Source: Oscillospiraceae bacterium
GTDB taxonomy: Bacteria > Bacillota > Clostridia > Oscillospirales > Acutalibacteraceae
Length of the DNA: 64,000 nucleotides
Direction of reading: 5' to 3'
NCBI GenBank assembly: GCA_015065425.1
Contig: SVQH01000009.1
Location: 1 to 64,000 of the forward strand
How positions within the stretch are numbered: the first letter of the stretch is position 1; every line of letters begins with the position of its first letter. Both the position numbers and the translations under genes were made by a program. Shown in pieces: positions 1-64,000 of the stretch. The notes under the pieces were generated by a model that saw only the letters and a program-made list of their open reading frames with translations, ran no database searches and was not told where the DNA came from.

Positions 1-84
1 GGCAAGCTTAATTTCTGGGAATGGCTCATTTCCCTTTTTGAGAAAATAATTAATTTCTTCAAGAATTTTCTTGGAATTGCTTAA
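1..84 (+). CDS. C-terminal fragment of a probable exported/surface protein
   Basis: Only the last 27 codons are in the window, ending at TAA 82-84. The visible tail is rich in Phe, Ile and Leu with spaced Lys and Glu (FWEWLISLFEKIINFF) and would form a hydrophobic or amphipathic helix. Similar tails occur at the C-terminus of the large surface protein ending at 29884 and at the N-terminus of the GH16 enzyme at 54611. That suggests, by inference only, a membrane-associating end of a secreted protein. Function cannot be stated. Confidence 0.6.
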   Translation, partial: GKLNFWEWLISLFEKIINFFKNFLGIA

Positions 85-99
85 TTCCCGATAAAAATG

Positions 100-136
100 C
101 TCCTCTCAAAGTTCAAGCTTTGAGGGGAGTTTTTTA
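100..136 (+). terminator. Rho-independent terminator
   Basis: A 12-bp stem (100-111 with 118-129, one G-T pair), 6-base loop and run of six T. It ends the partial gene at the window start and isolates it from the thioredoxin unit. Confidence 0.9.
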
Positions 137-146
137 TGATAACTGA

Positions 147-175
147 TTGACAAGAGGATAAAATATTATTATGAT
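147..175 (+). promoter_or_regulatory. SigA-type promoter for the FTR-like/thioredoxin unit
   Basis: TTGACA (147-152), 17-bp spacer, TATGAT (170-175), 29 bases before the start codon at 205. Confidence 0.75.
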
Positions 176-204
176 TATACTAACCGATAAAAAGGAGAAT
201 ATAT

Positions 205-405
205 ATGGCAGTAAGACTTAATGAAGACAAGGAAGTTGTTGCAAAGATAAAAGAAGGCTTAAAGAAAAAAGACGGATACTGTCCTTGCAGAATTCCAAAG
301 ACTGATGAATATAAATGTATCTGTAAGGAATTTCGCGAACAGATGGCTGACCCTGAGTTTGAAGGTTATTGCCATTGTATGCTTTACTATAAATCCAAAG
401 ACTGA
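205..405 (+). CDS. ferredoxin:thioredoxin reductase catalytic-subunit-like protein
   Basis: This 66-aa protein has the cysteine pattern of the ferredoxin:thioredoxin reductase (FTR) catalytic chain: CPC at 26-28, CIC at 38-40 and CHC at 56-58. In the family these hold a 4Fe-4S cluster beside the active-site disulfide and pass electrons from ferredoxin to thioredoxin. It is shorter than the plant and cyanobacterial chain, as in the stand-alone forms of anaerobes, and no variable subunit is next to it. Start supported by AAAAGGAG upstream. Thioredoxin follows after 11 bases in the same unit, which supports the role: ferredoxin-driven reduction of thioredoxin without NADPH. Confidence 0.85.
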   Translation: MAVRLNEDKEVVAKIKEGLKKKDGYCPCRIPKTDEYKCICKEFREQMADPEFEGYCHCMLYYKSKD

Positions 406-416
406 GGAGAAGAATT

Positions 417-728
417 ATGTCAGTATTAAAAATCGATCACAGCAATTTCAAAGAAACGGTTTCCGACAGTAATGGTACCGTGATAGTTGATTTCTGGGCA
501 GAATGGTGCGGTCCCTGTAAAATGATTGCTCCCCTTGTTGAAGAAATATCACAGGCACACCCTGAAATTACCTTCGGAAAAGTAAATGTTGATGATGAAC
601 CTGCCATTGCCGCCGCTTACGGAATTATGTCAATTCCCACACTTATAAAATTCAGAGACGGTAAAATGATTGAACAGAATGTGGGTTATGCGGGAAAAGA
701 TATCCTTGAAGCATGGATAATTAAATAA
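417..728 (+). CDS. trxA: thioredoxin
   Basis: At 103 aa it has standard thioredoxin length, with the WCGPC redox site at residues 30-34, the buried Asp at 25 and the cis-proline loop SIPT. It is a cytoplasmic dithiol carrier that reduces protein disulfides. It sits 11 bases after the FTR-like gene and has its own GAGGAG ribosome site, so the two are almost certainly co-transcribed and probably form a reductase-substrate pair. Confidence 0.95.
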   Translation: MSVLKIDHSNFKETVSDSNGTVIVDFWAEWCGPCKMIAPLVEEISQAHPEITFGKVNVDDEPAIAAAYGIMSIPTLIKFRDGKMIEQNVGYAGKDILEAWIIK

Positions 729-740
729 CAGGAGAGATTT

Positions 741-1673
741 ATGCCATATTTAAGTGTACATTTCAGAGAAAAACTCACTGTTGACGGTGAACAGGTTCAT
801 TTTGCCGTTTCCGAAGATGGCTTTCACTGGGAAATGCTTAATGGCGGAAAGCCTGTATTATGGAGTAAAAAAGGTACAGGCGGTGTCCGTGACATTGAAA
901 TCATAAAGCGTGCCGACGGAAAGTTCTCCATTCTTGCAACTGATCTTTGTATTGTCAAAAGAATGGATGAAAATCATAATGTTGACTGGAAGGATATAAA
1001 TCACAACGGCAGTAAGTTTTTATCTTATTGGGAAAGTGATGATCTTATAAACTTTACCGAGCAGAAGCTTCTTTATTTCGGCAGGGACGATTTCGGCTGT
1101 CTGTGGGCACCTGAAATTACATATAATAAAGAAACGGAAGAATATCTCATTCATTGGGGTTCAACTGTCAGGGAAGATGATTTCAATCACATGTCAATCT
1201 ATTGCTGCAGAACAAAGGATTTCAGAAATTTTACTTATCCCGAACTGTTTTTTACAAAAAGCAATGAAATACTTGACTCACATCTTATGAAACACGGAGA
1301 TGTATGGCATTTTTTCTATAAAAATGCTCATGACCCATCGGGAAATATGCATGAAACATCAGAAAATATGACAGGGCCGTTTTTGCACGATGATGAATTT
1401 GATTCTCTTGTGAGATATTATACCAACGGCGGTTCTTACGAAGGGGCAACTACATATACTCTTCCTGACGGCAGATGGTGTCTGATGCTCGATTTCTTCG
1501 GTTGCCCGAAAGAACAGATGGGTTACGTACCTTTTGTTTCAGCTTTTCCCGGCGATGCCCGTTTCAAAAGAGCAGACAGCGAATTTTCTTTCCCTTACGG
1601 GTTCAAACACGGAAGATTTATTGAAATATCAAGGGAAGAATATGACAGACTCAGACAGCATTACGGAAATTGA
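741..1673 (+). CDS. glycoside hydrolase, GH43-like five-bladed beta-propeller
   Basis: 310 aa without a signal peptide. Signature segments of GH43/related arabinosidase-xylosidase propellers are visible: GVRDIEIIKRADGKF near residue 50, LWAPEITYN near 122 and a late acidic ILDSHLMKHGDVWHFF stretch. Enzymes of this type remove arabinose or xylose from plant polysaccharide fragments; the exact substrate cannot be read. It starts 12 bases after trxA behind AGGAGAG and is followed by a terminator, so it appears to share the thioredoxin transcript, which is an unexpected neighbour. A cytoplasmic enzyme acting on imported oligosaccharides is the simplest reading. Confidence 0.75.
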   Translation: MPYLSVHFREKLTVDGEQVHFAVSEDGFHWEMLNGGKPVLWSKKGTGGVRDIEIIKRADGKFSILATDLCIVKRMDENHNVDWKDINHNGSKFLSYWESDDLINFTEQKLLYFGRDDFGCLWAPEITYNKETEEYLIHWGSTVREDDFNHMSIYCCRTKDFRNFTYPELFFTKSNEILDSHLMKHGDVWHFFYKNAHDPSGNMHETSENMTGPFLHDDEFDSLVRYYTNGGSYEGATTYTLPDGRWCLMLDFFGCPKEQMGYVPFVSAFPGDARFKRADSEFSFPYGFKHGRFIEISREEYDRLRQHYGN

Positions 1674-1695
1674 TAACAAAAAATCACAGATTACG

Positions 1696-1738
1696 ACATA
1701 TCGATTAGTTTTGTTAATCGGTATGTTGTTGTTTTTTC
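1696..1738 (+). terminator. Rho-independent terminator
   Basis: An 11-bp stem (1696-1706 with 716-726 of the same kilobase, one G-T pair), 9-base loop and T-rich tail. It closes the thioredoxin/GH43 unit just before the T-box promoter. Confidence 0.85.
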
Positions 1739-1762
1739 ATTGCTTTGTTATGCAAAAAACTA

Positions 1763-1791
1763 TTGACTTGACAGCCGCTTTTTAGTATACT
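1763..1791 (+). promoter_or_regulatory. SigA-type promoter for the first T-box unit
   Basis: TTGACT (1763-1768), 17-bp spacer, TATACT (1786-1791). Transcription would start near 1798, at the 5' end of the T-box leader. Confidence 0.85.
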
Positions 1792-1797
1792 TCATTT

Positions 1798-2064
1798 AAT
1801 GAAAAATGCAGTGATGATATTAAGACTGTTTAAGGTAGCTTCAAGAGAGCCGTCGGCAGGTGTAAGACGGCAGTGAGATTTACAGTCTGTCTCGTATCGG
1901 AGCACGGTTTCTCAACACCTTCGGGCTTATAGGAAACTGCGGCAGGTCCCGTTATCATGACCGAGGACTTTTATGAGTCTTAAAGTGGCTGTATTACAGC
2001 AATACGGGTGGTACCGCGGTAGAATTTATCGTCCCTGAAACTATTGTTTCGGGGCTTTTATTTT
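1798..2064 (+). promoter_or_regulatory. T-box riboswitch, probably leucine (CUC specifier)
   Basis: Visible parts: the distal Stem I AG-bulge region (AGAGAGCC at about 1844), the T-box core GGTGGTACCGCGGT (2007-2020) and a terminator (stem 2033-2041 with 2046-2054, then a T-rich run). Stem I folds by eye with helix GACTGT/ACAGTC, a 7-base 3' loop TGTCTCG and lower helix GATA/TATC. By comparison with the glycine T-box Stem I fold this puts the specifier at CUC 1891-1893 (Leu). The 5' side of the loop lacks the usual AGUA, so the Leu call is tentative. Known mechanism: uncharged tRNA stabilises the antiterminator and turns on the genes downstream. Confidence 0.9.
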
Positions 2065-2081
2065 GTAAAAGGAGTATTGGT

Positions 2082-3485
2082 ATGAAAAAGATAAAAATTA
2101 CAGATAAGACATTGACAGGTATTTCAGGTGTTCTCAGCTTCAGAGAAAAAACAGAAATAGCAAAACAGCTTGATAAACTCGGTGCCGATGTAATTGAACT
2201 GCCGCAGATAAAAAGCGATAAGGCAGATATTATCCTTGTGAAAAACATTGCAGGTGTGGTTGAAAAAGCAGCATTGAGTATTCCTGCAGGTTTTACAAAA
2301 GAAACTGCAGATCTTGCTTTTTCCGCTGTAAAAGACGCAAAAATTCCTGTTCTCAATGTTGTTCTTCCAATGTCTCCTGCGGGTATGGAATATCACTGTG
2401 CGTTAAAGCCCGATAAAATGCTTTTGAAAATCAATGAAATGGTTGCATATTGTGTTTCACTTTGCGGTAATGTGGAATTTACGGCAGCTGATGCTACAAG
2501 AGCAGAAAAGGAATTTCTTGTAAAAGCACTCACTGAAGCTATCGGTGCAGGTGCAAAAAGTATTACTGTCTGTGATGATGCGGGGATTACAGACCCTGCA
2601 GAATTTGCCGATTTCATCACTTATATCAATGAAAATGTTCAGGGAATTGAAAATGTCAGTATTTCAGTGGATGTCTGTGATGCAATAAATATGTCAACAG
2701 CATGTATTGCTGCCGCACTCAGAAACAAAGCCGATGGAATTAAGACTACAGTAGGTTCTCGGGGATATGCAGATATAGAGAAAATAGCTGCATTCCTCAG
2801 TGTAAAGGGAGAGGTGCTCGGTGTTTCATCGGGTATAAAAACATCAACACTTAAAAATGTGTGTGATACCATTAATTCAATAGTTGAGTCTGACCGTACA
2901 AAACAGTCTCCTTATGACGGTGTTATAAGAAACGATGATGAAATAGAACTTCACAAAAATGATGACTTTGCGACAGTAGCTCAGGCTGTACGCAAAATAG
3001 GCTATGACCTCAATGCCGAGGACAGTGCAAAGGTGTATGAAGAATTCCGTAAGATTTCCGAAGAAAAGGAATATTTCGGAACAAAAGAGCTTGAAGCGAT
3101 AATTGCATCATCGGCACTTCAGGTTCCTTCCACTTATCATCTTGTAAGCTATGTAATAAATTCAGGTAATGTTATTACCGCTACTGCTAATCTTTGCATT
3201 GAAAAAGACGGTAAGAAGCTCAACGGAGTATATGTGGGCGACGGTCCCATTGATGCGGCTTTTCTTGCAATAGAGCAGGTGGTAGGTCATCACTTTGAAC
3301 TGGATGATTTCCAGATTCAGTCCGTAACAGAGGGCAGAGAAGCCATGGGACAGGCACTTGTGAAGCTTCGTTCCGATTCAGGTAAGCTTTATTCGGGCAG
3401 CGGTATTTCTACAGATGTTATCGGTGCCAGTATCAAGGCTTATCTCAATGCACTCAATAAAATTGCTTTCGAGGAGAACAGATAA
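2082..3485 (+). CDS. LeuA-like (2-isopropylmalate synthase family) protein lacking metal ligands
   Basis: 467 aa. The N-terminal ~300 residues align by eye with the HMGL-type TIM barrel of 2-isopropylmalate synthase (EIAKQLDKLGADVIE; VEFTAADATRAEKEF). The last ~110 residues are a well-kept LeuA regulatory domain (GVYVGDGPIDAAFLAIEQ; GSGISTDVIGASIKAYL). The catalytic motifs are gone: the TLRDGEQ segment reads TLTGIS with a short deletion, the HCHND metal motif reads DVCDA, and the NG.GERAGN region reads VGSRG. Canonical synthase activity is therefore doubtful; a leucine-sensing or new catalytic role is inference. Promoter and T-box precede it, and its stop overlaps the next start (TAATGA). Confidence 0.75.
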   Translation: MKKIKITDKTLTGISGVLSFREKTEIAKQLDKLGADVIELPQIKSDKADIILVKNIAGVVEKAALSIPAGFTKETADLAFSAVKDAKIPVLNVVLPMSPAGMEYHCALKPDKMLLKINEMVAYCVSLCGNVEFTAADATRAEKEFLVKALTEAIGAGAKSITVCDDAGITDPAEFADFITYINENVQGIENVSISVDVCDAINMSTACIAAALRNKADGIKTTVGSRGYADIEKIAAFLSVKGEVLGVSSGIKTSTLKNVCDTINSIVESDRTKQSPYDGVIRNDDEIELHKNDDFATVAQAVRKIGYDLNAEDSAKVYEEFRKISEEKEYFGTKELEAIIASSALQVPSTYHLVSYVINSGNVITATANLCIEKDGKKLNGVYVGDGPIDAAFLAIEQVVGHHFELDDFQIQSVTEGREAMGQALVKLRSDSGKLYSGSGISTDVIGASIKAYLNALNKIAFEENR

Positions 3486-5983
3486 TGAAACTCTCTTTCT
3501 CAACAAGATATATGCCTGATATGCCGTTATCGGGATATATAGCAACTGCACAGGCTCAGAAATTCAACGCAGTCGAAATTTATGATATATACAAAGACTG
3601 CTTCGGCGGTGAAAAGCCCTCCTTTTCAAAGGCAGGTGCTTTTTCCACAAAAAGAAAACTTCTCAATTCGGGAATTGCTGTTTCTCAGCTGGATTTTCCA
3701 TTTGATATATCGGATGAGAAAAGTTTTGAGGAAAATATAAAAAAGGCAGAAGAAATTATTTCCGCCGCTTCCGATATCAATGTACCTTATGTAAAGGCTT
3801 ATGCCGGTAAAAGTAAAGAAAAGGCAGAGGAGTTTCTCCTCAGAATAAAACCCGTTGCCGAGAATGAAAATGTCACCGTTCTTGTTGAAACTGACGGTGT
3901 TTACAGTGATTCTTCCGTGCTCCGCGATTTTCTTGAAGGCTTTGCCGGCGACTGTATCGGAGCACAGTGGAATATGTATCATACGTTTTTTGAAGCTGAG
4001 GAAGATGCAGAAAACACCGTAAAAAATCTCGGTGCTTACATAAAATCCGTAAAGATAAATGATGCAGACAGTGACGGAAAGCCTGTTCTTATAGGTGAAG
4101 GTAAGCTTCCCGTCGGGGAAATGATAAATGCCCTTCGTTCCATAAATTTTGCAGGTTATGTGTGTCTTGAATGGAATCTTGACTGGCTTCCCGAAATTGA
4201 TGATTTTGATATAATCCTTACTTTCTTTGAGTCCCGTATGAATGTGTACGGAAATCCGAAAAAGAACAAGAAGCATTTTTACCGTAATAAGACAGGTGAC
4301 GGTAAGTTTATATGGAAAAAGGAACAGCTTATCGACAAGACCTTTTCTCAGGTGCTTGATGCTCAGTGTGAGGCATTTCCCGACCAGTTGGCGTTCAAGT
4401 ATACAACACTTGATTATACAAGGACCTACAGAGAATTCCGTGACGATGTTGACAGCTTTGCAAGAAGTCTTATTGCTCTCGGTGTGCGTCCCGGAACCCA
4501 TGTGGCTGTATGGGCAACAAATATCCCTCAGTGGTATATATCCTTCTGGGCAGCAGCCAAAATCGGAGCTGTTCTTGTTACCGTAAATACTGCGTATAAG
4601 ATACATGAAGCAGAATATCTTTTCAGACAGTCAGATACTCATACTCTTATTATGGTAGATTCTTACCGTGATTCCAATTATGCCGAAATCGTAAAGGAGC
4701 TGTGTCCCGAGCTTAAAAATAAGCGTCAGGGAGAGCCGCTTTATGCAAAAAGACTGCCGTTTCTGAGAAATGTCATTACCTGCGGTTTTTCAATGGATGG
4801 ATGTATGACATGGGAAGAAGCTGTTGAAAAAGGAAAAACCGTTCCCGTGGAGGAAGTTTACAGGTATGCTTCTCAGGTGGACAAGGACGATGTATGCAAT
4901 ATGCAGTATACATCGGGTACAACGGGCTTCCCCAAAGGTGTTATGCTTACCCACCACAATGTTGTAAATAACGGTAAGTGCATCGGTGACAGAATGGATC
5001 TTTCCACTGCGGACCGTATGATGATACAAGTGCCCATGTTCCACTGCTTCGGTATGGTACTTGCAATGACAGCTTCAATGACTCACGGGGCAACTCTTAT
5101 GCCCCTCCCTTATTTCTCTCCGAAGCCTGCACTTGCATGCATCAACAATGAAAAAATCACCGCCTTTCACGGAGTGCCTACTATGTTTATTGCACTCCTC
5201 GGACATGACGATTTCCCGAAAACGGATTTCTCTCACATGAGAACGGGAATTATGGCAGGTTCCCCCTGTCCCATAAGTGTTATGCAGGATGTCGTAGAAA
5301 AGATGAACATGAAAGAGATAACCATTGTTTACGGACAGACAGAGGCTTCCCCCGGCTGTACCATGAGCAGTACGGATGATCCCATTGAAGTAAGAGTTTC
5401 TACCGTCGGCAGAGCACTTCCCGAAATAGAGTGTAAAATAGTCGACCCCGAAACGGGAGAGGAATGTCCCGATGAAGTAACAGGTGAATTTGTGGCAAGA
5501 GGATATAACATAATGAAGGGCTATTATAAGATGCCCAAGGCTACTGCCTCAGCCATTGATAAAGACGGTTGGCTTCACACGGGAGACCTTGCCTGCAGAA
5601 CACCTGAGGGTAATTTCAGAATTACCGGCAGACTCAAGGATATGATAATTCGCGGCGGTGAAAACATTTATCCAAAAGAAATCGAAGAATTTATTTATAC
5701 TCATCCCAAGGTATCCGACGTTCAGGTCATAGGTGTTCCCGATGAAGCAATGGGTGAGGAAATAATGGCGTGTGTTATTCTTAAAGAGGGAGAGGAAATG
5801 ACTGTTCAGGAGATGAAGCAGTATGTTCTTGAACACATGGCAAAGCACAAGGTGCCGAAGTATATAGACTTTGTCACCGAGTTCCCAATGAATGCCGCAG
5901 GTAAGATACTTAAGTATAAAATGCGTGAGGATGCCATTAAAAAACTCGGTCTTCAGAAGGCAGATTCCATAGAAACCGCATAA
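3485..5983 (+). CDS. fusion: xylose-isomerase-like TIM barrel + AMP-forming acyl-CoA synthetase
   Basis: 832 aa in one uninterrupted frame. Residues 1 to about 245 resemble the sugar-phosphate isomerase/epimerase (AP-endonuclease-2-like) TIM barrel (FNAVEIYDIY; VLVETDGVY; GYVCLEWNLDW). From about 285 to 820 it is an acyl-CoA synthetase: P-loop YTSGTTGFPKG at 475-485, GQTE motif, HTGDLA, GRLKDMIIRGGENIYPKEIEE and the C-terminal Lys region NAAGKILKYKMRE. The synthetase half resembles medium/short-chain fatty-acyl-CoA ligases and would adenylate a carboxylic acid and transfer it to CoA. I know of no standard enzyme with this domain order. Overlaps the LeuA-like gene by 1 base, so the two are translationally coupled under the same T-box. 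Confidence 0.85.
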   Translation: MKLSFSTRYMPDMPLSGYIATAQAQKFNAVEIYDIYKDCFGGEKPSFSKAGAFSTKRKLLNSGIAVSQLDFPFDISDEKSFEENIKKAEEIISAASDINVPYVKAYAGKSKEKAEEFLLRIKPVAENENVTVLVETDGVYSDSSVLRDFLEGFAGDCIGAQWNMYHTFFEAEEDAENTVKNLGAYIKSVKINDADSDGKPVLIGEGKLPVGEMINALRSINFAGYVCLEWNLDWLPEIDDFDIILTFFESRMNVYGNPKKNKKHFYRNKTGDGKFIWKKEQLIDKTFSQVLDAQCEAFPDQLAFKYTTLDYTRTYREFRDDVDSFARSLIALGVRPGTHVAVWATNIPQWYISFWAAAKIGAVLVTVNTAYKIHEAEYLFRQSDTHTLIMVDSYRDSNYAEIVKELCPELKNKRQGEPLYAKRLPFLRNVITCGFSMDGCMTWEEAVEKGKTVPVEEVYRYASQVDKDDVCNMQYTSGTTGFPKGVMLTHHNVVNNGKCIGDRMDLSTADRMMIQVPMFHCFGMVLAMTASMTHGATLMPLPYFSPKPALACINNEKITAFHGVPTMFIALLGHDDFPKTDFSHMRTGIMAGSPCPISVMQDVVEKMNMKEITIVYGQTEASPGCTMSSTDDPIEVRVSTVGRALPEIECKIVDPETGEECPDEVTGEFVARGYNIMKGYYKMPKATASAIDKDGWLHTGDLACRTPEGNFRITGRLKDMIIRGGENIYPKEIEEFIYTHPKVSDVQVIGVPDEAMGEEIMACVILKEGEEMTVQEMKQYVLEHMAKHKVPKYIDFVTEFPMNAAGKILKYKMREDAIKKLGLQKADSIETA

Positions 5984-6019
5984 TTAAAAAAATTAATCGG
6001 TTTTATTAGTTTTGTGATG

Positions 6020-6048
6020 TTGACAAATATATTTACTTGTGATATCAT
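6020..6048 (+). promoter_or_regulatory. SigA-type promoter for the second T-box unit
   Basis: TTGACA (6020-6025), 17-bp spacer, TATCAT (6043-6048). The leader RNA would begin near 6055. Confidence 0.85.
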
Positions 6049-6054
6049 TCACTC

Positions 6055-6320
6055 AATGGCTGTGACGAAGAGGCCTGAAAGTTGTCTGATACAGAGAAGC
6101 GGCGGTTGGTGAAAGCCGTAAGAGGATGCTTTCAACAGGTTATCACTTCTGAGCCGGAAATGCGAAATCACAGTAGTGTTTCCCGAAAGTGCTGCGTTAG
6201 TGCAAAGGAGTTGTCGGACTCCCCGAGTGGCTGATGGCGATAGCCTAAGCAATTTGAGTGGTACCGCGGAATAATATTTCCGTCTCAAAGAAATTTTTCT
6301 TTGAGGCGGTTTTTGTATTT
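6055..6320 (+). promoter_or_regulatory. T-box riboswitch, probably isoleucine (AUC specifier)
   Basis: Contains the T-box core GAGTGGTACCGCGGA (6256-6270) and a strong terminator: 12-bp stem 6280-6291 with 6298-6309, then TTTTT. Stem I folds by eye with GGCT/AGCC at the base, a kink-turn-like GTGAC/TGA, lower helix GAAG (6067-6070)/CTTC (6146-6149), upper helix CCTG (6074-6077)/CAGG (6136-6139) and a 3' loop TTATCA. The triplet before the loop purine is AUC (6142-6144), an isoleucine codon. The UGGU bulge matches a tRNA with discriminator A, as tRNA-Ile has. Downstream: AAGGAGG and the start at 6338. Confidence 0.92.
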
Positions 6321-6337
6321 TTAAGGAGGTTTTACTT

Positions 6338-8608
6338 ATGCCGAAAAACAACACGGACAATAAACTTTATGAGGTTGCACGCCGAATACAGGAAATGCGT
6401 TCCATTTGCGACTTTACTATTGAAGAAATGGCAGAAAAAACCGAAGTTACCCCTGAACAGTATATGGCTTTTGAAGGCGGAACTGAGGATCTTCCGTTTT
6501 CGTTCATTCATAAATGTGCCCTTGCTTTTGATATAGGAATCACTGACCTGCTTGAAGGTCACAGTGCAAAGCTTACTTCCTATACCGTTACAAGAAAAGG
6601 CGAAGGACAGACAACAGCCAAAGAAAACGGTATTGAAATCCAGAACCTTGCTCCTCTTTTTAAGGATAAACTCGGTGACCCTTACTGGGTAAGATACGAA
6701 TATTCAGCCGAGCTTGAAAATAAACCTGTGCATACAACAACACACGCAGGTCAGGAATTTGATATGGTCATAAGCGGTACTCTTATGGTCAAGGTAGGTG
6801 ACCATACGGAAATACTTCATGAGGGTGACAGTATCTATTATAAGAGCTCAACTCCTCACGGTATGATAGCCGTTGACGGAAGAGACTGCGTGTTCCTTGC
6901 CTTCATTCTTGCATCAGATGAAGCCCCTGAAGATATTGTAAAGCACAGAGTTCTTCCCGATACAAGAGTAAGCGAATCGCTCGTTTGCCACAAGTTTGTA
7001 AAAACTGTTGAAAATGATCGCGGTGAGCTTGTAAGCATAGATTTTGAAAATACAGATGAATTCAATTTTGCTTTTGACGTTGTCGATAAAATTGCAAAAA
7101 AATCCCCCGACAAAACTGCAATGATACATATTGCAAGGGATATGACCGAAAGAGTATTCACTTATCAGCAGATAAAAGAGTATTCTTGTCAGACAGCCAA
7201 TTATTTCCGTTCTCTCGGAATCAAAAAAGGCGACAGGGTAATGCTTGTATTAAAGCGTCATTATCAGTTCTGGTTCTCCATTCTTGCCCTTCACAGACTC
7301 GGTGCTATAGTTATCCCTGCAACGCATCAGCTTCAGGCACATGATTTTGAATACCGTTTCAATGCGGCAGGTGTAAGTGCCATTGTGTGTACTTCCGATG
7401 ACAATACTCCCTCACATGTTGATGAATGTGCAGATAAATGTCCTTCTCTTGTAACAAAGGTTGTTGTAGGAGAAGACAGAGACGGTTGGCACAATTTCGA
7501 TAAGGAATACAGTCTTTTTTCACGCCGTTTCAGAAGAGAAGATGATACAGCCTGCGGAAAAGATCCCATGCTTATGTTCTTCACTTCGGGTACTACGGGT
7601 TATCCCAAAATTGCAACACACAGTTTTGATTATCCTCTTGCCCATTTTGTTACTGCAAAATACTGGCATACGGTCAATAAAGACGGTCTTCACTTTACGA
7701 TTTCTGATACAGGCTGGGGTAAAGCACTCTGGGGTAAGCTGTACGGTCAGTGGCTTTGCGAAGGCTCGGTATTTGTATATGACTTTGACAGATTTGATGC
7801 TTCTGTTATACTTCCCATGTTTACGAAATACAAAATATCTACCTTCTGTGCTCCTCCCACAATGTACAGAATGCTTATCAAACAGGACCTTTCAAAATAT
7901 GACCTGTCATCCATCCGTCATGCAACCATTGCAGGTGAAGCACTCAACCCCGAAGTATTCAAGCAGTTTGAGGCTGCAACGGGACTTCAGCTTATGGAAG
8001 GCTTCGGTCAGACGGAGACCACACTTACGATAGCAAATCTTGTGGGAACAACGCCCAAGCCCGGCTCAATGGGTAAGGCAAACCCCATGTACGATATAGA
8101 TATACTAAGAGCCGACGGGACCTCTGCACAGCTCGGTGAAAACGGTGAAATTGTTGTGCGTACTTCAGAAAAAGTTCCCTGCGGACTTTTCCTCGGTTAT
8201 TACAATCAGCAGGAAAAAACAGACGAAGTATGGCACGACGGTTATTATCATACGGGTGACCTTGCATGGAAAGATGAAGACGGTCACTTCTGGTATGTCG
8301 GCAGAGTTGATGATGTTATTAAGTCATCAGGCTACCGTATAGGACCTTTTGAAATTGAAAATGTTATCATGGAGCTTCCTTATGTTCTTGAATGCGGCGT
8401 TTCAGCCGAACCTGATGAACTCAGAGGTCAGGTTGTAAAGGCAAGCATTGTCCTTACAAAAGGCACTGAGCCTACAGAGGAACTCAAAAAAGAAATTCAG
8501 AAGTATGTCAAAGAACATACAGCTCCCTATAAGTATCCGAGAATCGTTGTATTCAGAGATTCGCTTCCAAAGACTATAAGCGGAAAGATACAGAGAAATA
8601 AACTTTAA
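6338..8608 (+). CDS. fusion: XRE-type HTH + cupin + AMP-forming acyl-CoA synthetase
   Basis: 756 aa. Residues 5-75 are a helix-turn-helix of the XRE type (RRIQEMRSICDFTIEEMAE). Residues about 115-190 are a cupin_2 barrel (THAGQEFDMVISG; GDSIYYKSSTPHG). This pair is normally a small sugar- or acid-sensing repressor. From about 225 on is a complete acyl-CoA synthetase with TSGTTGYPK at 416-424, GFGQTE, YHTGDLAW, GRVDDVIKSSGYRIGPFEIE and the catalytic Lys region SGKIQR. The enzyme half resembles acetyl/medium-chain acyl-CoA synthetases. Start at 6338 follows AAGGAGG directly behind the T-box terminator. A regulator-enzyme fusion could couple acid activation with DNA binding, but that is inference. 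Confidence 0.88.
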   Translation: MPKNNTDNKLYEVARRIQEMRSICDFTIEEMAEKTEVTPEQYMAFEGGTEDLPFSFIHKCALAFDIGITDLLEGHSAKLTSYTVTRKGEGQTTAKENGIEIQNLAPLFKDKLGDPYWVRYEYSAELENKPVHTTTHAGQEFDMVISGTLMVKVGDHTEILHEGDSIYYKSSTPHGMIAVDGRDCVFLAFILASDEAPEDIVKHRVLPDTRVSESLVCHKFVKTVENDRGELVSIDFENTDEFNFAFDVVDKIAKKSPDKTAMIHIARDMTERVFTYQQIKEYSCQTANYFRSLGIKKGDRVMLVLKRHYQFWFSILALHRLGAIVIPATHQLQAHDFEYRFNAAGVSAIVCTSDDNTPSHVDECADKCPSLVTKVVVGEDRDGWHNFDKEYSLFSRRFRREDDTACGKDPMLMFFTSGTTGYPKIATHSFDYPLAHFVTAKYWHTVNKDGLHFTISDTGWGKALWGKLYGQWLCEGSVFVYDFDRFDASVILPMFTKYKISTFCAPPTMYRMLIKQDLSKYDLSSIRHATIAGEALNPEVFKQFEAATGLQLMEGFGQTETTLTIANLVGTTPKPGSMGKANPMYDIDILRADGTSAQLGENGEIVVRTSEKVPCGLFLGYYNQQEKTDEVWHDGYYHTGDLAWKDEDGHFWYVGRVDDVIKSSGYRIGPFEIENVIMELPYVLECGVSAEPDELRGQVVKASIVLTKGTEPTEELKKEIQKYVKEHTAPYKYPRIVVFRDSLPKTISGKIQRNKL

Positions 8609-8612
8609 TAAT

Positions 8613-9269
8613 ATGAAAAGAGTAATTATTATAGCAGGGCATTACGGCTCGGGAAAAACCAATATTGCCGTAAATATGGCTCTTGCAATGAAAAAAGACG
8701 GAATAAACACGGTTATTGCAGATCTTGATATTGTAAATCCGTATTTCAGAACGAAGGATTCCCTTGAAAGACTTACCGAAGCGGGGATAAAACTCATTTC
8801 ATCGGAATACGCAAATTCCAATGTTGACATTCCCGCAATTCCACAGGATATGTATTCTATAGTAGATGATAAGGAAAATCACTATATAGTCGACCTCGGC
8901 GGAGATGACAGGGGGGCTTATGCACTGGGACGGTATGCGGATAAACTCAAAGAGGAAAATGATTACGAAATGTATTTTGTTTTCAATATGTACAGACCTC
9001 TTACTCCCGATGCTGAAAGTGCACTTGATGTAATGCGTGAAATTGAAGAAGCATGCCGGATGAAATTTACTGCAATAATAAATAATTCCAACATAGGTGA
9101 GCTTACAGATGTTCAGGCAGTATTGACCTCCGTGGCAGAATGTGATAAACTTTCATTGTCAGCGGATATCCCTGTCGCTTTCACTTGTGTAAGTACGGAT
9201 GTGTACGAAAAAATGACAGGATATGAGGGAAAGCTCTTTTCGCTGGAACTTCAGAAGAAAATCATTTGA
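8613..9269 (+). CDS. P-loop NTPase (ParA/CobQ-like) of the 2-oxoacid oxidoreductase operon
   Basis: 218 aa starting MKRVIIIAGHYGSGKTN: a Walker A motif near residue 10 (GHYGSGKT), followed by a DLD segment near 43-45 and a VDLGGDDRG Walker B/switch region near 93. The layout fits the SIMIBI class of nucleotide-binding proteins (ParA, CobQ, nitrogenase-iron-protein relatives). The specific substrate is unknown. It lies 4 bases after the acyl-CoA synthetase gene and its end overlaps the short alternative start of the ferredoxin gene, so it belongs to the operon. An assembly, cofactor-insertion or regulatory role for the oxidoreductase is inference. Confidence 0.75.
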   Translation: MKRVIIIAGHYGSGKTNIAVNMALAMKKDGINTVIADLDIVNPYFRTKDSLERLTEAGIKLISSEYANSNVDIPAIPQDMYSIVDDKENHYIVDLGGDDRGAYALGRYADKLKEENDYEMYFVFNMYRPLTPDAESALDVMREIEEACRMKFTAIINNSNIGELTDVQAVLTSVAECDKLSLSADIPVAFTCVSTDVYEKMTGYEGKLFSLELQKKII

Positions 9270-9283
9270 TTGGAGAGAATATA

Positions 9284-9490
9284 ATGGCAAAAGTTACTTT
9301 TTCGGAAGACCTTTGCAAAGGCTGCGGACTTTGTGTCGGTGCTTGTCCTAAAGGTATTGTAAAACTGGCTGAAACACGCCTTAATGTAAAAGGACACCAT
9401 CCTGCTGAAATTACAGATCAGGATTCATGTATTGCCTGTGCATTCTGTGCAACAATGTGTCCCGACTGTGTAATTACTGTAGAGAGGTGA
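9284..9490 (+). CDS. 2-oxoacid:ferredoxin oxidoreductase, delta (ferredoxin) subunit
   Basis: 68 aa with two 4Fe-4S motifs, CKGCGLCVGACP and CIACAFCATMCP. It carries electrons between ferredoxin and the TPP-containing core of the enzyme (VorD/KorD type). The start MAKVTFSED at 9284 is chosen because GGAGAG lies 7 bases upstream; an in-frame ATG at 9266 has no such site. First of four consecutive subunits in the order delta, alpha, beta, gamma, which is the usual VOR/KOR operon order. Confidence 0.92.
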   Translation: MAKVTFSEDLCKGCGLCVGACPKGIVKLAETRLNVKGHHPAEITDQDSCIACAFCATMCPDCVITVER

Positions 9491-9495
9491 AGAAA

Positions 9496-10557
9496 ATGAG
9501 CGATATGGTTTTAATGAAAGGAAACGAAGCTATTGCAGAAGCTGCCATTAAAGCAGGTTGCCGCCATTACTTCGGTTATCCCATTACTCCTCAGACTGAG
9601 GTTGCAGCATATATGTCAAAGAGAATGCCCAAAATAGGCGGTACGTTCCTTCAGGCTGAAAGTGAAGTTGCTGCAATAAATATGGTTATAGGTGTTGCAT
9701 CCACCGGTAAAAGAGTTATGACCTCTTCCTCATCCCCCGGAATTTCACTTAAGAGTGAAGGTATTTCATATCTTGCCGGCTGTGACCTTCCCGCACTTGT
9801 TGTAAATGTTCAGAGAGGCGGTCCCGGTCTCGGCGGTATCCAGCCCTCCCAGTCTGACTATTGGCAGGCTGTCAAGGGCGGAAGCCACGGTGACTTCCAT
9901 AACATTGTTCTTGCCCCCGCATCCGTTCAGGAAATGGCAAGTCTTACTGTCAAAGGCTTTGAACTTGCCGATAAATACAGAATGGTATCAATGATTTTAG
10001 CTGACGGTACAATGGGACAGATGATGGAACCCGTTTCGCTTGATATTGAAAGCACCTTTACTGTTGAAAAACCGTGGGCAGTAACAGGCACTAAGGGCGA
10101 AAGAAAGCATAATATTGTAAATTCTCTTTTCTTACAGCCTGAAGAACTCGAACAGAAGAACTTTGAAAGATTTGAAAGATATAACCTCATTGAAGCTACA
10201 GAGGCTATGTATGAGGAATACCTTATGGAAGATGCCGAAATCTGTGTAGTTGCTTTCGGTATCACTTCAAGAGTTGCTAAAAATGCAATAAACGAAGCAA
10301 GAAAACAGGGGGTAAAAGTAGGTCTCATACGTCCCATTACTCTCTGGCCCTTCCCCAAAGCAGTGCTGAATAAGGCTGCCGATAAGTGTAAGGCATTTAT
10401 TTCCGTTGAAATGAATATGGGACAGATGATAGAGGATATTGAACTTTCAATAAGATGTAAAAGAGAAGTTCACCTGTGCTGCCGTACAGGCGGTATGATT
10501 CCGTCACCTGAGCAAGTTCTTGCAAAAATTATTGAAGTAAGCGAAAAGGAGGACTGA
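9496..10557 (+). CDS. 2-oxoacid:ferredoxin oxidoreductase, alpha subunit
   Basis: 353 aa from ATG 9496, preceded by AGAGAGGTGAAG. N-terminal pyrimidine-binding region ([43 protein letters not shown]) and the core [27 protein letters not shown] typical of VorB/KorA. With the beta subunit it forms the thiamine-diphosphate active site and binds the 2-oxoacid. In the forward direction the enzyme makes acyl-CoA and CO2 from a 2-oxoacid; with reduced ferredoxin it can carboxylate acyl-CoA. Substrate (branched 2-oxoacid, 2-oxoglutarate) cannot be fixed from sequence; the Ile T-box upstream favours the branched-chain type. Confidence 0.92.
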
Positions 10558-10561
10558 GAGT

Positions 10562-11317
10562 ATGGCTACAGTTTTTAAGAAACCCGATTCATTAACAGAT
10601 GCAGTTCTGCACTATTGTCCCGGCTGTACTCACGGTATTATTCACCGTCTCGTTGCCGAAGTAATAGATGAACTGGGCATTGAAGGAAAGACCATAGGCG
10701 TTGCTCCCGTCGGTTGTTCCGTTATGGCATATAATTATTTTACCTGTGACTTTGTTCAGGCGGCTCACGGCAGAGCCCCCGCAGTTGCAACGGGTGTAAA
10801 ACGCTCTGACCCCGATAATATCGTATTTACATATCAGGGTGACGGTGACCTTGCCGCAATAGGTACTGCCGAAACAGTACATGCTGCCGCAAGAAGAGAA
10901 AATATCACTGTTATTTTCGTAAACAATGCAATTTACGGTATGACAGGCGGTCAGATGGCTCCTACAACTCTCCCCGGACAGGTTACTCAGACTTCTCCCT
11001 ACGGCAGAGATGTAAATACGGTAGGTTATCCCGTAAAGGTCTGCGAGCTGCTTCAGAATGTTGACGGTGCCGCTTACCTTGAAAGAGTTGCTGTTAATAA
11101 TGTCAAAAATATCAGAAATGCAAAAAAAGCAATCAAAAAGGCTTTTCAGAATCAGATAGACGGAAAAGGCTTCTCCCTTGTTGAGGTGCTTTCCACTTGT
11201 CCCACAAACTGGGGTATGTCTCCCGAAAAGGCACTCTCCTGGCTTGAAGATAATATGATTCCTTACTATCCTTTAGGTGTTTATAAGGATATAACATCAG
11301 AAAAGGAGGCAGAATGA
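10562..11317 (+). CDS. 2-oxoacid:ferredoxin oxidoreductase, beta (TPP-binding) subunit
   Basis: 251 aa. The thiamine-diphosphate motif is visible as [11 protein letters not shown] followed by [16 protein letters not shown], and the N-terminal CPGCTHG motif matches VorA/KorB beta subunits. GGAGG lies 9 bases before the ATG. Its TGA overlaps the start of the gamma gene (ATGA), indicating coupled translation of equal subunit amounts. It supplies the cofactor site for oxidative decarboxylation or the reverse carboxylation reaction. Confidence 0.93.
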
Positions 11318-11850
11318 TGGCTACTGTTAATATGCTTTTTGCAGGCTTCGGCGGTCAGGGTATCCTTTTTGCAGGTAAATTCCTTGCATACAAAGGTCTT
11401 ATTGAGGGAAAACAAGTAAGTTGGCTTCCTTCCTACGGTCCCGAAATGAGAGGCGGTACTGCCAACTGTTCCGTCATTTTAAGTGATTCTCCCATAGGCT
11501 CTCCCATAGTAGATAAACCTGATGTGCTTATTGCCATGAATCTTCCTTCTCTTGATAAGTATGAGGATGCCGTAGTCCCCGGCGGTAAGATTTTCGTTGA
11601 CTCAACTCTTATTTCAAGGAAAGTAAACAGAACCGATGTTGAGGTTTTCTATATCCCCGCATCAGGCCTTGCAAACGAAAAGAACATAAAGACTCTTGCA
11701 AATATGATAATTACAGGTAAGGTTATTAAAGAAGTTGCCGAAATCGGTGCGGATAACCTTGAACCTGCTCTTAATAAGGTCATTTCCGCAAGACATCAGG
11801 ATATGCTGAAATTTAATCTTGATGCACTTACACTCGGAGCTGAGCTGTAA
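11314..11850 (+). CDS. 2-oxoacid:ferredoxin oxidoreductase, gamma subunit
   Basis: 178 aa with the family signature [15 protein letters not shown] near the N-terminus and [19 protein letters not shown] in the middle, which mark the CoA-binding gamma domain of this enzyme family. It overlaps the beta gene by 4 bases. Two adjacent ATG codons (11314, 11317) are possible starts. Last gene of the Ile T-box operon; a terminator follows about 55 bases later. Confidence 0.93.
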
Positions 11851-11904
11851 AAGAAAAAAATGAAAGCACTGTCGACAATGCATGAGGTTGCTAAGGACAG
11901 AAAA

Positions 11905-11946
11905 AAGAGGTTATGCGGATAAAACCGTGTTGCCTCTCATTTTTTT
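11905..11946 (+). terminator. Rho-independent terminator of the oxidoreductase operon
   Basis: GAGG...GCGG stem pairing with CCGT...CCTC around an ATAAAA loop, then a run of seven T (11940-11946). Confidence 0.8.
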
Positions 11947-11999
11947 GTACTTTTACCTTCGGTGGTGAGTAAGTGCATTTTTCTTTTTCGGATTGTTCA

Positions 12000-12200
12000 A
12001 GTGATATTTTGCCTGACGGCAAAGTGATATTATTGCTTTCAGCAATAGTTTTATTGAAACTTTCAGTTTCAGTGATATTTTATTCGCAAAAACTGACCGT
12101 AGGTCAATATCACTTGGATAAAGTCCAAATATAACTGCGAAACAATATAACTTGTCTTTGGCGAATAAAGCTGCCAAGTGTACTTACGAACACTTGGCTA
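12000..12200. repeat. hairpin array A (AGTGATATT spacers)
   Basis: Left half: AGTGATATT (12000), hairpin TTGCC/TGAC/GGCAA; AGTGATATT (12023), hairpin ATTGCT/TTC/AGCAAT; AGTTTTATT, hairpin GAAACT/TTC/AGTTTC; AGTGATATT (12071). Right half: hairpin TGACC/GTA/GGTCA then AATATCACT (12106), hairpin TTGGA/TCCAA then AATATAACT (12128), and a second AATATAACT. The spacer is reversed between the halves. TTATTCGC (12080) is complementary to GCGAATAA on the far side, so the whole array is also a loose inverted repeat. The last hairpin is CCAAGTGT/ACACTTGG. The 11851-12296 gap holds this plus a terminator and a promoter; no gene is seen. Confidence 0.8.
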
Positions 12201-12231
12201 AAATGACGGTGTTTTTGTGCTTTTTTGCATC

Positions 12232-12260
12232 TTGAAAACAATAATTATATATAGTATACT
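12232..12260 (+). promoter_or_regulatory. SigA-type promoter for the M20 peptidase gene
   Basis: TTGAAA (12232-12237), 17-bp spacer, TATACT (12255-12260), 37 bases before the start codon. Confidence 0.75.
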
Positions 12261-12296
12261 TTAAACGAAATATAAACTTAAAGGTGGAATGCCGTT

Positions 12297-13748
12297 ATGA
12301 AATATGTATTGTTTGCTCTTATTGCCGTTGTTGCAGTTTTTGTTATCATTGCACTTGTCTGCGTTATAAGAGCAGTTAAAGTAAAAAAAGCTCCTTCTGA
12401 TAAAAAGCCTGCCATAAACTGGACAAAAGAAGAGGAAGACAAATATGCTGTGAAGCTTTCCGAAATGGTAAAGATTTCCACAGTTTCAAAGAAAAAAGGA
12501 GAAGAGTACGGAGACTTTCTTAAGTTGCAGGAGGTTATGGCAAGGCTCTATCCCAATATTTTCTCAAAACTTGAAAAACATGATTTTGAAGGAAATATTT
12601 TAAGAGTCTGGAGAGGAACAAACCCTTCTAAGGGTGCAATTCTTCTTATGGGGCATCAGGATGTTGTTCCCGCTGCAGAAAAGGAATGGACAAGAGATCC
12701 GTTTTCAGGTGAAATTGCTGACGGTTGTGTTCACGGACGAGGCTCCATGGACTGTAAAAGTACTCTCAGTGCAGAATGGAGTGCTGTTGAGGAACTCATT
12801 GAGGAAGGTTTTGTGCCTGAAGAAGATATCTGGCTTTTCTCTTCCGTAAACGAAGAAAACTCTGGCGGTGGTGCCATTGATGCCGCAAAATGGTTCAAAG
12901 AGCAGGGAATACGTCTTAATTCCGTTCTTGACGAAGGCGGTGCCGTTATCGGAAATGTTTTCCCGGGGCTTTCACAGCCCTGTGCCGCTATAGGTATTGT
13001 TGAAAAAGGCTTTTGTAATCTTAAGTTTGTTGCAAGAGGTAAAGGCGGTCATTCATCAACACCTCCTAAAAACACACCTATGGCAAGACTCGGTATGTTT
13101 ATGGCAGAGGTGGAAAAAACAGATCCCTTCAAGAGAGAGCTTGTCTCTCCCATCCCCGAAATGTTCACAAGCATTGCAGGACATCTTACTTTCCCCCTTC
13201 GTCTTGTTATGTCAAATCTATGGCTGTTTAAGGGACTTCTTGCAAAAGTATTACCTCTGTTCTCACCCATGGCCGGTGCATTTGTAAGAACCACCTGTGC
13301 GTTTACCATGGCACAGGGTTCAGAAGCTCCCAATGTAATTCCCGATGAAGCTTATGTTATATGTAACATCCGTCCGTCCGTTCATCAGAAAGCGGAGGAA
13401 TCCATAGAGGTATTGAAAAATATTGCAAAAAAATACGATATAGAAACCGAAGTTTTGCTTTCCCGTGATCCTTCCAATGTTTCATCCCCCGAAAGTGATG
13501 AATTCAATTATCTTACAAAATGCATCACCGAGGCTATCCCCGATGTAGTTCCCATTCCTTATCTTATGACAGGAGGAACGGATTGCAGACAATTTGAACT
13601 CGTTTCGGATAACTGTCTGAGATTTACCCCCACAAGACTTACTCCCGAACAACTTGCAGCCATGCATGCCGCAAATGAAAGCATCGGTGTGTCCGCTCTT
13701 GCTGAAGGTGTGAAATTCTATAAATATTATATTCAGAACAGAAAATGA
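12297..13748 (+). CDS. membrane-anchored M20-family metallopeptidase
   Basis: 483 aa. Residues 3-27 form one hydrophobic segment ending in a Lys/Arg cluster, so the enzyme is probably tethered by its N-terminus. The M20 metal site is visible: GHQDVVP with His 120, GRGSMDCK about 25 residues later, SSVNEENSGGG with the catalytic Glu pair, and the late MTGGTDCR. The family hydrolyses dipeptides or N-acyl amino acids using two zinc ions; the closest layout is the PM20D1/carboxypeptidase S type. RBS AGGTGG precedes the start. The dockerin protein gene follows after 17 bases. Confidence 0.88.
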   Translation: MKYVLFALIAVVAVFVIIALVCVIRAVKVKKAPSDKKPAINWTKEEEDKYAVKLSEMVKISTVSKKKGEEYGDFLKLQEVMARLYPNIFSKLEKHDFEGNILRVWRGTNPSKGAILLMGHQDVVPAAEKEWTRDPFSGEIADGCVHGRGSMDCKSTLSAEWSAVEELIEEGFVPEEDIWLFSSVNEENSGGGAIDAAKWFKEQGIRLNSVLDEGGAVIGNVFPGLSQPCAAIGIVEKGFCNLKFVARGKGGHSSTPPKNTPMARLGMFMAEVEKTDPFKRELVSPIPEMFTSIAGHLTFPLRLVMSNLWLFKGLLAKVLPLFSPMAGAFVRTTCAFTMAQGSEAPNVIPDEAYVICNIRPSVHQKAEESIEVLKNIAKKYDIETEVLLSRDPSNVSSPESDEFNYLTKCITEAIPDVVPIPYLMTGGTDCRQFELVSDNCLRFTPTRLTPEQLAAMHAANESIGVSALAEGVKFYKYYIQNRK

Positions 13749-13765
13749 GAGGATGAAAATGTAAT

Positions 13766-14815
13766 ATGAAAAAATCTCTGTATGTATTGCTGACATGTAT
13801 AATCTTGGCTTTTACTCTTGGCATTTTTGCTTCTGCAACCGAGACAGAGACTCCCGATACAACTGACGGCTGTCTGCTCGGTGATGTGGATTTTGACGGT
13901 AAGATTACCTCTGCCGATGCACGTCTTATATTAAGATACTCTGTTTCACTTGAAGACCTTTCAGACCTTGCCATTGCTTATTCAAATATTGACATGGATG
14001 AAACAGTTTCATCTGCCGATGCAAGACTTGCACTCAGAACTTCGGTTAATCTTGAAAGCAAAAACACACATGACTACGAAATAACCGCATATACTGCTGC
14101 AAGTTGTACGCTTGAAGGCTCCCTTAAGGCAAAATGCAAGGATTGTGCTGCTGAAATTTCTATGGTTACAAACAAAACAGGACATACACTTGAGAAAGAG
14201 GCTCCCTGTGACACTGTTGCTATATGCAGTGTATGTGCAACAAAAGTCAATGTTGCTGCAGAACATAATTACAGTTCTTCGGGACTTTGTACATTTTGCG
14301 GTGCTGTAAGTAAAGCTCAGGCTTTTGAGGCTTTGAAAGAAGTTGTACGTTCAAACGGAACAAATCAGGAAAATGTTCTTGTTTACGGTGAAGACCTCGG
14401 CGAATATTATGTTGCACTTTGTTATTTTGCACAGGATGACTATATGTATCTGTACACAGGCTTCGGTGTTATAAGTGAAGATGAGTACGGTGTTGAACAC
14501 TACGGTGAATATTATAATTATCTTGATCTTGAGAAAACATTTACTTCTTATGAATCTTCAATGGCACTTGTTGTTGACGGAATAACGAGTATATACATAG
14601 AAGGATATATCGATAGTACAAAGGCAAATCACGATGCTCCCGGCTCTTTTACGCTGACACATTATGAAGCATTGGAAGGAATACCTGACACCAGTGCAGA
14701 TGTTTCTTATATCAGTGAAGGTATGTCTTTAGATGCAATAGACTGGCTTATAGATATTTGTAAAAAGCATGATATTCCTCTTACTGCAGATTTGTTGGGT
14801 TTTGTGAATTTTTAA
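13766..14815 (+). CDS. secreted dockerin-containing protein with Cys-rich middle region
   Basis: 349 aa. Signal peptide MKKSLYVLL... cleaved near SATE (about residue 24-27). Residues 34-92 are a type I dockerin with two calcium-loop repeats (GDVDFDGKITSADARLILR; NIDMDETVSSADARLALR). Residues about 100-180 hold four CxxC pairs of the kind seen in Clostridia surface proteins. The C-terminal 165 residues are rich in acidic and aromatic residues and match no family I recognise. The dockerin implies attachment to a cohesin on a scaffold or the cell surface; an N-terminal position for a dockerin is less common. Start follows GAGAGGATGAAAATGTA. Confidence 0.8.
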   Translation: MKKSLYVLLTCIILAFTLGIFASATETETPDTTDGCLLGDVDFDGKITSADARLILRYSVSLEDLSDLAIAYSNIDMDETVSSADARLALRTSVNLESKNTHDYEITAYTAASCTLEGSLKAKCKDCAAEISMVTNKTGHTLEKEAPCDTVAICSVCATKVNVAAEHNYSSSGLCTFCGAVSKAQAFEALKEVVRSNGTNQENVLVYGEDLGEYYVALCYFAQDDYMYLYTGFGVISEDEYGVEHYGEYYNYLDLEKTFTSYESSMALVVDGITSIYIEGYIDSTKANHDAPGSFTLTHYEALEGIPDTSADVSYISEGMSLDAIDWLIDICKKHDIPLTADLLGFVNF

Positions 14816-14827
14816 GTAAAAAAATAT

Positions 14828-14865
14828 ACAGGGTGTTCAAGTGTGATCACCCTGTAATTTTTTTC
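14828..14865. terminator. bidirectional terminator
   Basis: 8-bp stem ACAGGGTG/CACCCTGT with T runs on both strands, between the convergent dockerin and kinase genes. Confidence 0.85.
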
Positions 14866-14870
14866 TCATT

Positions 14871-15713
14871 TCAGCGGTTTGAATTAAGCTCTTTGAGTAA
14901 ATATGGAATTGCTTCCTCAAAGTTTACTCCGTACCAGTTGTTGTCTTTGTCTCTCATGGAAGCTTTTATTGATTCTACTGTGTAATTTGCCGCTGTTTTC
15001 AATGCTCCTTCGAGGGATAAGCCTCTCATAAGAGCCCCTACGCAGGCACTTGAAAATACATCTCCCGTACCGTGAAAACTTGCATTGATTTTTTCGGTGT
15101 AATAAGCTGAAAAACGGTCGTTTTCTTTATTGTATGCCATTACGCCAACTTTCCCCTCATCAAAAGAAACGCCTGTAAGAACAGCATTTTTACAACCGAG
15201 AGCGGCAAGTTTTTTTAATATATCTCTGACATATTCTTCAGTGTAACCGTATTCTTTATATTCTTCACGGAGCATAAATGCCGCTTCGGTGAGATTCGGA
15301 ACAATGACATCTGCCTTTGAGCACAGCCTCGCCATTCTGTCTGCAAATTCCTGCGAAAATCCGGGATAAAGCTTTCCGTGGTCACCCATAACGGGGTCAA
15401 TGAAAATGATGTTTTCTTCCGTTCTGAAATCATCAAAAAGCTTTTCCATCAGTTCAATTTGTCTGAAAGAGCCGAGATAACCTGTGTAAATGGCATCAAA
15501 GGATATTTTTTCTTTTTTCCATATTTCGGTGACGGGTTCAATTTCATCGGTAAGGTCGCAGAAAGAGAAATTATTGAATGCAGTATGTGTGGACAAAACT
15601 GCCGTCGGTATTACCGATGCCTCAACTCCGCAAGCAGAAATGACGGGAAGTGCCACTGTAAGCGAGCATTTTCCTACACAGGAAATATCCTGAATCGTTA
15701 CGATTCTTTTCAT
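14871..15713 (-). CDS. pyridoxal/pyridoxamine kinase (ribokinase superfamily)
   Basis: 280 aa. Starts MKRIVTIQDISCVGKCSLTVALP, matching PdxK/PdxY-type kinases. The PfkB-type end signature is visible as the GTGD motif (FHGTGDVFSSACVGAL) with the catalytic Asp, plus the DPVMGDHGKLY segment that binds ATP/Mg. It phosphorylates pyridoxal, pyridoxine or pyridoxamine to make the B6 cofactor. Its start overlaps the end of the upstream esterase gene by 4 bases, so the two form an operon. Confidence 0.88.
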   Translation of the reverse strand: MKRIVTIQDISCVGKCSLTVALPVISACGVEASVIPTAVLSTHTAFNNFSFCDLTDEIEPVTEIWKKEKISFDAIYTGYLGSFRQIELMEKLFDDFRTEENIIFIDPVMGDHGKLYPGFSQEFADRMARLCSKADVIVPNLTEAAFMLREEYKEYGYTEEYVRDILKKLAALGCKNAVLTGVSFDEGKVGVMAYNKENDRFSAYYTEKINASFHGTGDVFSSACVGALMRGLSLEGALKTAANYTVESIKASMRDKDNNWYGVNFEEAIPYLLKELNSNR

Positions 15714-16699
15714 CTGAGTTTCTCATCCTTTATGATTTTGTCATCTTCTTCAATTTCATCGGCTGTATTATCCTCTACATCCAGTACGTCATTGAGGAAA
15801 TGAACGCATTTGTTCATGCATCTTTTTGCTATCTTGAACGACATGTTAAGGTGATAGCAATGGTTGTTGAAAAATCCGTCGACAACGAATTTTTTATATC
15901 TCACACCGTTTTCTTTGAGTTTATCTGCCATGGGTTTTCCCTGGTCAACACAAAGTATGTCATCTTCTGACCACGTGATAAATGCGGGACACCAGTTTTC
16001 ATTTACAAATTTTATGGGGGAAATGTAATCGATATGCTCGTATTCATCGGTATTTGAATAATCCTTGTTTACCTTGAAGCCGAGTATCATGCTCATTGTT
16101 TTTGAAACAAGCCCCATTACATTTGGTGTTGTCTGTATTTTTTGCATATCAAAAACACCGCACATAAGTGCAAGAGCGGCAGGCTTATTGTTAAGTGCGG
16201 GAAGACCGAAACGCTCTCTCAGTGAATCATCATTTGCAAAGGCAGCAAGCATTGCTGACATATAAGCACCAGAGGAGTCACCTGATACCACTATTTTTTC
16301 CGTATCTATGTTGCAGTATTTTGCCAGTTTTTCTATGTAATTGAATGCTCTGATGATATCTGCAAAATTTTCATCAAGTTCAACATCGGGAGGCATACGG
16401 TAATCTATATTGAAAACAAAATAACCGTGATGGGCAAAAAACTCGGAATTTGTTATTCTGTAATCCTTGTCGCCTTTAATAAATCCGCCGCCGTGAAGGT
16501 AAAGCATTATAGGGTGCTTTTTTCCGTCGTCGAAAATATCTCTTCTGAAATAAAGATCTGCAACATTGAATTCTTCCGATGCGTTATGATACTGAATGTT
16601 CTGTACCCGGATAATACCGGGGTATCTTACTGCATTCTGAGGTCTTTCTCCCAGAACATCAATAGCCTTAAAAACAAGTTCTGCTCTGTTCACTGTCAC
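15710..16699 (-). CDS. alpha/beta-hydrolase (HSL-type esterase)
   Basis: 329 aa with the oxyanion-hole motif LYLHGGGF near residue 67, nucleophile elbow VSGDSSGAY near 140 and a late His in NHCYHL. These place it in the hormone-sensitive-lipase type of carboxylesterases, which hydrolyse short acyl esters such as acetylated sugars. No signal peptide. The C-terminus ends in a long Asp/Glu/Lys tail. The upstream 200 bases to nusB are AT-rich and contain divergent promoters but no gene. Confidence 0.82.
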   Translation of the reverse strand: MTVNRAELVFKAIDVLGERPQNAVRYPGIIRVQNIQYHNASEEFNVADLYFRRDIFDDGKKHPIMLYLHGGGFIKGDKDYRITNSEFFAHHGYFVFNIDYRMPPDVELDENFADIIRAFNYIEKLAKYCNIDTEKIVVSGDSSGAYMSAMLAAFANDDSLRERFGLPALNNKPAALALMCGVFDMQKIQTTPNVMGLVSKTMSMILGFKVNKDYSNTDEYEHIDYISPIKFVNENWCPAFITWSEDDILCVDQGKPMADKLKENGVRYKKFVVDGFFNNHCYHLNMSFKIAKRCMNKCVHFLNDVLDVEDNTADEIEEDDKIIKDEKLR

Positions 16700-16828
16700 G
16701 TCATCCTTTCGTTCAGATATAGTATAATAATACTATTATGTAATATTAAAATCAAGGTTTTTATAAGGTTATTATGTATAAATAATTGTATAAAAATATG
16801 TATATTCATGTGAATATGCAAAAAAATC

Positions 16829-16857
16829 TTGTATATTCGAGCTTGTTGTGATATAGT
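16829..16857 (+). promoter_or_regulatory. probable promoter of the nusB-recN run
   Basis: TTGTAT (16829-16834), 17-bp spacer, TATAGT (16852-16857), 39 bases before nusB. Confidence 0.55.
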
Positions 16858-16895
16858 ATAAAATAAAGATATTATGTGTATCGGCGGAGGTATAT

Positions 16896-17294
16896 ATGAA
16901 AAGAAGTGAAGCCCGTGAACAGGCATTTATACTTGTATTTGAAAAAATATTCAATCCTGAAATTACAACTGAAGATATAAAGAATTTCGCGGAAGAGAGT
17001 GAGCTTTTTTCACTTGATGAGTATGCGGAGAAGCTTTTTTCCGTGACAGTTGAAAACTCTGAAAAAACCGATGAAGTAATAACATCTTTTCTCAGAGGCT
17101 GGACTCTTCAGAGACTTCCTAAGGTCTCACTCGCACTTTTAAGACTCGGAGTTACGGAAATAACATATTTTGAAGATACTCCCGACAGTGTTACCGCCAA
17201 CGAAATTGTTGAACTTGCAAAAAAATACGGTGGTGCGGATGATGCTTCTTTTATAAACGGACTTCTCGGTTCTGTTATAAGAGGTAAAGAATAA
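16896..17294 (+). CDS. nusB: transcription antitermination factor NusB
   Basis: 132 aa, full length. MKRSEAREQAFILVFE start and the late LRLGVTEITYFEDTPDSVTANEIVELAKKYGG region match the NusB helical fold. With NusE (S10) it binds boxA RNA and supports antitermination of rRNA operons. RBS GGCGGAGG. First gene of a tight ten-gene run that ends with recN, a typical Firmicute arrangement. Confidence 0.95.
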   Translation: MKRSEAREQAFILVFEKIFNPEITTEDIKNFAEESELFSLDEYAEKLFSVTVENSEKTDEVITSFLRGWTLQRLPKVSLALLRLGVTEITYFEDTPDSVTANEIVELAKKYGGADDASFINGLLGSVIRGKE

Positions 17295-17295
17295 A

Positions 17296-18216
17296 ATGCT
17301 GTGCATGGGTATTGATACAAGTAACTATACCACCTCTGCGGCATTATATGATACTGAAAACGGAAAAATAATAAATGCAAGAAAGCTTCTCAGTGTCAGA
17401 GAAGGGGAGTTAGGACTCAGGCAGTCCGATGCTGTTTTTCAACATACGGTTAACCTTCCTCTGATGATAAAAGAGGTCTTTCGGGATGGGGCTGTAAAAA
17501 CAGATGTTATAGGTGTTTCCATAAGACCCCGTGATGAAGAAGGCTCATATATGCCGTGTTTTCTTGCAGGTAAGGCCGTTGCTGACAGTATTTCTTCGGT
17601 GACGGGTGTTCCCGTTAAATATTTTTCCCATCAGGCAGGACATATTGCAGCCGCTCTTTATTCTGCAGATGCCCTTCACCTGAAAGACAGGGATTTTATT
17701 GCATTTCATGTTTCGGGCGGTACGACGGAAGCCGTTCTCGTTACACCCGACAAAGACAATGTATTCAATACAAAAATCGTATGCAGCTCACTGGATCTTA
17801 AGGCAGGACAGGCTGTTGACAGAACGGGAAAGCTTCTCGGACTTTCTTTTCCTGCAGGAAAGGCTCTTGATGAATTAAGCCTTCTCAGTGACAGACAGTA
17901 TAAAATAAAGCCCTGCATAAAGGACGGAAACTGCTCTCTTTCAGGGCTTCAGAATAAATGTGAAAAAATGAAAAAGGACGGAGAATCCCCTGAGGATATT
18001 GCAAAATATTGCATTGATTACATCTCGCAGGTTCTTCGTGAAATGACCCTTACGCTTAAGGAGAATTATCCCGGTCTTCCATTCGTTTATTCGGGTGGGG
18101 TCATGTCCAACACTTTAATCAGAAAAAGATTTAAGGAAGAATTCGGTGCTGTTTTTGCTGAACCCGCTTTTTCTTCGGACAATGCAGCAGGTATCGCCGT
18201 TCTTGCCTCTTTTTAG
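17296..18216 (+). CDS. TsaD/Kae1-family paralogue (M22 peptidase-like)
   Basis: 306 aa. GIDTSNYTTSAALYD at the N-terminus is the ATP-binding ASKHA start, SHQAGHIAAAL carries the HxxxH metal pair, and AFHVSGGTTEAVLV and SGGVMSNTLIR are conserved nucleotide-site segments. True TsaD makes the t6A tRNA modification; this shorter form encoded between nusB and xseA in Clostridia is a paralogue whose own substrate is not established to my knowledge. One base separates it from nusB. The genuine tsaD is presumably elsewhere. Confidence 0.85.
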   Translation: MLCMGIDTSNYTTSAALYDTENGKIINARKLLSVREGELGLRQSDAVFQHTVNLPLMIKEVFRDGAVKTDVIGVSIRPRDEEGSYMPCFLAGKAVADSISSVTGVPVKYFSHQAGHIAAALYSADALHLKDRDFIAFHVSGGTTEAVLVTPDKDNVFNTKIVCSSLDLKAGQAVDRTGKLLGLSFPAGKALDELSLLSDRQYKIKPCIKDGNCSLSGLQNKCEKMKKDGESPEDIAKYCIDYISQVLREMTLTLKENYPGLPFVYSGGVMSNTLIRKRFKEEFGAVFAEPAFSSDNAAGIAVLASF

Positions 18217-18221
18217 AATGT

Positions 18222-19442
18222 ATGATGAATATTCCTACCTTTACGGTGTCACAGGCAAACCGTTATATAAAATCACTTTTCGATTCCGATATGGGAATGC
18301 AGTCCATATTCATATCGGGTGAAATATCCAATTTCTCAAACCATTACAAAACGGGACATCTGTATTTTTCCCTGAAGGACGACACAGCGGCGATAAAGGC
18401 TGTCATGTTCTCCCGTCAGGCTTCAAGGCTTCGTTTTCAGCCTGAAAACGGAATGAAGGTCATAGTAAACGGAAGAATAACCGTATTTGAAAGAGACGGT
18501 GTATATCAGATATATGCCGAAGATATGATTCCGGACGGTGCAGGCTCTCTTGCAGTTGCATTTGAACAGTTGAAAAAGAAACTTGCCGCACAGGGACTTT
18601 TTGACGATGCCCATAAAAAACCGATACCAGCATTTCCTTCAAGAGTAGGTGTCATTACTTCTCCGACGGGGGCTGCAGTAAGAGATATTTTCAATGTTCT
18701 CGGAAGACGCTTTCCGAAGGCGGAAGTGGTTTTCAAGGGCGTTTCCGTGCAGGGAACCTCAGCAGCGGCAGAAATGATAGATGCACTCGAAGAATTCGGA
18801 AGAAAAAAATGTGCCGATGTTATAATTATCGGCAGAGGCGGCGGAAGTACGGAAGATTTGTGGTGCTTCAATGATGAGCTTCTTGCCCGTGCAATATATG
18901 CCTGCCCCATTCCTGTCATATCTGCAGTCGGTCATGAGACAGATTTTACCATCTGCGATTTCGTAAGTGATATGAGAGCACCCACGCCCTCAGCCGCCGC
19001 AGAACTTGCGGTGCCCGATATGACAAGTCTTATGATGAATACAGTTTCACTTACCGAAAGGCTTTATTCATCCGTAAATAATATTATTTTTTCAGAAAGA
19101 AGAAAGCTTAATCTTCTTCTTGAAGCAAGAAGTTTTACAGATCCCGGAAAATTTTTCCTCAGAGAAAAAGAAGCAGTTGAAAAGTATACAGTCCGTCTTA
19201 AAGCATCGGCGGAAAGAATTATACTCAGAGAAAAAAATGTTCTTACTGCCGGTGTCACTTCACTTGAAAAACTCAATCCTCTCAGTGTGCTTTTAAGAGG
19301 GTATTCTCTTGTAAGTGCGGACGGAAGAATAATCGAGTCCGTTGATAAACTGAAAGAGGATGATATTCTCAGTGTTCAGATGGCTGACGGAACCGTAACA
19401 AGTAAGGTGCTCAGTGTTGAAAGGAGACGGAACAATGAGTGA
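18222..19442 (+). CDS. xseA: exodeoxyribonuclease VII large subunit
   Basis: 406 aa. N-terminal OB-fold (FTVSQANRYIKSLFDSD; ISGEISNF; GHLYFSLKD) and the catalytic domain with RVGVITSPTGAAVRDI, IIIGRGGGSTEDLWCFND and AVGHETDFTICDFVSD. Exonuclease VII degrades single-stranded DNA from both ends. Two ATGs (18222, 18225) are possible starts. Its end overlaps xseB by 8 bases, the usual coupling of the two subunits. Confidence 0.96.
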   Translation: MMNIPTFTVSQANRYIKSLFDSDMGMQSIFISGEISNFSNHYKTGHLYFSLKDDTAAIKAVMFSRQASRLRFQPENGMKVIVNGRITVFERDGVYQIYAEDMIPDGAGSLAVAFEQLKKKLAAQGLFDDAHKKPIPAFPSRVGVITSPTGAAVRDIFNVLGRRFPKAEVVFKGVSVQGTSAAAEMIDALEEFGRKKCADVIIIGRGGGSTEDLWCFNDELLARAIYACPIPVISAVGHETDFTICDFVSDMRAPTPSAAAELAVPDMTSLMMNTVSLTERLYSSVNNIIFSERRKLNLLLEARSFTDPGKFFLREKEAVEKYTVRLKASAERIILREKNVLTAGVTSLEKLNPLSVLLRGYSLVSADGRIIESVDKLKEDDILSVQMADGTVTSKVLSVERRRNNE

Positions 19443-19635
19443 ACATACTTATGAAACAGCCGTAAAACGGCTTCAGGAAATAGTAAAAACTCTCGAAAAC
19501 GGAGGACTTCCTCTTGATGAATCAGTAAAGCTTTTTGAAGAGGGTGCAGGTCTTGCTAAATTCTGTAACAACGAACTGAAAAATGCAGAGCAGAGAATAA
19601 TTGCTCTTGAAGATATAGATGGTGGTGAACAGTGA
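19435..19635 (+). CDS. xseB: exodeoxyribonuclease VII small subunit
   Basis: 66 aa, starting MSEHTYETAVKRLQEIVKTLENG with LPLDESVKLFEEG, the standard helical hairpin of XseB. ATG at 19435 lies inside the xseA end behind GGAGACGG. It binds the coiled-coil arms of XseA. Confidence 0.95.
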   Translation: MSEHTYETAVKRLQEIVKTLENGGLPLDESVKLFEEGAGLAKFCNNELKNAEQRIIALEDIDGGEQ

Positions 19636-20498
19636 TGAGTAATATTGCACTTTATGTAGAAAAAATAGAAAATGCACTTAAAAACACCCTTCCCGAGCTT
19701 TCTGAAGAGACTGCAGCCATTGGGGATATGCTTCGTTATTCCCTTGAAGGAGGCGGAAAAAGAATAAGACCTCTTTTATGTCTCGAATTCTGTGCTGCTG
19801 CAGGCGGGAATGTTGACAATGCTCTTCTTTTTGCCTGTGCCGTGGAATTTGTTCACACTTATTCCCTTGTGCATGATGACCTTCCTTGTATGGATAATGA
19901 CGACTACAGAAGAGGAAAACTGTCATCTCATAAAATGTTCGGGGAGGCAAACGCACTTCTTGCAGGCGATGCCCTTCTTACAGAGGCATTCAATCTGCTT
20001 TCAAGAGCAGCTTTTGAAGGCCATGTATCTTCAGAACAGGCTGTAAGGGCAGTAAGAGAACTGTCTTTACTGAGCGGAATGAAGGGGATGATAGGCGGTC
20101 AGTACATTGACCTTAAATATGAAAACACTCCTGCAAATCTTCCCGTTCTCATTGAGATGGATACTCTCAAAACTGCGGCACTCATAGAGTGTGCCTGTGC
20201 TTTAGGGCTTATTGCTGCAGGTGCGGATGATATGGAAATTTCTTATGCAAGAGATTTTGCAAGAGAACTCGGAATTGCTTTTCAGATAGAGGATGATGTT
20301 CTTGAAGCATCTGAAAGCGGTGAATCCAGTGATGTTAAAAACGGTAAAGTAACCTATGTTTCACTTTTCGGAGTTGAAAAAGCAAAGGAACTTGCCGCTA
20401 TACACACGAAAAATGCACTCTCTGCTCTTGAACGCTTCGGCCCTGCTGCAGATGAGATAAGAATGATAGCAGAGAATCTTCTTAACAGAAAAAACTGA
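19635..20498 (+). CDS. ispA: geranyl/farnesyl diphosphate synthase
   Basis: 287 aa from ATG 19635, which overlaps the xseB stop (TGATG). First Asp-rich motif DDLPCMDNDD, GGKRIRPLL before it, and second motif IEDDVLE where the usual DDILD appears as EDDVLE. The enzyme condenses IPP with DMAPP/GPP to make isoprenoid diphosphates for quinones and undecaprenyl carriers. Next to dxs, the first enzyme of the pathway that supplies IPP. Confidence 0.93.
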   Translation: MSNIALYVEKIENALKNTLPELSEETAAIGDMLRYSLEGGGKRIRPLLCLEFCAAAGGNVDNALLFACAVEFVHTYSLVHDDLPCMDNDDYRRGKLSSHKMFGEANALLAGDALLTEAFNLLSRAAFEGHVSSEQAVRAVRELSLLSGMKGMIGGQYIDLKYENTPANLPVLIEMDTLKTAALIECACALGLIAAGADDMEISYARDFARELGIAFQIEDDVLEASESGESSDVKNGKVTYVSLFGVEKAKELAAIHTKNALSALERFGPAADEIRMIAENLLNRKN

Positions 20499-20520
20499 CA
20501 GGAATATTGGGGACTTTGAT

Positions 20521-22395
20521 GTGAAAGGAAAATATTTACCCTATATCAATTCTCCGGACGATGTGAAGGCGATACCCGTAAAGGAGCTTCCTCTTCTCGC
20601 AGACGAGGTGCGAAATGAACTTATAAGTACCGTATCAAAAACGGGCGGTCATCTTGCATCAAATCTCGGTGTGGTTGAGCTAACCATTGCACTTCACAGG
20701 GTTTTTTCTTCTCCGGAGGATAAAATAATATGGGATGTGGCTCATCAGAGCTATACACATAAACTTTTTACGGGCAGAGGCGACAGATTCGGAACCCTGA
20801 GACAGAAGGGCGGTATCTCGGGCTTTACAAGACGCAACGAAAGTGAACACGATATTATGTCGGGCGGTCATTCAAGTGTTGCTCTTTCTGCCGCTTACGG
20901 CATTGCAGCCGCAAATAAACTCAACGGTAATGACAGCTTCACTGTGGCTGTTATAGGTGACGGTGCTTTCACGGGCGGTATGGTATATGAAGCACTAAAT
21001 AATGCGGGAAGGGCAGGAAGCGGAACAAAGCTGATTGTTGTTCTCAATGACAACGAAATGTCCATTTCAAAAAATGTGGGCTCTCTTGCAAGATATCTTG
21101 CCCAGATGCGTGCAACACCCCGTTATTTTAAGCTTAAATCCCGTACTGAGCGTACAATAAATAAACTGCCGCTTATAGGAAAACCTCTTGTAAGTGTGCT
21201 TTATAATGTAAAAAAATTCGCAAAAAGCATGATATATAATTCAACTATGTTTGAAGACCTGGGTTTCAGATATATGGGACCTGTCGACGGACATAATATT
21301 CCTTTTCTTATGACTGCACTTGAAGCTGCAAAGGAAGCAAATTATCCTATCGTGTTACATATAAATACAATAAAGGGAAAAGGTTATGAATTTGCTGAAA
21401 AAGCACCTGATGCTTTTCACGGTATATCTGCATTCAATCTTGACTCGGGCGAGCCTGTCTTTTCGAGTCCCAGCTTCTCCGATATTTTCGGTGAGTTTGT
21501 AACACAGAAGGGCAGAGAGGACAGCAGAATTTGTTGTATAACTGCCGCTATGAGTCTCGGCTGCGGTCTTGAAGAATTCAAAAAAGTCTGCCCCGACAGG
21601 TTTTTTGATGTGGGAATTGCAGAACAGCATGCGGTTACTTTTGCCGCAGGCCTTGCAAGAGGCGGAATGCTTCCTGTTTTTGCTGTGTATTCCACCTTCC
21701 TTCAGCGTGCTTTTGACCAAATAATACACGACTGTGCAATGCAGGGACTTAAAATTGTTTTTGCCGTTGACAGAGCAGGCTTTGTAGGTGCAGACGGAGA
21801 ATCTCATCACGGTGTTTTCGATGCGGCTTTTCTCAATACAATTCCCGATATTACGGTTCTTGCACCTACCACTTTCAATGAACTGAGACTGGCTTTTTCA
21901 AAAGCATTGTATGATTTTGACGGACCTGTTGCCGTAAGATATCCGAGAGGTGTCGATATTCCCCTCCCCTCAGATTTTGCAACTCAGTTCGGAGATTATG
22001 ACATCTACGGTAATGAAAATGCAAAAATTGCTCTCGTTACTTACGGCAGATGCTTCGGTGAAGCATGCAAGGCTTATGAGAAACTGACAGAAAACGGCAA
22101 GGATGTTTTTCTTGTTAAAATTAATACCATAAAACCCGTAAATAACAATGCTGTCAGAAGTACTCTGCACTGTGACAAGATATTTTTCTTTGAAGAAGGG
22201 CAGCGTTTCGGCGGCATTGGTGAGACTTACGGCGACAAACTCTTCAAATTCGGATATAAAGGATTTTATAAAAATATGGCTGTCGAAGGTGAATTCCCGA
22301 AGCAGGATTCTGTTCAGGGACTTCTTAAGTATTATTCTCTTGACAGCGAAGGAATGTATAAGACCATCTCAGAGGAATGTGAAAAAAATGGCTGA
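20521..22395 (+). CDS. dxs: 1-deoxy-D-xylulose-5-phosphate synthase
   Basis: 624 aa, normal length. TPP-binding GDGAFTGGMVYEALNNAG, N-terminal GGHLASNLGVVELTIALH, and the transketolase-type second half with DVGIAEQHAVTFAAGLA. It makes DXP from pyruvate and glyceraldehyde-3-phosphate, the entry to the MEP isoprenoid route. The start is GTG at 20521; the ATG one base earlier-overlapping is out of frame. Overlaps tlyA by 8 bases. Confidence 0.95.
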   Translation: MKGKYLPYINSPDDVKAIPVKELPLLADEVRNELISTVSKTGGHLASNLGVVELTIALHRVFSSPEDKIIWDVAHQSYTHKLFTGRGDRFGTLRQKGGISGFTRRNESEHDIMSGGHSSVALSAAYGIAAANKLNGNDSFTVAVIGDGAFTGGMVYEALNNAGRAGSGTKLIVVLNDNEMSISKNVGSLARYLAQMRATPRYFKLKSRTERTINKLPLIGKPLVSVLYNVKKFAKSMIYNSTMFEDLGFRYMGPVDGHNIPFLMTALEAAKEANYPIVLHINTIKGKGYEFAEKAPDAFHGISAFNLDSGEPVFSSPSFSDIFGEFVTQKGREDSRICCITAAMSLGCGLEEFKKVCPDRFFDVGIAEQHAVTFAAGLARGGMLPVFAVYSTFLQRAFDQIIHDCAMQGLKIVFAVDRAGFVGADGESHHGVFDAAFLNTIPDITVLAPTTFNELRLAFSKALYDFDGPVAVRYPRGVDIPLPSDFATQFGDYDIYGNENAKIALVTYGRCFGEACKAYEKLTENGKDVFLVKINTIKPVNNNAVRSTLHCDKIFFFEEGQRFGGIGETYGDKLFKFGYKGFYKNMAVEGEFPKQDSVQGLLKYYSLDSEGMYKTISEECEKNG

Positions 22396-23188
22396 AAAAG
22401 TAAGGCTTGATGCTTTTCTGACAAATGAAGGGTATTTTGAAAGCAGAGAAAAGGCAAAAGCCGCCATAATGGCAGGAATTGTATATATAAACGGTCAGAA
22501 GGCTCTCAAAGCGGGTGACAATGTAAAGACTACCGATTCCGTTGAAGTGCGTGGGGGTATGGAATTTGTCAGTCGCGGAGGCTACAAGCTGAAAAAAGCC
22601 ATGTCCGTCTTTCCCATATCCCTTGAAGGAAAGATATGTATGGATATAGGTGCATCTACAGGCGGTTTTACTGACTGTATGCTCCAAAACGGTGCTGTAA
22701 AAGTGTACTGTGTCGACGTAGGCTACGGGCAACTTGCCTGGAAACTCAGAAGCGATGAAAGAGTAGTGAATCTTGAAAGAACCAACGTGAGATATATTAC
22801 AGAAGAACAGATACCCGAAAAAACAGATTTTTCTTCCGTTGATGTGTCTTTCATTTCTCTTTGTCTCGTGCTTCCCAAGGTATACGAGCTGCTTGGTGAT
22901 AAGGGTGAATGTGTCTGCCTTATAAAGCCGCAGTTTGAAGCAGGCAGAGAAAAGGTCGGGAAAAAAGGTGTTGTCCGGGAAAAAAGTACCCATATTGAAG
23001 TTGTGGAAAAAATAGTAAACTTTGCAGAAGAAACAGGATTTACAGTAAAAGGACTTGATTTTTCTCCCATAAAAGGTCCCGAAGGTAACATTGAATATTT
23101 ACTGTATATCTCAAAGGAACAGGGCGAAAATGCAGAAGTCGACCCTGTTTATGTAGTAAACGCTTCTCACGGAGAACTTGATAAATAA
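22388..23188 (+). CDS. tlyA: TlyA-family rRNA 2'-O-methyltransferase
   Basis: 266 aa from ATG 22388, chosen because the S4 RNA-binding domain (KVRLDAFLTNEGYFESREKAKAAIMAG) begins right there. The FtsJ-like methyltransferase part shows DIGASTGGFTDCMLQNGA for SAM binding, DVSFISL and IKPQFEAGREKVGKKGVVR. TlyA methylates ribose in 16S/23S rRNA; haemolysin is an old name for the family. Lies within the dxs-nadK-argR-recN run as in many Firmicutes. Confidence 0.93.
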   Translation: MAEKVRLDAFLTNEGYFESREKAKAAIMAGIVYINGQKALKAGDNVKTTDSVEVRGGMEFVSRGGYKLKKAMSVFPISLEGKICMDIGASTGGFTDCMLQNGAVKVYCVDVGYGQLAWKLRSDERVVNLERTNVRYITEEQIPEKTDFSSVDVSFISLCLVLPKVYELLGDKGECVCLIKPQFEAGREKVGKKGVVREKSTHIEVVEKIVNFAEETGFTVKGLDFSPIKGPEGNIEYLLYISKEQGENAEVDPVYVVNASHGELDK

Positions 23189-23197
23189 GGCAGGTGT

Positions 23198-24070
23198 ATG
23201 ATATTGAAAATAGCTGTTATACCAAACCTTACAAGACAAAAAAGCTCTGCTGTTGCATATTCGTTATGTAATGAACTTGAAAAGCTTGAAATAGATTATT
23301 GCTTCAGTGAGGGGATAAAAGAAGGGCTTCCTGAACTTCCCGACAGAGTTTTTGAAAAAGACAGTGCTTTTATCAGAAATTCCGATATGGTTATTTCCGT
23401 AGGCGGAGACGGCTCCATGATTCGTGCCGCAAAGCAGGCTGCCGCGGAAAATAAAAATATTCTCGGGATAAATGCAGGAAGACTTGCTTATCTTTGCGGT
23501 CTTGATGCCCATGAGCTTTCACTGTTATCAGGGCTTAAAACCGGCAGTTTTACCGTTCAGCACAGAATGATGCTCTGTGCTGAGGTCATTGACGGGGAAG
23601 GCAGGGTTCTGTATTCTGAAAACTGTCTTAATGATGCTGTTTTCAACAGAGGTATCAATCCCAAAATAATTGACCTAAGTGTAAAAACTGACGGAAAGGA
23701 TATTGCTGATTATCTTGCTGACGGTGCGATATTTGCCACACCAACAGGCTCAACAGCATATTCAATGTCGGCGGGCGGCCCCATAATAGAACCTACACTT
23801 GAAGCAATACTCCTGACTCCGATATGTCCTCATTCACTTGCCGTAAGACCGTATATTTTTTCGGGTAATACCGAGTTTGAAATAAGCGTCAAGGATACAC
23901 CGTGCCGTGATGAATGTGTATATCTTTCATGCGACGGAGCTTCATTTGTTAAAATTGAAAAGGATTATACTGTAAGAATAAAAAAATCAGATATCAAGGC
24001 ATCATTTGTATCTATGAAGACCGATAATTTTATAGATGTTCTGAATAAGAAACTGGAAAATAAAAAGTGA
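23198..24070 (+). CDS. nadK: NAD kinase
   Basis: 290 aa with the GGDGSMIRAA motif near residue 69, LGINAGRLAYL, and the late TPTGSTAYSMSAGGPII segment, all standard for NadK. It phosphorylates NAD to NADP. The start MILKIAVIPN follows an AAGGCAGG site. Nine bases after tlyA. Confidence 0.95.
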   Translation: MILKIAVIPNLTRQKSSAVAYSLCNELEKLEIDYCFSEGIKEGLPELPDRVFEKDSAFIRNSDMVISVGGDGSMIRAAKQAAAENKNILGINAGRLAYLCGLDAHELSLLSGLKTGSFTVQHRMMLCAEVIDGEGRVLYSENCLNDAVFNRGINPKIIDLSVKTDGKDIADYLADGAIFATPTGSTAYSMSAGGPIIEPTLEAILLTPICPHSLAVRPYIFSGNTEFEISVKDTPCRDECVYLSCDGASFVKIEKDYTVRIKKSDIKASFVSMKTDNFIDVLNKKLENKK

Positions 24071-24080
24071 GGCAATCATT

Positions 24081-24533
24081 ATGAAAAAGAACAGACAGGC
24101 AATAATTGCAAAGCTTATTGAAGAAAATATAATAGGCACCCAGGAAGAATTGCTTCAGATGCTTCTTGAAGCGGGAGTAAATGTCACACAGGCAACAGTT
24201 TCCCGTGATATCAAGGAAATGCATATAGTAAAGCACCCTGCTTCAAGCGGTGAGTATAAGTACTGTTTACCCACATCGGCACCCGAGGAAAACAGCGGAA
24301 AATATATGTCTATTCTTATGGGTGCTTCAATATGTACTGACAGGGCAATGAATACTGTGGTACTTAAATGCCATGTGGGTACTGCCCAGGCTGCCTGTGC
24401 GGCACTCGATTCCATGGGGCTTCAGGGTGTTGCGGGAACACTTGCAGGTGATGATACTATTTTTGTTCTGTGCTATGATGAGGATGCCGCAGTTAAGGTC
24501 AAAAGAAAACTTGATTCACTTCTCGGAATTTGA
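24081..24533 (+). CDS. argR: arginine repressor ArgR/AhrC
   Basis: 150 aa. N-terminal winged helix with ATVSRDIKEMHIVK, C-terminal oligomerisation/arginine domain with GTAQAACAALDSM and GTLAGDDTIFVLC. It represses arginine biosynthesis with arginine as co-repressor; in Firmicutes it is encoded just before recN as here. Confidence 0.95.
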   Translation: MKKNRQAIIAKLIEENIIGTQEELLQMLLEAGVNVTQATVSRDIKEMHIVKHPASSGEYKYCLPTSAPEENSGKYMSILMGASICTDRAMNTVVLKCHVGTAQAACAALDSMGLQGVAGTLAGDDTIFVLCYDEDAAVKVKRKLDSLLGI

Positions 24534-24535
24534 TT

Positions 24536-26212
24536 ATGCTGAAAACACTTGATATTAAAAACATAGCAATAATAGAAAAAGCCTCTGTGGAATTTTCACG
24601 GGGGCTTAATATCCTTACGGGTGAAACAGGTGCAGGTAAATCCATTCTTATAGACTCAATCAATGCCGTAACGGGAGAAAAAACTTCAAGAGAGCTTATC
24701 AGAACAGGAGAGGACAGCTCTGAAGTCAGTGCATTTTTTGAAAATATCTCAACTGAAATAATCAATAAACTAAATGAAAACGGGCTTCCCGTTGAAGATG
24801 ACGGAAGTCTTCTTCTTCAGAGGAAAATTTTCAGAGACGGAAAAAATTCCTGCAGAATAAACGGTGCTCCGGTTACTGTTTCCATGCTCAGAAGTATCGG
24901 AATGAATCTTATAAATATCCATGGACAGAGAGATTCACAGGCTCTTCTTGACAGCGAAAAGCATATAGATTTTCTTGACAGCGTTGCCGATGTAAGCGAT
25001 GAACTTGAAGAATTTAAGGACAGTTTTTCACAGCTTTTATCCGTAAACAGCGAGATAAAGGCATTGAGTCTTGATGCCGCTTATAAAGAGAGACAGACAG
25101 ACCTTCTTTCTTATCAGATTAATGAACTTGAAAAAGCACAGATATCGTCGGGTGAGAGGGCTGTCCTCATAAAGAAAAAGAATATTCTCAATAACAGTAA
25201 AAAGCTTTCCGGTGCACTCAACGGTGCTCTTACAGCCCTTTCGGGAGACGGAGAGTCCTTTGGTGCAGAAGGACTTATAAATTCGGCTGTATCATCAATT
25301 TCTTCGGTATCAACTCTTGCTAAAGGGCTTGATGCACTTGTTGAAAATCTCAATAATGCCGTGGCTTATATTGATGACTGTACTTCTCTTATAGATGATG
25401 TTTTAAGACAGCTTGAGGATATGGACGATAATATTGATGCCATTGAAGAACGGCTTGATTTGTTATACCGTCTTTCAAAAAAATACGGTGAAACGGAAGA
25501 GGAAATGCTCAGCTTTCTTGAAAAGGCAAAAGAGGAGCTTGACGGAATTACAAATTCCGATGAAAGACTTAATGAGCTTCGTGAAATGAAACAGAAGCTT
25601 CTTGAAACCTGTGAAAAAAATGCGGAAAAGCTCTCGGGCAAAAGAAAAAAAGCCGCAGAAAAGCTTTCAGCCTCCATAAAAGAAGAACTGTCATATCTTG
25701 ATATGCCCCATTGCAGATTTGAAGTCAGTATAATCCCTTGTGAAATGAATGAAAAAGGCAGTGACGGTGTTGAATTTCTTATCTCCGCAAACCCCGGAGA
25801 AGAACCGAAGCCTCTCGGAAAAGTCGCATCGGGCGGTGAGCTTTCAAGAATTATGCTTGCAATGAAAAATGTGCTCAATAAAGAAGGCGGTGTCAGTACC
25901 CTTATATTCGACGAGATAGATGCAGGTGTCAGCGGTTCTGCCGCAAAGAAAATCGCAGTAAAGCTGAAGGAAGTATCAAAAAGCTCACAGATACTCTGTA
26001 TAACTCATCTTTCTGCCATTGCCGCCTTTGCAGACAGTCATAAGTTTATTTATAAACAGGTATCTGACGGTAAAACATATACAAACATTAAAGAGCTTTC
26101 AGAGAAAGAAAGACCTTATGAACTTGCAAGAATGACTTACGGAAGTGAAGCCGATGATATACATATAAAAGCTTCGGAGAAGATGATTGAAGAAGCAGCA
26201 AAAGAAAAATAA
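24536..26212 (+). CDS. recN: DNA repair protein RecN
   Basis: 558 aa SMC-like ATPase. Walker A GETGAGKS near residue 34, long coiled-coil middle (about 150-370), then the ABC signature ASGGELSRIMLAM and Walker B STLIFDEIDAGVSG. It acts in double-strand break repair by tethering DNA ends. ATG 24536 is preferred to an in-frame TTG 6 bases earlier. It begins 2 bases after argR and ends the run; a terminator follows. Confidence 0.95.
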   Translation: MLKTLDIKNIAIIEKASVEFSRGLNILTGETGAGKSILIDSINAVTGEKTSRELIRTGEDSSEVSAFFENISTEIINKLNENGLPVEDDGSLLLQRKIFRDGKNSCRINGAPVTVSMLRSIGMNLINIHGQRDSQALLDSEKHIDFLDSVADVSDELEEFKDSFSQLLSVNSEIKALSLDAAYKERQTDLLSYQINELEKAQISSGERAVLIKKKNILNNSKKLSGALNGALTALSGDGESFGAEGLINSAVSSISSVSTLAKGLDALVENLNNAVAYIDDCTSLIDDVLRQLEDMDDNIDAIEERLDLLYRLSKKYGETEEEMLSFLEKAKEELDGITNSDERLNELREMKQKLLETCEKNAEKLSGKRKKAAEKLSASIKEELSYLDMPHCRFEVSIIPCEMNEKGSDGVEFLISANPGEEPKPLGKVASGGELSRIMLAMKNVLNKEGGVSTLIFDEIDAGVSGSAAKKIAVKLKEVSKSSQILCITHLSAIAAFADSHKFIYKQVSDGKTYTNIKELSEKERPYELARMTYGSEADDIHIKASEKMIEEAAKEK

Positions 26213-26222
26213 ACTCAAAATA

Positions 26223-26250
26223 AACACGGTAAAATTCATGCCGTGTTTTG
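26223..26250 (+). terminator. Rho-independent terminator after recN
   Basis: 7-bp stem AACACGG/CCGTGTT, 11-base loop and TTTT. Closes the nusB-recN run. Confidence 0.75.
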
Positions 26251-26431
26251 CTTCTATATGAATATGTAAATTGGATATAATTATTAAATGCATTGTTGAA
26301 AATATTGTTAAAAGTGCAATAAAACTTTGTTGAAAAATTATTAAAATTTTGTATTCCATTTTTTTCTGTTAAGTGATATAATTTCCCTATAATAGTATAA
26401 CTATTACTATATCTACGAAAGGATGATTTAA

Positions 26432-29400
26432 GTGAAGAAAAAATTCAGAAAACCCTCGCAGATTTTAGCAGTAATACTCTCCGTGCTTATGATTTTAAGC
26501 GTTTTACCCGTAATGTCCTCTGCAGCGTATGCCGTTGAGTATTATTACCCTGAAGGAACAACGTTTGTTTCTGAAATTGCTTTTGCCCATACAGGTTATT
26601 GGGGTGTTGTTAATCTTAACAGCACAAAGAAGAAGCTTACAGATGCAGGCTATTCTGCATTGGACTGGGACTTTAACGACGGTTGCGGTACAGGCTCCGA
26701 CTGGATCGCAGGCGGTTGGAAAACAACCACCGATGTTTCAAGAGCTCTGCGTGATATCAAATTCAGAGTTGCTGATGACGGCAGTGCTCCTCAGTCTTAT
26801 AATCTTACCGTTAACGGCAGAACTGTAACATATTATCTTGTAGGCGGTTCTTATGAACCAAACAGCTCGGGTATAAGTGACGGCGGCGTTGTTGACCTTA
26901 ACAGCAAAGCCGGCGGTAAATATATCCATGCTTATGTTACCCGTGACCCTAATGCAGGTCCTCCCATTACAGGTATCTATTTTAATGACCAGTCATCAAG
27001 AAGCGGTTGCACGACCTGTACAAAGCTTAATGCAACAGGCACAAAGGCTGAACTTAATGAAGGTGCCGGCGGAAGTGACCTTTATATGCACTATTCGCAT
27101 AATTCTACACAAGTAAGCACTGCAAATCTCAGAAGCATATATCCTTTGGCAGCAAATATGGTTCCCAACAGAACCAATTATACATCTGCAACCTATGCAC
27201 CTTTGCAGACTGCTTACAATAATGCAAAGCCCATTATTGAAACATTTGATGCTTACGGTGCGGCTTCCATTACACAGGCTACAATAAATTCTGCATACAA
27301 TGCTCTTTACAATGCTGTTTATAATGCAGAAACCAATGTATATTTCAATGCATCAAATAACGGCGGTACAACCTCAGCGAATGCCACAACCGTTAAAATC
27401 GGACCTAATTCCACTTATAATTTTAATGTTTCCTCTTACACTGCAACAAAAGGTAATTGGAATTTCCTCGGTTGGAATACAAATAAGGATGCAACAACAG
27501 GCTCCAAGACCACTGTTACAATAGGCTTTAATAACACTCTTTATGCAATTTTCGGCAAGGATGTTACCACAAGCTTCAAGTACCTTCAGAATGACGGTAC
27601 GGTTAAGACCGAAGCAGGAGCCGGTACAATCTACAATACAGCTATTCAGGCTGATGTAGCTACTCCCGCAGCAGGTAATGTATCTTATAATAACGATGCT
27701 CTTACATTCCTCGGCTGGCGTGACGATGCTACAGCAGGTGTTGCAGAATTTACAGGCACTGTTCCCGTAAAGGACGGTATCACTTATATCTTCCGTGCAG
27801 TTTATTCAGCTCCCGTAACAGTATCCTTTGACAATAACGGTCACGGCACTGCTGCTCCCGCTGCTATTACCGGTACGAAGTACTACAATGCGGACGATAC
27901 AGTAGTTGAAGGTTCTGCAAACTTTACACTTCCCTCTGATGTTCTCACAGAAACAGGCTACGGTTTCCTCGGCTGGTCCGAAGATAAAGACGCAACAGTG
28001 GCTACTTATGCTCCCGGTGCCGCTATGAACGGTATCAAGGAGGACACAACTCTTTATGCTGTATGGTCACAGAATACTTACCCCGTAGTATTCAAAAACT
28101 ATGACGGTGAAGTTCTTCAGAATACAGAGGTACTCTTCGGTGAGATGCCCGAATATCTCGGCGAAACTCCCGTAAAGGAAGGTACAGTTGATACCAAGTG
28201 GGTATTTGACGGTTGGGATAAAGAATTTACAGCTGTTACAGATGCTCAGGAATATGTTGCAACCTTCCATTCCGAAACAGCCGATTATCTCGTTCAGTTC
28301 GTAAACGAAGACGGCACAGTTCTTCAGGAATCAATGGTAGATTATCTCGGTATGCCCGAATATCTGGGCGAAACTCCCGAGAAGGCTGCAGATGCACAAT
28401 ATACTTACACATTTGCAGGCTGGGATAAGGAATTGACACAGGTTGAAGGTGCACAGGTTTACACAGCAACATATTCAACCACTCTCAATTCCTATAAGGT
28501 TCAGTTTGTAAACGAAGACGGTACAGTTCTTCAGGAAGAAATACTTGAATACGGCACAACACCTTCCTATAAGGGTGAAACTCCCGAAAAGGAAGAAGAC
28601 GCACAGTTTGTTTATACATTTGACAAGTGGGACAAAGCAATAGTTGAAGTTACGGGTGAAGCAGTTTATACTGCAACTTATAAGACAACAACTAAGTCTT
28701 ATGAAATCAAGTTCGTAAACCACGACGGTGCAGAGCTTTATAAGGTTACTGTTGAATACGGCGAGATTCCCGAATATAAGGGAACAGAACCCAAGAAGGA
28801 AGCAGACCTTAAGTATGTTTATTCTTTCATCGGTTGGGACCCCGAAATTGCTCCCGTAACAGGTGAAACAACATACACGGCTCAGTTCCAGGGAGATGCA
28901 AAGAAGGTTATCGTAACATTCTTCAACTACGACGGAAATGTTCTTGAATCAAAGTTCGTTGAATACGATACAGTTCCCACTTATACAGGCAAGGAACCCA
29001 CAAGAAAGGCAACAGCAGAATTTACTTATATCTTCACAGGCTGGGATAAGGAATTTGAGGCTGTTACTGAAATAACAGAATATTATGCACAGTATGATGC
29101 AGTAAAGAATACTTACACGGTTGAGTTCGTAAACTGGGACGGTGAAGTTCTTCAGAGCGAAGTTCTTGAATACGGTTCTGATGTAGAATTTAAGGCTGAA
29201 GTTCCCACAAAGCCCACCGATAACTATGTATACAAATTCAAGGGTTGGGATATCGCGATATCCAAGGTAACAGGCGATGCTACATATACAGCAGTATATG
29301 AAAAGCTCGATACTGCCTATACAGTTAAGTTCCTTGATGCCGACGGTACAGTTCTTCAGGAAAAGATTTATTCACCCGGTGATACCCCCGTTTATGAAGG

Positions 29401-29884
29401 TACCACTCCCGAAAAGTCTTATGACAACGGCTATCACTATGAATTCAGCGGCTGGAACAAGGAAATTGTTGCAGTAGTTGAAAACACAACGTATGTAGCT
29501 GTTTATGCTGCAGCTGCTCATGAATTCGGTGAAGGTACAGTTATATCTGCTCCCACATGCACAGAAGACGGAAATAATGAATATGCTTGTGAGTGTGGTT
29601 ATACTTATGAAATAACCGATCCTGCATTCGGTCACTCCTATGAATATGTAATCGAAGGCGATAATGCTTACAAAGTATGCCCCGTCTGCGAAGACAAAAT
29701 AGAAGTTCCCATGGAAGAAGCTGAAGAGGTTCTCGGTAAGGCTGAAGAAGAAGCAAACAAGTACTGTAAGTACTGCGGAAAGTATCACTATAAGTATATT
29801 TTCCCCGATCTTGGATTTATCTCCTGTCTCATTTCAAGAATATTCACATTCTTTGCTGAGCTTTTTGCAGGTAATTTACTTTAA
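26432..29884 (+). CDS. large secreted repeat protein (InlB B-repeat/Flg_new-like)
   Basis: 1150 aa with a signal peptide (KPSQILAVILSVLMILSVLPVMSSAAYA, cut near residue 36). A unique N-terminal part to about 290 is followed by three divergent InlB-type repeats with FLGWxxxKDATT motifs, then seven tandem repeats of about 66 aa (28076-29514) each built as FVNxDGxVLQ...YxGETPxK...FxGWDKE...YTATY. After these come CxxC pairs (CECGY; CPVCEDK; CKYCGKYH) and a hydrophobic tail (FISCLISRIFTFFAELF). Such repeats form extended beta stalks of adhesins. GTG start at 26432 behind AAAGGA. No LPXTG motif is present; the tail may anchor it, by inference. Confidence 0.85.
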   Translation: MKKKFRKPSQILAVILSVLMILSVLPVMSSAAYAVEYYYPEGTTFVSEIAFAHTGYWGVVNLNSTKKKLTDAGYSALDWDFNDGCGTGSDWIAGGWKTTTDVSRALRDIKFRVADDGSAPQSYNLTVNGRTVTYYLVGGSYEPNSSGISDGGVVDLNSKAGGKYIHAYVTRDPNAGPPITGIYFNDQSSRSGCTTCTKLNATGTKAELNEGAGGSDLYMHYSHNSTQVSTANLRSIYPLAANMVPNRTNYTSATYAPLQTAYNNAKPIIETFDAYGAASITQATINSAYNALYNAVYNAETNVYFNASNNGGTTSANATTVKIGPNSTYNFNVSSYTATKGNWNFLGWNTNKDATTGSKTTVTIGFNNTLYAIFGKDVTTSFKYLQNDGTVKTEAGAGTIYNTAIQADVATPAAGNVSYNNDALTFLGWRDDATAGVAEFTGTVPVKDGITYIFRAVYSAPVTVSFDNNGHGTAAPAAITGTKYYNADDTVVEGSANFTLPSDVLTETGYGFLGWSEDKDATVATYAPGAAMNGIKEDTTLYAVWSQNTYPVVFKNYDGEVLQNTEVLFGEMPEYLGETPVKEGTVDTKWVFDGWDKEFTAVTDAQEYVATFHSETADYLVQFVNEDGTVLQESMVDYLGMPEYLGETPEKAADAQYTYTFAGWDKELTQVEGAQVYTATYSTTLNSYKVQFVNEDGTVLQEEILEYGTTPSYKGETPEKEEDAQFVYTFDKWDKAIVEVTGEAVYTATYKTTTKSYEIKFVNHDGAELYKVTVEYGEIPEYKGTEPKKEADLKYVYSFIGWDPEIAPVTGETTYTAQFQGDAKKVIVTFFNYDGNVLESKFVEYDTVPTYTGKEPTRKATAEFTYIFTGWDKEFEAVTEITEYYAQYDAVKNTYTVEFVNWDGEVLQSEVLEYGSDVEFKAEVPTKPTDNYVYKFKGWDIAISKVTGDATYTAVYEKLDTAYTVKFLDADGTVLQEKIYSPGDTPVYEGTTPEKSYDNGYHYEFSGWNKEIVAVVENTTYVAVYAAAAHEFGEGTVISAPTCTEDGNNEYACECGYTYEITDPAFGHSYEYVIEGDNAYKVCPVCEDKIEVPMEEAEEVLGKAEEEANKYCKYCGKYHYKYIFPDLGFISCLISRIFTFFAELFAGNLL
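28076..29514 (+). repeat. seven tandem ~198-bp coding repeats
   Basis: Within the surface-protein gene, units start with codons for a hydrophobic-aromatic run followed by FVNxDGxVLQ. Units 2 and 3 are most alike (shared VQFVNEDGTVLQE), units 1, 5 and 7 most divergent, so the block grew by duplication and then drifted. Confidence 0.85.
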
Positions 29885-29895
29885 TATTTAATTTC

Positions 29896-29926
29896 AAAGG
29901 GCAGACACTGCGGTGTCTGCCTTTTA
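29896..29926 (+). terminator. Rho-independent terminator
   Basis: Long perfect stem AAAGGCAGACAC-type (GCAGACAC/GTGTCTGC with flanking AAAGG/CCTTT), TGCG loop, short T run. Ends the surface-protein gene. Confidence 0.85.
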
Positions 29927-29930
29927 TTGG

Positions 29931-29959
29931 TTGACAATGTTTTTTACAGGTAATATAAT
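29931..29959 (+). promoter_or_regulatory. SigA-type promoter for the 30011-33117 genes
   Basis: TTGACA (29931-29936), 17-bp spacer, TATAAT (29954-29959): a perfect consensus promoter. Confidence 0.9.
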
Positions 29960-30010
29960 ATATGCAAAAGAGTGCTGAGCCCGATATTCTCAGAAAAAGG
30001 AGGGTAATCA

Positions 30011-30484
30011 ATGAAACTGTGTATAAGACAAAAGGTGTTTTCCTTCGGTGATAAATTCAATGTCTACGATGAATACGGAGAAGTAAAATTTACTGTATGG
30101 GGTGAAATTTTTTCCTTCGGAAAAAAACTTCATGTTGAAGACCGATACGGCAGAGAAGTTATATTCATTTCACAGCGTATTTTTACCTTTAAGCCGAAGT
30201 TTGAACTTTCAATAATCGGAAATGATACAGTTGAAATTGTAAAGGAAATAACCTTTTTCCGCCATGAATACTCAATTCCTGCATGGAATGTAAAAATACA
30301 CGGAAATTTCTTGGCACATGACTACAGTGTTTCACTTGATTGCAGTGAAATTGCTTTTGTATCAAAGGAATGGCTGACATGGGGAGATACTTATGTTATT
30401 GATATCCCCGACCCTTCGCACGAGCTTCTTTCTTTAGCTTGCGTACTTGTAGTAGATTGTTGTATGGAGAGTAATAATGATTGA
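30011..30484 (+). CDS. LURP-one-related (LOR/YxjI-like) family protein
   Basis: 157 aa, no signal or membrane segment. Repeated beta-hairpin pattern (KFNVYDEYGEVKFTVWGEIFSFGKKLHVEDRYGREV) is that of the tubby-like LOR fold. The biochemical role of bacterial members is not established. GGAGG precedes the start. Its last codons overlap the next gene by 8 bases, so it is co-translated with the metallophosphoesterase. Confidence 0.8.
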   Translation: MKLCIRQKVFSFGDKFNVYDEYGEVKFTVWGEIFSFGKKLHVEDRYGREVIFISQRIFTFKPKFELSIIGNDTVEIVKEITFFRHEYSIPAWNVKIHGNFLAHDYSVSLDCSEIAFVSKEWLTWGDTYVIDIPDPSHELLSLACVLVVDCCMESNND

Positions 30485-31640
30485 TAAAAAACTGAAATTC
30501 AACAGTGACGGAAAATTTATTATTATGCAGGTTTCTGATGCTCAGGACCTTCAATTTGTCCGTCACACAATGATAAGAATGCTTAATAAGGCTTATGATA
30601 CCGTGTGTCCTGACCTTGTCGTTTTTACGGGAGACAATATTCTCGGAAATCATTTAAGGGATGCAAGGTTTGGTTCAAAACATGTCATACACACAAAAGA
30701 GGAAGAATATGAGAGAATGAAAACAGCCATCTCACATATCTGTCGCCCCCTTGAAAAGCGGAGAATTCCGTTTACCATGATTTACGGAAATCATGACGAT
30801 GTAAATGAAATAACAAAAGAAGAACAGGCTGATATTTACCGTTCATATTCCATGTGCATAGGACTTGATAATCCCGATAAAAGTGTTGATGTTGATACTT
30901 TTGATTTACCTGTATATTCTTCAGACGGTGTGAATAAGGTTTTCAACCTCTGGATGATAGATTCCGCATGGTATGATAAAAAAGAGAATAAATGCCATGA
31001 AGCAGTAAAGAAGGAGACTGTTGACTGGTATATAAAGAGGAGCAATGAACTCAAAGAGGAAAACGGCGGTGAAATTTTACCCTCACTTATGTTTCAGCAT
31101 ATTCCCATGCCCGAAAGCACAGCACTTCTTATAGATTGTGAAAAAGATGATCCTCTTGCAGTTCCTTTCTTCCGTAAGGGTGAAAAGGAGAGATATGTAA
31201 AACTCGACCCCGAAAAAGCAGAAGGCTTCCTTAATGAACCCATTACCCCTTGTGAAGAAAATTACGGACAGCTTGAGGCTCTGAAAAAACAGGGGGATGT
31301 AAAAGCTGTTGTATACGGACATGATCACACCAATAATTTTATAGGTGAACATGACGGTATCACAATAATTCAGTCATCTGCCGCTTCCTTCAGATGCTAC
31401 GGCAACCGCCTGAGAGGGGTAAGAGTTTTTGAACTGAATGAAGATACCCCCGAAGAAATCAGTACATATTTTCTTACTTATGATGATTTGGGTGGTTCCT
31501 CGCTTCCCGGTCGTCTGGCTTACATCTGGGATGCTGACGGCTGCGGAAAGCAAAAAGCAGCTCTTATTGCGGGAACCGCGGCAGGTACTGCTTTAGCAAG
31601 TGCGGCAGCTTATTATATCAGGAGGAAGAAAAATGGATAA
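30477..31640 (+). CDS. calcineurin-like metallophosphoesterase with C-terminal membrane anchor
   Basis: 387 aa. Metal-binding motifs in order: VSDAQDLQ (D-x-Q variant of DxH), VFTGDN, YGNHDD near residue 103, FQHIPMP and GHDHTNNF near 282. A C-terminal helix of Gly/Ala (AGTAAGTALASAAAYY) followed by RRKK looks like a tail anchor. Substrate unknown; such enzymes cleave phosphodiesters or phosphate monoesters with two metals. A decayed relative lies at 34921-35381, and a second intact one at 32197. Confidence 0.85.
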   Translation: MIDKKLKFNSDGKFIIMQVSDAQDLQFVRHTMIRMLNKAYDTVCPDLVVFTGDNILGNHLRDARFGSKHVIHTKEEEYERMKTAISHICRPLEKRRIPFTMIYGNHDDVNEITKEEQADIYRSYSMCIGLDNPDKSVDVDTFDLPVYSSDGVNKVFNLWMIDSAWYDKKENKCHEAVKKETVDWYIKRSNELKEENGGEILPSLMFQHIPMPESTALLIDCEKDDPLAVPFFRKGEKERYVKLDPEKAEGFLNEPITPCEENYGQLEALKKQGDVKAVVYGHDHTNNFIGEHDGITIIQSSAASFRCYGNRLRGVRVFELNEDTPEEISTYFLTYDDLGGSSLPGRLAYIWDADGCGKQKAALIAGTAAGTALASAAAYYIRRKKNG

Positions 31641-32178
31641 TCTTACAGAAAAACAGGTTTCATCTGTCGGTATTTATAAAGGTAAAATACTCGACGTATT
31701 CTGTGATGAGGTGCTTTTGCCGAACGGTCATACATCCACAAGAGAATATATAAAGCATGTAGGTGCTGCTTGTGTTGTTCCCGTTGATGATGACGGGAAT
31801 GTAATTGTTGAAAAACAGTTCAGATATCCGTTCAATAAAGTTCTTACGGAGATTCCCGCAGGAAAACTTGATTCAAAGGAAGAGCCTCATCTTGATGCCG
31901 CTTTAAGAGAACTCAGAGAGGAAACGGGCTATACAGCTGAAAACATGATATACCTCGGTGAATATTATCCTACCTGTGCGTATTCCGATGAAGTTATACA
32001 CATGTACCTTGCTACAGGTCTTGTAAAAGGAGAGCAGAAGCTTGATGAGGATGAGTTTGTAGGTGTAGAAAAAATACATCTTGAAAAACTTGTCGAAGAA
32101 ATAATGCAAGGAAATATTCCTGACGGCAAAACACAGACCGCAATACTCAAAGCGTATTATTATCTGAAAAATAATTAA
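31633..32178 (+). CDS. NUDIX hydrolase, ADP-ribose pyrophosphatase type
   Basis: 181 aa from ATG 31633 behind AGGAGGAAG. The NUDIX box is visible as GKLDSKEEPHLDAALRELREETGY, where the REx2EExG catalytic core is intact. The N-terminal VGIYKGKILDVFCDEVLLPNG is typical of ADP-ribose pyrophosphatases (NudF type), which split ADP-ribose into AMP and ribose-5-phosphate. Overlaps the preceding gene by 8 bases. Confidence 0.9.
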   Translation: MDNLTEKQVSSVGIYKGKILDVFCDEVLLPNGHTSTREYIKHVGAACVVPVDDDGNVIVEKQFRYPFNKVLTEIPAGKLDSKEEPHLDAALRELREETGYTAENMIYLGEYYPTCAYSDEVIHMYLATGLVKGEQKLDEDEFVGVEKIHLEKLVEEIMQGNIPDGKTQTAILKAYYYLKNN

Positions 32179-32196
32179 AAGAAAAGAGGAGTAATT

Positions 32197-33117
32197 ATGT
32201 CAATTATTTATACTATGTTGAAGGTTATTTCTGTTGTTATAACTGCCGCTGCAATGATGTTTTTCTATCCAAACGATGCTGAAACTCACTCTGTAAAAGA
32301 TAAAGAAAATATAAGTCTTAATTTCAGTGTTTTATCCGATGCGCATATTGAGGGTAACAATCCCGAAACATATAAGAACTTTACAAAAATTCTTTACGAT
32401 GTTAAAAATACCGATACAAAAAATGATGCCCTTGTTATGCTCGGTGACAATACCATGAACGGTCAGCATATCGAAAGCATCTTCTTTTACGGACTTGAAA
32501 AGGTCATAGCTCCCGCTGATAAAATAATAAATGTCATGGGTAATCATGACACAGGCAACGGAAATGATGTCTATGATGAATGTCTCTCCAAATTTATTGG
32601 TTATAACAATGCGTTTTTTGATGCCGATATTGATGAACCTTATTTTTACGATATTGTAAACGGCTATTATTTCATAACCCTCGGAAGTGAAGAGGACGGT
32701 GTTGACTATTGTCACATGTCTCTTACTCAGTATGAATGGCTTGAAGACCTTCTCAATGAAGCCGCTGGTCAGGGTAAGCCGGTGTTCGTTTTTAATCATC
32801 ATCCCTATTACCTTATTGACTGCGAAAAATCAGTCAGTACTCTTCTCAATTCTTATGATGATATTTTCTATTTTTACGGTCACACCCACTGGCCCATAAA
32901 TAATTATGATACATTTACCGACCACGGAAATTATGTGTCGGTCAATCTGCCAAGATGTACAGATATACTTACTGAAGATGGCGATGAAACAGACGATTAT
33001 TCAGGTGTCGGATTGCAGGTAGAAGTATATGAAGATGAAGTTGTTCTCAGAATGAGAAATTTCTATGACGGCGGTTGGCTCGAAGAATATGAAAGAACAT
33101 ATTCACTTGCTGAGTGA
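32197..33117 (+). CDS. exported or membrane-anchored calcineurin-like metallophosphoesterase
   Basis: 306 aa. One N-terminal hydrophobic segment (about 5-23), then the phosphoesterase motifs SDAHIEG, LGDNTMNG, VMGNHDTGN near residue 112, FNHHPYYL and YGHTHWP. All metal ligands of the family are present. Related in type to the gene at 30477 but only distantly similar. RBS AGAGGAG. It ends the unit before a strong terminator. Confidence 0.85.
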   Translation: MSIIYTMLKVISVVITAAAMMFFYPNDAETHSVKDKENISLNFSVLSDAHIEGNNPETYKNFTKILYDVKNTDTKNDALVMLGDNTMNGQHIESIFFYGLEKVIAPADKIINVMGNHDTGNGNDVYDECLSKFIGYNNAFFDADIDEPYFYDIVNGYYFITLGSEEDGVDYCHMSLTQYEWLEDLLNEAAGQGKPVFVFNHHPYYLIDCEKSVSTLLNSYDDIFYFYGHTHWPINNYDTFTDHGNYVSVNLPRCTDILTEDGDETDDYSGVGLQVEVYEDEVVLRMRNFYDGGWLEEYERTYSLAE

Positions 33118-33148
33118 AACACTGTAATTAATTAACAACAAAAACAAG

Positions 33149-33190
33149 GCTCAGGTTACCCGAAAAGTAACCTGAGCTCGTTTTATTTTA
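33149..33190. terminator. terminator between convergent genes
   Basis: 11-bp perfect stem GCTCAGGTTAC/GTAACCTGAGC, then TCGTTTTATTTT; A-rich on the other side. Confidence 0.85.
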
Positions 33191-33192
33191 AT

Positions 33193-33705
33193 TTATGCTT
33201 CTTCTTTTTTGTACTTATTTGCAAGAGTAACATATCCCATTGCGTTCATTTTGTTTCCCATTATCTGCTGAGGGGATAACTCTTTTATTATCGTTGCGGG
33301 AATACCTGCAACAAGAGAATTGGGAGGAACTTGGGTTTTTGCCGTAACTACCGCACCTGCGGCAACGATGGAATTTTCACCGATTACTGCACCGTCAAGA
33401 ACCACACTTCCCATGCCAACAAGAACATTGTCTCCTATTGTTGCACCGTGCACAAGAGCATTGTGACCTACCGTGACACCGTTTCCGATAACTGCAGGGT
33501 CTTTCATTCCCACATGAACGGTTGCGTTGTCCTGAATGTTGGAATTTTCGCCTATTGTGATTTTACACATATCTCCTCTTAATACAGCCGAATACCATAC
33601 TGAACTGCCTTTTCCTACAGTAACATCGCCTATTACGGATGCATTTTCTGCAATGAACGCACTTTCGTCAATTACGGGTGTTTTTCCTGAAAATGTTTTT
33701 AGCAT
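33193..33705 (-). CDS. gamma-carbonic anhydrase-like hexapeptide-repeat protein
   Basis: 170 aa. Left-handed beta-helix hexapeptides throughout (VIGDVTVGKGSSVWYSAVLRGD; NIQDNATVHV; VGHNALVHGATIGDNVLVGMGSVV). Zinc-ligand histidines of gamma-carbonic anhydrases are visible in VHVG, GHNALVHG. Proteins of this YrdA/PaaY type are often carbonic anhydrases or related; activity cannot be claimed. Monocistronic, with AAGGGGAATA before the start. Confidence 0.88.
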   Translation of the reverse strand: MLKTFSGKTPVIDESAFIAENASVIGDVTVGKGSSVWYSAVLRGDMCKITIGENSNIQDNATVHVGMKDPAVIGNGVTVGHNALVHGATIGDNVLVGMGSVVLDGAVIGENSIVAAGAVVTAKTQVPPNSLVAGIPATIIKELSPQQIMGNKMNAMGYVTLANKYKKEEA

Positions 33706-33803
33706 AATTATTCCCCTTTATTGTTTTTCTTAATTTTACCATATTTGCCCTATAGAATCAATAATACAAATTCTGTTGTAATGTGGGAAATAACTCAAAA
33801 ATA

Positions 33804-33832
33804 TTGACTTATGCTTGTTTTTATTCTATTAT
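33804..33832 (+). promoter_or_regulatory. SigA-type promoter of the ketopantoate-reductase-like gene
   Basis: TTGACT (33804-33809), 17-bp spacer, TATTAT (33827-33832), 40 bases before the start. Confidence 0.75.
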
Positions 33833-33872
33833 TATATTAATATTTTTATTAATATTTATGGAGGAAGTTATA

Positions 33873-34880
33873 ATGAAAATTATTCTTGTTGGTGCAGGCT
33901 CTATAGGAGGCACAACTGCTACCATGCTTAAAGAAAAAGGTCATGATATTGAAATTATTGAAGCAAATCATGAAAGAGCAGAAAAGATAAGAACTGAAGG
34001 TATTACCCTTACAGGTGCACTCGGAGACCATAATCAGAAATTCACTGTTTATGAAAGTCCCTCTGAACTTACAGAACTTTATGATGTGTGTATTATTGCC
34101 ACAAAATATTTTGCTTTGGCTTCCGTTGCCGATGCAATGCTTCCCCATGTAAAAGCAAACGGTATTTTTATGTCCATGCAGAACGGTATCTGTACTAAGA
34201 TACTCTCCGATGTTGTCGGTGTTGAAAAGACTGCAGGCTGTATGATAGGATTCGGTGCTACAATGCTTCCCAACGGCGATGTAAATGTAACATCCGGCGG
34301 CGAACTTAAAATAGGCAGAGTAAACGGTGTCATTGATGACAAGATAAAAGAGCTCGGGGAAGTTTACAAGGCACTTCTTCCCACAAAGGTCGTAAATAAT
34401 ATTGATGCTCAGCTTTATTCAAAGCTTATCATCAATTCCTGCATAAACTCCATAGCAGCACTTACAGGCGAATGTGTCGGTGTGATGCTCACAGCGGATG
34501 CCGCAAAATCCATTTTCCTTCAGATTGCAAGAGAAGCAACTTATGTTTCAAAGAAAATGGGACTTAAGGTTCCTCCCTATGCTACAGTTCTTAATTATAA
34601 TCTTCTTCTCATTTCAAATGCAAATTGGTTCAATGCCATTGCAAAGCTTCTTGTAACCATAGTCGGTAAAAAATTCGGTGATGTCCGCCCCTCAACACTT
34701 CAGTCTCTTGACAGAGGAGAAAAGACTGAAATTGACATTTTTAACGGCTACATAGTAAAACAGGGTAAAGCCTACGGCGTTCCCACTCCCGTTAATGAGC
34801 AGATATACGATTTTATCAAAAAGATAGAAAACGGCGAAGCAAAATCATCAATGGATAATCTTAAAAAGATTAAATTCTAA
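33873..34880 (+). CDS. ketopantoate reductase family (ApbA/PanE) protein
   Basis: 335 aa from ATG 33873 behind GGAGGAAG. N-terminal Rossmann motif ILVGAGSIGG, and the C-terminal ketopantoate-reductase domain with KLIINSCINSIAALTGE and RPSTLQSLDRGEKTEIDIFNGYIVKQG, which carries the conserved Lys/Asn/Glu set of the family. Real PanE makes pantoate for CoA; no pan genes are nearby, so the substrate may differ. Confidence 0.85.
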   Translation: MKIILVGAGSIGGTTATMLKEKGHDIEIIEANHERAEKIRTEGITLTGALGDHNQKFTVYESPSELTELYDVCIIATKYFALASVADAMLPHVKANGIFMSMQNGICTKILSDVVGVEKTAGCMIGFGATMLPNGDVNVTSGGELKIGRVNGVIDDKIKELGEVYKALLPTKVVNNIDAQLYSKLIINSCINSIAALTGECVGVMLTADAAKSIFLQIAREATYVSKKMGLKVPPYATVLNYNLLLISNANWFNAIAKLLVTIVGKKFGDVRPSTLQSLDRGEKTEIDIFNGYIVKQGKAYGVPTPVNEQIYDFIKKIENGEAKSSMDNLKKIKF

Positions 34881-34886
34881 AAAAGT

Positions 34887-34918
34887 GACCGCATTAAACG
34901 AGATGTTTAGTGCGGTTA
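34887..34918 (+). terminator. probable terminator/hairpin
   Basis: 12-bp stem ACCGCATTAAAC/GTTTAGTGCGGT with one G-T pair. The following T run is weak (TATATGTTC). Confidence 0.5.
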
Positions 34919-34920
34919 TA

Positions 34921-35381
34921 TGTTCAGTCCGATTAAAGTAAATTTCGGAACACTCAATGAAACACCCTGCTGAGGTTATGAAAATTTCGGGCAATTTGAA
35001 ACTATGGTCGAAAAGGGAGATGTTTTGGCAGTTTTTTCGGGACACGACCATACAAATGCATTTGGTGTAAAGCATAAAGGAATCGATATTGTAAATTCCC
35101 TCAGTACAAGAAGTCAGAACGACCGTTTTTCTTCACAGTACGGGTACAGAATAATTGAAATTGACGAAAGGGATACTTCAAAATATGCCACTCGTGTTAT
35201 GCATTGGTATAGTTTGTTTACTGTAAAGGATATACTTGAACTTAAAAAAAACGGTGACATTTTCGGCAGTAAAACAGCCGCAGGCGTAACCTTCAGGGGA
35301 CTTATTCAAAGATTTTACACTAAAACCGGCAGAATCTTCTGCCGAATAGTTACAGGCAAAAAAAATACATATAAAGACTAA
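34921..35381 (+). pseudogene. decayed metallophosphoesterase (C-terminal remnant)
   Basis: The frame containing ATG 35004 can be read upstream as LNETPC-stop-GYENFGQFETMVEKGDVLAVFSGHDHTN, which lines up with LNEPITPCEENYGQLEALKKQGDVKAVVYGHDHTN of the intact enzyme at 30477. A TGA at 34971-34973 interrupts it and the N-terminal two thirds, with the first metal ligands, are missing. The remaining 125-residue open stretch keeps GHDHTN but cannot be an active enzyme. It has no promoter of its own. Confidence 0.8.
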
Positions 35382-35385
35382 AAAA

Positions 35386-35430
35386 AATTATCGGAACAAC
35401 GCACATAGGGTTGTTTCGATAATTTTTTTA
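35386..35430. terminator. Rho-independent terminator
   Basis: Long stem AATTATCGGAACAAC/TTGTTTCGATAATT with T7, A-rich opposite side; it separates the pseudogene and the convergent XRE gene. Confidence 0.8.
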
Positions 35431-35461
35431 GTCAGTGCCGTTTTAATTCCGAGATTATAAT

Positions 35462-35737
35462 TCATTTACGTATATCGGAAATAATCATTTGTATATGAGC
35501 TGCTGCCGTATTTGAAAGACCGCTGACATCAAGCTTGTATTCATTGCTTCTTCCTAAGAGATAATCGGTTGAAACCCCAAAGTAATCGGCAATTTTCACT
35601 AGCATATCTATAGACGGTTGGATATTGTTGTTTTCCCAGTTTGAAACTGTCTGCTTAGATACAGATAAGCGTTTTGCAAATTCTACCTGAGTTAATCCGT
35701 GAGCTGTTCTCAGTTCATTGATTCTGATATTAAGCAT
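35462..35737 (-). CDS. XRE-family transcriptional regulator
   Basis: 91 aa. The N-terminal helix-turn-helix is complete: RINELRTAHGLTQVEFAKRLSVSKQTVSNWENNNIQPSIDMLVKIADYFGVSTDYLLG. Start follows AAGGAGAAT. It is divergent from a small Cys-rich gene and a metalloprotein gene, with two palindromes between, so it probably represses both itself and them. The base composition of this block is more AT-rich than its surroundings. Confidence 0.92.
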   Translation of the reverse strand: MLNIRINELRTAHGLTQVEFAKRLSVSKQTVSNWENNNIQPSIDMLVKIADYFGVSTDYLLGRSNEYKLDVSGLSNTAAAHIQMIISDIRK

Positions 35738-35764
35738 AGAATATTCTCCTTGTATTGTCTATTA

Positions 35765-35781
35765 TTACAATACTATTGTAA
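35765..35781. promoter_or_regulatory. palindromic operator 1
   Basis: Perfect 8-bp arms TTACAATA and TATTGTAA around one central base, between the divergent XRE and small-protein genes. Shares the core ATACTAT with operator 2. Confidence 0.65.
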
Positions 35782-35790
35782 AAATATTTG

Positions 35791-35819
35791 TTGACAAAAT
35801 AAAAATACTATAGTATATT
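35791..35819 (+). promoter_or_regulatory. promoter with overlapping operator 2
   Basis: TTGACA (35791-35796), 17-bp spacer, TATATT (35814-35819). The perfect palindrome ATACTATAGTAT (35805-35816) covers the spacer end and the -10, so a bound XRE protein would block polymerase. Confidence 0.75.
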
Positions 35820-35884
35820 AATAATGGACAATCAAAATCAACTTGTTTTATTTCTAAATTAAGAATTTTCAGGAGGAAATGATA

Positions 35885-36052
35885 ATGAAAAATAACGAAA
35901 CAGCAAATAACAAGAATGTAAATATAGCTTATGCAAGTGGCAATTGTGTAACTTGCAGATATTTTGATTCTAAATATCATAACGGCTATTGTGACAGACA
36001 TAAATGTGACACTTCTCCCGGTTCATCCTGCAGCGATTACTGGGCAAAATAA
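35885..36052 (+). CDS. small Cys-rich protein, unknown function
   Basis: 55 aa, behind CAGGAGGAAATGATA. After a polar Asn-rich start it has six cysteines: C21 and C24 (CVTC), then C36 (GYCDRHKC), C41 and C49 (GSSCSDYW). The pattern of CxxC plus Cys/His suggests a small metal-binding knuckle. I do not recognise the family. It follows the operator-controlled promoter directly and precedes the HELCH protein, so it is probably the main product of the XRE-controlled unit. Confidence 0.75.
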   Translation: MKNNETANNKNVNIAYASGNCVTCRYFDSKYHNGYCDRHKCDTSPGSSCSDYWAK

Positions 36053-36085
36053 CATAATAAGACTTTGAAACAAGTTGGATTGTTT

Positions 36086-36808
36086 ATGCGTAAAGCATTG
36101 TGTAAGCAATGCTTTACAATTCTGTTGATTTTGAAAAAAGAGTTTAGTCTTTCTTTTTTACAGATTTATAATGTGATAAAAATATTCTGTAAATCAGTAA
36201 TTTATAATATTGATGAAATGCAGCCGGAAAAAGAATATGAACTTATTATATGTGACAGGTCACATAAGTATTATGACTTAATTTCAGTTAAAAATTATCC
36301 TCAGGTAATTGATATTGCTCCGATATATAAAAACAAAAAGGTATTTGAGTTTGCTCCGGTATTATTGTTGAATTTTGACGAACAGTCTATAAATTCCTGG
36401 TGTACTTTTCATGAGCTTTGTCATTTGTTTTCAATCGGGACTTATATAAAAACAGGAAATCGTATTATTCACCGTTTTGGTATTAATGAATATGTTTATG
36501 CCGTTAATGACAACGAATTAATATTGATTTTTAGTGATGAGCATAACGGAATGAATGAATTGATCAATGATTTTGTTGTATGGCGGATTATGCAGTTTGT
36601 TTATAAGGGGAATATTGAAGTAAAGTACAATTTAATTAGAAAACTGTTTTTTTATATAAAAAAATTCTGTAATGAAAATGTTTCGGTTGAAACATTTGTA
36701 AAGTGGTACTTTGAGGGTAAAACAGCTCAGACAAAGGATTTTTTATTAAATCAACGATTTGACAGCTATGAAGAACTGTATGTTTTTTTGAATAATAGTA
36801 ATTTTTAA
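36086..36808 (+). CDS. putative zinc metalloprotein (ImmA/IrrE-like HELCH motif)
   Basis: About 240 aa. The central motif FHELCHLFSIG is an HExxH-type zinc site in the setting seen in ImmA/IrrE-like peptidases that act with XRE repressors. A distal acidic residue candidate lies in the NELINDFVVWR segment. The rest is Phe/Ile/Lys-rich and unlike families I know. Start uncertain: ATG 36086 has no clear ribosome site, and a TTG at 36065 is possible. Unusually AT-rich. Its pairing with an XRE gene suggests it could cleave that regulator, by inference. Confidence 0.65.
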   Translation: MRKALCKQCFTILLILKKEFSLSFLQIYNVIKIFCKSVIYNIDEMQPEKEYELIICDRSHKYYDLISVKNYPQVIDIAPIYKNKKVFEFAPVLLLNFDEQSINSWCTFHELCHLFSIGTYIKTGNRIIHRFGINEYVYAVNDNELILIFSDEHNGMNELINDFVVWRIMQFVYKGNIEVKYNLIRKLFFYIKKFCNENVSVETFVKWYFEGKTAQTKDFLLNQRFDSYEELYVFLNNSNF

Positions 36809-36813
36809 AAAAG

Positions 36814-36866
36814 AAAAGCTGTATTGAATCATCATTTTTACAGGTGTTCAATACAGCTTTTTTTTG
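36814..36866. terminator. bidirectional terminator
   Basis: 15-bp stem AAAAGCTGTATTGAA/TTCAATACAGCTTTT with T8 on the plus strand and A6 on the other side. Between convergent genes. Confidence 0.9.
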
Positions 36867-36870
36867 TTTT

Positions 36871-37566
36871 TTACAAAGTTTTGAGTATTTCCGGATTTTT
36901 GTTTATGTTTATCTTTTTGAAATTATTGTTTACATCATAAAAATAGCAATCGCCGTCTTCGTTTCCGGCTACTGTGTAATACTCTCCGTCGTTTATACAG
37001 AAGCCGGCTCCGTTGTCACAGGCGATGCCTGAAATATTCTTTCCGATAATTGCCTGTTCAAAGGTCTGCCAGTATTCGCTCTGATAGTGCGGGCAGTTTA
37101 TATATGGGATGATATCAAGACCTTTTACGAATACAAACTGACCGTCTATACAGTCGTCATATCCTTCCCTGAACCAGCACATTGCCCCTGAGGAGGCTCC
37201 CGAAAGAACAGTTCCTTTTTCATAGGCTTCAAGTAAATATTTATCTGTGCCCGTAGTTTTCCATGTGTCCATTAAGAATTTAAGATTTCCGCCCTGAACG
37301 AAAATACCGTCAGCTTTTTGAATTTTTTCTTTAATAACATCTTCAGTCACATTCTCGTGTGTAAGAAAGAGAATATCCGTAGAACAGCCGAATTTTTCAA
37401 AGCAGAGCTTAACATCGTCATTTTCATCCATATTGTCAAAGCTTGCGGTAGGAATAATGAGAATAAGAGGAGCCTTTTTCCCTGTAAGAGAAATGATATG
37501 CTCCGTTACATTATCCATTTCACCGTTGTCAAATCTTCCGCCGCCGAGTGCTACTATTTTACCCAT
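36871..37566 (-). CDS. peptidase S51-family protein (dipeptidase E/cyanophycinase-like)
   Basis: 231 aa. MGKIVALGGGRFDNGEMD start, IIPTAS, FVQGGNLKFLMDTW and the Ser nucleophile elbow LSGASSGAMCWF are family hallmarks. S51 peptidases release Asp-containing dipeptides or act on related amides. ATG at 37566 is chosen because GAGGTG precedes it; a GTG three codons upstream is less likely. It follows the DUF554 gene by 10 bases. Confidence 0.85.
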   Translation of the reverse strand: MGKIVALGGGRFDNGEMDNVTEHIISLTGKKAPLILIIPTASFDNMDENDDVKLCFEKFGCSTDILFLTHENVTEDVIKEKIQKADGIFVQGGNLKFLMDTWKTTGTDKYLLEAYEKGTVLSGASSGAMCWFREGYDDCIDGQFVFVKGLDIIPYINCPHYQSEYWQTFEQAIIGKNISGIACDNGAGFCINDGEYYTVAGNEDGDCYFYDVNNNFKKININKNPEILKTL

Positions 37567-37576
37567 TGTTTTCACC

Positions 37577-38314
37577 TCATAAATAATATTGAATTACAGA
37601 ATAAATTATTGCAACAATAAGAGAAGGAAGCATATTTCCGACTCTGAATTTTTTCCCGAAGCAGATGTTTATTCCTACTGCAAAAATAAGTACATTTCCC
37701 ACAAGGGACATATCGGAAATTACAGTTCCCATTGAAAGAACAGGTTCTGCAAAACGGGACAGTGCAGTTATACTGCCCTGAAGAATGGCTATGGGGATAA
37801 ATGCAAATATACAGCCCTTGCCCAGTGTTGAAGCCATGATTATTACTATAAGAAAATCTAAAAGAGCCTTTGCAAACAATGTTGCGGGATTTCCTCCTAT
37901 ACCGTCTTCAATGGCACCTACCACAGCCATTGCACCGACACATATTATAAGGGAAGTGTTGACAAAAGCTCCCACAAAACCGCCGTCCTCCGTTGCATGG
38001 CATTTTATTTTTAGCCATTCTCCGAAACGGTCAAGCTTGTTTTCAATTTTTATCAGTTCACCTGCAAGGGTTCCGACAATGAGGGAAATTATCATCATAA
38101 GCGTTCCGTAAGTTTCCAGTGTGCCGCCGTTTCCTGTGCTGACTTTCAGAAGTCCCGAAAAAGCTCCTGCACCGCCTATAAAAATGACGGCTATACCTGC
38201 CGTTTTCATCAGAGAGTCTCTTATTTCAAGTTTTATTTTTTTTCCGAATAATATACCTATGATACTGCCTGCGATAACAGCGATAACATTTACAACAGTT
38301 CCGATTCCCGGCAT
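37577..38314 (-). CDS. DUF554-family integral membrane protein
   Basis: 245 aa with about seven hydrophobic segments: GTVVNVIAVIAGSIIGILFGK at the N-terminus, then GIAVIFIGGAGAF, LMMIISLIVGTLAG, LIICVGAMAVVGAI, LDFLIVIIMASTLG, a Gln/Ser loop and ILIFAVGINIC. This is the YdfK/DUF554 pattern; the function is not known. Directly upstream of the S51 peptidase on the same strand. Confidence 0.85.
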   Translation of the reverse strand: MPGIGTVVNVIAVIAGSIIGILFGKKIKLEIRDSLMKTAGIAVIFIGGAGAFSGLLKVSTGNGGTLETYGTLMMIISLIVGTLAGELIKIENKLDRFGEWLKIKCHATEDGGFVGAFVNTSLIICVGAMAVVGAIEDGIGGNPATLFAKALLDFLIVIIMASTLGKGCIFAFIPIAILQGSITALSRFAEPVLSMGTVISDMSLVGNVLIFAVGINICFGKKFRVGNMLPSLIVAIIYSVIQYYL

Positions 38315-38407
38315 TTTATCTTTCCTCTTTCCCGCTTTTAATGGATATTAATGAATATATCACAAAAAAATTTACTATTCAACATAAATAAATAAAAGAT
38401 TACACAA

Positions 38408-38436
38408 TTGACTATATTTTTTTATTGTGCTATTAT
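38408..38436 (+). promoter_or_regulatory. SigA-type promoter of guaB
   Basis: TTGACT (38408-38413), 17-bp spacer, TATTAT (38431-38436), 36 bases before the start. Confidence 0.75.
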
Positions 38437-38472
38437 TATATGAAAAGCAAGGATAAAAAGGAGAGATTTTTT

Positions 38473-39978
38473 ATGGCATTTTATTACAGCGAACCTTCAC
38501 ATACCTTCAGTGAATATCTTCTTGTTCCGGGATATACAGGCGAAAACTGCGTTCCCTCCAATGTTTCACTGAAAACTCCTCTTGTAAAGTTCAAAAAGGG
38601 CGAAGAACCCGCAATTTCACTTAACATCCCCATGATATCTGCTATCATGCAGTCCGTATCAAATGATACACTGGCAATAGCACTGGCAAAAGAGGGCGGA
38701 ATGTCCTTCATTTACGGTTCTCAGTCCATTGAAGATGAAGCTGCTATGGTAGCAAGAGTCAAGAATTATAAGGCAGGCTTTGTTGTAAGTGCATCAAACC
38801 TTACTCCCGACCATACTCTCCAGGATGTTATAGAGCTTAAAGAACTCAACGGTTTTTCAACTGTTGCAATTACTGATGACGGTTCAGCCAACGGTAAGCT
38901 GCTCGGTATTGTTACCAGCCGCGACTACAGAGTAAGCCGTATGAGCCCCGAGCTTAAGGTGTCTGAGTTTATGACTCCCGTTGAAAATCTCATTGTGGCT
39001 CCTGCTGAGACTACTCTTAAGGAAGCCAATGATATAATCTGGGATAACAAGCTCAATTCGCTTCCCATTGTTGACAAAAAGGGCAATCTTATGTATTTCG
39101 TATTCCGCAAGGACTATGCACAGCATAAGAGTAATCCCAATGAACTTCTTGATAATGATAAGAGATATATGGTGGGTGCAGGTATCAATACCCGTGACTT
39201 TGCTGAGCGTGTTCCCGCTCTTGTGGAAGCAGGTGCTGATGTACTTTGTATTGACTCATCCGAAGGATATTCCTGTTGGCAGGCAAATACAATTAAGTTC
39301 ATCCGTGAAAAATACGGCGATACCGTAAAAGTAGGTGCAGGTAACGTTGTTGACAGAGAAGGCTTCCTTTTCCTTGCCGAAGCAGGAGCAGACTTCATTA
39401 AAGTCGGCATCGGCGGCGGTTCAATCTGTATCACCCGTGAAACAAAGGGTATAGGCAGAGGACAGGCCACTGCTCTCATTGATGTTGTCAATGCAAGAAA
39501 TGAATATTTTGAAAAGACAGGTGTTTACATTCCTGTCTGCTCCGACGGCGGTATAGTTCACGATTATCACATTACGCTCGCTCTTGCCATGGGTGCAGAC
39601 TTCGTAATGCTCGGCAGATACTTCGCAAGATTCGACGAAAGCCCCACAAACAAGCTTATGGTAAACGGTGCTTATGTTAAGGAATACTGGGGAGAAGGCT
39701 CCAACAGAGCAAGAAACTGGCAGAGATATGATCTCGGCGGCAGTACAAAGCTTTCATTTGAAGAAGGCGTTGACTCTTATGTTACTTATGCAGGTCCTCT
39801 TCATGATAATGTTGAAAAGAGCCTTTACAAAGTAAAGTCAACCATGTGCAACTGCGGTGCACTCTCAATCCCTGAACTTCAGGATAAAGCAAAACTCACA
39901 CTTGTTTCATCTGTAAGTATAGTAGAAGGCGGTTATCACGATGTAACCCTTCGCACAACTTCAAATTCAAGAACCTGA
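38473..39978 (+). CDS. guaB: IMP dehydrogenase
   Basis: 501 aa from ATG 38473, behind AAAAGGAGAG; upstream in-frame ATGs overlap the promoter. It has the (beta/alpha)8 barrel with an inserted CBS pair (about 100-225). The catalytic Cys loop is [12 protein letters not shown], the NAD region [12 protein letters not shown], the IMP phosphate site CSDGGI and [15 protein letters not shown], and the flap [13 protein letters not shown]. It oxidises IMP to XMP, the committing step of GMP synthesis. It stands alone with its own promoter and terminator. Confidence 0.93.
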
Positions 39979-39992
39979 TACAAGTATAACTA

Positions 39993-40027
39993 AAGACGAT
40001 GTGGCATTATCTCACATCGTCTTTTTA
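39993..40027 (+). terminator. Rho-independent terminator of guaB
   Basis: 11-bp stem AAGACGATGTG/CACATCGTCTT, 9-base loop, T-rich tail. Confidence 0.9.
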
Positions 40028-40089
40028 TCGTTATAAAATTAATAATATCAATTTAATTTGTAAAGTCTTGCCGCGAAAATCAACAATGC

Positions 40090-40284
40090 TTATTTTTCAT
40101 ACGGCAGAATATTGCTTGTAAGACCGAGAATATAATCGGTTGATGTATTGTAAAGTTTCGCAAGGCGAATCAGAATATCAGTCGGTATATCACGCAAACC
40201 CCGTTCATATCGACTGTATTGAGGTTGCTTCATTTGCAGATATTCGGCAACATAACGTTGTGAAAAATCCTGTGCAAGTGACAA
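40090..40284 (-). CDS. small XRE-type HTH protein, possibly 5'-truncated
   Basis: 64 aa with helices 2-5 of an XRE domain: DFSQRYVAEYLQMKQPQYSRYERGLRDIPTDILIRLAKLYNTSTDYILGLT. The usual start with helix 1 (ATG plus LRxLRE) is missing: the only in-frame start is TTG 40284, and reading further upstream (QLRT) hits a stop within a few codons. The plus strand at the same place reads a short Cys tail (SPCRRCY) ending 40334, as if two gene ends were joined. Active gene with a TTG start or a fragment cannot be separated. Confidence 0.6.
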   Translation of the reverse strand: MSLAQDFSQRYVAEYLQMKQPQYSRYERGLRDIPTDILIRLAKLYNTSTDYILGLTSNILPYEK

Positions 40285-40363
40285 AGTCCGAAGCTGTCAG
40301 ACAAGGCTTTAGTCCTTGCAGAAGGTGCTATTAAATTAAAATTATTTTATAATTACATAAAAA

Positions 40364-40408
40364 AGTTGTATCTGCCATCAACCTGATGTCCGATACAACT
40401 CTTGTTTT
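40364..40408. terminator. bidirectional terminator (proC side)
   Basis: 9-bp stem AGTTGTATC/GATACAACT with T-rich runs on both strands; it ends the proBAC operon on the minus strand. Confidence 0.75.
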
Positions 40409-40423
40409 TTTGAGAAAATATAT

Positions 40424-41224
40424 TTATTTTAACTCAAGTGTTCTCTTATAAGCCGCTGTTACTGCGTTCATAACCGCACTTCTGAATGCACCGTCTTCAA
40501 GGGCGTGAACACCTGCTATTGTCGTACCTCCGGGGGAGCAGACGGCATCTTTAAGTGCTCCCGGGTGTTTTCCCGATTGAAGCACCATATCGGCAGAGCC
40601 GGAAAGCATTTTTGCAGCATACATCATTGCCTTGTCTCTCGGAATTCCGCATTCAACGGCACCGTCGGCAAGAGCCTCTATGAACATATAGCAAAATGCG
40701 GGACCGCAGCCTGAAACAGCACTTGCCGCATCAATTTTGTTTTCATCAATCTTGTCAAGAAGCCCTGCTCCCGACATCGTCTTTACAAAGAAATCTACCT
40801 GATTATCCGTAACGAGTTCATTGCTGCAATAAAGAATTACACCTTCCCCGATAGAAGCAGGGGTGTTAGGCATGATTCTTATAACAGGCATTTCTTTGCC
40901 CGAAAGAGTACAGAGCTTTTCAATGGATGTGCCTGCCGCCATAGAAACGAGAATGGGAGAAGCAGTACCGAAAAGGGGAGCTATGTCAGTGAAAAGTTCA
41001 CCGAGCATCTGCGGTTTTACACCGATAAAAACATATTCACTTTCAGTCACTGTTGCTTCAAGGCTGACACTTTCTACATTCTGATATTTTAATGAGTATT
41101 CAGTAGCTTTATCTTTCATAACATCAAAGACAGCTATTTTCATTGAAGGATTATTTTTTGCAGCGGCAGTGAGCAATGCACCGCCCATATTACCCGCACC
41201 TATGAAACCGAATTTATATGTCAT
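40424..41224 (-). CDS. proC: pyrroline-5-carboxylate reductase
   Basis: 266 aa. N-terminal GFIGAGNMGGALL Rossmann motif, middle PVIRIMPNTPASIGEG, and the C-terminal substrate domain ASAVSGCGPAFCYMFIEALADGAVECGI with CSPGGTTIAG. It reduces pyrroline-5-carboxylate to proline. Last gene of proB-proA-proC, 11 bases after proA. Confidence 0.96.
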   Translation of the reverse strand: MTYKFGFIGAGNMGGALLTAAAKNNPSMKIAVFDVMKDKATEYSLKYQNVESVSLEATVTESEYVFIGVKPQMLGELFTDIAPLFGTASPILVSMAAGTSIEKLCTLSGKEMPVIRIMPNTPASIGEGVILYCSNELVTDNQVDFFVKTMSGAGLLDKIDENKIDAASAVSGCGPAFCYMFIEALADGAVECGIPRDKAMMYAAKMLSGSADMVLQSGKHPGALKDAVCSPGGTTIAGVHALEDGAFRSAVMNAVTAAYKRTLELK

Positions 41225-41235
41225 GTTTTCTCTCC

Positions 41236-42492
41236 TTATCTTATCTGACCGTCACCGGAGATAATATATTTATAAGTCGTAAGCTCCTTAAGTCCCATGG
41301 GGCCTCTTGCGTGTAATTTCTGTGTTGAAATACCGATTTCACAACCGAGCCCGAATTCACCGCCGTCGGTAAATCTTGTGGATGCATTGTGATAAACAGA
41401 GGATGAATCAATCAATGCTGTGAAAAGAGCCGCATTTTCCTTGTTTTCGGTGATTATGCAATCCGAGTGCTTTGTGGAATGAGCACCTATGTGGTCAATG
41501 GCTTCAGAAACATCATTTACAACCTTTACTGCAAGAATGTAATCAAGGAATTCAGTGTCAAAATCATTTTCACTCGCTGTTTTTCCTTCGATAATTTCAC
41601 TGCAGTACGAGTCAAGGCGAAGTTCAACAGGTGTAAGTCCTGCTTCTTTTCTCTCAGTTACAAGTTTTTCTTTCAGAAGCGGAAGAAATTCCTTTGCAAG
41701 CTCCTTGTTGACTAAAACTACTTCACAGGCGTTGCATACGGAGGGACGGCTGGTTTTTGCGTTGTTTATTATATTAACAGCTTTTGTAAGGTCCGCAGAT
41801 TCATCAACATATATGTGGCATATTCCCGTACCTGTCTGAATGCAGGGGACCTTCGCGTTTGCAACACAGGCAGAAATAAGTCCTGCTCCGCCTCTCGGAA
41901 TGAGAAGGTCAACATATTCCACAGCAGTCATCAGTTCATTTGCACTTTCCCTTGACGTGTCCTGAATAAGATTTATAAGGTTTTCGGGAAGTCCTACCTT
42001 TTCAAGTCCTTTTCTCATAGCAGTTGTAATTGCATTGGAGGAACGGAAAGCCTCTTTTCCCGAACGGAGTACCGATACATTACCGCTTTTAAGAGAAAGA
42101 GCTGCCGCATCGGATGTAACATTCGGACGGGATTCATATATCATTGCAACAACACCCATGGGAACGGCAGTTTTTCTTATAATGATACCGTTGGGACGGG
42201 TTACCGTATCGAGTATTTCACCAACGGGGTCAGGCAGCTTTACAACATCTCTTATTCCGTCTGCCATGCCCTTTATTCTCTCGGGAGTAAGTCTTAATCT
42301 GTCAATCATGACAGAACTTATCTTGTTCTTTGCCGCTTCAATATCAAGGGCATTTTCGGTAAGAATAAATTCTGCATTTGCTTCAAGGGCATCAGCCATT
42401 GAAAGAAGTGCTTCATTTTTTTGTTCCGTTGTCAGCGTAAGTATTGTTTTTACCGCTGCTTTTGCAGATTTTAATATATCCTGAGTGGTCAT
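41236..42492 (-). CDS. proA: gamma-glutamyl phosphate reductase
   Basis: 418 aa. The aldehyde-dehydrogenase-type fold is shown by [30 protein letters not shown] and the catalytic Cys segment [15 protein letters not shown]; the end [30 protein letters not shown] is diagnostic. It makes glutamate-5-semialdehyde. One base after proB. Confidence 0.96.
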
Positions 42493-42493
42493 A

Positions 42494-43264
42494 TCATTTC
42501 ACCTTCGCAATAAATCTTGTTCCGACTCTTTTTCCGTCGGCAATATCATAAAGTATGTAAGGATTCTGTCCGTTTGTGATTATCATATCTGTTCCGCTTC
42601 CGGTACAGATTTCTGCTGCGTGAAGCTTTGTTCTCATACCACCTGTGCCGAGAGAAGAGCCGGCATCACCGCCGAGTGCCATAATTTCGGGGGTAAGCTC
42701 CTTTATTTCGGAAATAAGGAAAGCCGTGGGGTCCTTATGAGGGTCAGCAGTATAAAGCCCGTCAATGTCGGACATGAGAACAAGCAGGTCTGCATTGATG
42801 CTCTCTGCAACGAATGCAGAAAGAGTATCGTTGTCACCAACACTTATTTCTTCTGTGGCAACCGTGTCATTTTCATTGATGATGGGAAGCACATCAAGCT
42901 CCAGAAGACGCATCATTGTATTTGTAAAATTGGAATGTCTCTCATCATTTTTGAAATCACTGCCCGTAAGAAGTATCTGTGCTACGGTATGATTATATTC
43001 AGAAAACAGTTTGTCATAAGTATACATCAGCTCACACTGACCCACAGCCGCTGCCGCCTGCTTTGTGGGAATATCCGACGGCTTACCTTTAAGGGAAAGT
43101 TTTCCTGCTCCCATGCCTATTGCACCCGAGGAAACAAGAATAACCTCATGACCGCTGTTTTTAAGGTCACTCATGACCTTGACGAGTTCTTCCACTCTTC
43201 GTATATTAAGTCTGCCTGTAGAATGGGCAAGTGTTGATGTTCCTACTTTTATAACGATTCTCAT
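42494..43264 (-). CDS. proB: glutamate 5-kinase (short form without PUA domain)
   Basis: 256 aa amino-acid kinase: [40 protein letters not shown]-like [12 protein letters not shown] and [17 protein letters not shown]. It phosphorylates glutamate to start proline synthesis. The roughly 100-residue C-terminal PUA domain of E. coli ProB is absent, as in several Firmicutes. The Shine-Dalgarno AAAGGA lies about 30 bases upstream of ATG with a 14-base hairpin (43275-43288) between them. Confidence 0.95.
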
Positions 43265-43274
43265 AATATGACTG

Positions 43275-43288
43275 TGCGGACATCCGCA
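43275..43288 (-). promoter_or_regulatory. hairpin between Shine-Dalgarno and start codon of proB
   Basis: Palindrome TGCGGA/CA/TCCGCA, read on the minus strand, lies just after AAAGGAAC and 10-11 bases before the proB ATG. No other ribosome site is closer. Folding this hairpin would bring the Shine-Dalgarno to about normal spacing; opening it would separate them. Confidence 0.5.
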
Positions 43289-43338
43289 GTTCCTTTCCGA
43301 TATTAATGCTTTAACACATTAAATTGATATAATATTAT

Positions 43339-43367
43339 ATTATAATCACAAAGCCCCTTACGGTCAA
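43339..43367 (-). promoter_or_regulatory. SigA-type promoter of proBAC
   Basis: On the minus strand TTGACC, 17-bp spacer, TATAAT, about 75 bases before proB. Confidence 0.85.
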
Positions 43368-43385
43368 TAATTAATAAATAATTAT

Positions 43386-44495
43386 TTAAAAAGATTTTTT
43401 TACTGTATCAAGCAGCTCTCTTATATTCAGATGCTGAGGACAGGCGGCTTCACATTTGCCGCATTTTATACATTCGTCAGGCTTAGGATTTGCAGAAGTT
43501 ACCCGGGAATAATACATAGACGGATTCCAGCCTCTGAACTGTTTTTTCGCATTGAGACAGGAAAAATAGTCAGGAATGGGAATATTTTTCGGACATACAT
43601 CCATGCAGTATTTACATGATGTGCATTGAATCAGATTAAGACCTCTGAAGGCGGCTTTTGATTTTTCTACGGCTTCACATTCTTTTTCTGTAAGGGGAGT
43701 GAAGTCTTTCATATAGCTGATATTATCTTCCATCATCTTCATGCTTCCCATGCCTGAAAGTACCGTAAGAACTCCCTCAAAGCCTGCGGCATATCTTATT
43801 GCATAAGATGCATAGGATGCACTTCCTATAGCATCAAAAGCCTTCTTGCCCTCTTCGGGAGGTTCGGCAAGACTTCCTCCCTTGACGGGTTCCATTATAA
43901 CGATGTCCTTACCGAATTTTCTTGCAACCTCATAGCATTTTCCGCCCTCAACAGACGGGTCGTCATAGTCGAGATAATTAAGCTGTATCTGTACTATCTC
44001 AATTTCGGGATAATCTGAAAGAATCTTTTCAAGAACCTCAGCCTTATCGTGGAAGGATATTCCGAAATGCTTTATTTTTCCTTCTTTTTTTAGCTCGAGA
44101 CAGGTTTCAAATGCCTTGCATTTTTTGAATTTTTCATAGTTGTCACGGTTTAATGAGTGTGCAAGATATACATCAAAATAGTCTACTCCGCAGGCTTTTA
44201 ACTGCGAATTGAAGAAAGGACGAACCTGTTTTTCGTTTAAGAAGAAATTTGAAGTAAGCTTATTGACAAGATAAAAAGAGTCTCTCGGATATCTTTTTAC
44301 AAGAGCTTTTCTTATCGCTCCTTCACTTCTGAGAGCCATATAAGGATGTGCCGTATCAAAATAATTAAACCCGGCTTTTATGAAGGCATCCACCATTTTT
44401 TCCAGTTCTTTCAAGTCTATGAGACCTGCTTTTGTGGGAAGTCTCATAAGACCGAAGCCGAGCTTTTTTGTTTTGATTCCCGTAAGTGTGTTCAT
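43386..44495 (-). CDS. aldo/keto reductase with C-terminal 4Fe-4S ferredoxin domain
   Basis: 369 aa. Residues 1-275 form an aldo-keto reductase barrel (TAHPYMALRSEGAIRKAL; YFDVYLAHSLN; IKHFGISFHDK). The C-terminus has two cluster motifs, CTSCKYCMDVCP near 295 and CIKCGKCEAACP near 345. This fused form is common in anaerobic Clostridia and is thought to link ferredoxin electrons to carbonyl reduction; the substrate is unknown. Upstream lies a rhamnosidase-like gene on the same strand, 49 bases away. Confidence 0.88.
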   Translation of the reverse strand: MNTLTGIKTKKLGFGLMRLPTKAGLIDLKELEKMVDAFIKAGFNYFDTAHPYMALRSEGAIRKALVKRYPRDSFYLVNKLTSNFFLNEKQVRPFFNSQLKACGVDYFDVYLAHSLNRDNYEKFKKCKAFETCLELKKEGKIKHFGISFHDKAEVLEKILSDYPEIEIVQIQLNYLDYDDPSVEGGKCYEVARKFGKDIVIMEPVKGGSLAEPPEEGKKAFDAIGSASYASYAIRYAAGFEGVLTVLSGMGSMKMMEDNISYMKDFTPLTEKECEAVEKSKAAFRGLNLIQCTSCKYCMDVCPKNIPIPDYFSCLNAKKQFRGWNPSMYYSRVTSANPKPDECIKCGKCEAACPQHLNIRELLDTVKKSF

Positions 44496-44544
44496 TTTCG
44501 TTTCCCCTTTTTTAGTCTTTATTAAAAAATTTCAGTTATACAAA

Positions 44545-46071
44545 TTATTCTCCGAGCAGCTTCGGGAGCCAGTAAGCGGGAGTACAGCTCCAGGCGTGAC
44601 ATGCCGAGTTTATCTCGGGTGCATTATAAGGCGATTCAAATTCATTTTCGGGGTTGAATATCTCGGGACAGCAGTCAAATCCCGCATCTGCTATTTTTCC
44701 CCAATAATTCTTAATGAATTCCAGTGCTTCGTTTTTAAGTCCCGAAGTATATAACGCCTCAATGTAATAGTGCATCATGTAGGGTGTTCTCATGGTAAAC
44801 GGAGTTTTTATATCTTTTATTTTTGCACAAAGTGTTGCGGCTTGTTCATCCCGAAGTACTCCCGAAAGAACAGCCCATACCTGAGAGTGCTCAGATATCT
44901 GCCCCGAGGGAGTCGTAAATAATCCCGTTTTTTCGTCATAAAAACTGAGCAGAAGCTTTGATGCCGTATTAATTTCGGCTTCTGTTTTTTTGTTATCCTT
45001 GCCGAGTAATTCTCCGAGCTCCTTTAATTGCTTTAATGTATAAATATATACTCCGAGTATAGCAGTTTTCTTGTCAAGGTCAGGGCACCAGTCAATGAAA
45101 GGGTGGAGATTTATTATGCCTGTATTTTTATCGATTTTTTCCGATACGGCTTCCATCTGCCGGTATGCGGTATCAAAAAGTTCTTCAATCAAGGAAATAT
45201 CTCCCGTATTTTTGTAAAAGTCATAAAGACAAGAGATGAAAAACAGGGAATAATCACAGAAGGTCCACTCGTCAACGAATGGCGGTGAGTCAGGAAAAAT
45301 ACAGGGAGCTATCATTTTATGCTTACCTGTAGCCCCTGCAAAAAGATATATACATCTTTTTATCAGTGTGAGATTTCCGAATATACCGTAATCGGACATT
45401 GCCTGTAATTTCAGGTCACCTATCCACAGCCTTCTGTCTCTTTTCGGCCCGTCTTCAAATACATCCTGTTCACATTCTTTAAGTGTTTTTATGGACATAT
45501 CATATATTTTTTTTAAGATTTCATCATCAGTTTTAAGTACGGGTGCATCTTTTATATCGACTGCCGAAACTGTACAGACTTTCAAAGAAGACAGTTTTAT
45601 GGGAAAAGCGGCATTGTCGGTTCTTTTTATTCTAAGATATCTGAATGAATACCGTCTTTCAAGTGAGCCTTCACAAGGGGTAAACACATAAGAGCGTTCC
45701 TCATTCTGAAGCCAGCCTTTTCCGAGGCCTCCCTTATATTCTTCGGGTGATGCCGTTATTTCAAGAGGAAACTCCCCGAAAGAGAACTGAAGCTTTACAG
45801 GAGAGTCGGTTATTTTTACAAGCCCGTCATTATCGAGAGAGAAGCTTACATATCCCACAATGTGGTCATTGAAGTCAAATATTATTTCGTCACCCGCTGA
45901 AAGAGTAACGGGAAAGGATATCTTTTTATCTGCGATTGCACGAAGCTCCTGAAAAGCATTTTTGTCATTTATAATTTTTACTGTTTTCTCAGGATATACA
46001 ATGTGTTTTTTTAACGGTCTTTTAAGTTCTTCCGCCTTTTTCAGTAAGGCTTCATTGATAATAACTGCCAT
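44545..46071 (-). CDS. alpha-L-rhamnosidase-like (GH78 six-hairpin) enzyme
   Basis: 508 aa, no signal peptide. An N-terminal beta domain (about 1-165) precedes an (alpha/alpha)6 barrel with the family hallmark VFEDGPKRDRRLWIGDLKLQA near residue 205, holding the acidic catalytic region, and DEWTFCDYSLFF later. At about 510 residues it is shorter than classic GH78 (about 900), lacking the extra beta domains. It would act in the cytosol on rhamnose-capped oligosaccharides or glycosides. Divergent from the sulfatase gene. Confidence 0.82.
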   Translation of the reverse strand: MAVIINEALLKKAEELKRPLKKHIVYPEKTVKIINDKNAFQELRAIADKKISFPVTLSAGDEIIFDFNDHIVGYVSFSLDNDGLVKITDSPVKLQFSFGEFPLEITASPEEYKGGLGKGWLQNEERSYVFTPCEGSLERRYSFRYLRIKRTDNAAFPIKLSSLKVCTVSAVDIKDAPVLKTDDEILKKIYDMSIKTLKECEQDVFEDGPKRDRRLWIGDLKLQAMSDYGIFGNLTLIKRCIYLFAGATGKHKMIAPCIFPDSPPFVDEWTFCDYSLFFISCLYDFYKNTGDISLIEELFDTAYRQMEAVSEKIDKNTGIINLHPFIDWCPDLDKKTAILGVYIYTLKQLKELGELLGKDNKKTEAEINTASKLLLSFYDEKTGLFTTPSGQISEHSQVWAVLSGVLRDEQAATLCAKIKDIKTPFTMRTPYMMHYYIEALYTSGLKNEALEFIKNYWGKIADAGFDCCPEIFNPENEFESPYNAPEINSACHAWSCTPAYWLPKLLGE

Positions 46072-46147
46072 AAGGTAACCTCCTTTTATTTTTAATTATA
46101 ACAGTGCTTTATTTTTCCGTCAATATAAAAGCCAGATAAAGCACTCC

Positions 46148-46175
46148 TTGACAATTTTCATATTTATAATATAAT
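46148..46175 (+). promoter_or_regulatory. SigA-type promoter of the sulfatase
   Basis: TTGACA (46148-46153), 16-bp spacer, TATAAT (46170-46175); AGGAGGGG follows before the ATG at 46200. Confidence 0.85.
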
Positions 46176-46199
46176 AAAAATAATACAGGAGGGGTCGTT

Positions 46200-48215
46200 A
46201 TGAAAAACAAAATTCAGCTTGATACGGGAAAGAAAATATTTCCGCTTATCCTTATGATAATCGGCATAGGTCTTATGCTGTCCTTGTGGATACTCAGACT
46301 CAACATCGTTGCTGTGGTATGTGTGGCTTTTATGTGCATAATGTCAGCAGCCATAGTTCTGAGTATAATAATCAAGAACAAAGTATATGCCCCCATGATA
46401 TTCGCTTATGCTGCCGCATCAATCGGTATTGTGGTATATTATGTCATTTTCGGTGCAGATGCAGGCTTTGGTGCTTTTACATCGGGTTTTGCAGGTTTTT
46501 CTTCTGCCGAACACGCACTTTTTACGGGTGAGGGTAATTTCTTTACAAGACTTCTCGGAAATATCCTTCTGGTGCTTCCGACTGCTCTTTCATTATGGGG
46601 ACTGTTTTTCGTAGCTAAGAAAACATTCAGTAAAGAAGCTGTAAAGAAAGCTGTTTCAGCCGTTTTATGTGTCCTTCTTCTCGGTACAAGTGTTTTTTAT
46701 GTGCTTACAATGAATCTCCGTTCAAAACCCAATACAAAAAGACTCTGGGAAGGTCATGATGATTATCTTTCGGGTGTAAAAAAGAATGCCGACTCTTCTT
46801 CCCCCAACGTTCTTTTTATTATGATGGATGATCTTGGTTACGGTGATATTTCTCTCAACGGGGCAATATATGAAACTCCCAATATTGACTCCATAGGTGA
46901 AAACGGACTCAATCTTACAAATTTCTATTCTGCCTATTCCGTGTGTTCTCCTGCCCGCTTCGCGGCTCTTACCGGAAGATACCCTTACAGAGGCTATGCA
47001 GATAATGTTATCTATCCCACAGTTGATACGCTGTCTCCCTTCGCACAGACACGTATATTCAATTCCATTGAAATGGGCAATAATGCCGACGGTATGCTCG
47101 GGGATGAAATCACTTTTGCGGAAACCTTCAAAGCTGCAGGTTATGCTACGGGTTGTTTCGGTAAATGGCATCTTGGCGATTACGGCGAATATCTTCCCAC
47201 AAATCAGGGATTTGACTATTTCTACGGAAGTCATCATGTAAATGATATGACTCCCTTCTATCATGTAAAAGAAGAAAACGGCGAATGGGAAATAGTTCAC
47301 GGTACGGATGAGCTTAAAGACCAGAGTCAGGCTACAAAATGGATACATGATGAAATAACCGACTGGATAACCCAAAAAGCTGAAGCTGACGAGTCCTTTC
47401 TTGCTTACTATGCTTCTCCCTGGCCTCATGCTCCCGTTTATGCAGGTGATGATTTTGACGGTACATCGGGGATGGGTACTTATGTTGACTGTGTTACCGA
47501 GTTTGACTATTATCTCGGTCAGCTTTTCGATACAATGGAAAAACTCGGCGTTCTTGAAGATACTGTAATAGTATTTACAAGTGACAACGGTCCTGCACTT
47601 GAAGGTTCCGTTAATGACCTCAGAGGCGGCAAGTACCTCGCTTACGAAGGCGGACAGAAGGTTCCCTTCATGATTCGCTGGGACAATGCTGACGGTGCTC
47701 TCGGGGAGACAGGAACGGAGAGGACGTCATCTGCAGTACTCGTTGACCTTTATCCCACACTTGTTGAACTCTGCGGTATTGAAGGAACAGACGGACAGAA
47801 AAATTATCTGCCCTCAGACAGAGTTATTGATGGTATATCAATGGCAGCTCTTCTTAAAGAAGACAGTGTTATACATACTGAAGAACATCCCATTCTTCAC
47901 ATGAAACGTGAGGTTGTAAAAGCAGTACAGTATGCAATGCCCGTATCTGAAGTGGAAAAGCTTTATCCCGATTACGATTTCGATGTTCTTGCCGAAAACG
48001 ATTATATTACTTTTAAGTATTTTGAAAAAATTCAGAATGACAATTCGGCATTCTGGGATAAAAACCGTAAAAACTGGCTGCACATTCTCAATGATGACTA
48101 TGCCGAGAATTACAACCGTACATCAGTTTATCCTGAAATTGCGGATATTTATAATGCAAAAATGCATGAAATTACCGATAATTTCAAGGATAACCGCAGA
48201 GGAATAATAGATTAA
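46200..48215 (+). CDS. membrane-embedded Cys-type sulfatase
   Basis: 671 aa. Residues 12-170 contain about five hydrophobic helices. The sulfatase domain follows, from about 205: MMDDLGYGDISLNG (metal Asp pair), CSPARFAALTGR with Cys 249 as the formylglycine precursor, GKWHLGDYG, SDNGPALEG and a late His/Lys set. Needs post-translational conversion of Cys to formylglycine, supplied by the maturase encoded next. It should act outside the membrane, on sulfated glycans such as mucin or host polysaccharides. A sulfatase with five N-terminal helices is less usual than one with a plain signal peptide. Confidence 0.9.
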   Translation: MKNKIQLDTGKKIFPLILMIIGIGLMLSLWILRLNIVAVVCVAFMCIMSAAIVLSIIIKNKVYAPMIFAYAAASIGIVVYYVIFGADAGFGAFTSGFAGFSSAEHALFTGEGNFFTRLLGNILLVLPTALSLWGLFFVAKKTFSKEAVKKAVSAVLCVLLLGTSVFYVLTMNLRSKPNTKRLWEGHDDYLSGVKKNADSSSPNVLFIMMDDLGYGDISLNGAIYETPNIDSIGENGLNLTNFYSAYSVCSPARFAALTGRYPYRGYADNVIYPTVDTLSPFAQTRIFNSIEMGNNADGMLGDEITFAETFKAAGYATGCFGKWHLGDYGEYLPTNQGFDYFYGSHHVNDMTPFYHVKEENGEWEIVHGTDELKDQSQATKWIHDEITDWITQKAEADESFLAYYASPWPHAPVYAGDDFDGTSGMGTYVDCVTEFDYYLGQLFDTMEKLGVLEDTVIVFTSDNGPALEGSVNDLRGGKYLAYEGGQKVPFMIRWDNADGALGETGTERTSSAVLVDLYPTLVELCGIEGTDGQKNYLPSDRVIDGISMAALLKEDSVIHTEEHPILHMKREVVKAVQYAMPVSEVEKLYPDYDFDVLAENDYITFKYFEKIQNDNSAFWDKNRKNWLHILNDDYAENYNRTSVYPEIADIYNAKMHEITDNFKDNRRGIID

Positions 48216-48224
48216 TAACAGGAA

Positions 48225-48253
48225 AAAGGCAGTAGTTTTTTACTGCCTTTTTT
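48225..48253 (+). terminator. terminator/attenuator between sulfatase and maturase
   Basis: 10-bp stem AAAGGCAGTA/TACTGCCTTT followed by TTT; the maturase start is just 15 bases further, so read-through may set the maturase level. Confidence 0.75.
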
Positions 48254-48267
48254 CAGGAGGATAAATT

Positions 48268-49359
48268 ATGCCGCCTGTTTCACTTATGATAAAACCCGCA
48301 TCTTCTTTGTGCAATCTCTCATGTGAATACTGCTTTTACCGTGATGTTTCAGAACACCGTGAGCATCTCGGTTTTGGCATAATGGAAAAGGAAACTGCAG
48401 AGATACTTATAAAAAAAGCCCTCGCTTATGCAGACGGCGAAAGTGTTGCTTTTGCCTTTCAGGGCGGTGAGCCAACTCTTGCAGGACTTGATTTTTTTAA
48501 GTATTTTGTTGAAACGGTAAAAAAGTTCAATGAAAAGCACAGTCCTGTTTTTTACGGAATGCAGACCAACGGAACCGTAATTGACAGAGAATGGGCGGCA
48601 TTTCTTCATGAAAATTCTTTTCTTGTGGGGTTGAGCCTTGACGGGGACTATGAAGGAAACAAATTCAGAAAAAAGCCTTCGGGGCAGAACTCTTTTTATA
48701 AAATAGTTTCCTGTGCCGAGCTTCTTAAAAAGCATAAGGTGGATTTTAATATTCTTACTGTTCTCACGGGCTTTTGTGCCGAAAACGGTGAGAGGATATA
48801 TAAGTATTTCCGTGGCAAAGGCTTTCGTTATCTTCAGTTTATTCCCTGTCTTCGTCCCTTCGGTTCGGACGAAAAAAGTGAGCTTTATATGACAGCGGAG
48901 CAATACGGAGATTTTCTGATAAAGGTTTTTAATCTCTATGTCAAAGACTATGTACGTCATGAGTATGTAAGTATCAGGCAATTTGATAACTGGGTGCGTT
49001 CATATCTGAGGCAGCCTACCGAACAGTGCGGAATTATGGGGCATTGCACACATCAGTATGTATCGGAAGCCAACGGAAATATATATCCCTGTGATTTTTA
49101 CTGTACAGATGAGTATTTTCTCGGAAACATAAAAGACACCGATTTTAACGCAATGGAAAAATCGGAAACTGCAAAAAATTTCATTAAAGAAAGTCTTAAA
49201 GTACCCGAAAGATGCAAAAACTGTAATGTCTACGGACTTTGCAGGGGCGGCGGCTGTAAAAGGACACAGCTCAGCGAAGACTATTGCAGAGCATACAAAA
49301 GATTCTTTAATTCATGCCTTCCGCTTTTCAGAGTGTTTATAAATGAAAGACCAAACTAA
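48268..49359 (+). CDS. anaerobic sulfatase-maturating enzyme (radical SAM, SPASM)
   Basis: 363 aa. The radical SAM motif CNLSCEYC has Cys at 15, 19 and 22. QGGEPTLAGLDFF and QTNGTVID follow as in anSMEs. The C-terminal SPASM Cys clusters are CGIMGHC, YPCDFYC and CKNCNVYGLCRGGGCKR. It oxidises the sulfatase active-site Cys to formylglycine with SAM and 4Fe-4S clusters. AGGAGG precedes the start. Neighbour of its probable substrate, the gene at 46200. Confidence 0.93.
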   Translation: MPPVSLMIKPASSLCNLSCEYCFYRDVSEHREHLGFGIMEKETAEILIKKALAYADGESVAFAFQGGEPTLAGLDFFKYFVETVKKFNEKHSPVFYGMQTNGTVIDREWAAFLHENSFLVGLSLDGDYEGNKFRKKPSGQNSFYKIVSCAELLKKHKVDFNILTVLTGFCAENGERIYKYFRGKGFRYLQFIPCLRPFGSDEKSELYMTAEQYGDFLIKVFNLYVKDYVRHEYVSIRQFDNWVRSYLRQPTEQCGIMGHCTHQYVSEANGNIYPCDFYCTDEYFLGNIKDTDFNAMEKSETAKNFIKESLKVPERCKNCNVYGLCRGGGCKRTQLSEDYCRAYKRFFNSCLPLFRVFINERPN

Positions 49360-49376
49360 AAAACTCAGCACATTTT

Positions 49377-49765
49377 AGTGTGATACTCCAAGCAAAGTAT
49401 CACGCAACTCTGTTCACCTACGGCGAGTTGTATTGCTACGCAGTGTTATTCGGCTTTCAGCCGAGTGTTATTTGCTTCGCAAGTTACGGGCGAATAGAAT
49501 ATCACTAAGTCCCAAGGACTTAATATCACTTTCGCGAACGCGAAAATATCACGCTGACTTTAGTCAGCATATCACTTAACATACAAAATGAAAGAGAAGG
49601 CTCGTTACTAAACGAATCTTCTCTTTTCTGTTGGTAGTGGGTTTGGGCTACTGCCCAACTGCATTTGTACATACAAATGCGATGCTGGTTCTTCTTAACA
49701 AGAATTGAAAGAATTTTCAAATCCTCCGCTAAGGACATCACACTTTTGGTGCTGTGCTTTTTTCA
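49377..49765. repeat. hairpin array B (AGTGTTATT/AATATCACT spacers)
   Basis: Core 49377-49577. Left half, forward spacers: AGTGTTATT (49442) with hairpin CGGCT/TTC/AGCCG; AGTGTTATT (49464) with hairpin TTGC/TTC/GCAA. Right half, reversed spacers: AATATCACT (49498), hairpin TAAGTCC/CAA/GGACTTA; AATATCACT (49522), hairpin TTCGCG/AA/CGCGAA; AATATCAC, hairpin GCTGACT/TT/AGTCAGC; ATATCACT. At the left edge GTGATACT and AGTATCAC form a hairpin themselves. From 49590 to 49765 more stems without spacers follow (GAGAAG/CTTCTC, GGGCTACTGCCC, GCATTTGT/ACAAATGC). No gene is seen in 49360-49762. Confidence 0.8.
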
Positions 49766-52213
49766 TACTATTGTATACGCGGTAAGAGAAATGTCATCAC
49801 ATTTTTTATCTGTTGCAGGTCTGAAGAAAATCTTTCTTGTTTCCCCCGGAAGAAGGGAAAAGTAATTATCGCTGAAAATAAATTCTCCTTCCAGTTCAAC
49901 TGCGTGTGTATATTTATCTGAATACACGGTTATGCTGTTTTCGGTTTTTTCAGTAACCGTAAGACTGTTACAGGGAACAAGGGGGAGTGTACCGTCTTTA
50001 TAAAATGAGCGGTCATGTCCGTTTTTATAATATGCATCACATATAACAATGGCATCTTCGGGAATTACTTGAAGGGGAAGCGAGAGAACCTTTTGTGATT
50101 CTTGCCTTTGTGAAATTACATCGAATTCTCTTATATCTGTAAGCTTTTCAGCTTTAAGATATGATATCTTAAGGGTGATTTCTTCATTTTCAAGAGAATC
50201 GTTGCAGACATATATATTATATCCGTCTTTTTTATCAATGGAGGTAATAATGTTACCTGCACAGCGTTTGAAACTGTAAAAAGAAGCCTTCGGCAGACAG
50301 TAATAATCTACAAAAGCCCATCCGCTTGAAGCCGGCCAGCAGTCGTTCCACATCCAGTAAACGATACCGTTTATAAAGCCTCTGTTTCTGCGGATATTTT
50401 CCATCGATATCCTTATCCACTCATACTGGATATACTTCATCTTGAAATAGCGGTCATGTCCGTCTGTAAAATCTCCCGTAACCTTCTTTGTAAAGTTGAG
50501 AAGAACATCAAACAGTGAAAATGAAAGTGCAGGATTACTTTTTGTGTGATAATTCCACATATCATCACTTTCATATATGTCCTCATCTGTCATGAATTTT
50601 CTGAGAGAGGGGAGAGATACCGCTCCGGTTGTGGGTTCTTCCGCAATAAAACGGGCGAGATATTGTGAAAAATGTTCCTTATAATCTTTCATGTCGCTGT
50701 CCATTATGTAGGGGAATATGGAACAGCCGAGATACTGTGTGTTATGTGTCGTACCTGCTGTTTTTGATGCATAGGGAGTGCCGCCGCAGGGACTTGAAAG
50801 CAGAAAACGGCGTTTCGGGTCAAGGCGGTTGAGAACAGGGAAAATACCCTTGTGTATGGCTGTTCTGCCGTGATAATCCTCGGCTTCGTCAAAGCCGTTT
50901 ACAGCATTTTCATTGTCTCCCGACCACCACATAAGACAGGGATGATTTCTTAAGGCAAGGGCTGCAAATTCTGTCTCTTTCTTTATCTGCTCTATAAAAG
51001 AATCTTCATATTCGGGATAATCTCCGCATGCCATAAGAAAATCCTGAGTAACAAGAATACCGAGCCTGTCACATTCATTGTAAAAATGCTGCTTTTCAAA
51101 AATTCCGCCGCCCCAGACACGAAGCATATTGAGATTTGCTTCTTTTGCAAGTTCAAGGAGAGTTGTAATCTTTTCGTCTGTTTCTTCCGACAAAAGGGGT
51201 TCTGAAGGTACCCAGTTTGCCCCCTTGCACATGACGGGAATGTTATTGACAATCAACTGAAAACCTGAAAATTCCTCGTTTCTGTCATATTCTCTGCCGC
51301 TTATAGAGTCTTTGATTTCAATGCATTTATTATAATATGGGCTGCCTTCTTTGTCGGGAAGCTCCGATATATGCACTGTCCTTATACCGAAGATGAATTC
51401 TCTGCCGCAGAGAATAAGCTTATATAGGGGCTGCTTACCCAGTCCTGCAGGATACCACAGCTTTGCATCGGGTATATTGATGTAAGTTTTAAGATAGTTT
51501 TCTTTTCTGAAAAAACGGTGTTTATAGATGCTTTTGCCGTCGGGAGAGATAATTTCCATGTCTGCAAAAGCACCGTTTTCATATCCTGAAAATTCAGCTT
51601 CTACAACAATTTCTGCCCATTTGTCACTGATGCATTCGGTATATATGTATGCATTTTCAACTTTGAAGCCGTCGGAGGTGTCTATATATACATCTCTCCA
51701 TATACCGCAGGTTACATATCTTGCCACCCAGTCCCAGCCGTAGGTACACTGAATCCTCCTTGTATGCATTCTCTCGCAGGTAAATGCTCCCGGACAGTGG
51801 GGAAGTCCTTCAACAGTTTTTACGGGAGAGTGAAAACAAACACTGAGGAGATTTTCTCCTTCACTGAGATATTCTGCAATGTCAAAAGAGTGAGAAATGA
51901 ACATATTGTCGGTCTTTCCGAGAAGATTGCCGTTCAGATATATATCACAGTATGTATCAAGTCCTTCAAAAACCAGCTTTGCTGTTTTCGGTTTTTGTTC
52001 CATCCGGAATACCTTTGAATATTCCCAGTCCTTTTCTTCTATCCATTGGCATTTGTCTGTATTGTCACGGTAATATATATCTTCCGGTATCCTTATCCCC
52101 TTAAGATCCGAATGCACACAGCCGGGAACCGTTGCATTGAAAGAGAATTCTGTTGATTTGTCTGAATCAATACATTTACCGAGCCAGATGCCGTTAAGAT
52201 TTATTTTTTTCAT
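49763..52213 (-). CDS. GH2 beta-mannosidase
   Basis: 816 aa, cytoplasmic. N-terminal jelly roll with NLNGIWLGKCIDSD, TVPGCVHSDLKG and IYYRDNTDKCQWIEEKDWEY is typical of beta-mannosidases. The acid/base Glu sits in LMWWSGDNENA near residue 430 (family WxGxNE). The nucleophile region reads ARFIAEEPTTGAVSLPSLRKF, keeping the Glu though the usual SEFG is altered. GVRTVHI-like GIRTVHISEL and GANWVPSEPLL fit too. It releases terminal beta-mannose from mannan or N-glycan fragments. Ribosome site AAAGGAAAA. Confidence 0.9.
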   Translation of the reverse strand: MKKINLNGIWLGKCIDSDKSTEFSFNATVPGCVHSDLKGIRIPEDIYYRDNTDKCQWIEEKDWEYSKVFRMEQKPKTAKLVFEGLDTYCDIYLNGNLLGKTDNMFISHSFDIAEYLSEGENLLSVCFHSPVKTVEGLPHCPGAFTCERMHTRRIQCTYGWDWVARYVTCGIWRDVYIDTSDGFKVENAYIYTECISDKWAEIVVEAEFSGYENGAFADMEIISPDGKSIYKHRFFRKENYLKTYINIPDAKLWYPAGLGKQPLYKLILCGREFIFGIRTVHISELPDKEGSPYYNKCIEIKDSISGREYDRNEEFSGFQLIVNNIPVMCKGANWVPSEPLLSEETDEKITTLLELAKEANLNMLRVWGGGIFEKQHFYNECDRLGILVTQDFLMACGDYPEYEDSFIEQIKKETEFAALALRNHPCLMWWSGDNENAVNGFDEAEDYHGRTAIHKGIFPVLNRLDPKRRFLLSSPCGGTPYASKTAGTTHNTQYLGCSIFPYIMDSDMKDYKEHFSQYLARFIAEEPTTGAVSLPSLRKFMTDEDIYESDDMWNYHTKSNPALSFSLFDVLLNFTKKVTGDFTDGHDRYFKMKYIQYEWIRISMENIRRNRGFINGIVYWMWNDCWPASSGWAFVDYYCLPKASFYSFKRCAGNIITSIDKKDGYNIYVCNDSLENEEITLKISYLKAEKLTDIREFDVISQRQESQKVLSLPLQVIPEDAIVICDAYYKNGHDRSFYKDGTLPLVPCNSLTVTEKTENSITVYSDKYTHAVELEGEFIFSDNYFSLLPGETRKIFFRPATDKKCDDISLTAYTIV

Positions 52214-52390
52214 TGTTTTTTCCTTTTACGGTTTTTATTTTACTATATCACATAAAAACTGATTTTTCAATTTGTCATTGCAAGTAAATTATGCAGAAAA
52301 TCCACATTTAAGAATATCTTAAGTTTCGGCTTGTAAAGTGAAATTGATAATAGCGTACTATTATTAAATAAACGAAAAAAAGGTGATGTT

Positions 52391-52657
52391 ATGTTTGATG
52401 TTACATATTTTATTGTAGGCTTGCTTCAGAAACTCATTTTTATTATTCCCATAGCATCTGTTTTGGTTTTTATTATTGCTCTTGTTATTTATAATGTAAA
52501 AAAGAAAACGCTTTCCTCTTCATCTGAACAAAAGGACATTGATAAACTGAAGAGGCTAAAACTTTTTGTGAAAATTTCAGGTGTTATTGCCGCTGTATTT
52601 GTCTTTATTCTTGTTGTACTTGTCGGTCTGTTTTTTATGTTTATGAATAATATGTGA
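52391..52657 (+). CDS. small membrane protein, two transmembrane segments
   Basis: 88 aa. Hydrophobic segments at about 8-37 (IVGLLQKLIFIIPIASVLVF) and 57-85, separated by a Lys/Ser-rich stretch with DIDKLKRLKLFVK. No recognised family. Start follows AAAGGTG. First of three closely packed genes, the last of which is a PstS-like binding protein. Confidence 0.65.
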   Translation: MFDVTYFIVGLLQKLIFIIPIASVLVFIIALVIYNVKKKTLSSSSEQKDIDKLKRLKLFVKISGVIAAVFVFILVVLVGLFFMFMNNM

Positions 52658-52667
52658 GGTAAATGAG

Positions 52668-52808
52668 ATGAGCGGAAAATTATTCAGAAGAATACTTATA
52701 ATTATTCTGTCTTTATGTATACTTCTCAGCACCGCACATGTAGCTTATGTCGTTTTTGCATATCAGAACAGCTCAATAATTTATTTTATTTCAAAGGAGC
52801 TGTGGTGA
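52668..52808 (+). CDS. very small single-pass membrane protein
   Basis: 46 aa: KLFRRILIIILSLCILLST is one transmembrane helix after an Arg-rich start, then HVAYVVFAYQNSSIIYFI. It begins 10 bases after the preceding gene behind GTGAGGTAAATG and ends 1 base before the next ATG, with the AAAGGAG of the next gene in its last codons. That tight packing is the main support for its being real. Function unknown. Confidence 0.6.
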   Translation: MSGKLFRRILIIILSLCILLSTAHVAYVVFAYQNSSIIYFISKELW

Positions 52809-52809
52809 T

Positions 52810-53796
52810 ATGAAATTTATTAAACAGTTATCCGTTATTTTTGCCGTGATACTTGTTTTCTTGCTTTTCAATGTAAGTATTTACTCTGTTGTTACTGTCA
52901 GGCTTTCAAATAATTTCAGTGATGTTTCACAGGCTAAAATGATAGATGTGAAGAATTTTTTGCCATTTGAGGAAAATTCTTATCTTGCCGTAATTGATAC
53001 GGATTTCACCCTTTCGGGTGAACTTCCCGTGCTTGACGGTGCAGCCGCTCTTGTTCCCGTATATGCAGCTGTGATAAATGCGGTTTATCCTGAAGGTTCC
53101 GTAACTTATGACGGCGGCAGTTTTTCAGATGATAATTATTACGGAGAAAATTTTGCAGCAGACAGCAAAATGCAGTATAAGAATACTGTCAGAGGCTATA
53201 CTGCAATAGTTGACGGTGAAACAGACATTCTGTTTTGTGCTGCCCCTTCGGAGGAACAGAAAAAGTATGCCGAAGAAAAGGGCGTTGAGCTTATTTATGT
53301 GCCTGTGGGACTGGAAGCTTTTGTGTTTTTTGTAAACAGTAAAAATCCCGTAGACGGTCTTACCGTATCACAGGTCAGAGATATTTACTCCGGAAAAATT
53401 AAAAACTGGAAGGATGCAGGCGGTGTTAACCGTGTAATAAATCCCGTTACAAGAATTGCCGGAAGCGGAAGTCAGTCTGCTATGGATTCTTTTATGGGAG
53501 ATACAGAAATCGGCGTAAAATCCCCCTTTGCAATAACAGGTGCCTCCATTGGTTTTTCCTTCCGTTATTATATGGACGGAATTGTAGAAAACAGCAACGT
53601 AAAAATGCTTTCCATGAACGGCATATATCCATCTTCCGAAAACATAAGAAACGGCACTTATCCCGTAATAGCAGAGTTTTATGCAATTTACAGAAAAGAC
53701 AATAAAAATGAAAATATCCCCGTCCTGATAGACTGGCTTCTTTCAGACGAAGGTCAGAGTCTTATCGAAAAGACGGGATATGTGAGAATAAACTGA
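52810..53796 (+). CDS. PstS-like phosphate/oxyanion-binding protein
   Basis: 328 aa. N-terminal hydrophobic signal-anchor (LSVIFAVILVFLLFNVSIYSVV), no lipobox Cys visible. The periplasmic-binding domain has the PstS-type phosphate loop RIAGSGSQSAMDSFMG, together with LTVSQVRDIYSGKIKNWKDAGG and a final ALIDWLLSDEGQ-like segment (VLIDWLLSDEGQSLIEKTGY). No pstCAB permease genes lie in the window, so it may serve as a sensor or work with two small membrane partners encoded just upstream. Confidence 0.8.
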   Translation: MKFIKQLSVIFAVILVFLLFNVSIYSVVTVRLSNNFSDVSQAKMIDVKNFLPFEENSYLAVIDTDFTLSGELPVLDGAAALVPVYAAVINAVYPEGSVTYDGGSFSDDNYYGENFAADSKMQYKNTVRGYTAIVDGETDILFCAAPSEEQKKYAEEKGVELIYVPVGLEAFVFFVNSKNPVDGLTVSQVRDIYSGKIKNWKDAGGVNRVINPVTRIAGSGSQSAMDSFMGDTEIGVKSPFAITGASIGFSFRYYMDGIVENSNVKMLSMNGIYPSSENIRNGTYPVIAEFYAIYRKDNKNENIPVLIDWLLSDEGQSLIEKTGYVRIN

Positions 53797-53804
53797 ATAA
53801 AACG

Positions 53805-53838
53805 AGGCTGTCTCACTTTTTTATGAGACAGCCTTTTA
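53805..53838 (+). terminator. Rho-independent terminator
   Basis: 11-bp stem AGGCTGTCTCA/TGAGACAGCCT, T-rich tail. Confidence 0.9.
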
Positions 53839-53906
53839 ATGTAAAGGTAATTTATTCCGTTATAAGACGGAGTGACATCCCTAAAGGAGTTTATGGGTTA
53901 AAATAA

Positions 53907-54187
53907 AGATATTTTGGCATTTGCGAATGCCTTTGAAATCTAACAAAAAATGATATATTGCTAAGCAATATGATATACTTGCTACACAAAATGTGATATT
54001 GAAACCTGCGGTTTCAGTAATACTCAATAAGGTGCATAGCACCGTCATTCTTCGTAGCAAGATGTATCTTGCGGAGAAATATTTGCCCCTAACTGCCCGA
54101 AGGGCAATAACACTTGCGAAGCAATATAACTCGCCACAAGGCGAATATAACTGAAAACGACAAGTTTCTGTGAAACTTGTCGTTTTC
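53907..54187. repeat. hairpin array C (TGTGATATT/AATATAACT spacers)
   Basis: Hairpins in order: GGCATT/TGCG/AATGCC (53916), ATTGC/TAA/GCAAT (53957), TGTGATATT spacer then GAAACC/TGC/GGTTTC (54001), GGTGC/ATA/GCACC (54031), GCAAGAT/GT/ATCTTGC (54057), TGCCC/GAA/GGGCA (54094) with AATAACACT, TTGC/GAA/GCAA (54114) with AATATAACT, TCGCC/ACAA/GGCGA (54131) with AATATAACT, and a perfect 16-bp stem (54153-54168 with 54172-54187). TTGCGAAGCAA is the exact reverse complement of a unit in array B. The last stem touches the 3' end of tRNA-Ser. No gene is seen in 53797-54188. Confidence 0.8.
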
Positions 54188-54188
54188 A

Positions 54189-54282
54189 TGGCGGAGCAGG
54201 AGAGACTCGAACTCTCGCACCGGGGATTAGCCAGCCTACGCCCTTAGCAGGGGCGCCTCGTCACCAACTTGAGTACTGCTCC
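54189..54282 (-). tRNA. tRNA-Ser (anticodon GCT)
   Basis: On the minus strand the acceptor GGAGCAG pairs with CTGCTCC before G-CCA; the anticodon loop is CTGCTAA (GCT), the T loop GTTCGAGTC, with the long variable arm of serine tRNAs. CCA is encoded. It reads AGC/AGU codons. Confidence 0.95.
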
Positions 54283-54318
54283 AGATTGATAACGGCATTA
54301 AACCATATTCAATTAAAA

Positions 54319-54409
54319 TGGCGGAGAGAGTGGGATTCGAACCCACGGTACCCGTAAGAGTACGACGGTTTTCAAGACCGTTCCGTTATGACCACTTCGG
54401 TATCTCTCC
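54319..54409 (-). tRNA. tRNA-Ser (anticodon TGA)
   Basis: On the minus strand the acceptor GGAGAGA pairs with TCTCTCC before G-CCA; anticodon loop CTTGAAA (TGA), T loop GTTCGAATC, long variable arm. CCA is encoded. It reads UCN codons. 36 bases upstream of the other serine tRNA on the same strand, so they are probably one transcript. Confidence 0.95.
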
Positions 54410-54547
54410 GTTTAGCATTTGATATAATATCATAAGAAAGTATTGTTGTCAAGTATTTTATTAAGATATTCTCAAATGTTTTTGTAAATTTCTTTTATAT
54501 ATATCAGAATATGACTTAAATTTTTTTACTGTAAATAAGGATGAATC

Positions 54548-54576
54548 TTGCATAAATTCCGTAAGTGTGATATATT
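54548..54576 (+). promoter_or_regulatory. SigA-type promoter of the GH16 gene
   Basis: TTGCAT (54548-54553), 17-bp spacer, TATATT (54571-54576), 34 bases before the start. Confidence 0.7.
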
Positions 54577-54610
54577 AGCCCTGTTAATTTTTTATGAAAG
54601 GAAAAATATT

Positions 54611-55486
54611 ATGGATTTTTTACAAAGCATCATTTCTTTTATAATGGCAATAATCGCATTTTTTGCTTCACTTTTAGGTATTGATATTAATATCGGAGAA
54701 ACTGAGAAAATCGATATGTCAAAGTTTGAACTTGTCTGGGCTGATGAATTTGAGGGTGACAGCCTTGATCTTACAAAGTGGAATCCTCAAGGAAACTCAG
54801 AGGTTCGCCGCGGCGGTTACTGGAATAAAAATATGCAGGAAGTAAAAGACGGCAATCTCGTTATTTTCTCCGAATATTTTGAAAACGGCTATGAAGAAGG
54901 CGACCCCGCAGGTTGGTACACAACTGCAGTCACCACTCAGAATAAATTTGATCAGACTTTCGGTTATTTTGAAACAAGATGTATTCTTCCCGCTGGCGTG
55001 GGACAGTGGTCTGCTTTCTGGATGAACTCTTCTGTTTATCCTCCCGACGGTGCTGACGGTTCTTATGGCGGTGAACTTGATATTTTTGAAGGTCCCTATT
55101 ATAACTATGATGACCCCGACAGAGTTTTCGGTGCCATTCATTGGGGTGGTTACGGCGAAGGTCATCAGTCCATCAGTGTAACGTACAAAATAGACCCTGT
55201 TGACCCTTATCATTCATATAACACTTACGGTTTTGAATGGAATGAAAATGAGTATATCTATTATGTAAACGGCGAAGTTACCGCCCGCGTGGAAAAAGAC
55301 AGAGTGGTTCATTCTCTTGTTCCTCATTACATCATTCTTTCAACAGAGTTTTCAGGCTCCGAGGGCGATGCCTATACTACTCACGGCATAGGTGATATGG
55401 ACGACAACGGCAAGGACTACAGAGGAGAATTTATAGTTGACTATGTAAGAGTATATCAATATAAGCCCACAGCCGAAACAGCGTAA
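54611..55486 (+). CDS. GH16 glycoside hydrolase (beta-glucanase type)
   Basis: 291 aa from ATG 54611 behind GAAAGGAAAA. Residues 1-24 are a strongly hydrophobic helix that may be an uncleaved anchor. The GH16 jelly roll follows: LVWADEFEGDSLDLTKW, GYFETRCILPAGVGQWSAFWM and the catalytic ELDIFEG, with nucleophile E155, D157 and acid/base E160. The end has the usual NGEVTARV and FIVDYVRVYQY. It cleaves internal beta-1,3 or beta-1,3-1,4 glucan (laminarin, lichenan) or a related galactan. Monocistronic. Confidence 0.93.
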   Translation: MDFLQSIISFIMAIIAFFASLLGIDINIGETEKIDMSKFELVWADEFEGDSLDLTKWNPQGNSEVRRGGYWNKNMQEVKDGNLVIFSEYFENGYEEGDPAGWYTTAVTTQNKFDQTFGYFETRCILPAGVGQWSAFWMNSSVYPPDGADGSYGGELDIFEGPYYNYDDPDRVFGAIHWGGYGEGHQSISVTYKIDPVDPYHSYNTYGFEWNENEYIYYVNGEVTARVEKDRVVHSLVPHYIILSTEFSGSEGDAYTTHGIGDMDDNGKDYRGEFIVDYVRVYQYKPTAETA

Positions 55487-55520
55487 GTGTTCGTTTGATA
55501 TATAGTATATATGTATTTTG

Positions 55521-55550
55521 CTGCAATCTTCCTAAAGATTGCAGTTTTTT
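55521..55550. terminator. bidirectional terminator
   Basis: 10-bp stem CTGCAATCTT/AAGATTGCAG, then T6. Between the convergent GH16 and SDR genes. Confidence 0.85.
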
Positions 55551-55555
55551 CAGTT

Positions 55556-56347
55556 TTATTGCCCTGTTTTAAGTTCATTCACCCTTTCCCTGAAAGCTGT
55601 AAATTTTCTGTTTTCTGAAAAAATATAAAGGGCTTTCAAAGGAGGAATTGTTCTCATTAAGGGTTTTGAAATGCTGAACAGTATACTTGTATTGATTATT
55701 TCCTTGCCTTTTTCAATTCCTCTGAGGGCTCTTTGTGCAACGGTTTCAGGGGATTGTACAGGGAACGGTTTTTTATAGGGGATTTTGTTTGCTCTTCTGA
55801 AAAACTGTGTGTCTGTAGCCACGGGATAAATGCAGGAAAACTGAATATTGTCAGGCACCTCCGCTTTAATTGCTCTTTGGAAGCCGCTCAGTGCAAATTT
55901 AGTCGAGGAATAAAGTGCAAACCCCGGGATTGCAACAAGTCCGATGACAGAACATGTCAGGACAAAAATTCCCTCTTTACCTCCAAGATGTTCTTTATAT
56001 TTCTGATATGAGTATATGGGGGAGAAAACATTGGTTTCAAATATTCTTGATATTCTGTCCCAGCTTACATAGTCCATTTCTTCATAATATCCGAAGCCTG
56101 CGTTAGCAAAGAAAACATCTATTTTTCCGAATACTTTATGAGCTTCCGAAAACATTTCATCAACTGCAGTTTTTGATGAAATATCTTTCTTAAAAACAGT
56201 TATCCTGTCATTTTTAAGGATATCAAGCATATCCGTATCTGTATCGACACAGAACACTCTGTTGTTACCCTTGATAAGCAGCTTCAGTATTTCAAGTCCA
56301 ATTCCGCTGTTTGCACCTGTCAGTACGACATTTTTTTCTGTTATCAT
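55556..56347 (-). CDS. short-chain dehydrogenase/reductase
   Basis: 263 aa. NAD(P)-binding VLTGANSGIGLEILK, FANAGFGYYEE and the catalytic set S (VLTCSVIGL), Y-x-x-x-K (YSSTKFAL). Residues after 230 form an unusual extension with hydrophobic stretch SILFSISKPLMRTIPPLKALYIF, which may contact the membrane. Substrate unknown. It is divergent from the flavin reductase gene across a palindrome-bearing region. Confidence 0.9.
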   Translation of the reverse strand: MITEKNVVLTGANSGIGLEILKLLIKGNNRVFCVDTDTDMLDILKNDRITVFKKDISSKTAVDEMFSEAHKVFGKIDVFFANAGFGYYEEMDYVSWDRISRIFETNVFSPIYSYQKYKEHLGGKEGIFVLTCSVIGLVAIPGFALYSSTKFALSGFQRAIKAEVPDNIQFSCIYPVATDTQFFRRANKIPYKKPFPVQSPETVAQRALRGIEKGKEIINTSILFSISKPLMRTIPPLKALYIFSENRKFTAFRERVNELKTGQ

Positions 56348-56415
56348 TTCATGCTCCTCTCTGTTTATACGGGAATATTTTTTCCATATCAGCTGAAATT
56401 ATGAATTACAGAAAA

Positions 56416-56435
56416 TTTGACACAATTTTGTCAAA
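56416..56435. promoter_or_regulatory. inverted repeat, possible operator
   Basis: Arms TTTGACA (56416-56422) and TGTCAAA (56429-56435), 6-base centre, between the divergent SDR and flavin reductase genes and 15 bases upstream of the latter's -35. Size and symmetry fit a dimeric repressor site; the regulator is not in the window. Confidence 0.5.
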
Positions 56436-56450
56436 GTAGCAGCAAACTGC

Positions 56451-56479
56451 TTGACATAAGTTCTCCTTTTTTATATACT
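56451..56479 (+). promoter_or_regulatory. SigA-type promoter of the flavin reductase
   Basis: TTGACA (56451-56456), 17-bp spacer, TATACT (56474-56479). Confidence 0.85.
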
Positions 56480-56528
56480 TATTTATGTATGGAAAAATTG
56501 TTTTTCTAAATGAAAGGAAGGCTTGTTT

Positions 56529-58586
56529 ATGGATAAAAAATACGAGGCACTGTTTACCCCTTGGAAAATCGGTAACTGTGAGATAAAGAACAGAATTGTT
56601 CTTTGTCCTATGGGCGGTACTTCTCTTTTCGGTTGGATGGAACCCAATCATTTTGATAAGGAAGCTGCTGCATTTTTCCTTGAAAAGGCAAAGAATAATG
56701 TAGGACTTATCATTCCCGGTATTGCTCCCATCAAGGATACATATTTCGGTAAATGGTTATGGCAGAATGAAAAGAAATTTGACGAACTCAAAGAATTTAT
56801 GGATGAAATTCATAAATACGGTGCAAAACTCTTTGTTCAGATAACTGCAGGTATGGGCAGAAGCTGGGCTATTCCCACTCCTCTTGTAATGCTTCATAAC
56901 AATCCTGTTTTAGGTGCTATTGCAAAGCCCATAATTGACGTAAAGTATGAAAGTGCAAGTCCCAGTGAGCTTCCTTCCCGTTGGGCTGAAAATATGACAA
57001 CGAGAGCACTTACCGTTGATGAAATTGAAGAGATAGTTGATGCTTTTGCAAAAACTGCATATCTCTGCAAAAAAGCAGGTGTTGACGGTATTGAGGTTCA
57101 TGCTGTTCATGAAGGTTATCTTCTTGACCAGTTTACTCTTAAATATACAAACAAGCGTACAGATAAATACGGCGGAAGCTTTGAAAACAGATACCGTTTT
57201 GCTACTGATATCGTAAAGGCTATCAAGACAAAGTGCGGTCAGGATTTCCCCGTATCCCTTCGTTATTCCGTTGAGTCCAAGGTCAAAGATTTTTGCGTAG
57301 GTGCCGTTCCCGGTGAAGAATATACCGAAATCGGCAGAGATATGGCAGAAAGTGAAAAGGCTGCAAAGTACCTTCAGGATGCAGGTTATGATATGCTCAA
57401 CTGTGACAACGGTACTTATGACTCTTGGTACTGGGCTCATCCCCCCATGTATATGCCTCAGAACTGTAACCTCAGTGATGTTGCACATATCAAGAAATTT
57501 GTTGATATTCCCGTAGTCTGTGCAGGCAGAATGGAACCCGATGTAGGTGCAAAGGCAGTTGAAGACGGACTTATTGACGGTGTCGGTGTTGCTCGTCAGT
57601 TCCTTGCAGACAGCCAGTGGGTAACAAAGCTTATTGAGGACAGACTTGAGGATATAAGACCCTGTATCTGCTGTCACAATGCATGCTTCAATATGGCTAA
57701 GTACAATGGTACTGCAAATCAGCAGTCCATCCACGATGTAAGCCACATTGCCCGTTGTGCTCTTGACCCCAGAGTTATGCAGTCCAAGAAGTATAAGATT
57801 GAAAAGGCAAAGAAGGTCAAGAATATTGCAGTTATCGGCGGCGGTATCGGCGGTATGGAAGCAGCACTCGTTCTTGCCAAGAGAGGACACAAGGTTACTC
57901 TTTATGAAAAGAGCGACAAGCTCGGCGGTGTATTTATTGCTGCTGCAGCTCCCTCCTTCAAGGAAAAAGACCGTGACCTTATAGCATGGTACAGAAGAGA
58001 AATTACAAAATATCCCATTACCGTAAAACTTAATACCGAGGTAAATAATGTAAAGGCACTTGAAGCTGATGAAGTTATCGTTGCAACAGGTGCGAAGGCA
58101 AATATGCTTCGTGTAAGCGGTGCTGAAAACGGAATTCAGGCAGTTGATTATCTTCTCGGCAACAAGACAGTCGGTGAAAATGTCGTTGTTATCGGTGGCG
58201 GTCTTACAGGCTGTGAAATTGCTTATGACCTTTATCTCCAGGGTAAAAAGCCCGTAATCGTTGAAATGCAGAACGACCTTATCGTTTCTGATAAGATATG
58301 CCTTGCAAATACAAGCTTCCTTCGTGACTTCTTCAAGGCAAACAATGTTCCCGTATATCTTGAAACATGCACTTCCGAAATCCGTGCAGACGGCGTAACC
58401 GTCAAGAACATGAAGACAGGTAAGGAAGAGAAAATTGCCTGTGACAATGTTATCTTCTCTGTCGGTTACAAGCCCGATCCCATTGCAGAAAAGTCAAAGC
58501 ATGTACACATTATCGGTGATGCTAAATCTGTCGGAAATCTTCGTACAGTAATCTGGCAGGCTTGGGATGTTGCAATGAAATTATAA
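56529..58586 (+). CDS. Old Yellow Enzyme-type NADH:flavin oxidoreductase with FAD/NAD domain
   Basis: 685 aa from ATG 56529 behind AAAGGAAGG. Residues 1-370 are an FMN-binding barrel (NRIVLCPMGG; VDGIEVHAVHEGYLLDQFTLKYTNKRTDKYGGSFENR). The 4Fe-4S motif CICCHNACFNMAKYNG is a variant of CxxCxxxC-x11-C, with the last Cys in IARCALDP. Residues 430-685 bind FAD/NADH (VAVIGGGIGGMEAAL-like IAVIGGGIGGMEAALVLAKRGH; VVVIGGGLTGCEIA). This is the 2,4-dienoyl-CoA reductase/BaiCD/enoate reductase layout, which reduces activated C=C bonds. The substrate could be a dienoyl-CoA, cinnamate-like acid or steroid; not decidable here. Confidence 0.9.
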   Translation: MDKKYEALFTPWKIGNCEIKNRIVLCPMGGTSLFGWMEPNHFDKEAAAFFLEKAKNNVGLIIPGIAPIKDTYFGKWLWQNEKKFDELKEFMDEIHKYGAKLFVQITAGMGRSWAIPTPLVMLHNNPVLGAIAKPIIDVKYESASPSELPSRWAENMTTRALTVDEIEEIVDAFAKTAYLCKKAGVDGIEVHAVHEGYLLDQFTLKYTNKRTDKYGGSFENRYRFATDIVKAIKTKCGQDFPVSLRYSVESKVKDFCVGAVPGEEYTEIGRDMAESEKAAKYLQDAGYDMLNCDNGTYDSWYWAHPPMYMPQNCNLSDVAHIKKFVDIPVVCAGRMEPDVGAKAVEDGLIDGVGVARQFLADSQWVTKLIEDRLEDIRPCICCHNACFNMAKYNGTANQQSIHDVSHIARCALDPRVMQSKKYKIEKAKKVKNIAVIGGGIGGMEAALVLAKRGHKVTLYEKSDKLGGVFIAAAAPSFKEKDRDLIAWYRREITKYPITVKLNTEVNNVKALEADEVIVATGAKANMLRVSGAENGIQAVDYLLGNKTVGENVVVIGGGLTGCEIAYDLYLQGKKPVIVEMQNDLIVSDKICLANTSFLRDFFKANNVPVYLETCTSEIRADGVTVKNMKTGKEEKIACDNVIFSVGYKPDPIAEKSKHVHIIGDAKSVGNLRTVIWQAWDVAMKL

Positions 58587-58603
58587 TATAACACATTACA
58601 GGT

Positions 58604-58640
58604 CCCGTATCATCAGACTGATACGGGGCTGTTTCTTTTC
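58604..58640 (+). terminator. Rho-independent terminator
   Basis: 9-bp stem CCCGTATCA/TGATACGGG followed by a T-rich tail. Confidence 0.8.
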
Positions 58641-58783
58641 GAAAAACAAAAAATAAAAAAAGGTCAGTAATTTTTTTACTGATTTTATTCGGAGTAATTA
58701 AAAAACTCAATAATACAAGGATCAATGTACCTCTGCCTTAAGTGGGCGAGGATGTTATTATTTATTTGATGGGAAGAGAAAAA

Positions 58784-60994
58784 ATGAAAAGAATAACGGC
58801 AGTTTTTATGTTCCTTGTGCTGATGCTCTGTGTTTTTCCCGTGTTCTCCTTTGCAGCCTCACCCGAAATAATTGTCGGAAGTGCTGAAGGTTATGCGGGT
58901 GAAACTGTAGTTGTTGATATAAAGATGCAGGGAAATCCGGGGATTGTTGCTATGTATCTTGATATAAGATATGACAGCAGATTGAATCTTGAATCTGTAA
59001 AAGATATGAAAATTCTCAACGGAAAACTTTTTTCAGAACAGATTTCTTCGGTTCCCATGGTGCTTTCATGGGATGATTCTCTTGCAAGAACAGACAACAC
59101 CGGCAACGGCACATTGGCACAGCTGATTTTCAGAATACCTCAGGGTACACCTGCAGGTACTTATGATATCAATATTTCTTATGATAAAGAGGAAATATAT
59201 AACAGAAATCTTGAAAATGTAGATTTTGCTGTAGTAAACGGAAAAATAAAAGTAAAGTCCAATAAGGTATTTGAAGACAGTGAAAAAGTTTTCCGTTCGG
59301 GAGATTATCTGTATTTTGCAGAAGATACAAAAGTTTCGGACATTCTTGATTATTCCCGCACAGGAACTCTTGTGAAAAACGGAGAGAAGAGCATGAAGGA
59401 GTCACAGCTTCTTTGCAGCGGAAATACTGTGTATTTTACGGATAAAAGCGTTTATACCTGTATTCTTAAGGGAGATGTGGATTCTGACGGAGATATTTCA
59501 TCTTCGGATGCAAGACTTACTTTACGAAACAGTGTGGGGCTTGAAATATTTAATGCTTGGCAGCTGAAAGCAGGCGATGTTGACACTGCATCCGGAATCA
59601 GCTCATCTGATGCACGTCTGATTTTAAGGGCTTCTGTAAATCTTGAAAATTCTGACAGTTGGCTTCCTTTAATTGAAAAGGCAGCAATAGACTCTTCAGG
59701 TGATTTTGCAGTTATAAATAAGGATATAGTCACAGATGAAGAGGATTATTATGCTGCCGGAGATTATATTATTTCGCAGTTGAAAGAGTTTGAGACAACG
59801 GTGGATATTTCGGCTTATAATGTCAGCAAAGATGACGCGGTGATGCTTCTCAAAGAGTTTATCAATGTCGTTCCTGAGCTGTTTTATGTCGAAACTATGG
59901 TTGATGTTTATTCAAGAGACAATGTTATAGAATATCTTGAATTCAGGCTTAAGAAGAATGCAAGGAAAAATGTAAAAGATTATAATGAAAGACTTGCGGA
60001 AATTGCCTCTCTCGCCGAAGAAGACTGGAGCGATGTAAGAAAAGTGTTGTTTTTCCATGATTATCTCTGTAGTCAGTATTCTTATGATGAATCTTTGTCC
60101 CTGTTTGATGCCTATTCAATGATGACGAAAAAAACAGGTGTCTGTCAGGCGTATGCACTTTTGTTCAAGGCCTTGCTTGAATATCACGGAATACCGTCAA
60201 TATATGTATCCAGCGAAAAAATGAATCACGGATGGAACATTGTAAAAATAGGTTCCTCATGGTATCATGTTGATGTCACATTTGATGACCCTCAGCATGA
60301 CAGATATGGTATGGCACTTCATGAAAATCTGCTTTTAAGTGATAAGGCAATAGCCGAAAACGGTCATAAGGACTGGTTTTGTCTCGGTGAAAAAAAGCAG
60401 TGCACAAGCAGTTTTTATGATAATTATTTCTGGAAGGATATAACAAGTCCTTTTGCAGTAATTGACGGAAGATGGTTTTATATCGATGAATATGAATCAG
60501 ATTACGCTATATATGAATGGATAGAAAATGAACACCGTGTTCCCGTAAAAACACTGTTTGCCGTATCCTCATGGAAAGGATTTCTGGGGATTCCCATAAG
60601 CGGTTTTCATTCAGGTTTCGCAGTACTTGACAACGCTCTTATATATAATACCCCCGATACGGTTTTGTCTTATGACCCGTTTTCAGGTAAACAGAAAATT
60701 CTGTATAAAGAGGATGTCTCGGAACAGATATTCGGAATAACCGTAAGTGACGGTGTATATGTCAATATAAGCAGTTCTCCCGATTCAACAAAACGCAATA
60801 TTATTGCGATAGATTTTATGAATACGGGCGACTGTGACGGAAGCGGTTATATAAACGCCAAGGACTATACACTCTTGTTGAGATATGTTAACGGATATAA
60901 TGTAACTGTTGACGAAAGTGCCGCAGACATAAACAAAGACGGCAAAAAGAACAAGGAAGATTCCTCTTTGCTGAGATTTTTAATTGTAAATTGA
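58784..60994 (+). CDS. secreted cohesin-dockerin-transglutaminase-dockerin protein
   Basis: 736 aa from ATG 58784 (MKRITAVFMF), since a signal peptide begins there; in-frame ATGs at 58742 and 58769 are alternatives. Domains: cohesin-like beta sandwich about 27-165 (GYAGETVVVDIKM; LDIRYDSRLNLESV); dockerin-like pair about 235-295 (GDVDSDGDISSSDARLTLR; GDVDTASGISSSDARLILR); transglutaminase-like core about 410-510 with Cys in KTGVCQAYALLFKALLEYHG, His in NHGWNIV and Asp in YHVDVTFDDP; C-terminal second dockerin about 680-736. A multi-domain cell-surface or cellulosome-like component; the transglutaminase fold could act as a peptidase or crosslinker. Confidence 0.85.
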   Translation: MKRITAVFMFLVLMLCVFPVFSFAASPEIIVGSAEGYAGETVVVDIKMQGNPGIVAMYLDIRYDSRLNLESVKDMKILNGKLFSEQISSVPMVLSWDDSLARTDNTGNGTLAQLIFRIPQGTPAGTYDINISYDKEEIYNRNLENVDFAVVNGKIKVKSNKVFEDSEKVFRSGDYLYFAEDTKVSDILDYSRTGTLVKNGEKSMKESQLLCSGNTVYFTDKSVYTCILKGDVDSDGDISSSDARLTLRNSVGLEIFNAWQLKAGDVDTASGISSSDARLILRASVNLENSDSWLPLIEKAAIDSSGDFAVINKDIVTDEEDYYAAGDYIISQLKEFETTVDISAYNVSKDDAVMLLKEFINVVPELFYVETMVDVYSRDNVIEYLEFRLKKNARKNVKDYNERLAEIASLAEEDWSDVRKVLFFHDYLCSQYSYDESLSLFDAYSMMTKKTGVCQAYALLFKALLEYHGIPSIYVSSEKMNHGWNIVKIGSSWYHVDVTFDDPQHDRYGMALHENLLLSDKAIAENGHKDWFCLGEKKQCTSSFYDNYFWKDITSPFAVIDGRWFYIDEYESDYAIYEWIENEHRVPVKTLFAVSSWKGFLGIPISGFHSGFAVLDNALIYNTPDTVLSYDPFSGKQKILYKEDVSEQIFGITVSDGVYVNISSSPDSTKRNIIAIDFMNTGDCDGSGYINAKDYTLLLRYVNGYNVTVDESAADINKDGKKNKEDSSLLRFLIVN

Positions 60995-61004
60995 GAATAC
61001 AAAA

Positions 61005-61048
61005 AAGCCCGTAAGCTCTGAGTCTGTTTCAGGAGTTTACGGGTTTTA
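61005..61048. terminator. bidirectional terminator
   Basis: Stem CCCGTAAGCTCTG/CAGGAGTTTACGGG (imperfect), A-run before and TTTTATTTATT after. Between convergent genes. Confidence 0.8.
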
Positions 61049-61049
61049 T

Positions 61050-62708
61050 TTATTGTTCTCTGTTCATTATTGCTGCATATCGCAGAAGCTCTTTTCGTGA
61101 AGAAACACCTAATTTACTGTAAATGTTTTTGTTATGATATTTAAGTGTATTCTCTTTAATTCCCAGTATTTTCATAATTTCACTTGCGTGTTTTCCTTCA
61201 ATATACAAGTCAAATACTGTTCTTTCCGTAGGCGTAAGTGTACTGAGATTATCAAGAAACTGCTGATATAAAAGAGGATCAACTTCCTGCTTTCGTGAAT
61301 AGGCAAGGCGGGAAAGTTCAAGTTGCGTCTTTTCATATTCAGAACGGAGTTTAAGGCTGTCTTCCTCTTTTTGCTTTATGTGGTCTTCATATTTTTTGTC
61401 TTTTTCTGCAAGAAAATCAAACAAGTCACTGATTTCATGATAGTTTGTTGAGTTTCGTTCCTCATGGGATTCATGTTTTATTGAATGAAATGCTTCTGAA
61501 ATAGGCCGAAGATAACGTTTGCTGATAAAATATGAAATAACGATACTGAATAAAATAAGTGTGACTGCCGTAATTATAAAGTAAAACAGATTTCCGTTGA
61601 TTGCAGAGGTGAGCTCCTGTTTATCCAATAAAACTGCAATTGACCAGCTTTCAGAGTCCTTATATGCGGAATTTGAAGGGTAAAGAATAATTTCCTCCGT
61701 CAATCCGCCGAAACTTCCGTTTTTATTTGAAAAATATACAACTCCGTTATTCTTTTCTGTGAACTCCAGATTATGCTCCCAGCGTGTTCCCGTAAGATAG
61801 AGATTTCCGGCTATTAATCCCTCTGAGGTAATTAAATCTGAACCGTTTCTCGGAGCCATTGCAGTGAAAATATTATTGTATGTGCCGCCTTCGGGAGAAT
61901 AATTTTCCTTAAACAGACGGTCGCTGATTTCAATTCCGCATATTCCGAAAACCGTACCGTCACTGCCTCTCATTGGTACACACAAAAGAAAACCCGATTC
62001 ACTGTTTCCTTTAAGTGTAATTCTTCCGCTCCAGTAATACAGTCTTGAAATCGGAAGCTGCGGATTGTTTTTTGCCGTATCAATAGTTTTTTTGAAGAAA
62101 TCCTGACCGGATATGTCAAATTCCATTATCCATTGACCGAGAAGCATAATATTATTCTCTCTTGCAATTTTTGCCGGTCCTCTTAAAAAGTGGAGGTCAA
62201 CGCCGACGGAGTCCGTTGAGGTTGGCTGGGTCTTTTTTATGAATATGCCGGATTTGCGATTTCCGTTTTCACTTTTATTTTCTGTTACACTTGCATCAAG
62301 AATAACAAAAACACCACCGCAGTATTCATTTTTGATTGTATTTACGAGTGTCGGCATAAAACGGGACAGCAGTGGCTCTATCATTTCGGGATGGCTTGAC
62401 AATTCAGAAGGTGAAATATTGCGGCTCTGAAAAAATTCTTCTCCCAATTTTACGGTTTCTTCCGCTATTTCAATCCCTCTGAGAGATGTAAGTCCGAAAT
62501 TTTTGTTGATTTCTTCTGCTATTATGGATAATTCTGTTGAAATGTGATTTTTGACAGAATTTTCCTCCCCGCCGTTTATACCGAAAAGTGAAAGTGTAAG
62601 AGAGAATGAAACTATGAGAAAAATTGAAACTGAAAGAAAAAATAAAAGAAGCCTGCGATGAAGAGTGGTTTTTCTCGATTTTTTTTTAGTCTGTTTGTTT
62701 TTTTTCAT
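61050..62708 (-). CDS. membrane-bound one-component regulator: sensor domain + LuxR HTH
   Basis: 552 aa. A basic start (KKNKQTKKKSRK) and first membrane helix about 21-44, an extracytoplasmic region of about 325 residues resembling a dCACHE sensor, a second helix about 374-396, a coiled-coil linker about 420-475 and a LuxR-type helix-turn-helix at about 491-550 (LTPTERTVFDLYIEGKHASEIMKILGIKENTLKYHNKNIYSKL). There is no kinase or receiver domain, so the protein would bind DNA from the membrane. It lies 64 bases downstream of the solute-binding protein gene and may respond to the same ligand. Ribosome site AAGGGGGA. Confidence 0.85.
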   Translation of the reverse strand: MKKNKQTKKKSRKTTLHRRLLLFFLSVSIFLIVSFSLTLSLFGINGGEENSVKNHISTELSIIAEEINKNFGLTSLRGIEIAEETVKLGEEFFQSRNISPSELSSHPEMIEPLLSRFMPTLVNTIKNEYCGGVFVILDASVTENKSENGNRKSGIFIKKTQPTSTDSVGVDLHFLRGPAKIARENNIMLLGQWIMEFDISGQDFFKKTIDTAKNNPQLPISRLYYWSGRITLKGNSESGFLLCVPMRGSDGTVFGICGIEISDRLFKENYSPEGGTYNNIFTAMAPRNGSDLITSEGLIAGNLYLTGTRWEHNLEFTEKNNGVVYFSNKNGSFGGLTEEIILYPSNSAYKDSESWSIAVLLDKQELTSAINGNLFYFIITAVTLILFSIVISYFISKRYLRPISEAFHSIKHESHEERNSTNYHEISDLFDFLAEKDKKYEDHIKQKEEDSLKLRSEYEKTQLELSRLAYSRKQEVDPLLYQQFLDNLSTLTPTERTVFDLYIEGKHASEIMKILGIKENTLKYHNKNIYSKLGVSSRKELLRYAAIMNREQ

Positions 62709-62771
62709 AGTTTATCCCCCTTTCCTTAAATATCGGTGTATATAAAGTGAGAAAACAGTGGTCTGTATTCT

Positions 62772-64000
62772 TTATTGTGAAAATACGGAAATTAACTCAG
62801 AAAGAGCTTCGTTTGAATCAACCGTATCACCGCTTATAAATTTATCTGAGCTTTTATTCATAATGTCAATAAATTTTTTCTCAAAAACTGATGAATCATT
62901 GTCAAAAGAAGAGTAATTAGGTGCCGTAAAGAAATTGTATTCTGAATACATCGCAAGAACACTTGTCAGCATCTTTTTTATGCGTATGTCGCTTAACGAT
63001 TCAAACTGTGAGGGTAAATCTGTTTCAAATGCCTGTTTTGTAACAGGTAAATAACCTGTTTTTGCAATAAATCTGATGTTCTGTTCGGGGGAAGTGAGCC
63101 ATTTAATAAAGGTGCAAGCCGCTTTTTCTTTTTCTTCAGTTGATTTTGCAACCATCAATCCTCCGCCTCTTTGCAGGGCGGTTTTTTTCCCGCCTTCAAA
63201 AACAGGGTAGGGAAGAATATCATAAGTGACCTGCTCTACAGTGCCGTCAGAATAGGTTATTGTATCACCGTAAAACAGTATCCCTGCAGAGGAGCCTGTA
63301 GAGCAAACAATATCCCCTGTTTTTGAAAGGTCGGAGGAGTATCCGTCATAAATGGCAAAACCGCCTTGTACACATGGGGTGAATATTTCGTTGAATATAT
63401 AACTGAATTCATCATTGTTAAGTGAAAGTCCGTTGTTATCAAAGATACTCGAGCCGAGCTGTGCACTGCCTGCTTCTGTAAGATTAAACCACGAATCTGC
63501 AGAAAAGAATTGTTTTCCTTCGCTGTAAGAATAATAATCCGTTGCAAGCTCTGCAATTCCTTCAAAAGTTGCAAGATCACTTTCGTCAGCACCGGTTGCG
63601 GCTGCAAATTTATCAAATAACGTTCTGTTAAGATACAATACTTCTGTAGATTTTGCTATTGGAAAAACATACAATCCGCCATCGTCAAGTTTACCTTCGG
63701 TAATAAATGCTTCTACATATAAATCAAGTTCGTCAGAGGAAAAATAATCGTTAAGGTTTACAAGCATATTGTTTTCCGTAAATTTTATTGCAGTTTTCGG
63801 ATATCCGGTAAAAATATCGGGAATTTCAGGAGCACCGGGATCACCGTTTGCTATCATGTCAAGACTCTGATTAAGCTCGGAGCTTGAGGAAATTGCAGTA
63901 ACATTAATTATTATTCCGTTATCTTTTCCTTCAGTGCTGTTGAACTCATCAATAAGCAGATCCATTGTTTCTTGCATATCTCCACCGTAATTGTGCCACA
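62772..64000 (-). CDS. ABC transporter extracellular solute-binding protein (5' end beyond window)
   Basis: At least 409 aa; the N-terminus is cut at the window edge (reading WHNYGGDMQETMDLLI at the edge, so ATG 63977 is internal). Family-1 sugar-binding features: NDFFSSDELDLYVEAFI, GGLYVFPIAKSTEVLYLNRTLFDKFA, ALQRGGGLMVAKSTEEKEKAACTFIKWLTSPEQNIRFIAKTGYLPVTKQAF. This is the usual mark of carbohydrate uptake binding proteins. The permease genes are presumably beyond 64000 or elsewhere. The LuxR-type regulator follows in the same direction. Confidence 0.9.
   Translation of the reverse strand, partial: WHNYGGDMQETMDLLIDEFNSTEGKDNGIIINVTAISSSSELNQSLDMIANGDPGAPEIPDIFTGYPKTAIKFTENNMLVNLNDYFSSDELDLYVEAFITEGKLDDGGLYVFPIAKSTEVLYLNRTLFDKFAAATGADESDLATFEGIAELATDYYSYSEGKQFFSADSWFNLTEAGSAQLGSSIFDNNGLSLNNDEFSYIFNEIFTPCVQGGFAIYDGYSSDLSKTGDIVCSTGSSAGILFYGDTITYSDGTVEQVTYDILPYPVFEGGKKTALQRGGGLMVAKSTEEKEKAACTFIKWLTSPEQNIRFIAKTGYLPVTKQAFETDLPSQFESLSDIRIKKMLTSVLAMYSEYNFFTAPNYSSFDNDSSVFEKKFIDIMNKSSDKFISGDTVDSNEALSELISVFSQ

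Follow-up and report, generated by a model that had tools for sequence, protein, structure and literature searches.

The 64-kb stretch of DNA from an Oscillospiraceae bacterium that we analysed (the window) carries two back-to-back T-box units, each consisting of a promoter-like site, a leader, a terminator and genes, and it is very probable that these are the leucine and isoleucine units of a T-box regulon making branched-chain amino acids (BCAA) from fermentation acids. The presence of the two units and of their genes is confirmed. Gut and rumen bacteria that apparently lack the normal Ile/Val/Leu pathway would thus probably rebuild the amino acid from fermentation waste. According to the scheme that we propose, uncharged tRNA-Leu or tRNA-Ile would cause readthrough of the respective leader and the ligase would be made, which would convert isovalerate or 2-methylbutyrate into its CoA ester; in relatives, a paralogue under a Val T-box would do the same with isobutyrate. 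Reductive carboxylation of the CoA ester to the 2-oxo acid would then be carried out, with ferredoxin, by the VOR-type oxidoreductase encoded in the Ile unit, one VOR possibly serving several branches, and an enzyme encoded elsewhere would aminate the product. As the preliminary description had pointed out, an aminotransferase is missing from the set: no amination gene was found among its genes.

It has been known since the 1960s that branched short-chain acids are growth factors for rumen bacteria. In rumen anaerobes, Leu is made from isovalerate, Ile from 2-methylbutyrate, Val from isobutyrate and Phe from phenylacetate, according to the available part of PMC7356843, and the reductive carboxylation described by Allison and others involves the same acid-to-amino-acid pairs as those proposed here. 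However, the accounts of rumen anaerobes, as far as their text was available, mention neither a ligase dedicated to each amino acid nor control by tRNA sensing nor a genetic unit in Clostridia. In none of the literature matches listed are these ligases or the route itself connected with T-boxes, which is no proof of novelty, most subscription papers lying outside the scope of the search. The biochemistry is long known, and the regulated gene set itself was not found in the literature searched.

All features lie on the forward strand. Unit 1 begins with a sigma-70-like promoter (TTGACT-17-TATACT, 1763..1791), followed by leader 1 (1802..2039) with the specifier CUC (Leu) at 1891-1893 and an intrinsic terminator (2033..2054; -16.5 kcal/mol, z -5.0). 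The same arrangement is found in unit 2: promoter TTGACA-17-TATCAT at 6020..6048, leader 2 at 6053..6290 with the specifier AUC (Ile) at 6142-6144, and a terminator at 6280..6309 (-19.7 kcal/mol, z -6.4). Both promoters are consensus matches only, and the number of promoter-like matches across the region is not above that in shuffled sequence. Both terminators overlap the ends of the antiterminators, and because of this overlap the two structures presumably compete.

Two complete T-box leaders had been proposed earlier, and the Rfam model RF00230 matches both. Leader 1 scores 98.9 bits (gathering score 93; E 1.5e-20 over the window), whereas leader 2, at 83.9 bits, stays under the gathering score, with an E value of 8.4e-19 in 501 bases and of 1.1e-18 in the whole-genome scan. 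A covariance model of Stem I gave no matches in the window other than leaders 1 and 2, both of which are among its training rows. The specifier position was taken from the glyQS-type loop rule, which we assume to apply here; the base 3' of the specifier is G after CUC in leader 1 and A after AUC in leader 2. These readings agree with the earlier assignment of leader 2 to Ile and, tentatively, of leader 1 to Leu. Applied to the nine other T-boxes of the genome, whose genes were named from reading their translations, the rule yields a specifier that agrees with the downstream gene in eight; the ninth, outside the window, has a Phe specifier upstream of a PaaK-like gene. Judged from their sequences, both leaders are T-boxes, and they are predicted to bind uncharged tRNA.

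The specifiers were then surveyed in relatives. Since regular-expression parsing of T-boxes is noisy (35 of 198 parses gave some other triplet, and 13 genes had no parse at all), the Stem I covariance model, with its structure assigned by hand, was used in its place. It was trained on parses that scored high and showed any of five BCAA triplets, plus the two window leaders; therefore 25 of the 167 matches, from 88 sources, are training rows chosen for BCAA specifiers. Altogether 165/167 leaders stand upstream of the genes considered here. Leaders of LeuA2, the first gene of unit 1, read Leu in 33/33 cases, and those of ACS2, the first gene of unit 2, read Ile or Val in 132/132 (80 Ile and 52 Val, one Val after a 1-nt shift). 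Specifiers for unrelated amino acids, which would have spoken against the proposed route, did not appear, as all 165 read Ile, Val or Leu. No leader match was obtained for 12/136 ACS2 and 4/34 leuA2 genes having enough upstream sequence. The gene order is also kept: ACS2, ATPase, delta and alpha follow each other in 60/60 relative loci (of 80) that show alpha on the strand of the ligase.

The specifier of ACS2 leaders varies together with the ligase itself. ACS2 (6338..8608) is a fusion of HTH and cupin domains with an acyl-CoA ligase. In a tree of 128 ACS2 fusions (4 of the 132 labelled proteins were too short and were left out), the Ile/Val distinction is a single change with a support of 100. 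Only 1 of 517 ligase-domain positions differs between the Ile and Val classes at 90% conservation in each: residue 461 is Gly in 80/80 Ile-type ligases, including that of the window, and Ala in 48/48 Val-type ones. Specifier and residue 461 also agree in 21/21 held-out genes. When the held-out rows are added, both the specifier and residue 461 change twice, and no row breaks the pairing; earlier trees had given one Ile/Val change. For four genomes with a Val/Ala ligase, the second copy was predicted to combine AUC with Gly, and 4/4 predictions were correct. Position 461, at the acyl pocket, follows an invariant Trp, and in fungal Acs the side chains of the WIT motif at the matching place surround the aliphatic tail.

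In the genome of the window, completeness of which is 95%, a genome-wide family search for ilvB, ilvC, ilvD, canonical leuA, leuB and Aminotran_4 (IlvE-type) found none of them; the absences of leuA and leuB rest on weaker models, since these pass the cut-offs in only 9/14 control genomes. Because these genes were not found, the set seems to replace the ilv/leu pathway in its own genome, so that of the two roles suggested earlier, replacing or backing up this pathway, the former seems to apply. Among the genomes compared, ilvC is missing in 24/25 genomes with two fusions (in two of these, one copy is cut short) and is still present in 19/81 fusion-bearing genomes. Simple auxotrophy for BCAA, with peptides as their source and the units acting on other acids, would be compatible with the missing ilv/leu genes taken alone, the ligase substrates being predicted ones. 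However, across 165 leaders, with two switches, the specifier goes with the ligase group and the pocket residue, and this argues against plain auxotrophy, which we regard as extremely unlikely and have rejected. The specifiers, the missing ilv/leu genes and the pairing of ligase group with residue 461 all support the original suggestion of a regulated gene set leading from the acids to BCAA. A Val unit was not found in this genome; at the place where a near relative has one, the stretch is contiguous without it. Ile, Val and Leu units occur together in Erysipelotrichaceae bacterium NK3D112, probably a cultured organism, as its record carries no MAG label.

The nearest solved relative of ACS2 is 3ETC (MacsMa of Methanosarcina acetivorans), for which we know of no T-box control. 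The match (640 bits) covers the ligase domain only, leaving the HTH-cupin module outside, and the 3ETC residue corresponding to Gly461 is likewise Gly. MacsMa prefers 2-methylbutyrate, as stated in the accessible part of PMC10455477, and MbcS uses 2-methylbutyrate and isobutyrate but isovalerate poorly, according to what was available of PMC10026030. MbcS (NF047394) is the best NCBIfam family for ACS2, yet the score of 429.2 bits is below the cut-off of 850; ACS2 is therefore not a member of this family, although by inference it works like one, and in the window it would be a 2-methylbutyrate ligase. The ligases might instead make branched acyl-CoA primers for branched-chain fatty acids of the membrane, with the T-boxes merely mirroring BCAA status, all the more so as MbcS of Staphylococcus aureus serves this very purpose. 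However, this hardly accounts for an oxidoreductase in the same unit as ACS2, for a leader amino acid that tracks the pocket residue of the ligase, for a genome in which the family search recovered none of the de novo BCAA genes sought, or for a PaaK-like ligase behind a Phe T-box, phenylacetate being, to our knowledge, no usual fatty-acid primer. On these grounds primer supply was rejected as quite improbable.

The remaining genes of unit 2 encode a CbiA/ParA-like P-loop ATPase (8613..9269) and the delta (9284..9490, two 4Fe-4S clusters; searched as 9281-9490, with ATG at 9284), alpha (9496..10557), TPP-binding beta (10562..11317) and gamma (11314..11850) subunits of a 2-oxoacid:ferredoxin oxidoreductase. 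The two AMP-forming ligases and the four-subunit oxidoreductase reported earlier behind the leaders were thus recovered by family searches. The alpha subunit scores 540.3 bits against the subfamily model PRK07119 (VorB; cut-off 399) and, with beta, gamma and delta adjoining, is assigned to it; a second oxidoreductase of the same genome is also above this cut-off (435 bits). The VOR-type enzyme of the window would act on branched 2-oxo acids. It resembles known VOR and other 2-oxoacid:ferredoxin oxidoreductases in its four subunits and differs from them in lying downstream of an acid ligase within a T-box unit. The VOR reaction can run in both directions and its oxidative use is known, and so the set might break BCAA down, oxidising 2-oxo acids to acyl-CoA and excreting the acids for energy. 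However, AMP-forming ligases run towards acyl-CoA, and the family search found no other BCAA route in the genome. Moreover, T-box genes are induced by uncharged tRNA, as described in the available part of PMC7778990. Breakdown is therefore very unlikely, and it was rejected in favour of synthesis.

Unit 1 encodes LeuA2 (2082..3485), a 2-isopropylmalate-synthase-like protein, and ACS1 (3485..5983), in which a xylose-isomerase-like TIM barrel is fused to an AMP-forming acyl-CoA ligase. The RDGEQ and HxH motifs presumably hold the metal and catalytic residues of LeuA. One or more of the Asp and the two His residues remain in 1/38 LeuA2 proteins and all four metal ligands in 0/38, so that a working LeuA function was rejected. 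By contrast, the LeuA_dimer regulatory domain is present (PF08502, E 4.1e-30), and pairwise identity is 65% in this domain versus 40% in the catalytic part. LeuA2 thus seems to be an enzyme with only the sensor domain retained. In PDB searches, no match was found for the TIM domain of ACS1 at E 0.001 or for ACS1 at 1e-80. We infer that ACS1 is an isovalerate ligase. Leader 1 shares its kind and Leu specificity with the T-boxes of the Bacillus subtilis ilv-leu operon, where the specifier is also CUC (title of reference B14 in PMC2494555), and of Geobacter leuA (PMC2700814, available part). However, what those leaders regulate is a functional LeuA or de novo synthesis, whereas leader 1 controls a LeuA without catalytic residues and an acid ligase.

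It is tempting to speculate, though we can hold this only as a tentative possibility, that in many gut Clostridia de novo synthesis of BCAA, and perhaps of Phe, has been replaced by such an acid-rebuilding regulon, with one ligase and a matching T-box for each amino acid, a Gly/Ala switch choosing between the Ile and Val acids, and a second layer of feedback provided by modules that sense amino acids or acyl groups and accompany the ligases: for Leu a catalytically dead LeuA serving as leucine sensor, for Ile as well as Val the HTH-cupin module, and for Phe an ACT-like protein adjacent to PaaK. Candidate genes can now be offered for the route from acids to BCAA and for its control. Specifier and residue 461 together would constitute a readable code for the acid taken by each ligase and would predict which gut bacteria depend on acids that others release, a concrete cross-feeding rule relevant to the isoacid feeding of ruminants. 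LeuA2, in turn, offers an example of an enzyme seemingly reduced to its sensor domain. The preliminary description had overlooked this LeuA-like first gene, the additional domains that each of the two ligases carries as a fusion, and the P-loop ATPase.

Both T-box leaders that the preliminary description had placed in the window proved to be real. Leader 1 (1802-2039) scores 98.9 bits against a gathering threshold of 93, and leader 2 (6053-6290), at 83.9 bits, is under that threshold, although its E-value is 8.4e-19 when 501 bases are searched and 1.1e-18 genome-wide. In each, an intrinsic terminator (2033-2054 and 6280-6309) overlaps the end of the antiterminator and a sigma-70-like site (1763-1791 and 6020-6048) lies just 5' of the leader. 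Since promoter-like matches across the region do not exceed those in shuffles (33 vs 27.5, sd 5.4), both promoters are plausible only. The specifiers, CUC (Leu) in leader 1 and AUC (Ile) in leader 2, are the triplets proposed earlier, tentatively in the case of Leu. We read them by a rule that we take from the glyQS leader. Applied to nine other T-boxes of the source genome, it fits the downstream gene in eight: Phe, Tyr, Asn, Ile, Thr, Trp, Met and Ala specifiers precede genes read as pheS, tyrS, asnS, ileS, thrS, trpB, metS and alaS, respectively. The ninth specifies Phe ahead of a PaaK-like ligase.

Unit 1 begins with a LeuA-like protein having HMGL-like and LeuA_dimer domains (LeuA2), followed by ACS1, a xylose-isomerase-like TIM barrel joined to an AMP-forming ligase. 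Unit 2 opens with ACS2, in which HTH and cupin domains are joined to an AMP-forming ligase, and continues with a P-loop ATPase and the delta, alpha, beta and gamma subunits of a 2-oxoacid:ferredoxin oxidoreductase, whose alpha subunit exceeds the VorB-type cut-off. The two ligases and the four-subunit oxidoreductase had been described correctly, but the LeuA-like gene had been overlooked. The best NCBIfam match of ACS2 is MbcS (429 of 850 bits), and the closest solved structure to its ligase domain is 3ETC (640 bits) from Methanosarcina acetivorans, an enzyme whose preferred acid is 2-methylbutyrate (PMC10455477). MbcS of S. aureus accepts 2-methylbutyrate and isobutyrate and is poor with isovalerate (PMC10026030, in part), which a separate ligase for Leu would fit.

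The ACS2 scan of genome contigs gave at least 596 candidates, of which the best 80 became named loci; many of their titles refer to the rumen, caecum, colon, rectum or faeces of ruminants and horse. The window also encodes proteins with dockerin-like repeats, read from the translation (13766-14815 and 58742-60994), fitting for a fibre-degrading gut bacterium. Conservation of gene order, suggested earlier as a check, was borne out: ACS2, ATPase, delta and alpha follow one another in 60 of the 60 loci (of 80) showing alpha on the ligase strand. LeuA2 is present in 36 of all 80, and many loci stop short. A Stem I model made from 25 leaders, with the specifier taken at a fixed offset and paired with the next gene, found 167 leaders across 88 sources. 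ACS2 fusions are preceded by AUC (80), GUA (48) and GUC (3, plus 1 upon a 1-nt shift), and LeuA2 by CUC (22), CUG (10) and CUU (1); two leaders have neither gene behind them, one being a CUC near a contig end and the other lying ahead of PaaK. Rfam's own model agrees for nine leaders in three loci, each locus having one Leu, one Ile and one Val. All three kinds are present in 21 of the 77 loci with matches. Three of the 80 loci lack any leader match, and with at least 400 nt upstream the leader was not matched for 12 of 136 ACS2 and 4 of 34 LeuA2 genes in these loci. The pattern points to a distinct ligase for each of Leu, Ile and Val, each under its own T-box specifier, with isovalerate, 2-methylbutyrate and isobutyrate as the predicted substrates.

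Specifier and ligase go together. The tree of 128 leader-labelled ACS2 fusions (80 Ile, 48 Val) has a single change of label, with support of 100. At 90% conservation per class, the two classes differ at 10 of the 205 HTH-cupin positions, against just 1 of the 517 in the ligase domain. This sole ligase position, residue 461, is Gly in 80/80 Ile ligases and Ala in 48/48 Val ligases and directly follows a Trp invariant in ACS2 rows. By our own alignment it is the middle of the WIT motif, whose side chains encircle the aliphatic tail in fungal acetyl-CoA synthetase (PMC8383264, in the part available). 3ETC carries Gly here, and the direction fits, the bigger side chain going with the smaller acid. 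Held-out loci (L012-L041) contributed 33 leaders; apart from six genes cut short ahead of residue 461 and six duplicates of labelled proteins, all 21 usable genes agree (16 Ile/Gly, 5 Val/Ala) and none disagrees. With 14 held-out rows added (142 labelled rows), the tree has two changes for the specifier and two for the residue; because the dividing branch has support of 92, this tree may still reflect a single origin. On a 29-row tree, built under a better model from the window, held-out rows and 10 randomly drawn rows each of Ile and Val type, two changes are unavoidable and fall on well-supported branches; there, Val/Ala ligases from genus mates (three rows, plus a near-identical fourth) join the Ile clade at 99. 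Before reading them, we predicted that the other copies in these four genomes would be Ile/Gly, and AUC with Gly was found in 4/4; a third copy in one genome has Gly and no leader match in its stretch.

The source genome, 95% complete at 2.79 Mb in 59 contigs, was searched for ilvB, ilvC, ilvD, leuA, leuB and Aminotran_4, the family of IlvE. There are no family matches to ilvC, ilvD or Aminotran_4. The best ilvB match (180.8 of 538 bits), under the cut-off, adjoins genes read as inositol genes. The best leuB match (154.9 of 353 bits), also under the cut-off, is probably isocitrate dehydrogenase, since similar scores recur across relatives, and the only two matches to canonical LeuA are pieces of LeuA2. 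In control genomes ilvB, ilvC and ilvD exceed the cut-off in 14/14 and Aminotran_4 in 13; the leuA and leuB models pass in just 9/14, with sub-cut-off matches in the remainder, so that these two absences are less firm. Among the source genome and 58 relatives, ilvC exceeds the cut-off in 16/59 (2/26 within the genus): in 4/33 with a full-length fusion vs 12/26 without, the latter including five less complete genomes with fusions cut short (Fisher p 0.007, ignoring kinship). Across 247 genomes of the order, each at least 90% complete, ilvC, whose presence in relatives the preliminary description had proposed to check, is likewise rarer with the fusion: 19/81 with a listed fusion (one incomplete) vs 121/166 without (p 2e-13, again ignoring kinship), where the lists were copied by hand and that of the fusions is a lower bound. 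Of 25 two-fusion genomes, two having one copy cut short, 24 lack ilvC. Seven genomes (G002, G009, G012, G015, G020, G022, G024) have ilvD over the cut-off and not ilvC.

LeuA2, found at 2082-3485 of the window and in 37 relatives, has lost catalytic residues and kept LeuA_dimer well. Any of the Asp and two His that we take to be metal-binding residues of LeuA is kept in 1 of 38 distinct proteins, and all four ligands in none. Pairwise identity is 65% in LeuA_dimer vs 40% in the catalytic domain, opposite to four canonical LeuA of relatives (52% vs 67%). A functional LeuA would presumably stand idle without LeuB. We propose for LeuA2 the role of a regulator that binds leucine and acts on the Leu branch. 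Its leader may have arrived with the gene, since a true leuA is under a Leu T-box in Geobacter (PMC2700814, in part).

The underlying chemistry is known. Rumen microbes form Leu from isovalerate, Ile from 2-methylbutyrate, Val from isobutyrate and Phe from phenylacetate (PMC7356843, in the part available), in accord with the earlier claim, and M. ruminantium makes Ile from 2-methylbutyrate (PMC2812497, likewise in part). T-boxes on branched-chain amino acid synthesis genes are known too (part of PMC2494555). The main texts of two T-box surveys (PMC2494555, PMC3766115) contain 'ferredoxin', 'oxidoreductase' and 'acyl-CoA' zero times each, and among the matches listed in our literature search, of limited coverage, T-boxes joined with the acid-to-amino-acid route were not found. 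The units thus appear to be a fresh combination of known control and known chemistry, with substrates that we infer from sequence, and reading them as a regulon yields a strong, easily tested prediction.

The PHENYLALANINE branch has a set of its own on another contig of the source genome (L122:5391-7424): a Phe T-box (UUC), a PaaK-like phenylacetate-CoA ligase gene (532.7 of 646.3 bits for TIGR02155) and a small protein read as ACT-like, without an NCBIfam match at E 1e-20. This set is the aromatic counterpart of the window units. Most class-specific residues of ACS2 sit in the cupin module, and one idea is that every ligase is accompanied by a sensor: LeuA2, the cupin module of ACS2 or the ACT-like protein near PaaK. 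Elsewhere the source genome has an indolepyruvate-type oxidoreductase (732 bits, above the cut-off), whose subunits share one cluster (L136:29-5158) with a ligase and an aminotransferase of class I/II. It also carries a gene resembling amino-acid dehydrogenases (best NCBIfam ScyB, 360.5 of 600 bits), 97% identical to one that a relative (G006) has some 1.5 kb from its Val ligase. This aminotransferase and the ScyB-like gene are candidates for the amination step. Immediately 3' of ACS2 in two loci (L124:8578-9357, L147:2807-3583) is a gene read as carbon-nitrogen-hydrolase-like; that it might perform amination with a glutamine-transaminase-like aminotransferase is an idea only. A second VorB-type oxidoreductase of the source genome (L137:4195-6567) has no ligase among the adjoining ORFs read. 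Finally, a Trp T-box (UGG) of the source genome precedes trpB (L123:4865-6085), with no other trp genes read among neighbouring ORFs of at least 120 aa; such a lone trpB may mean that Trp is made from indole.
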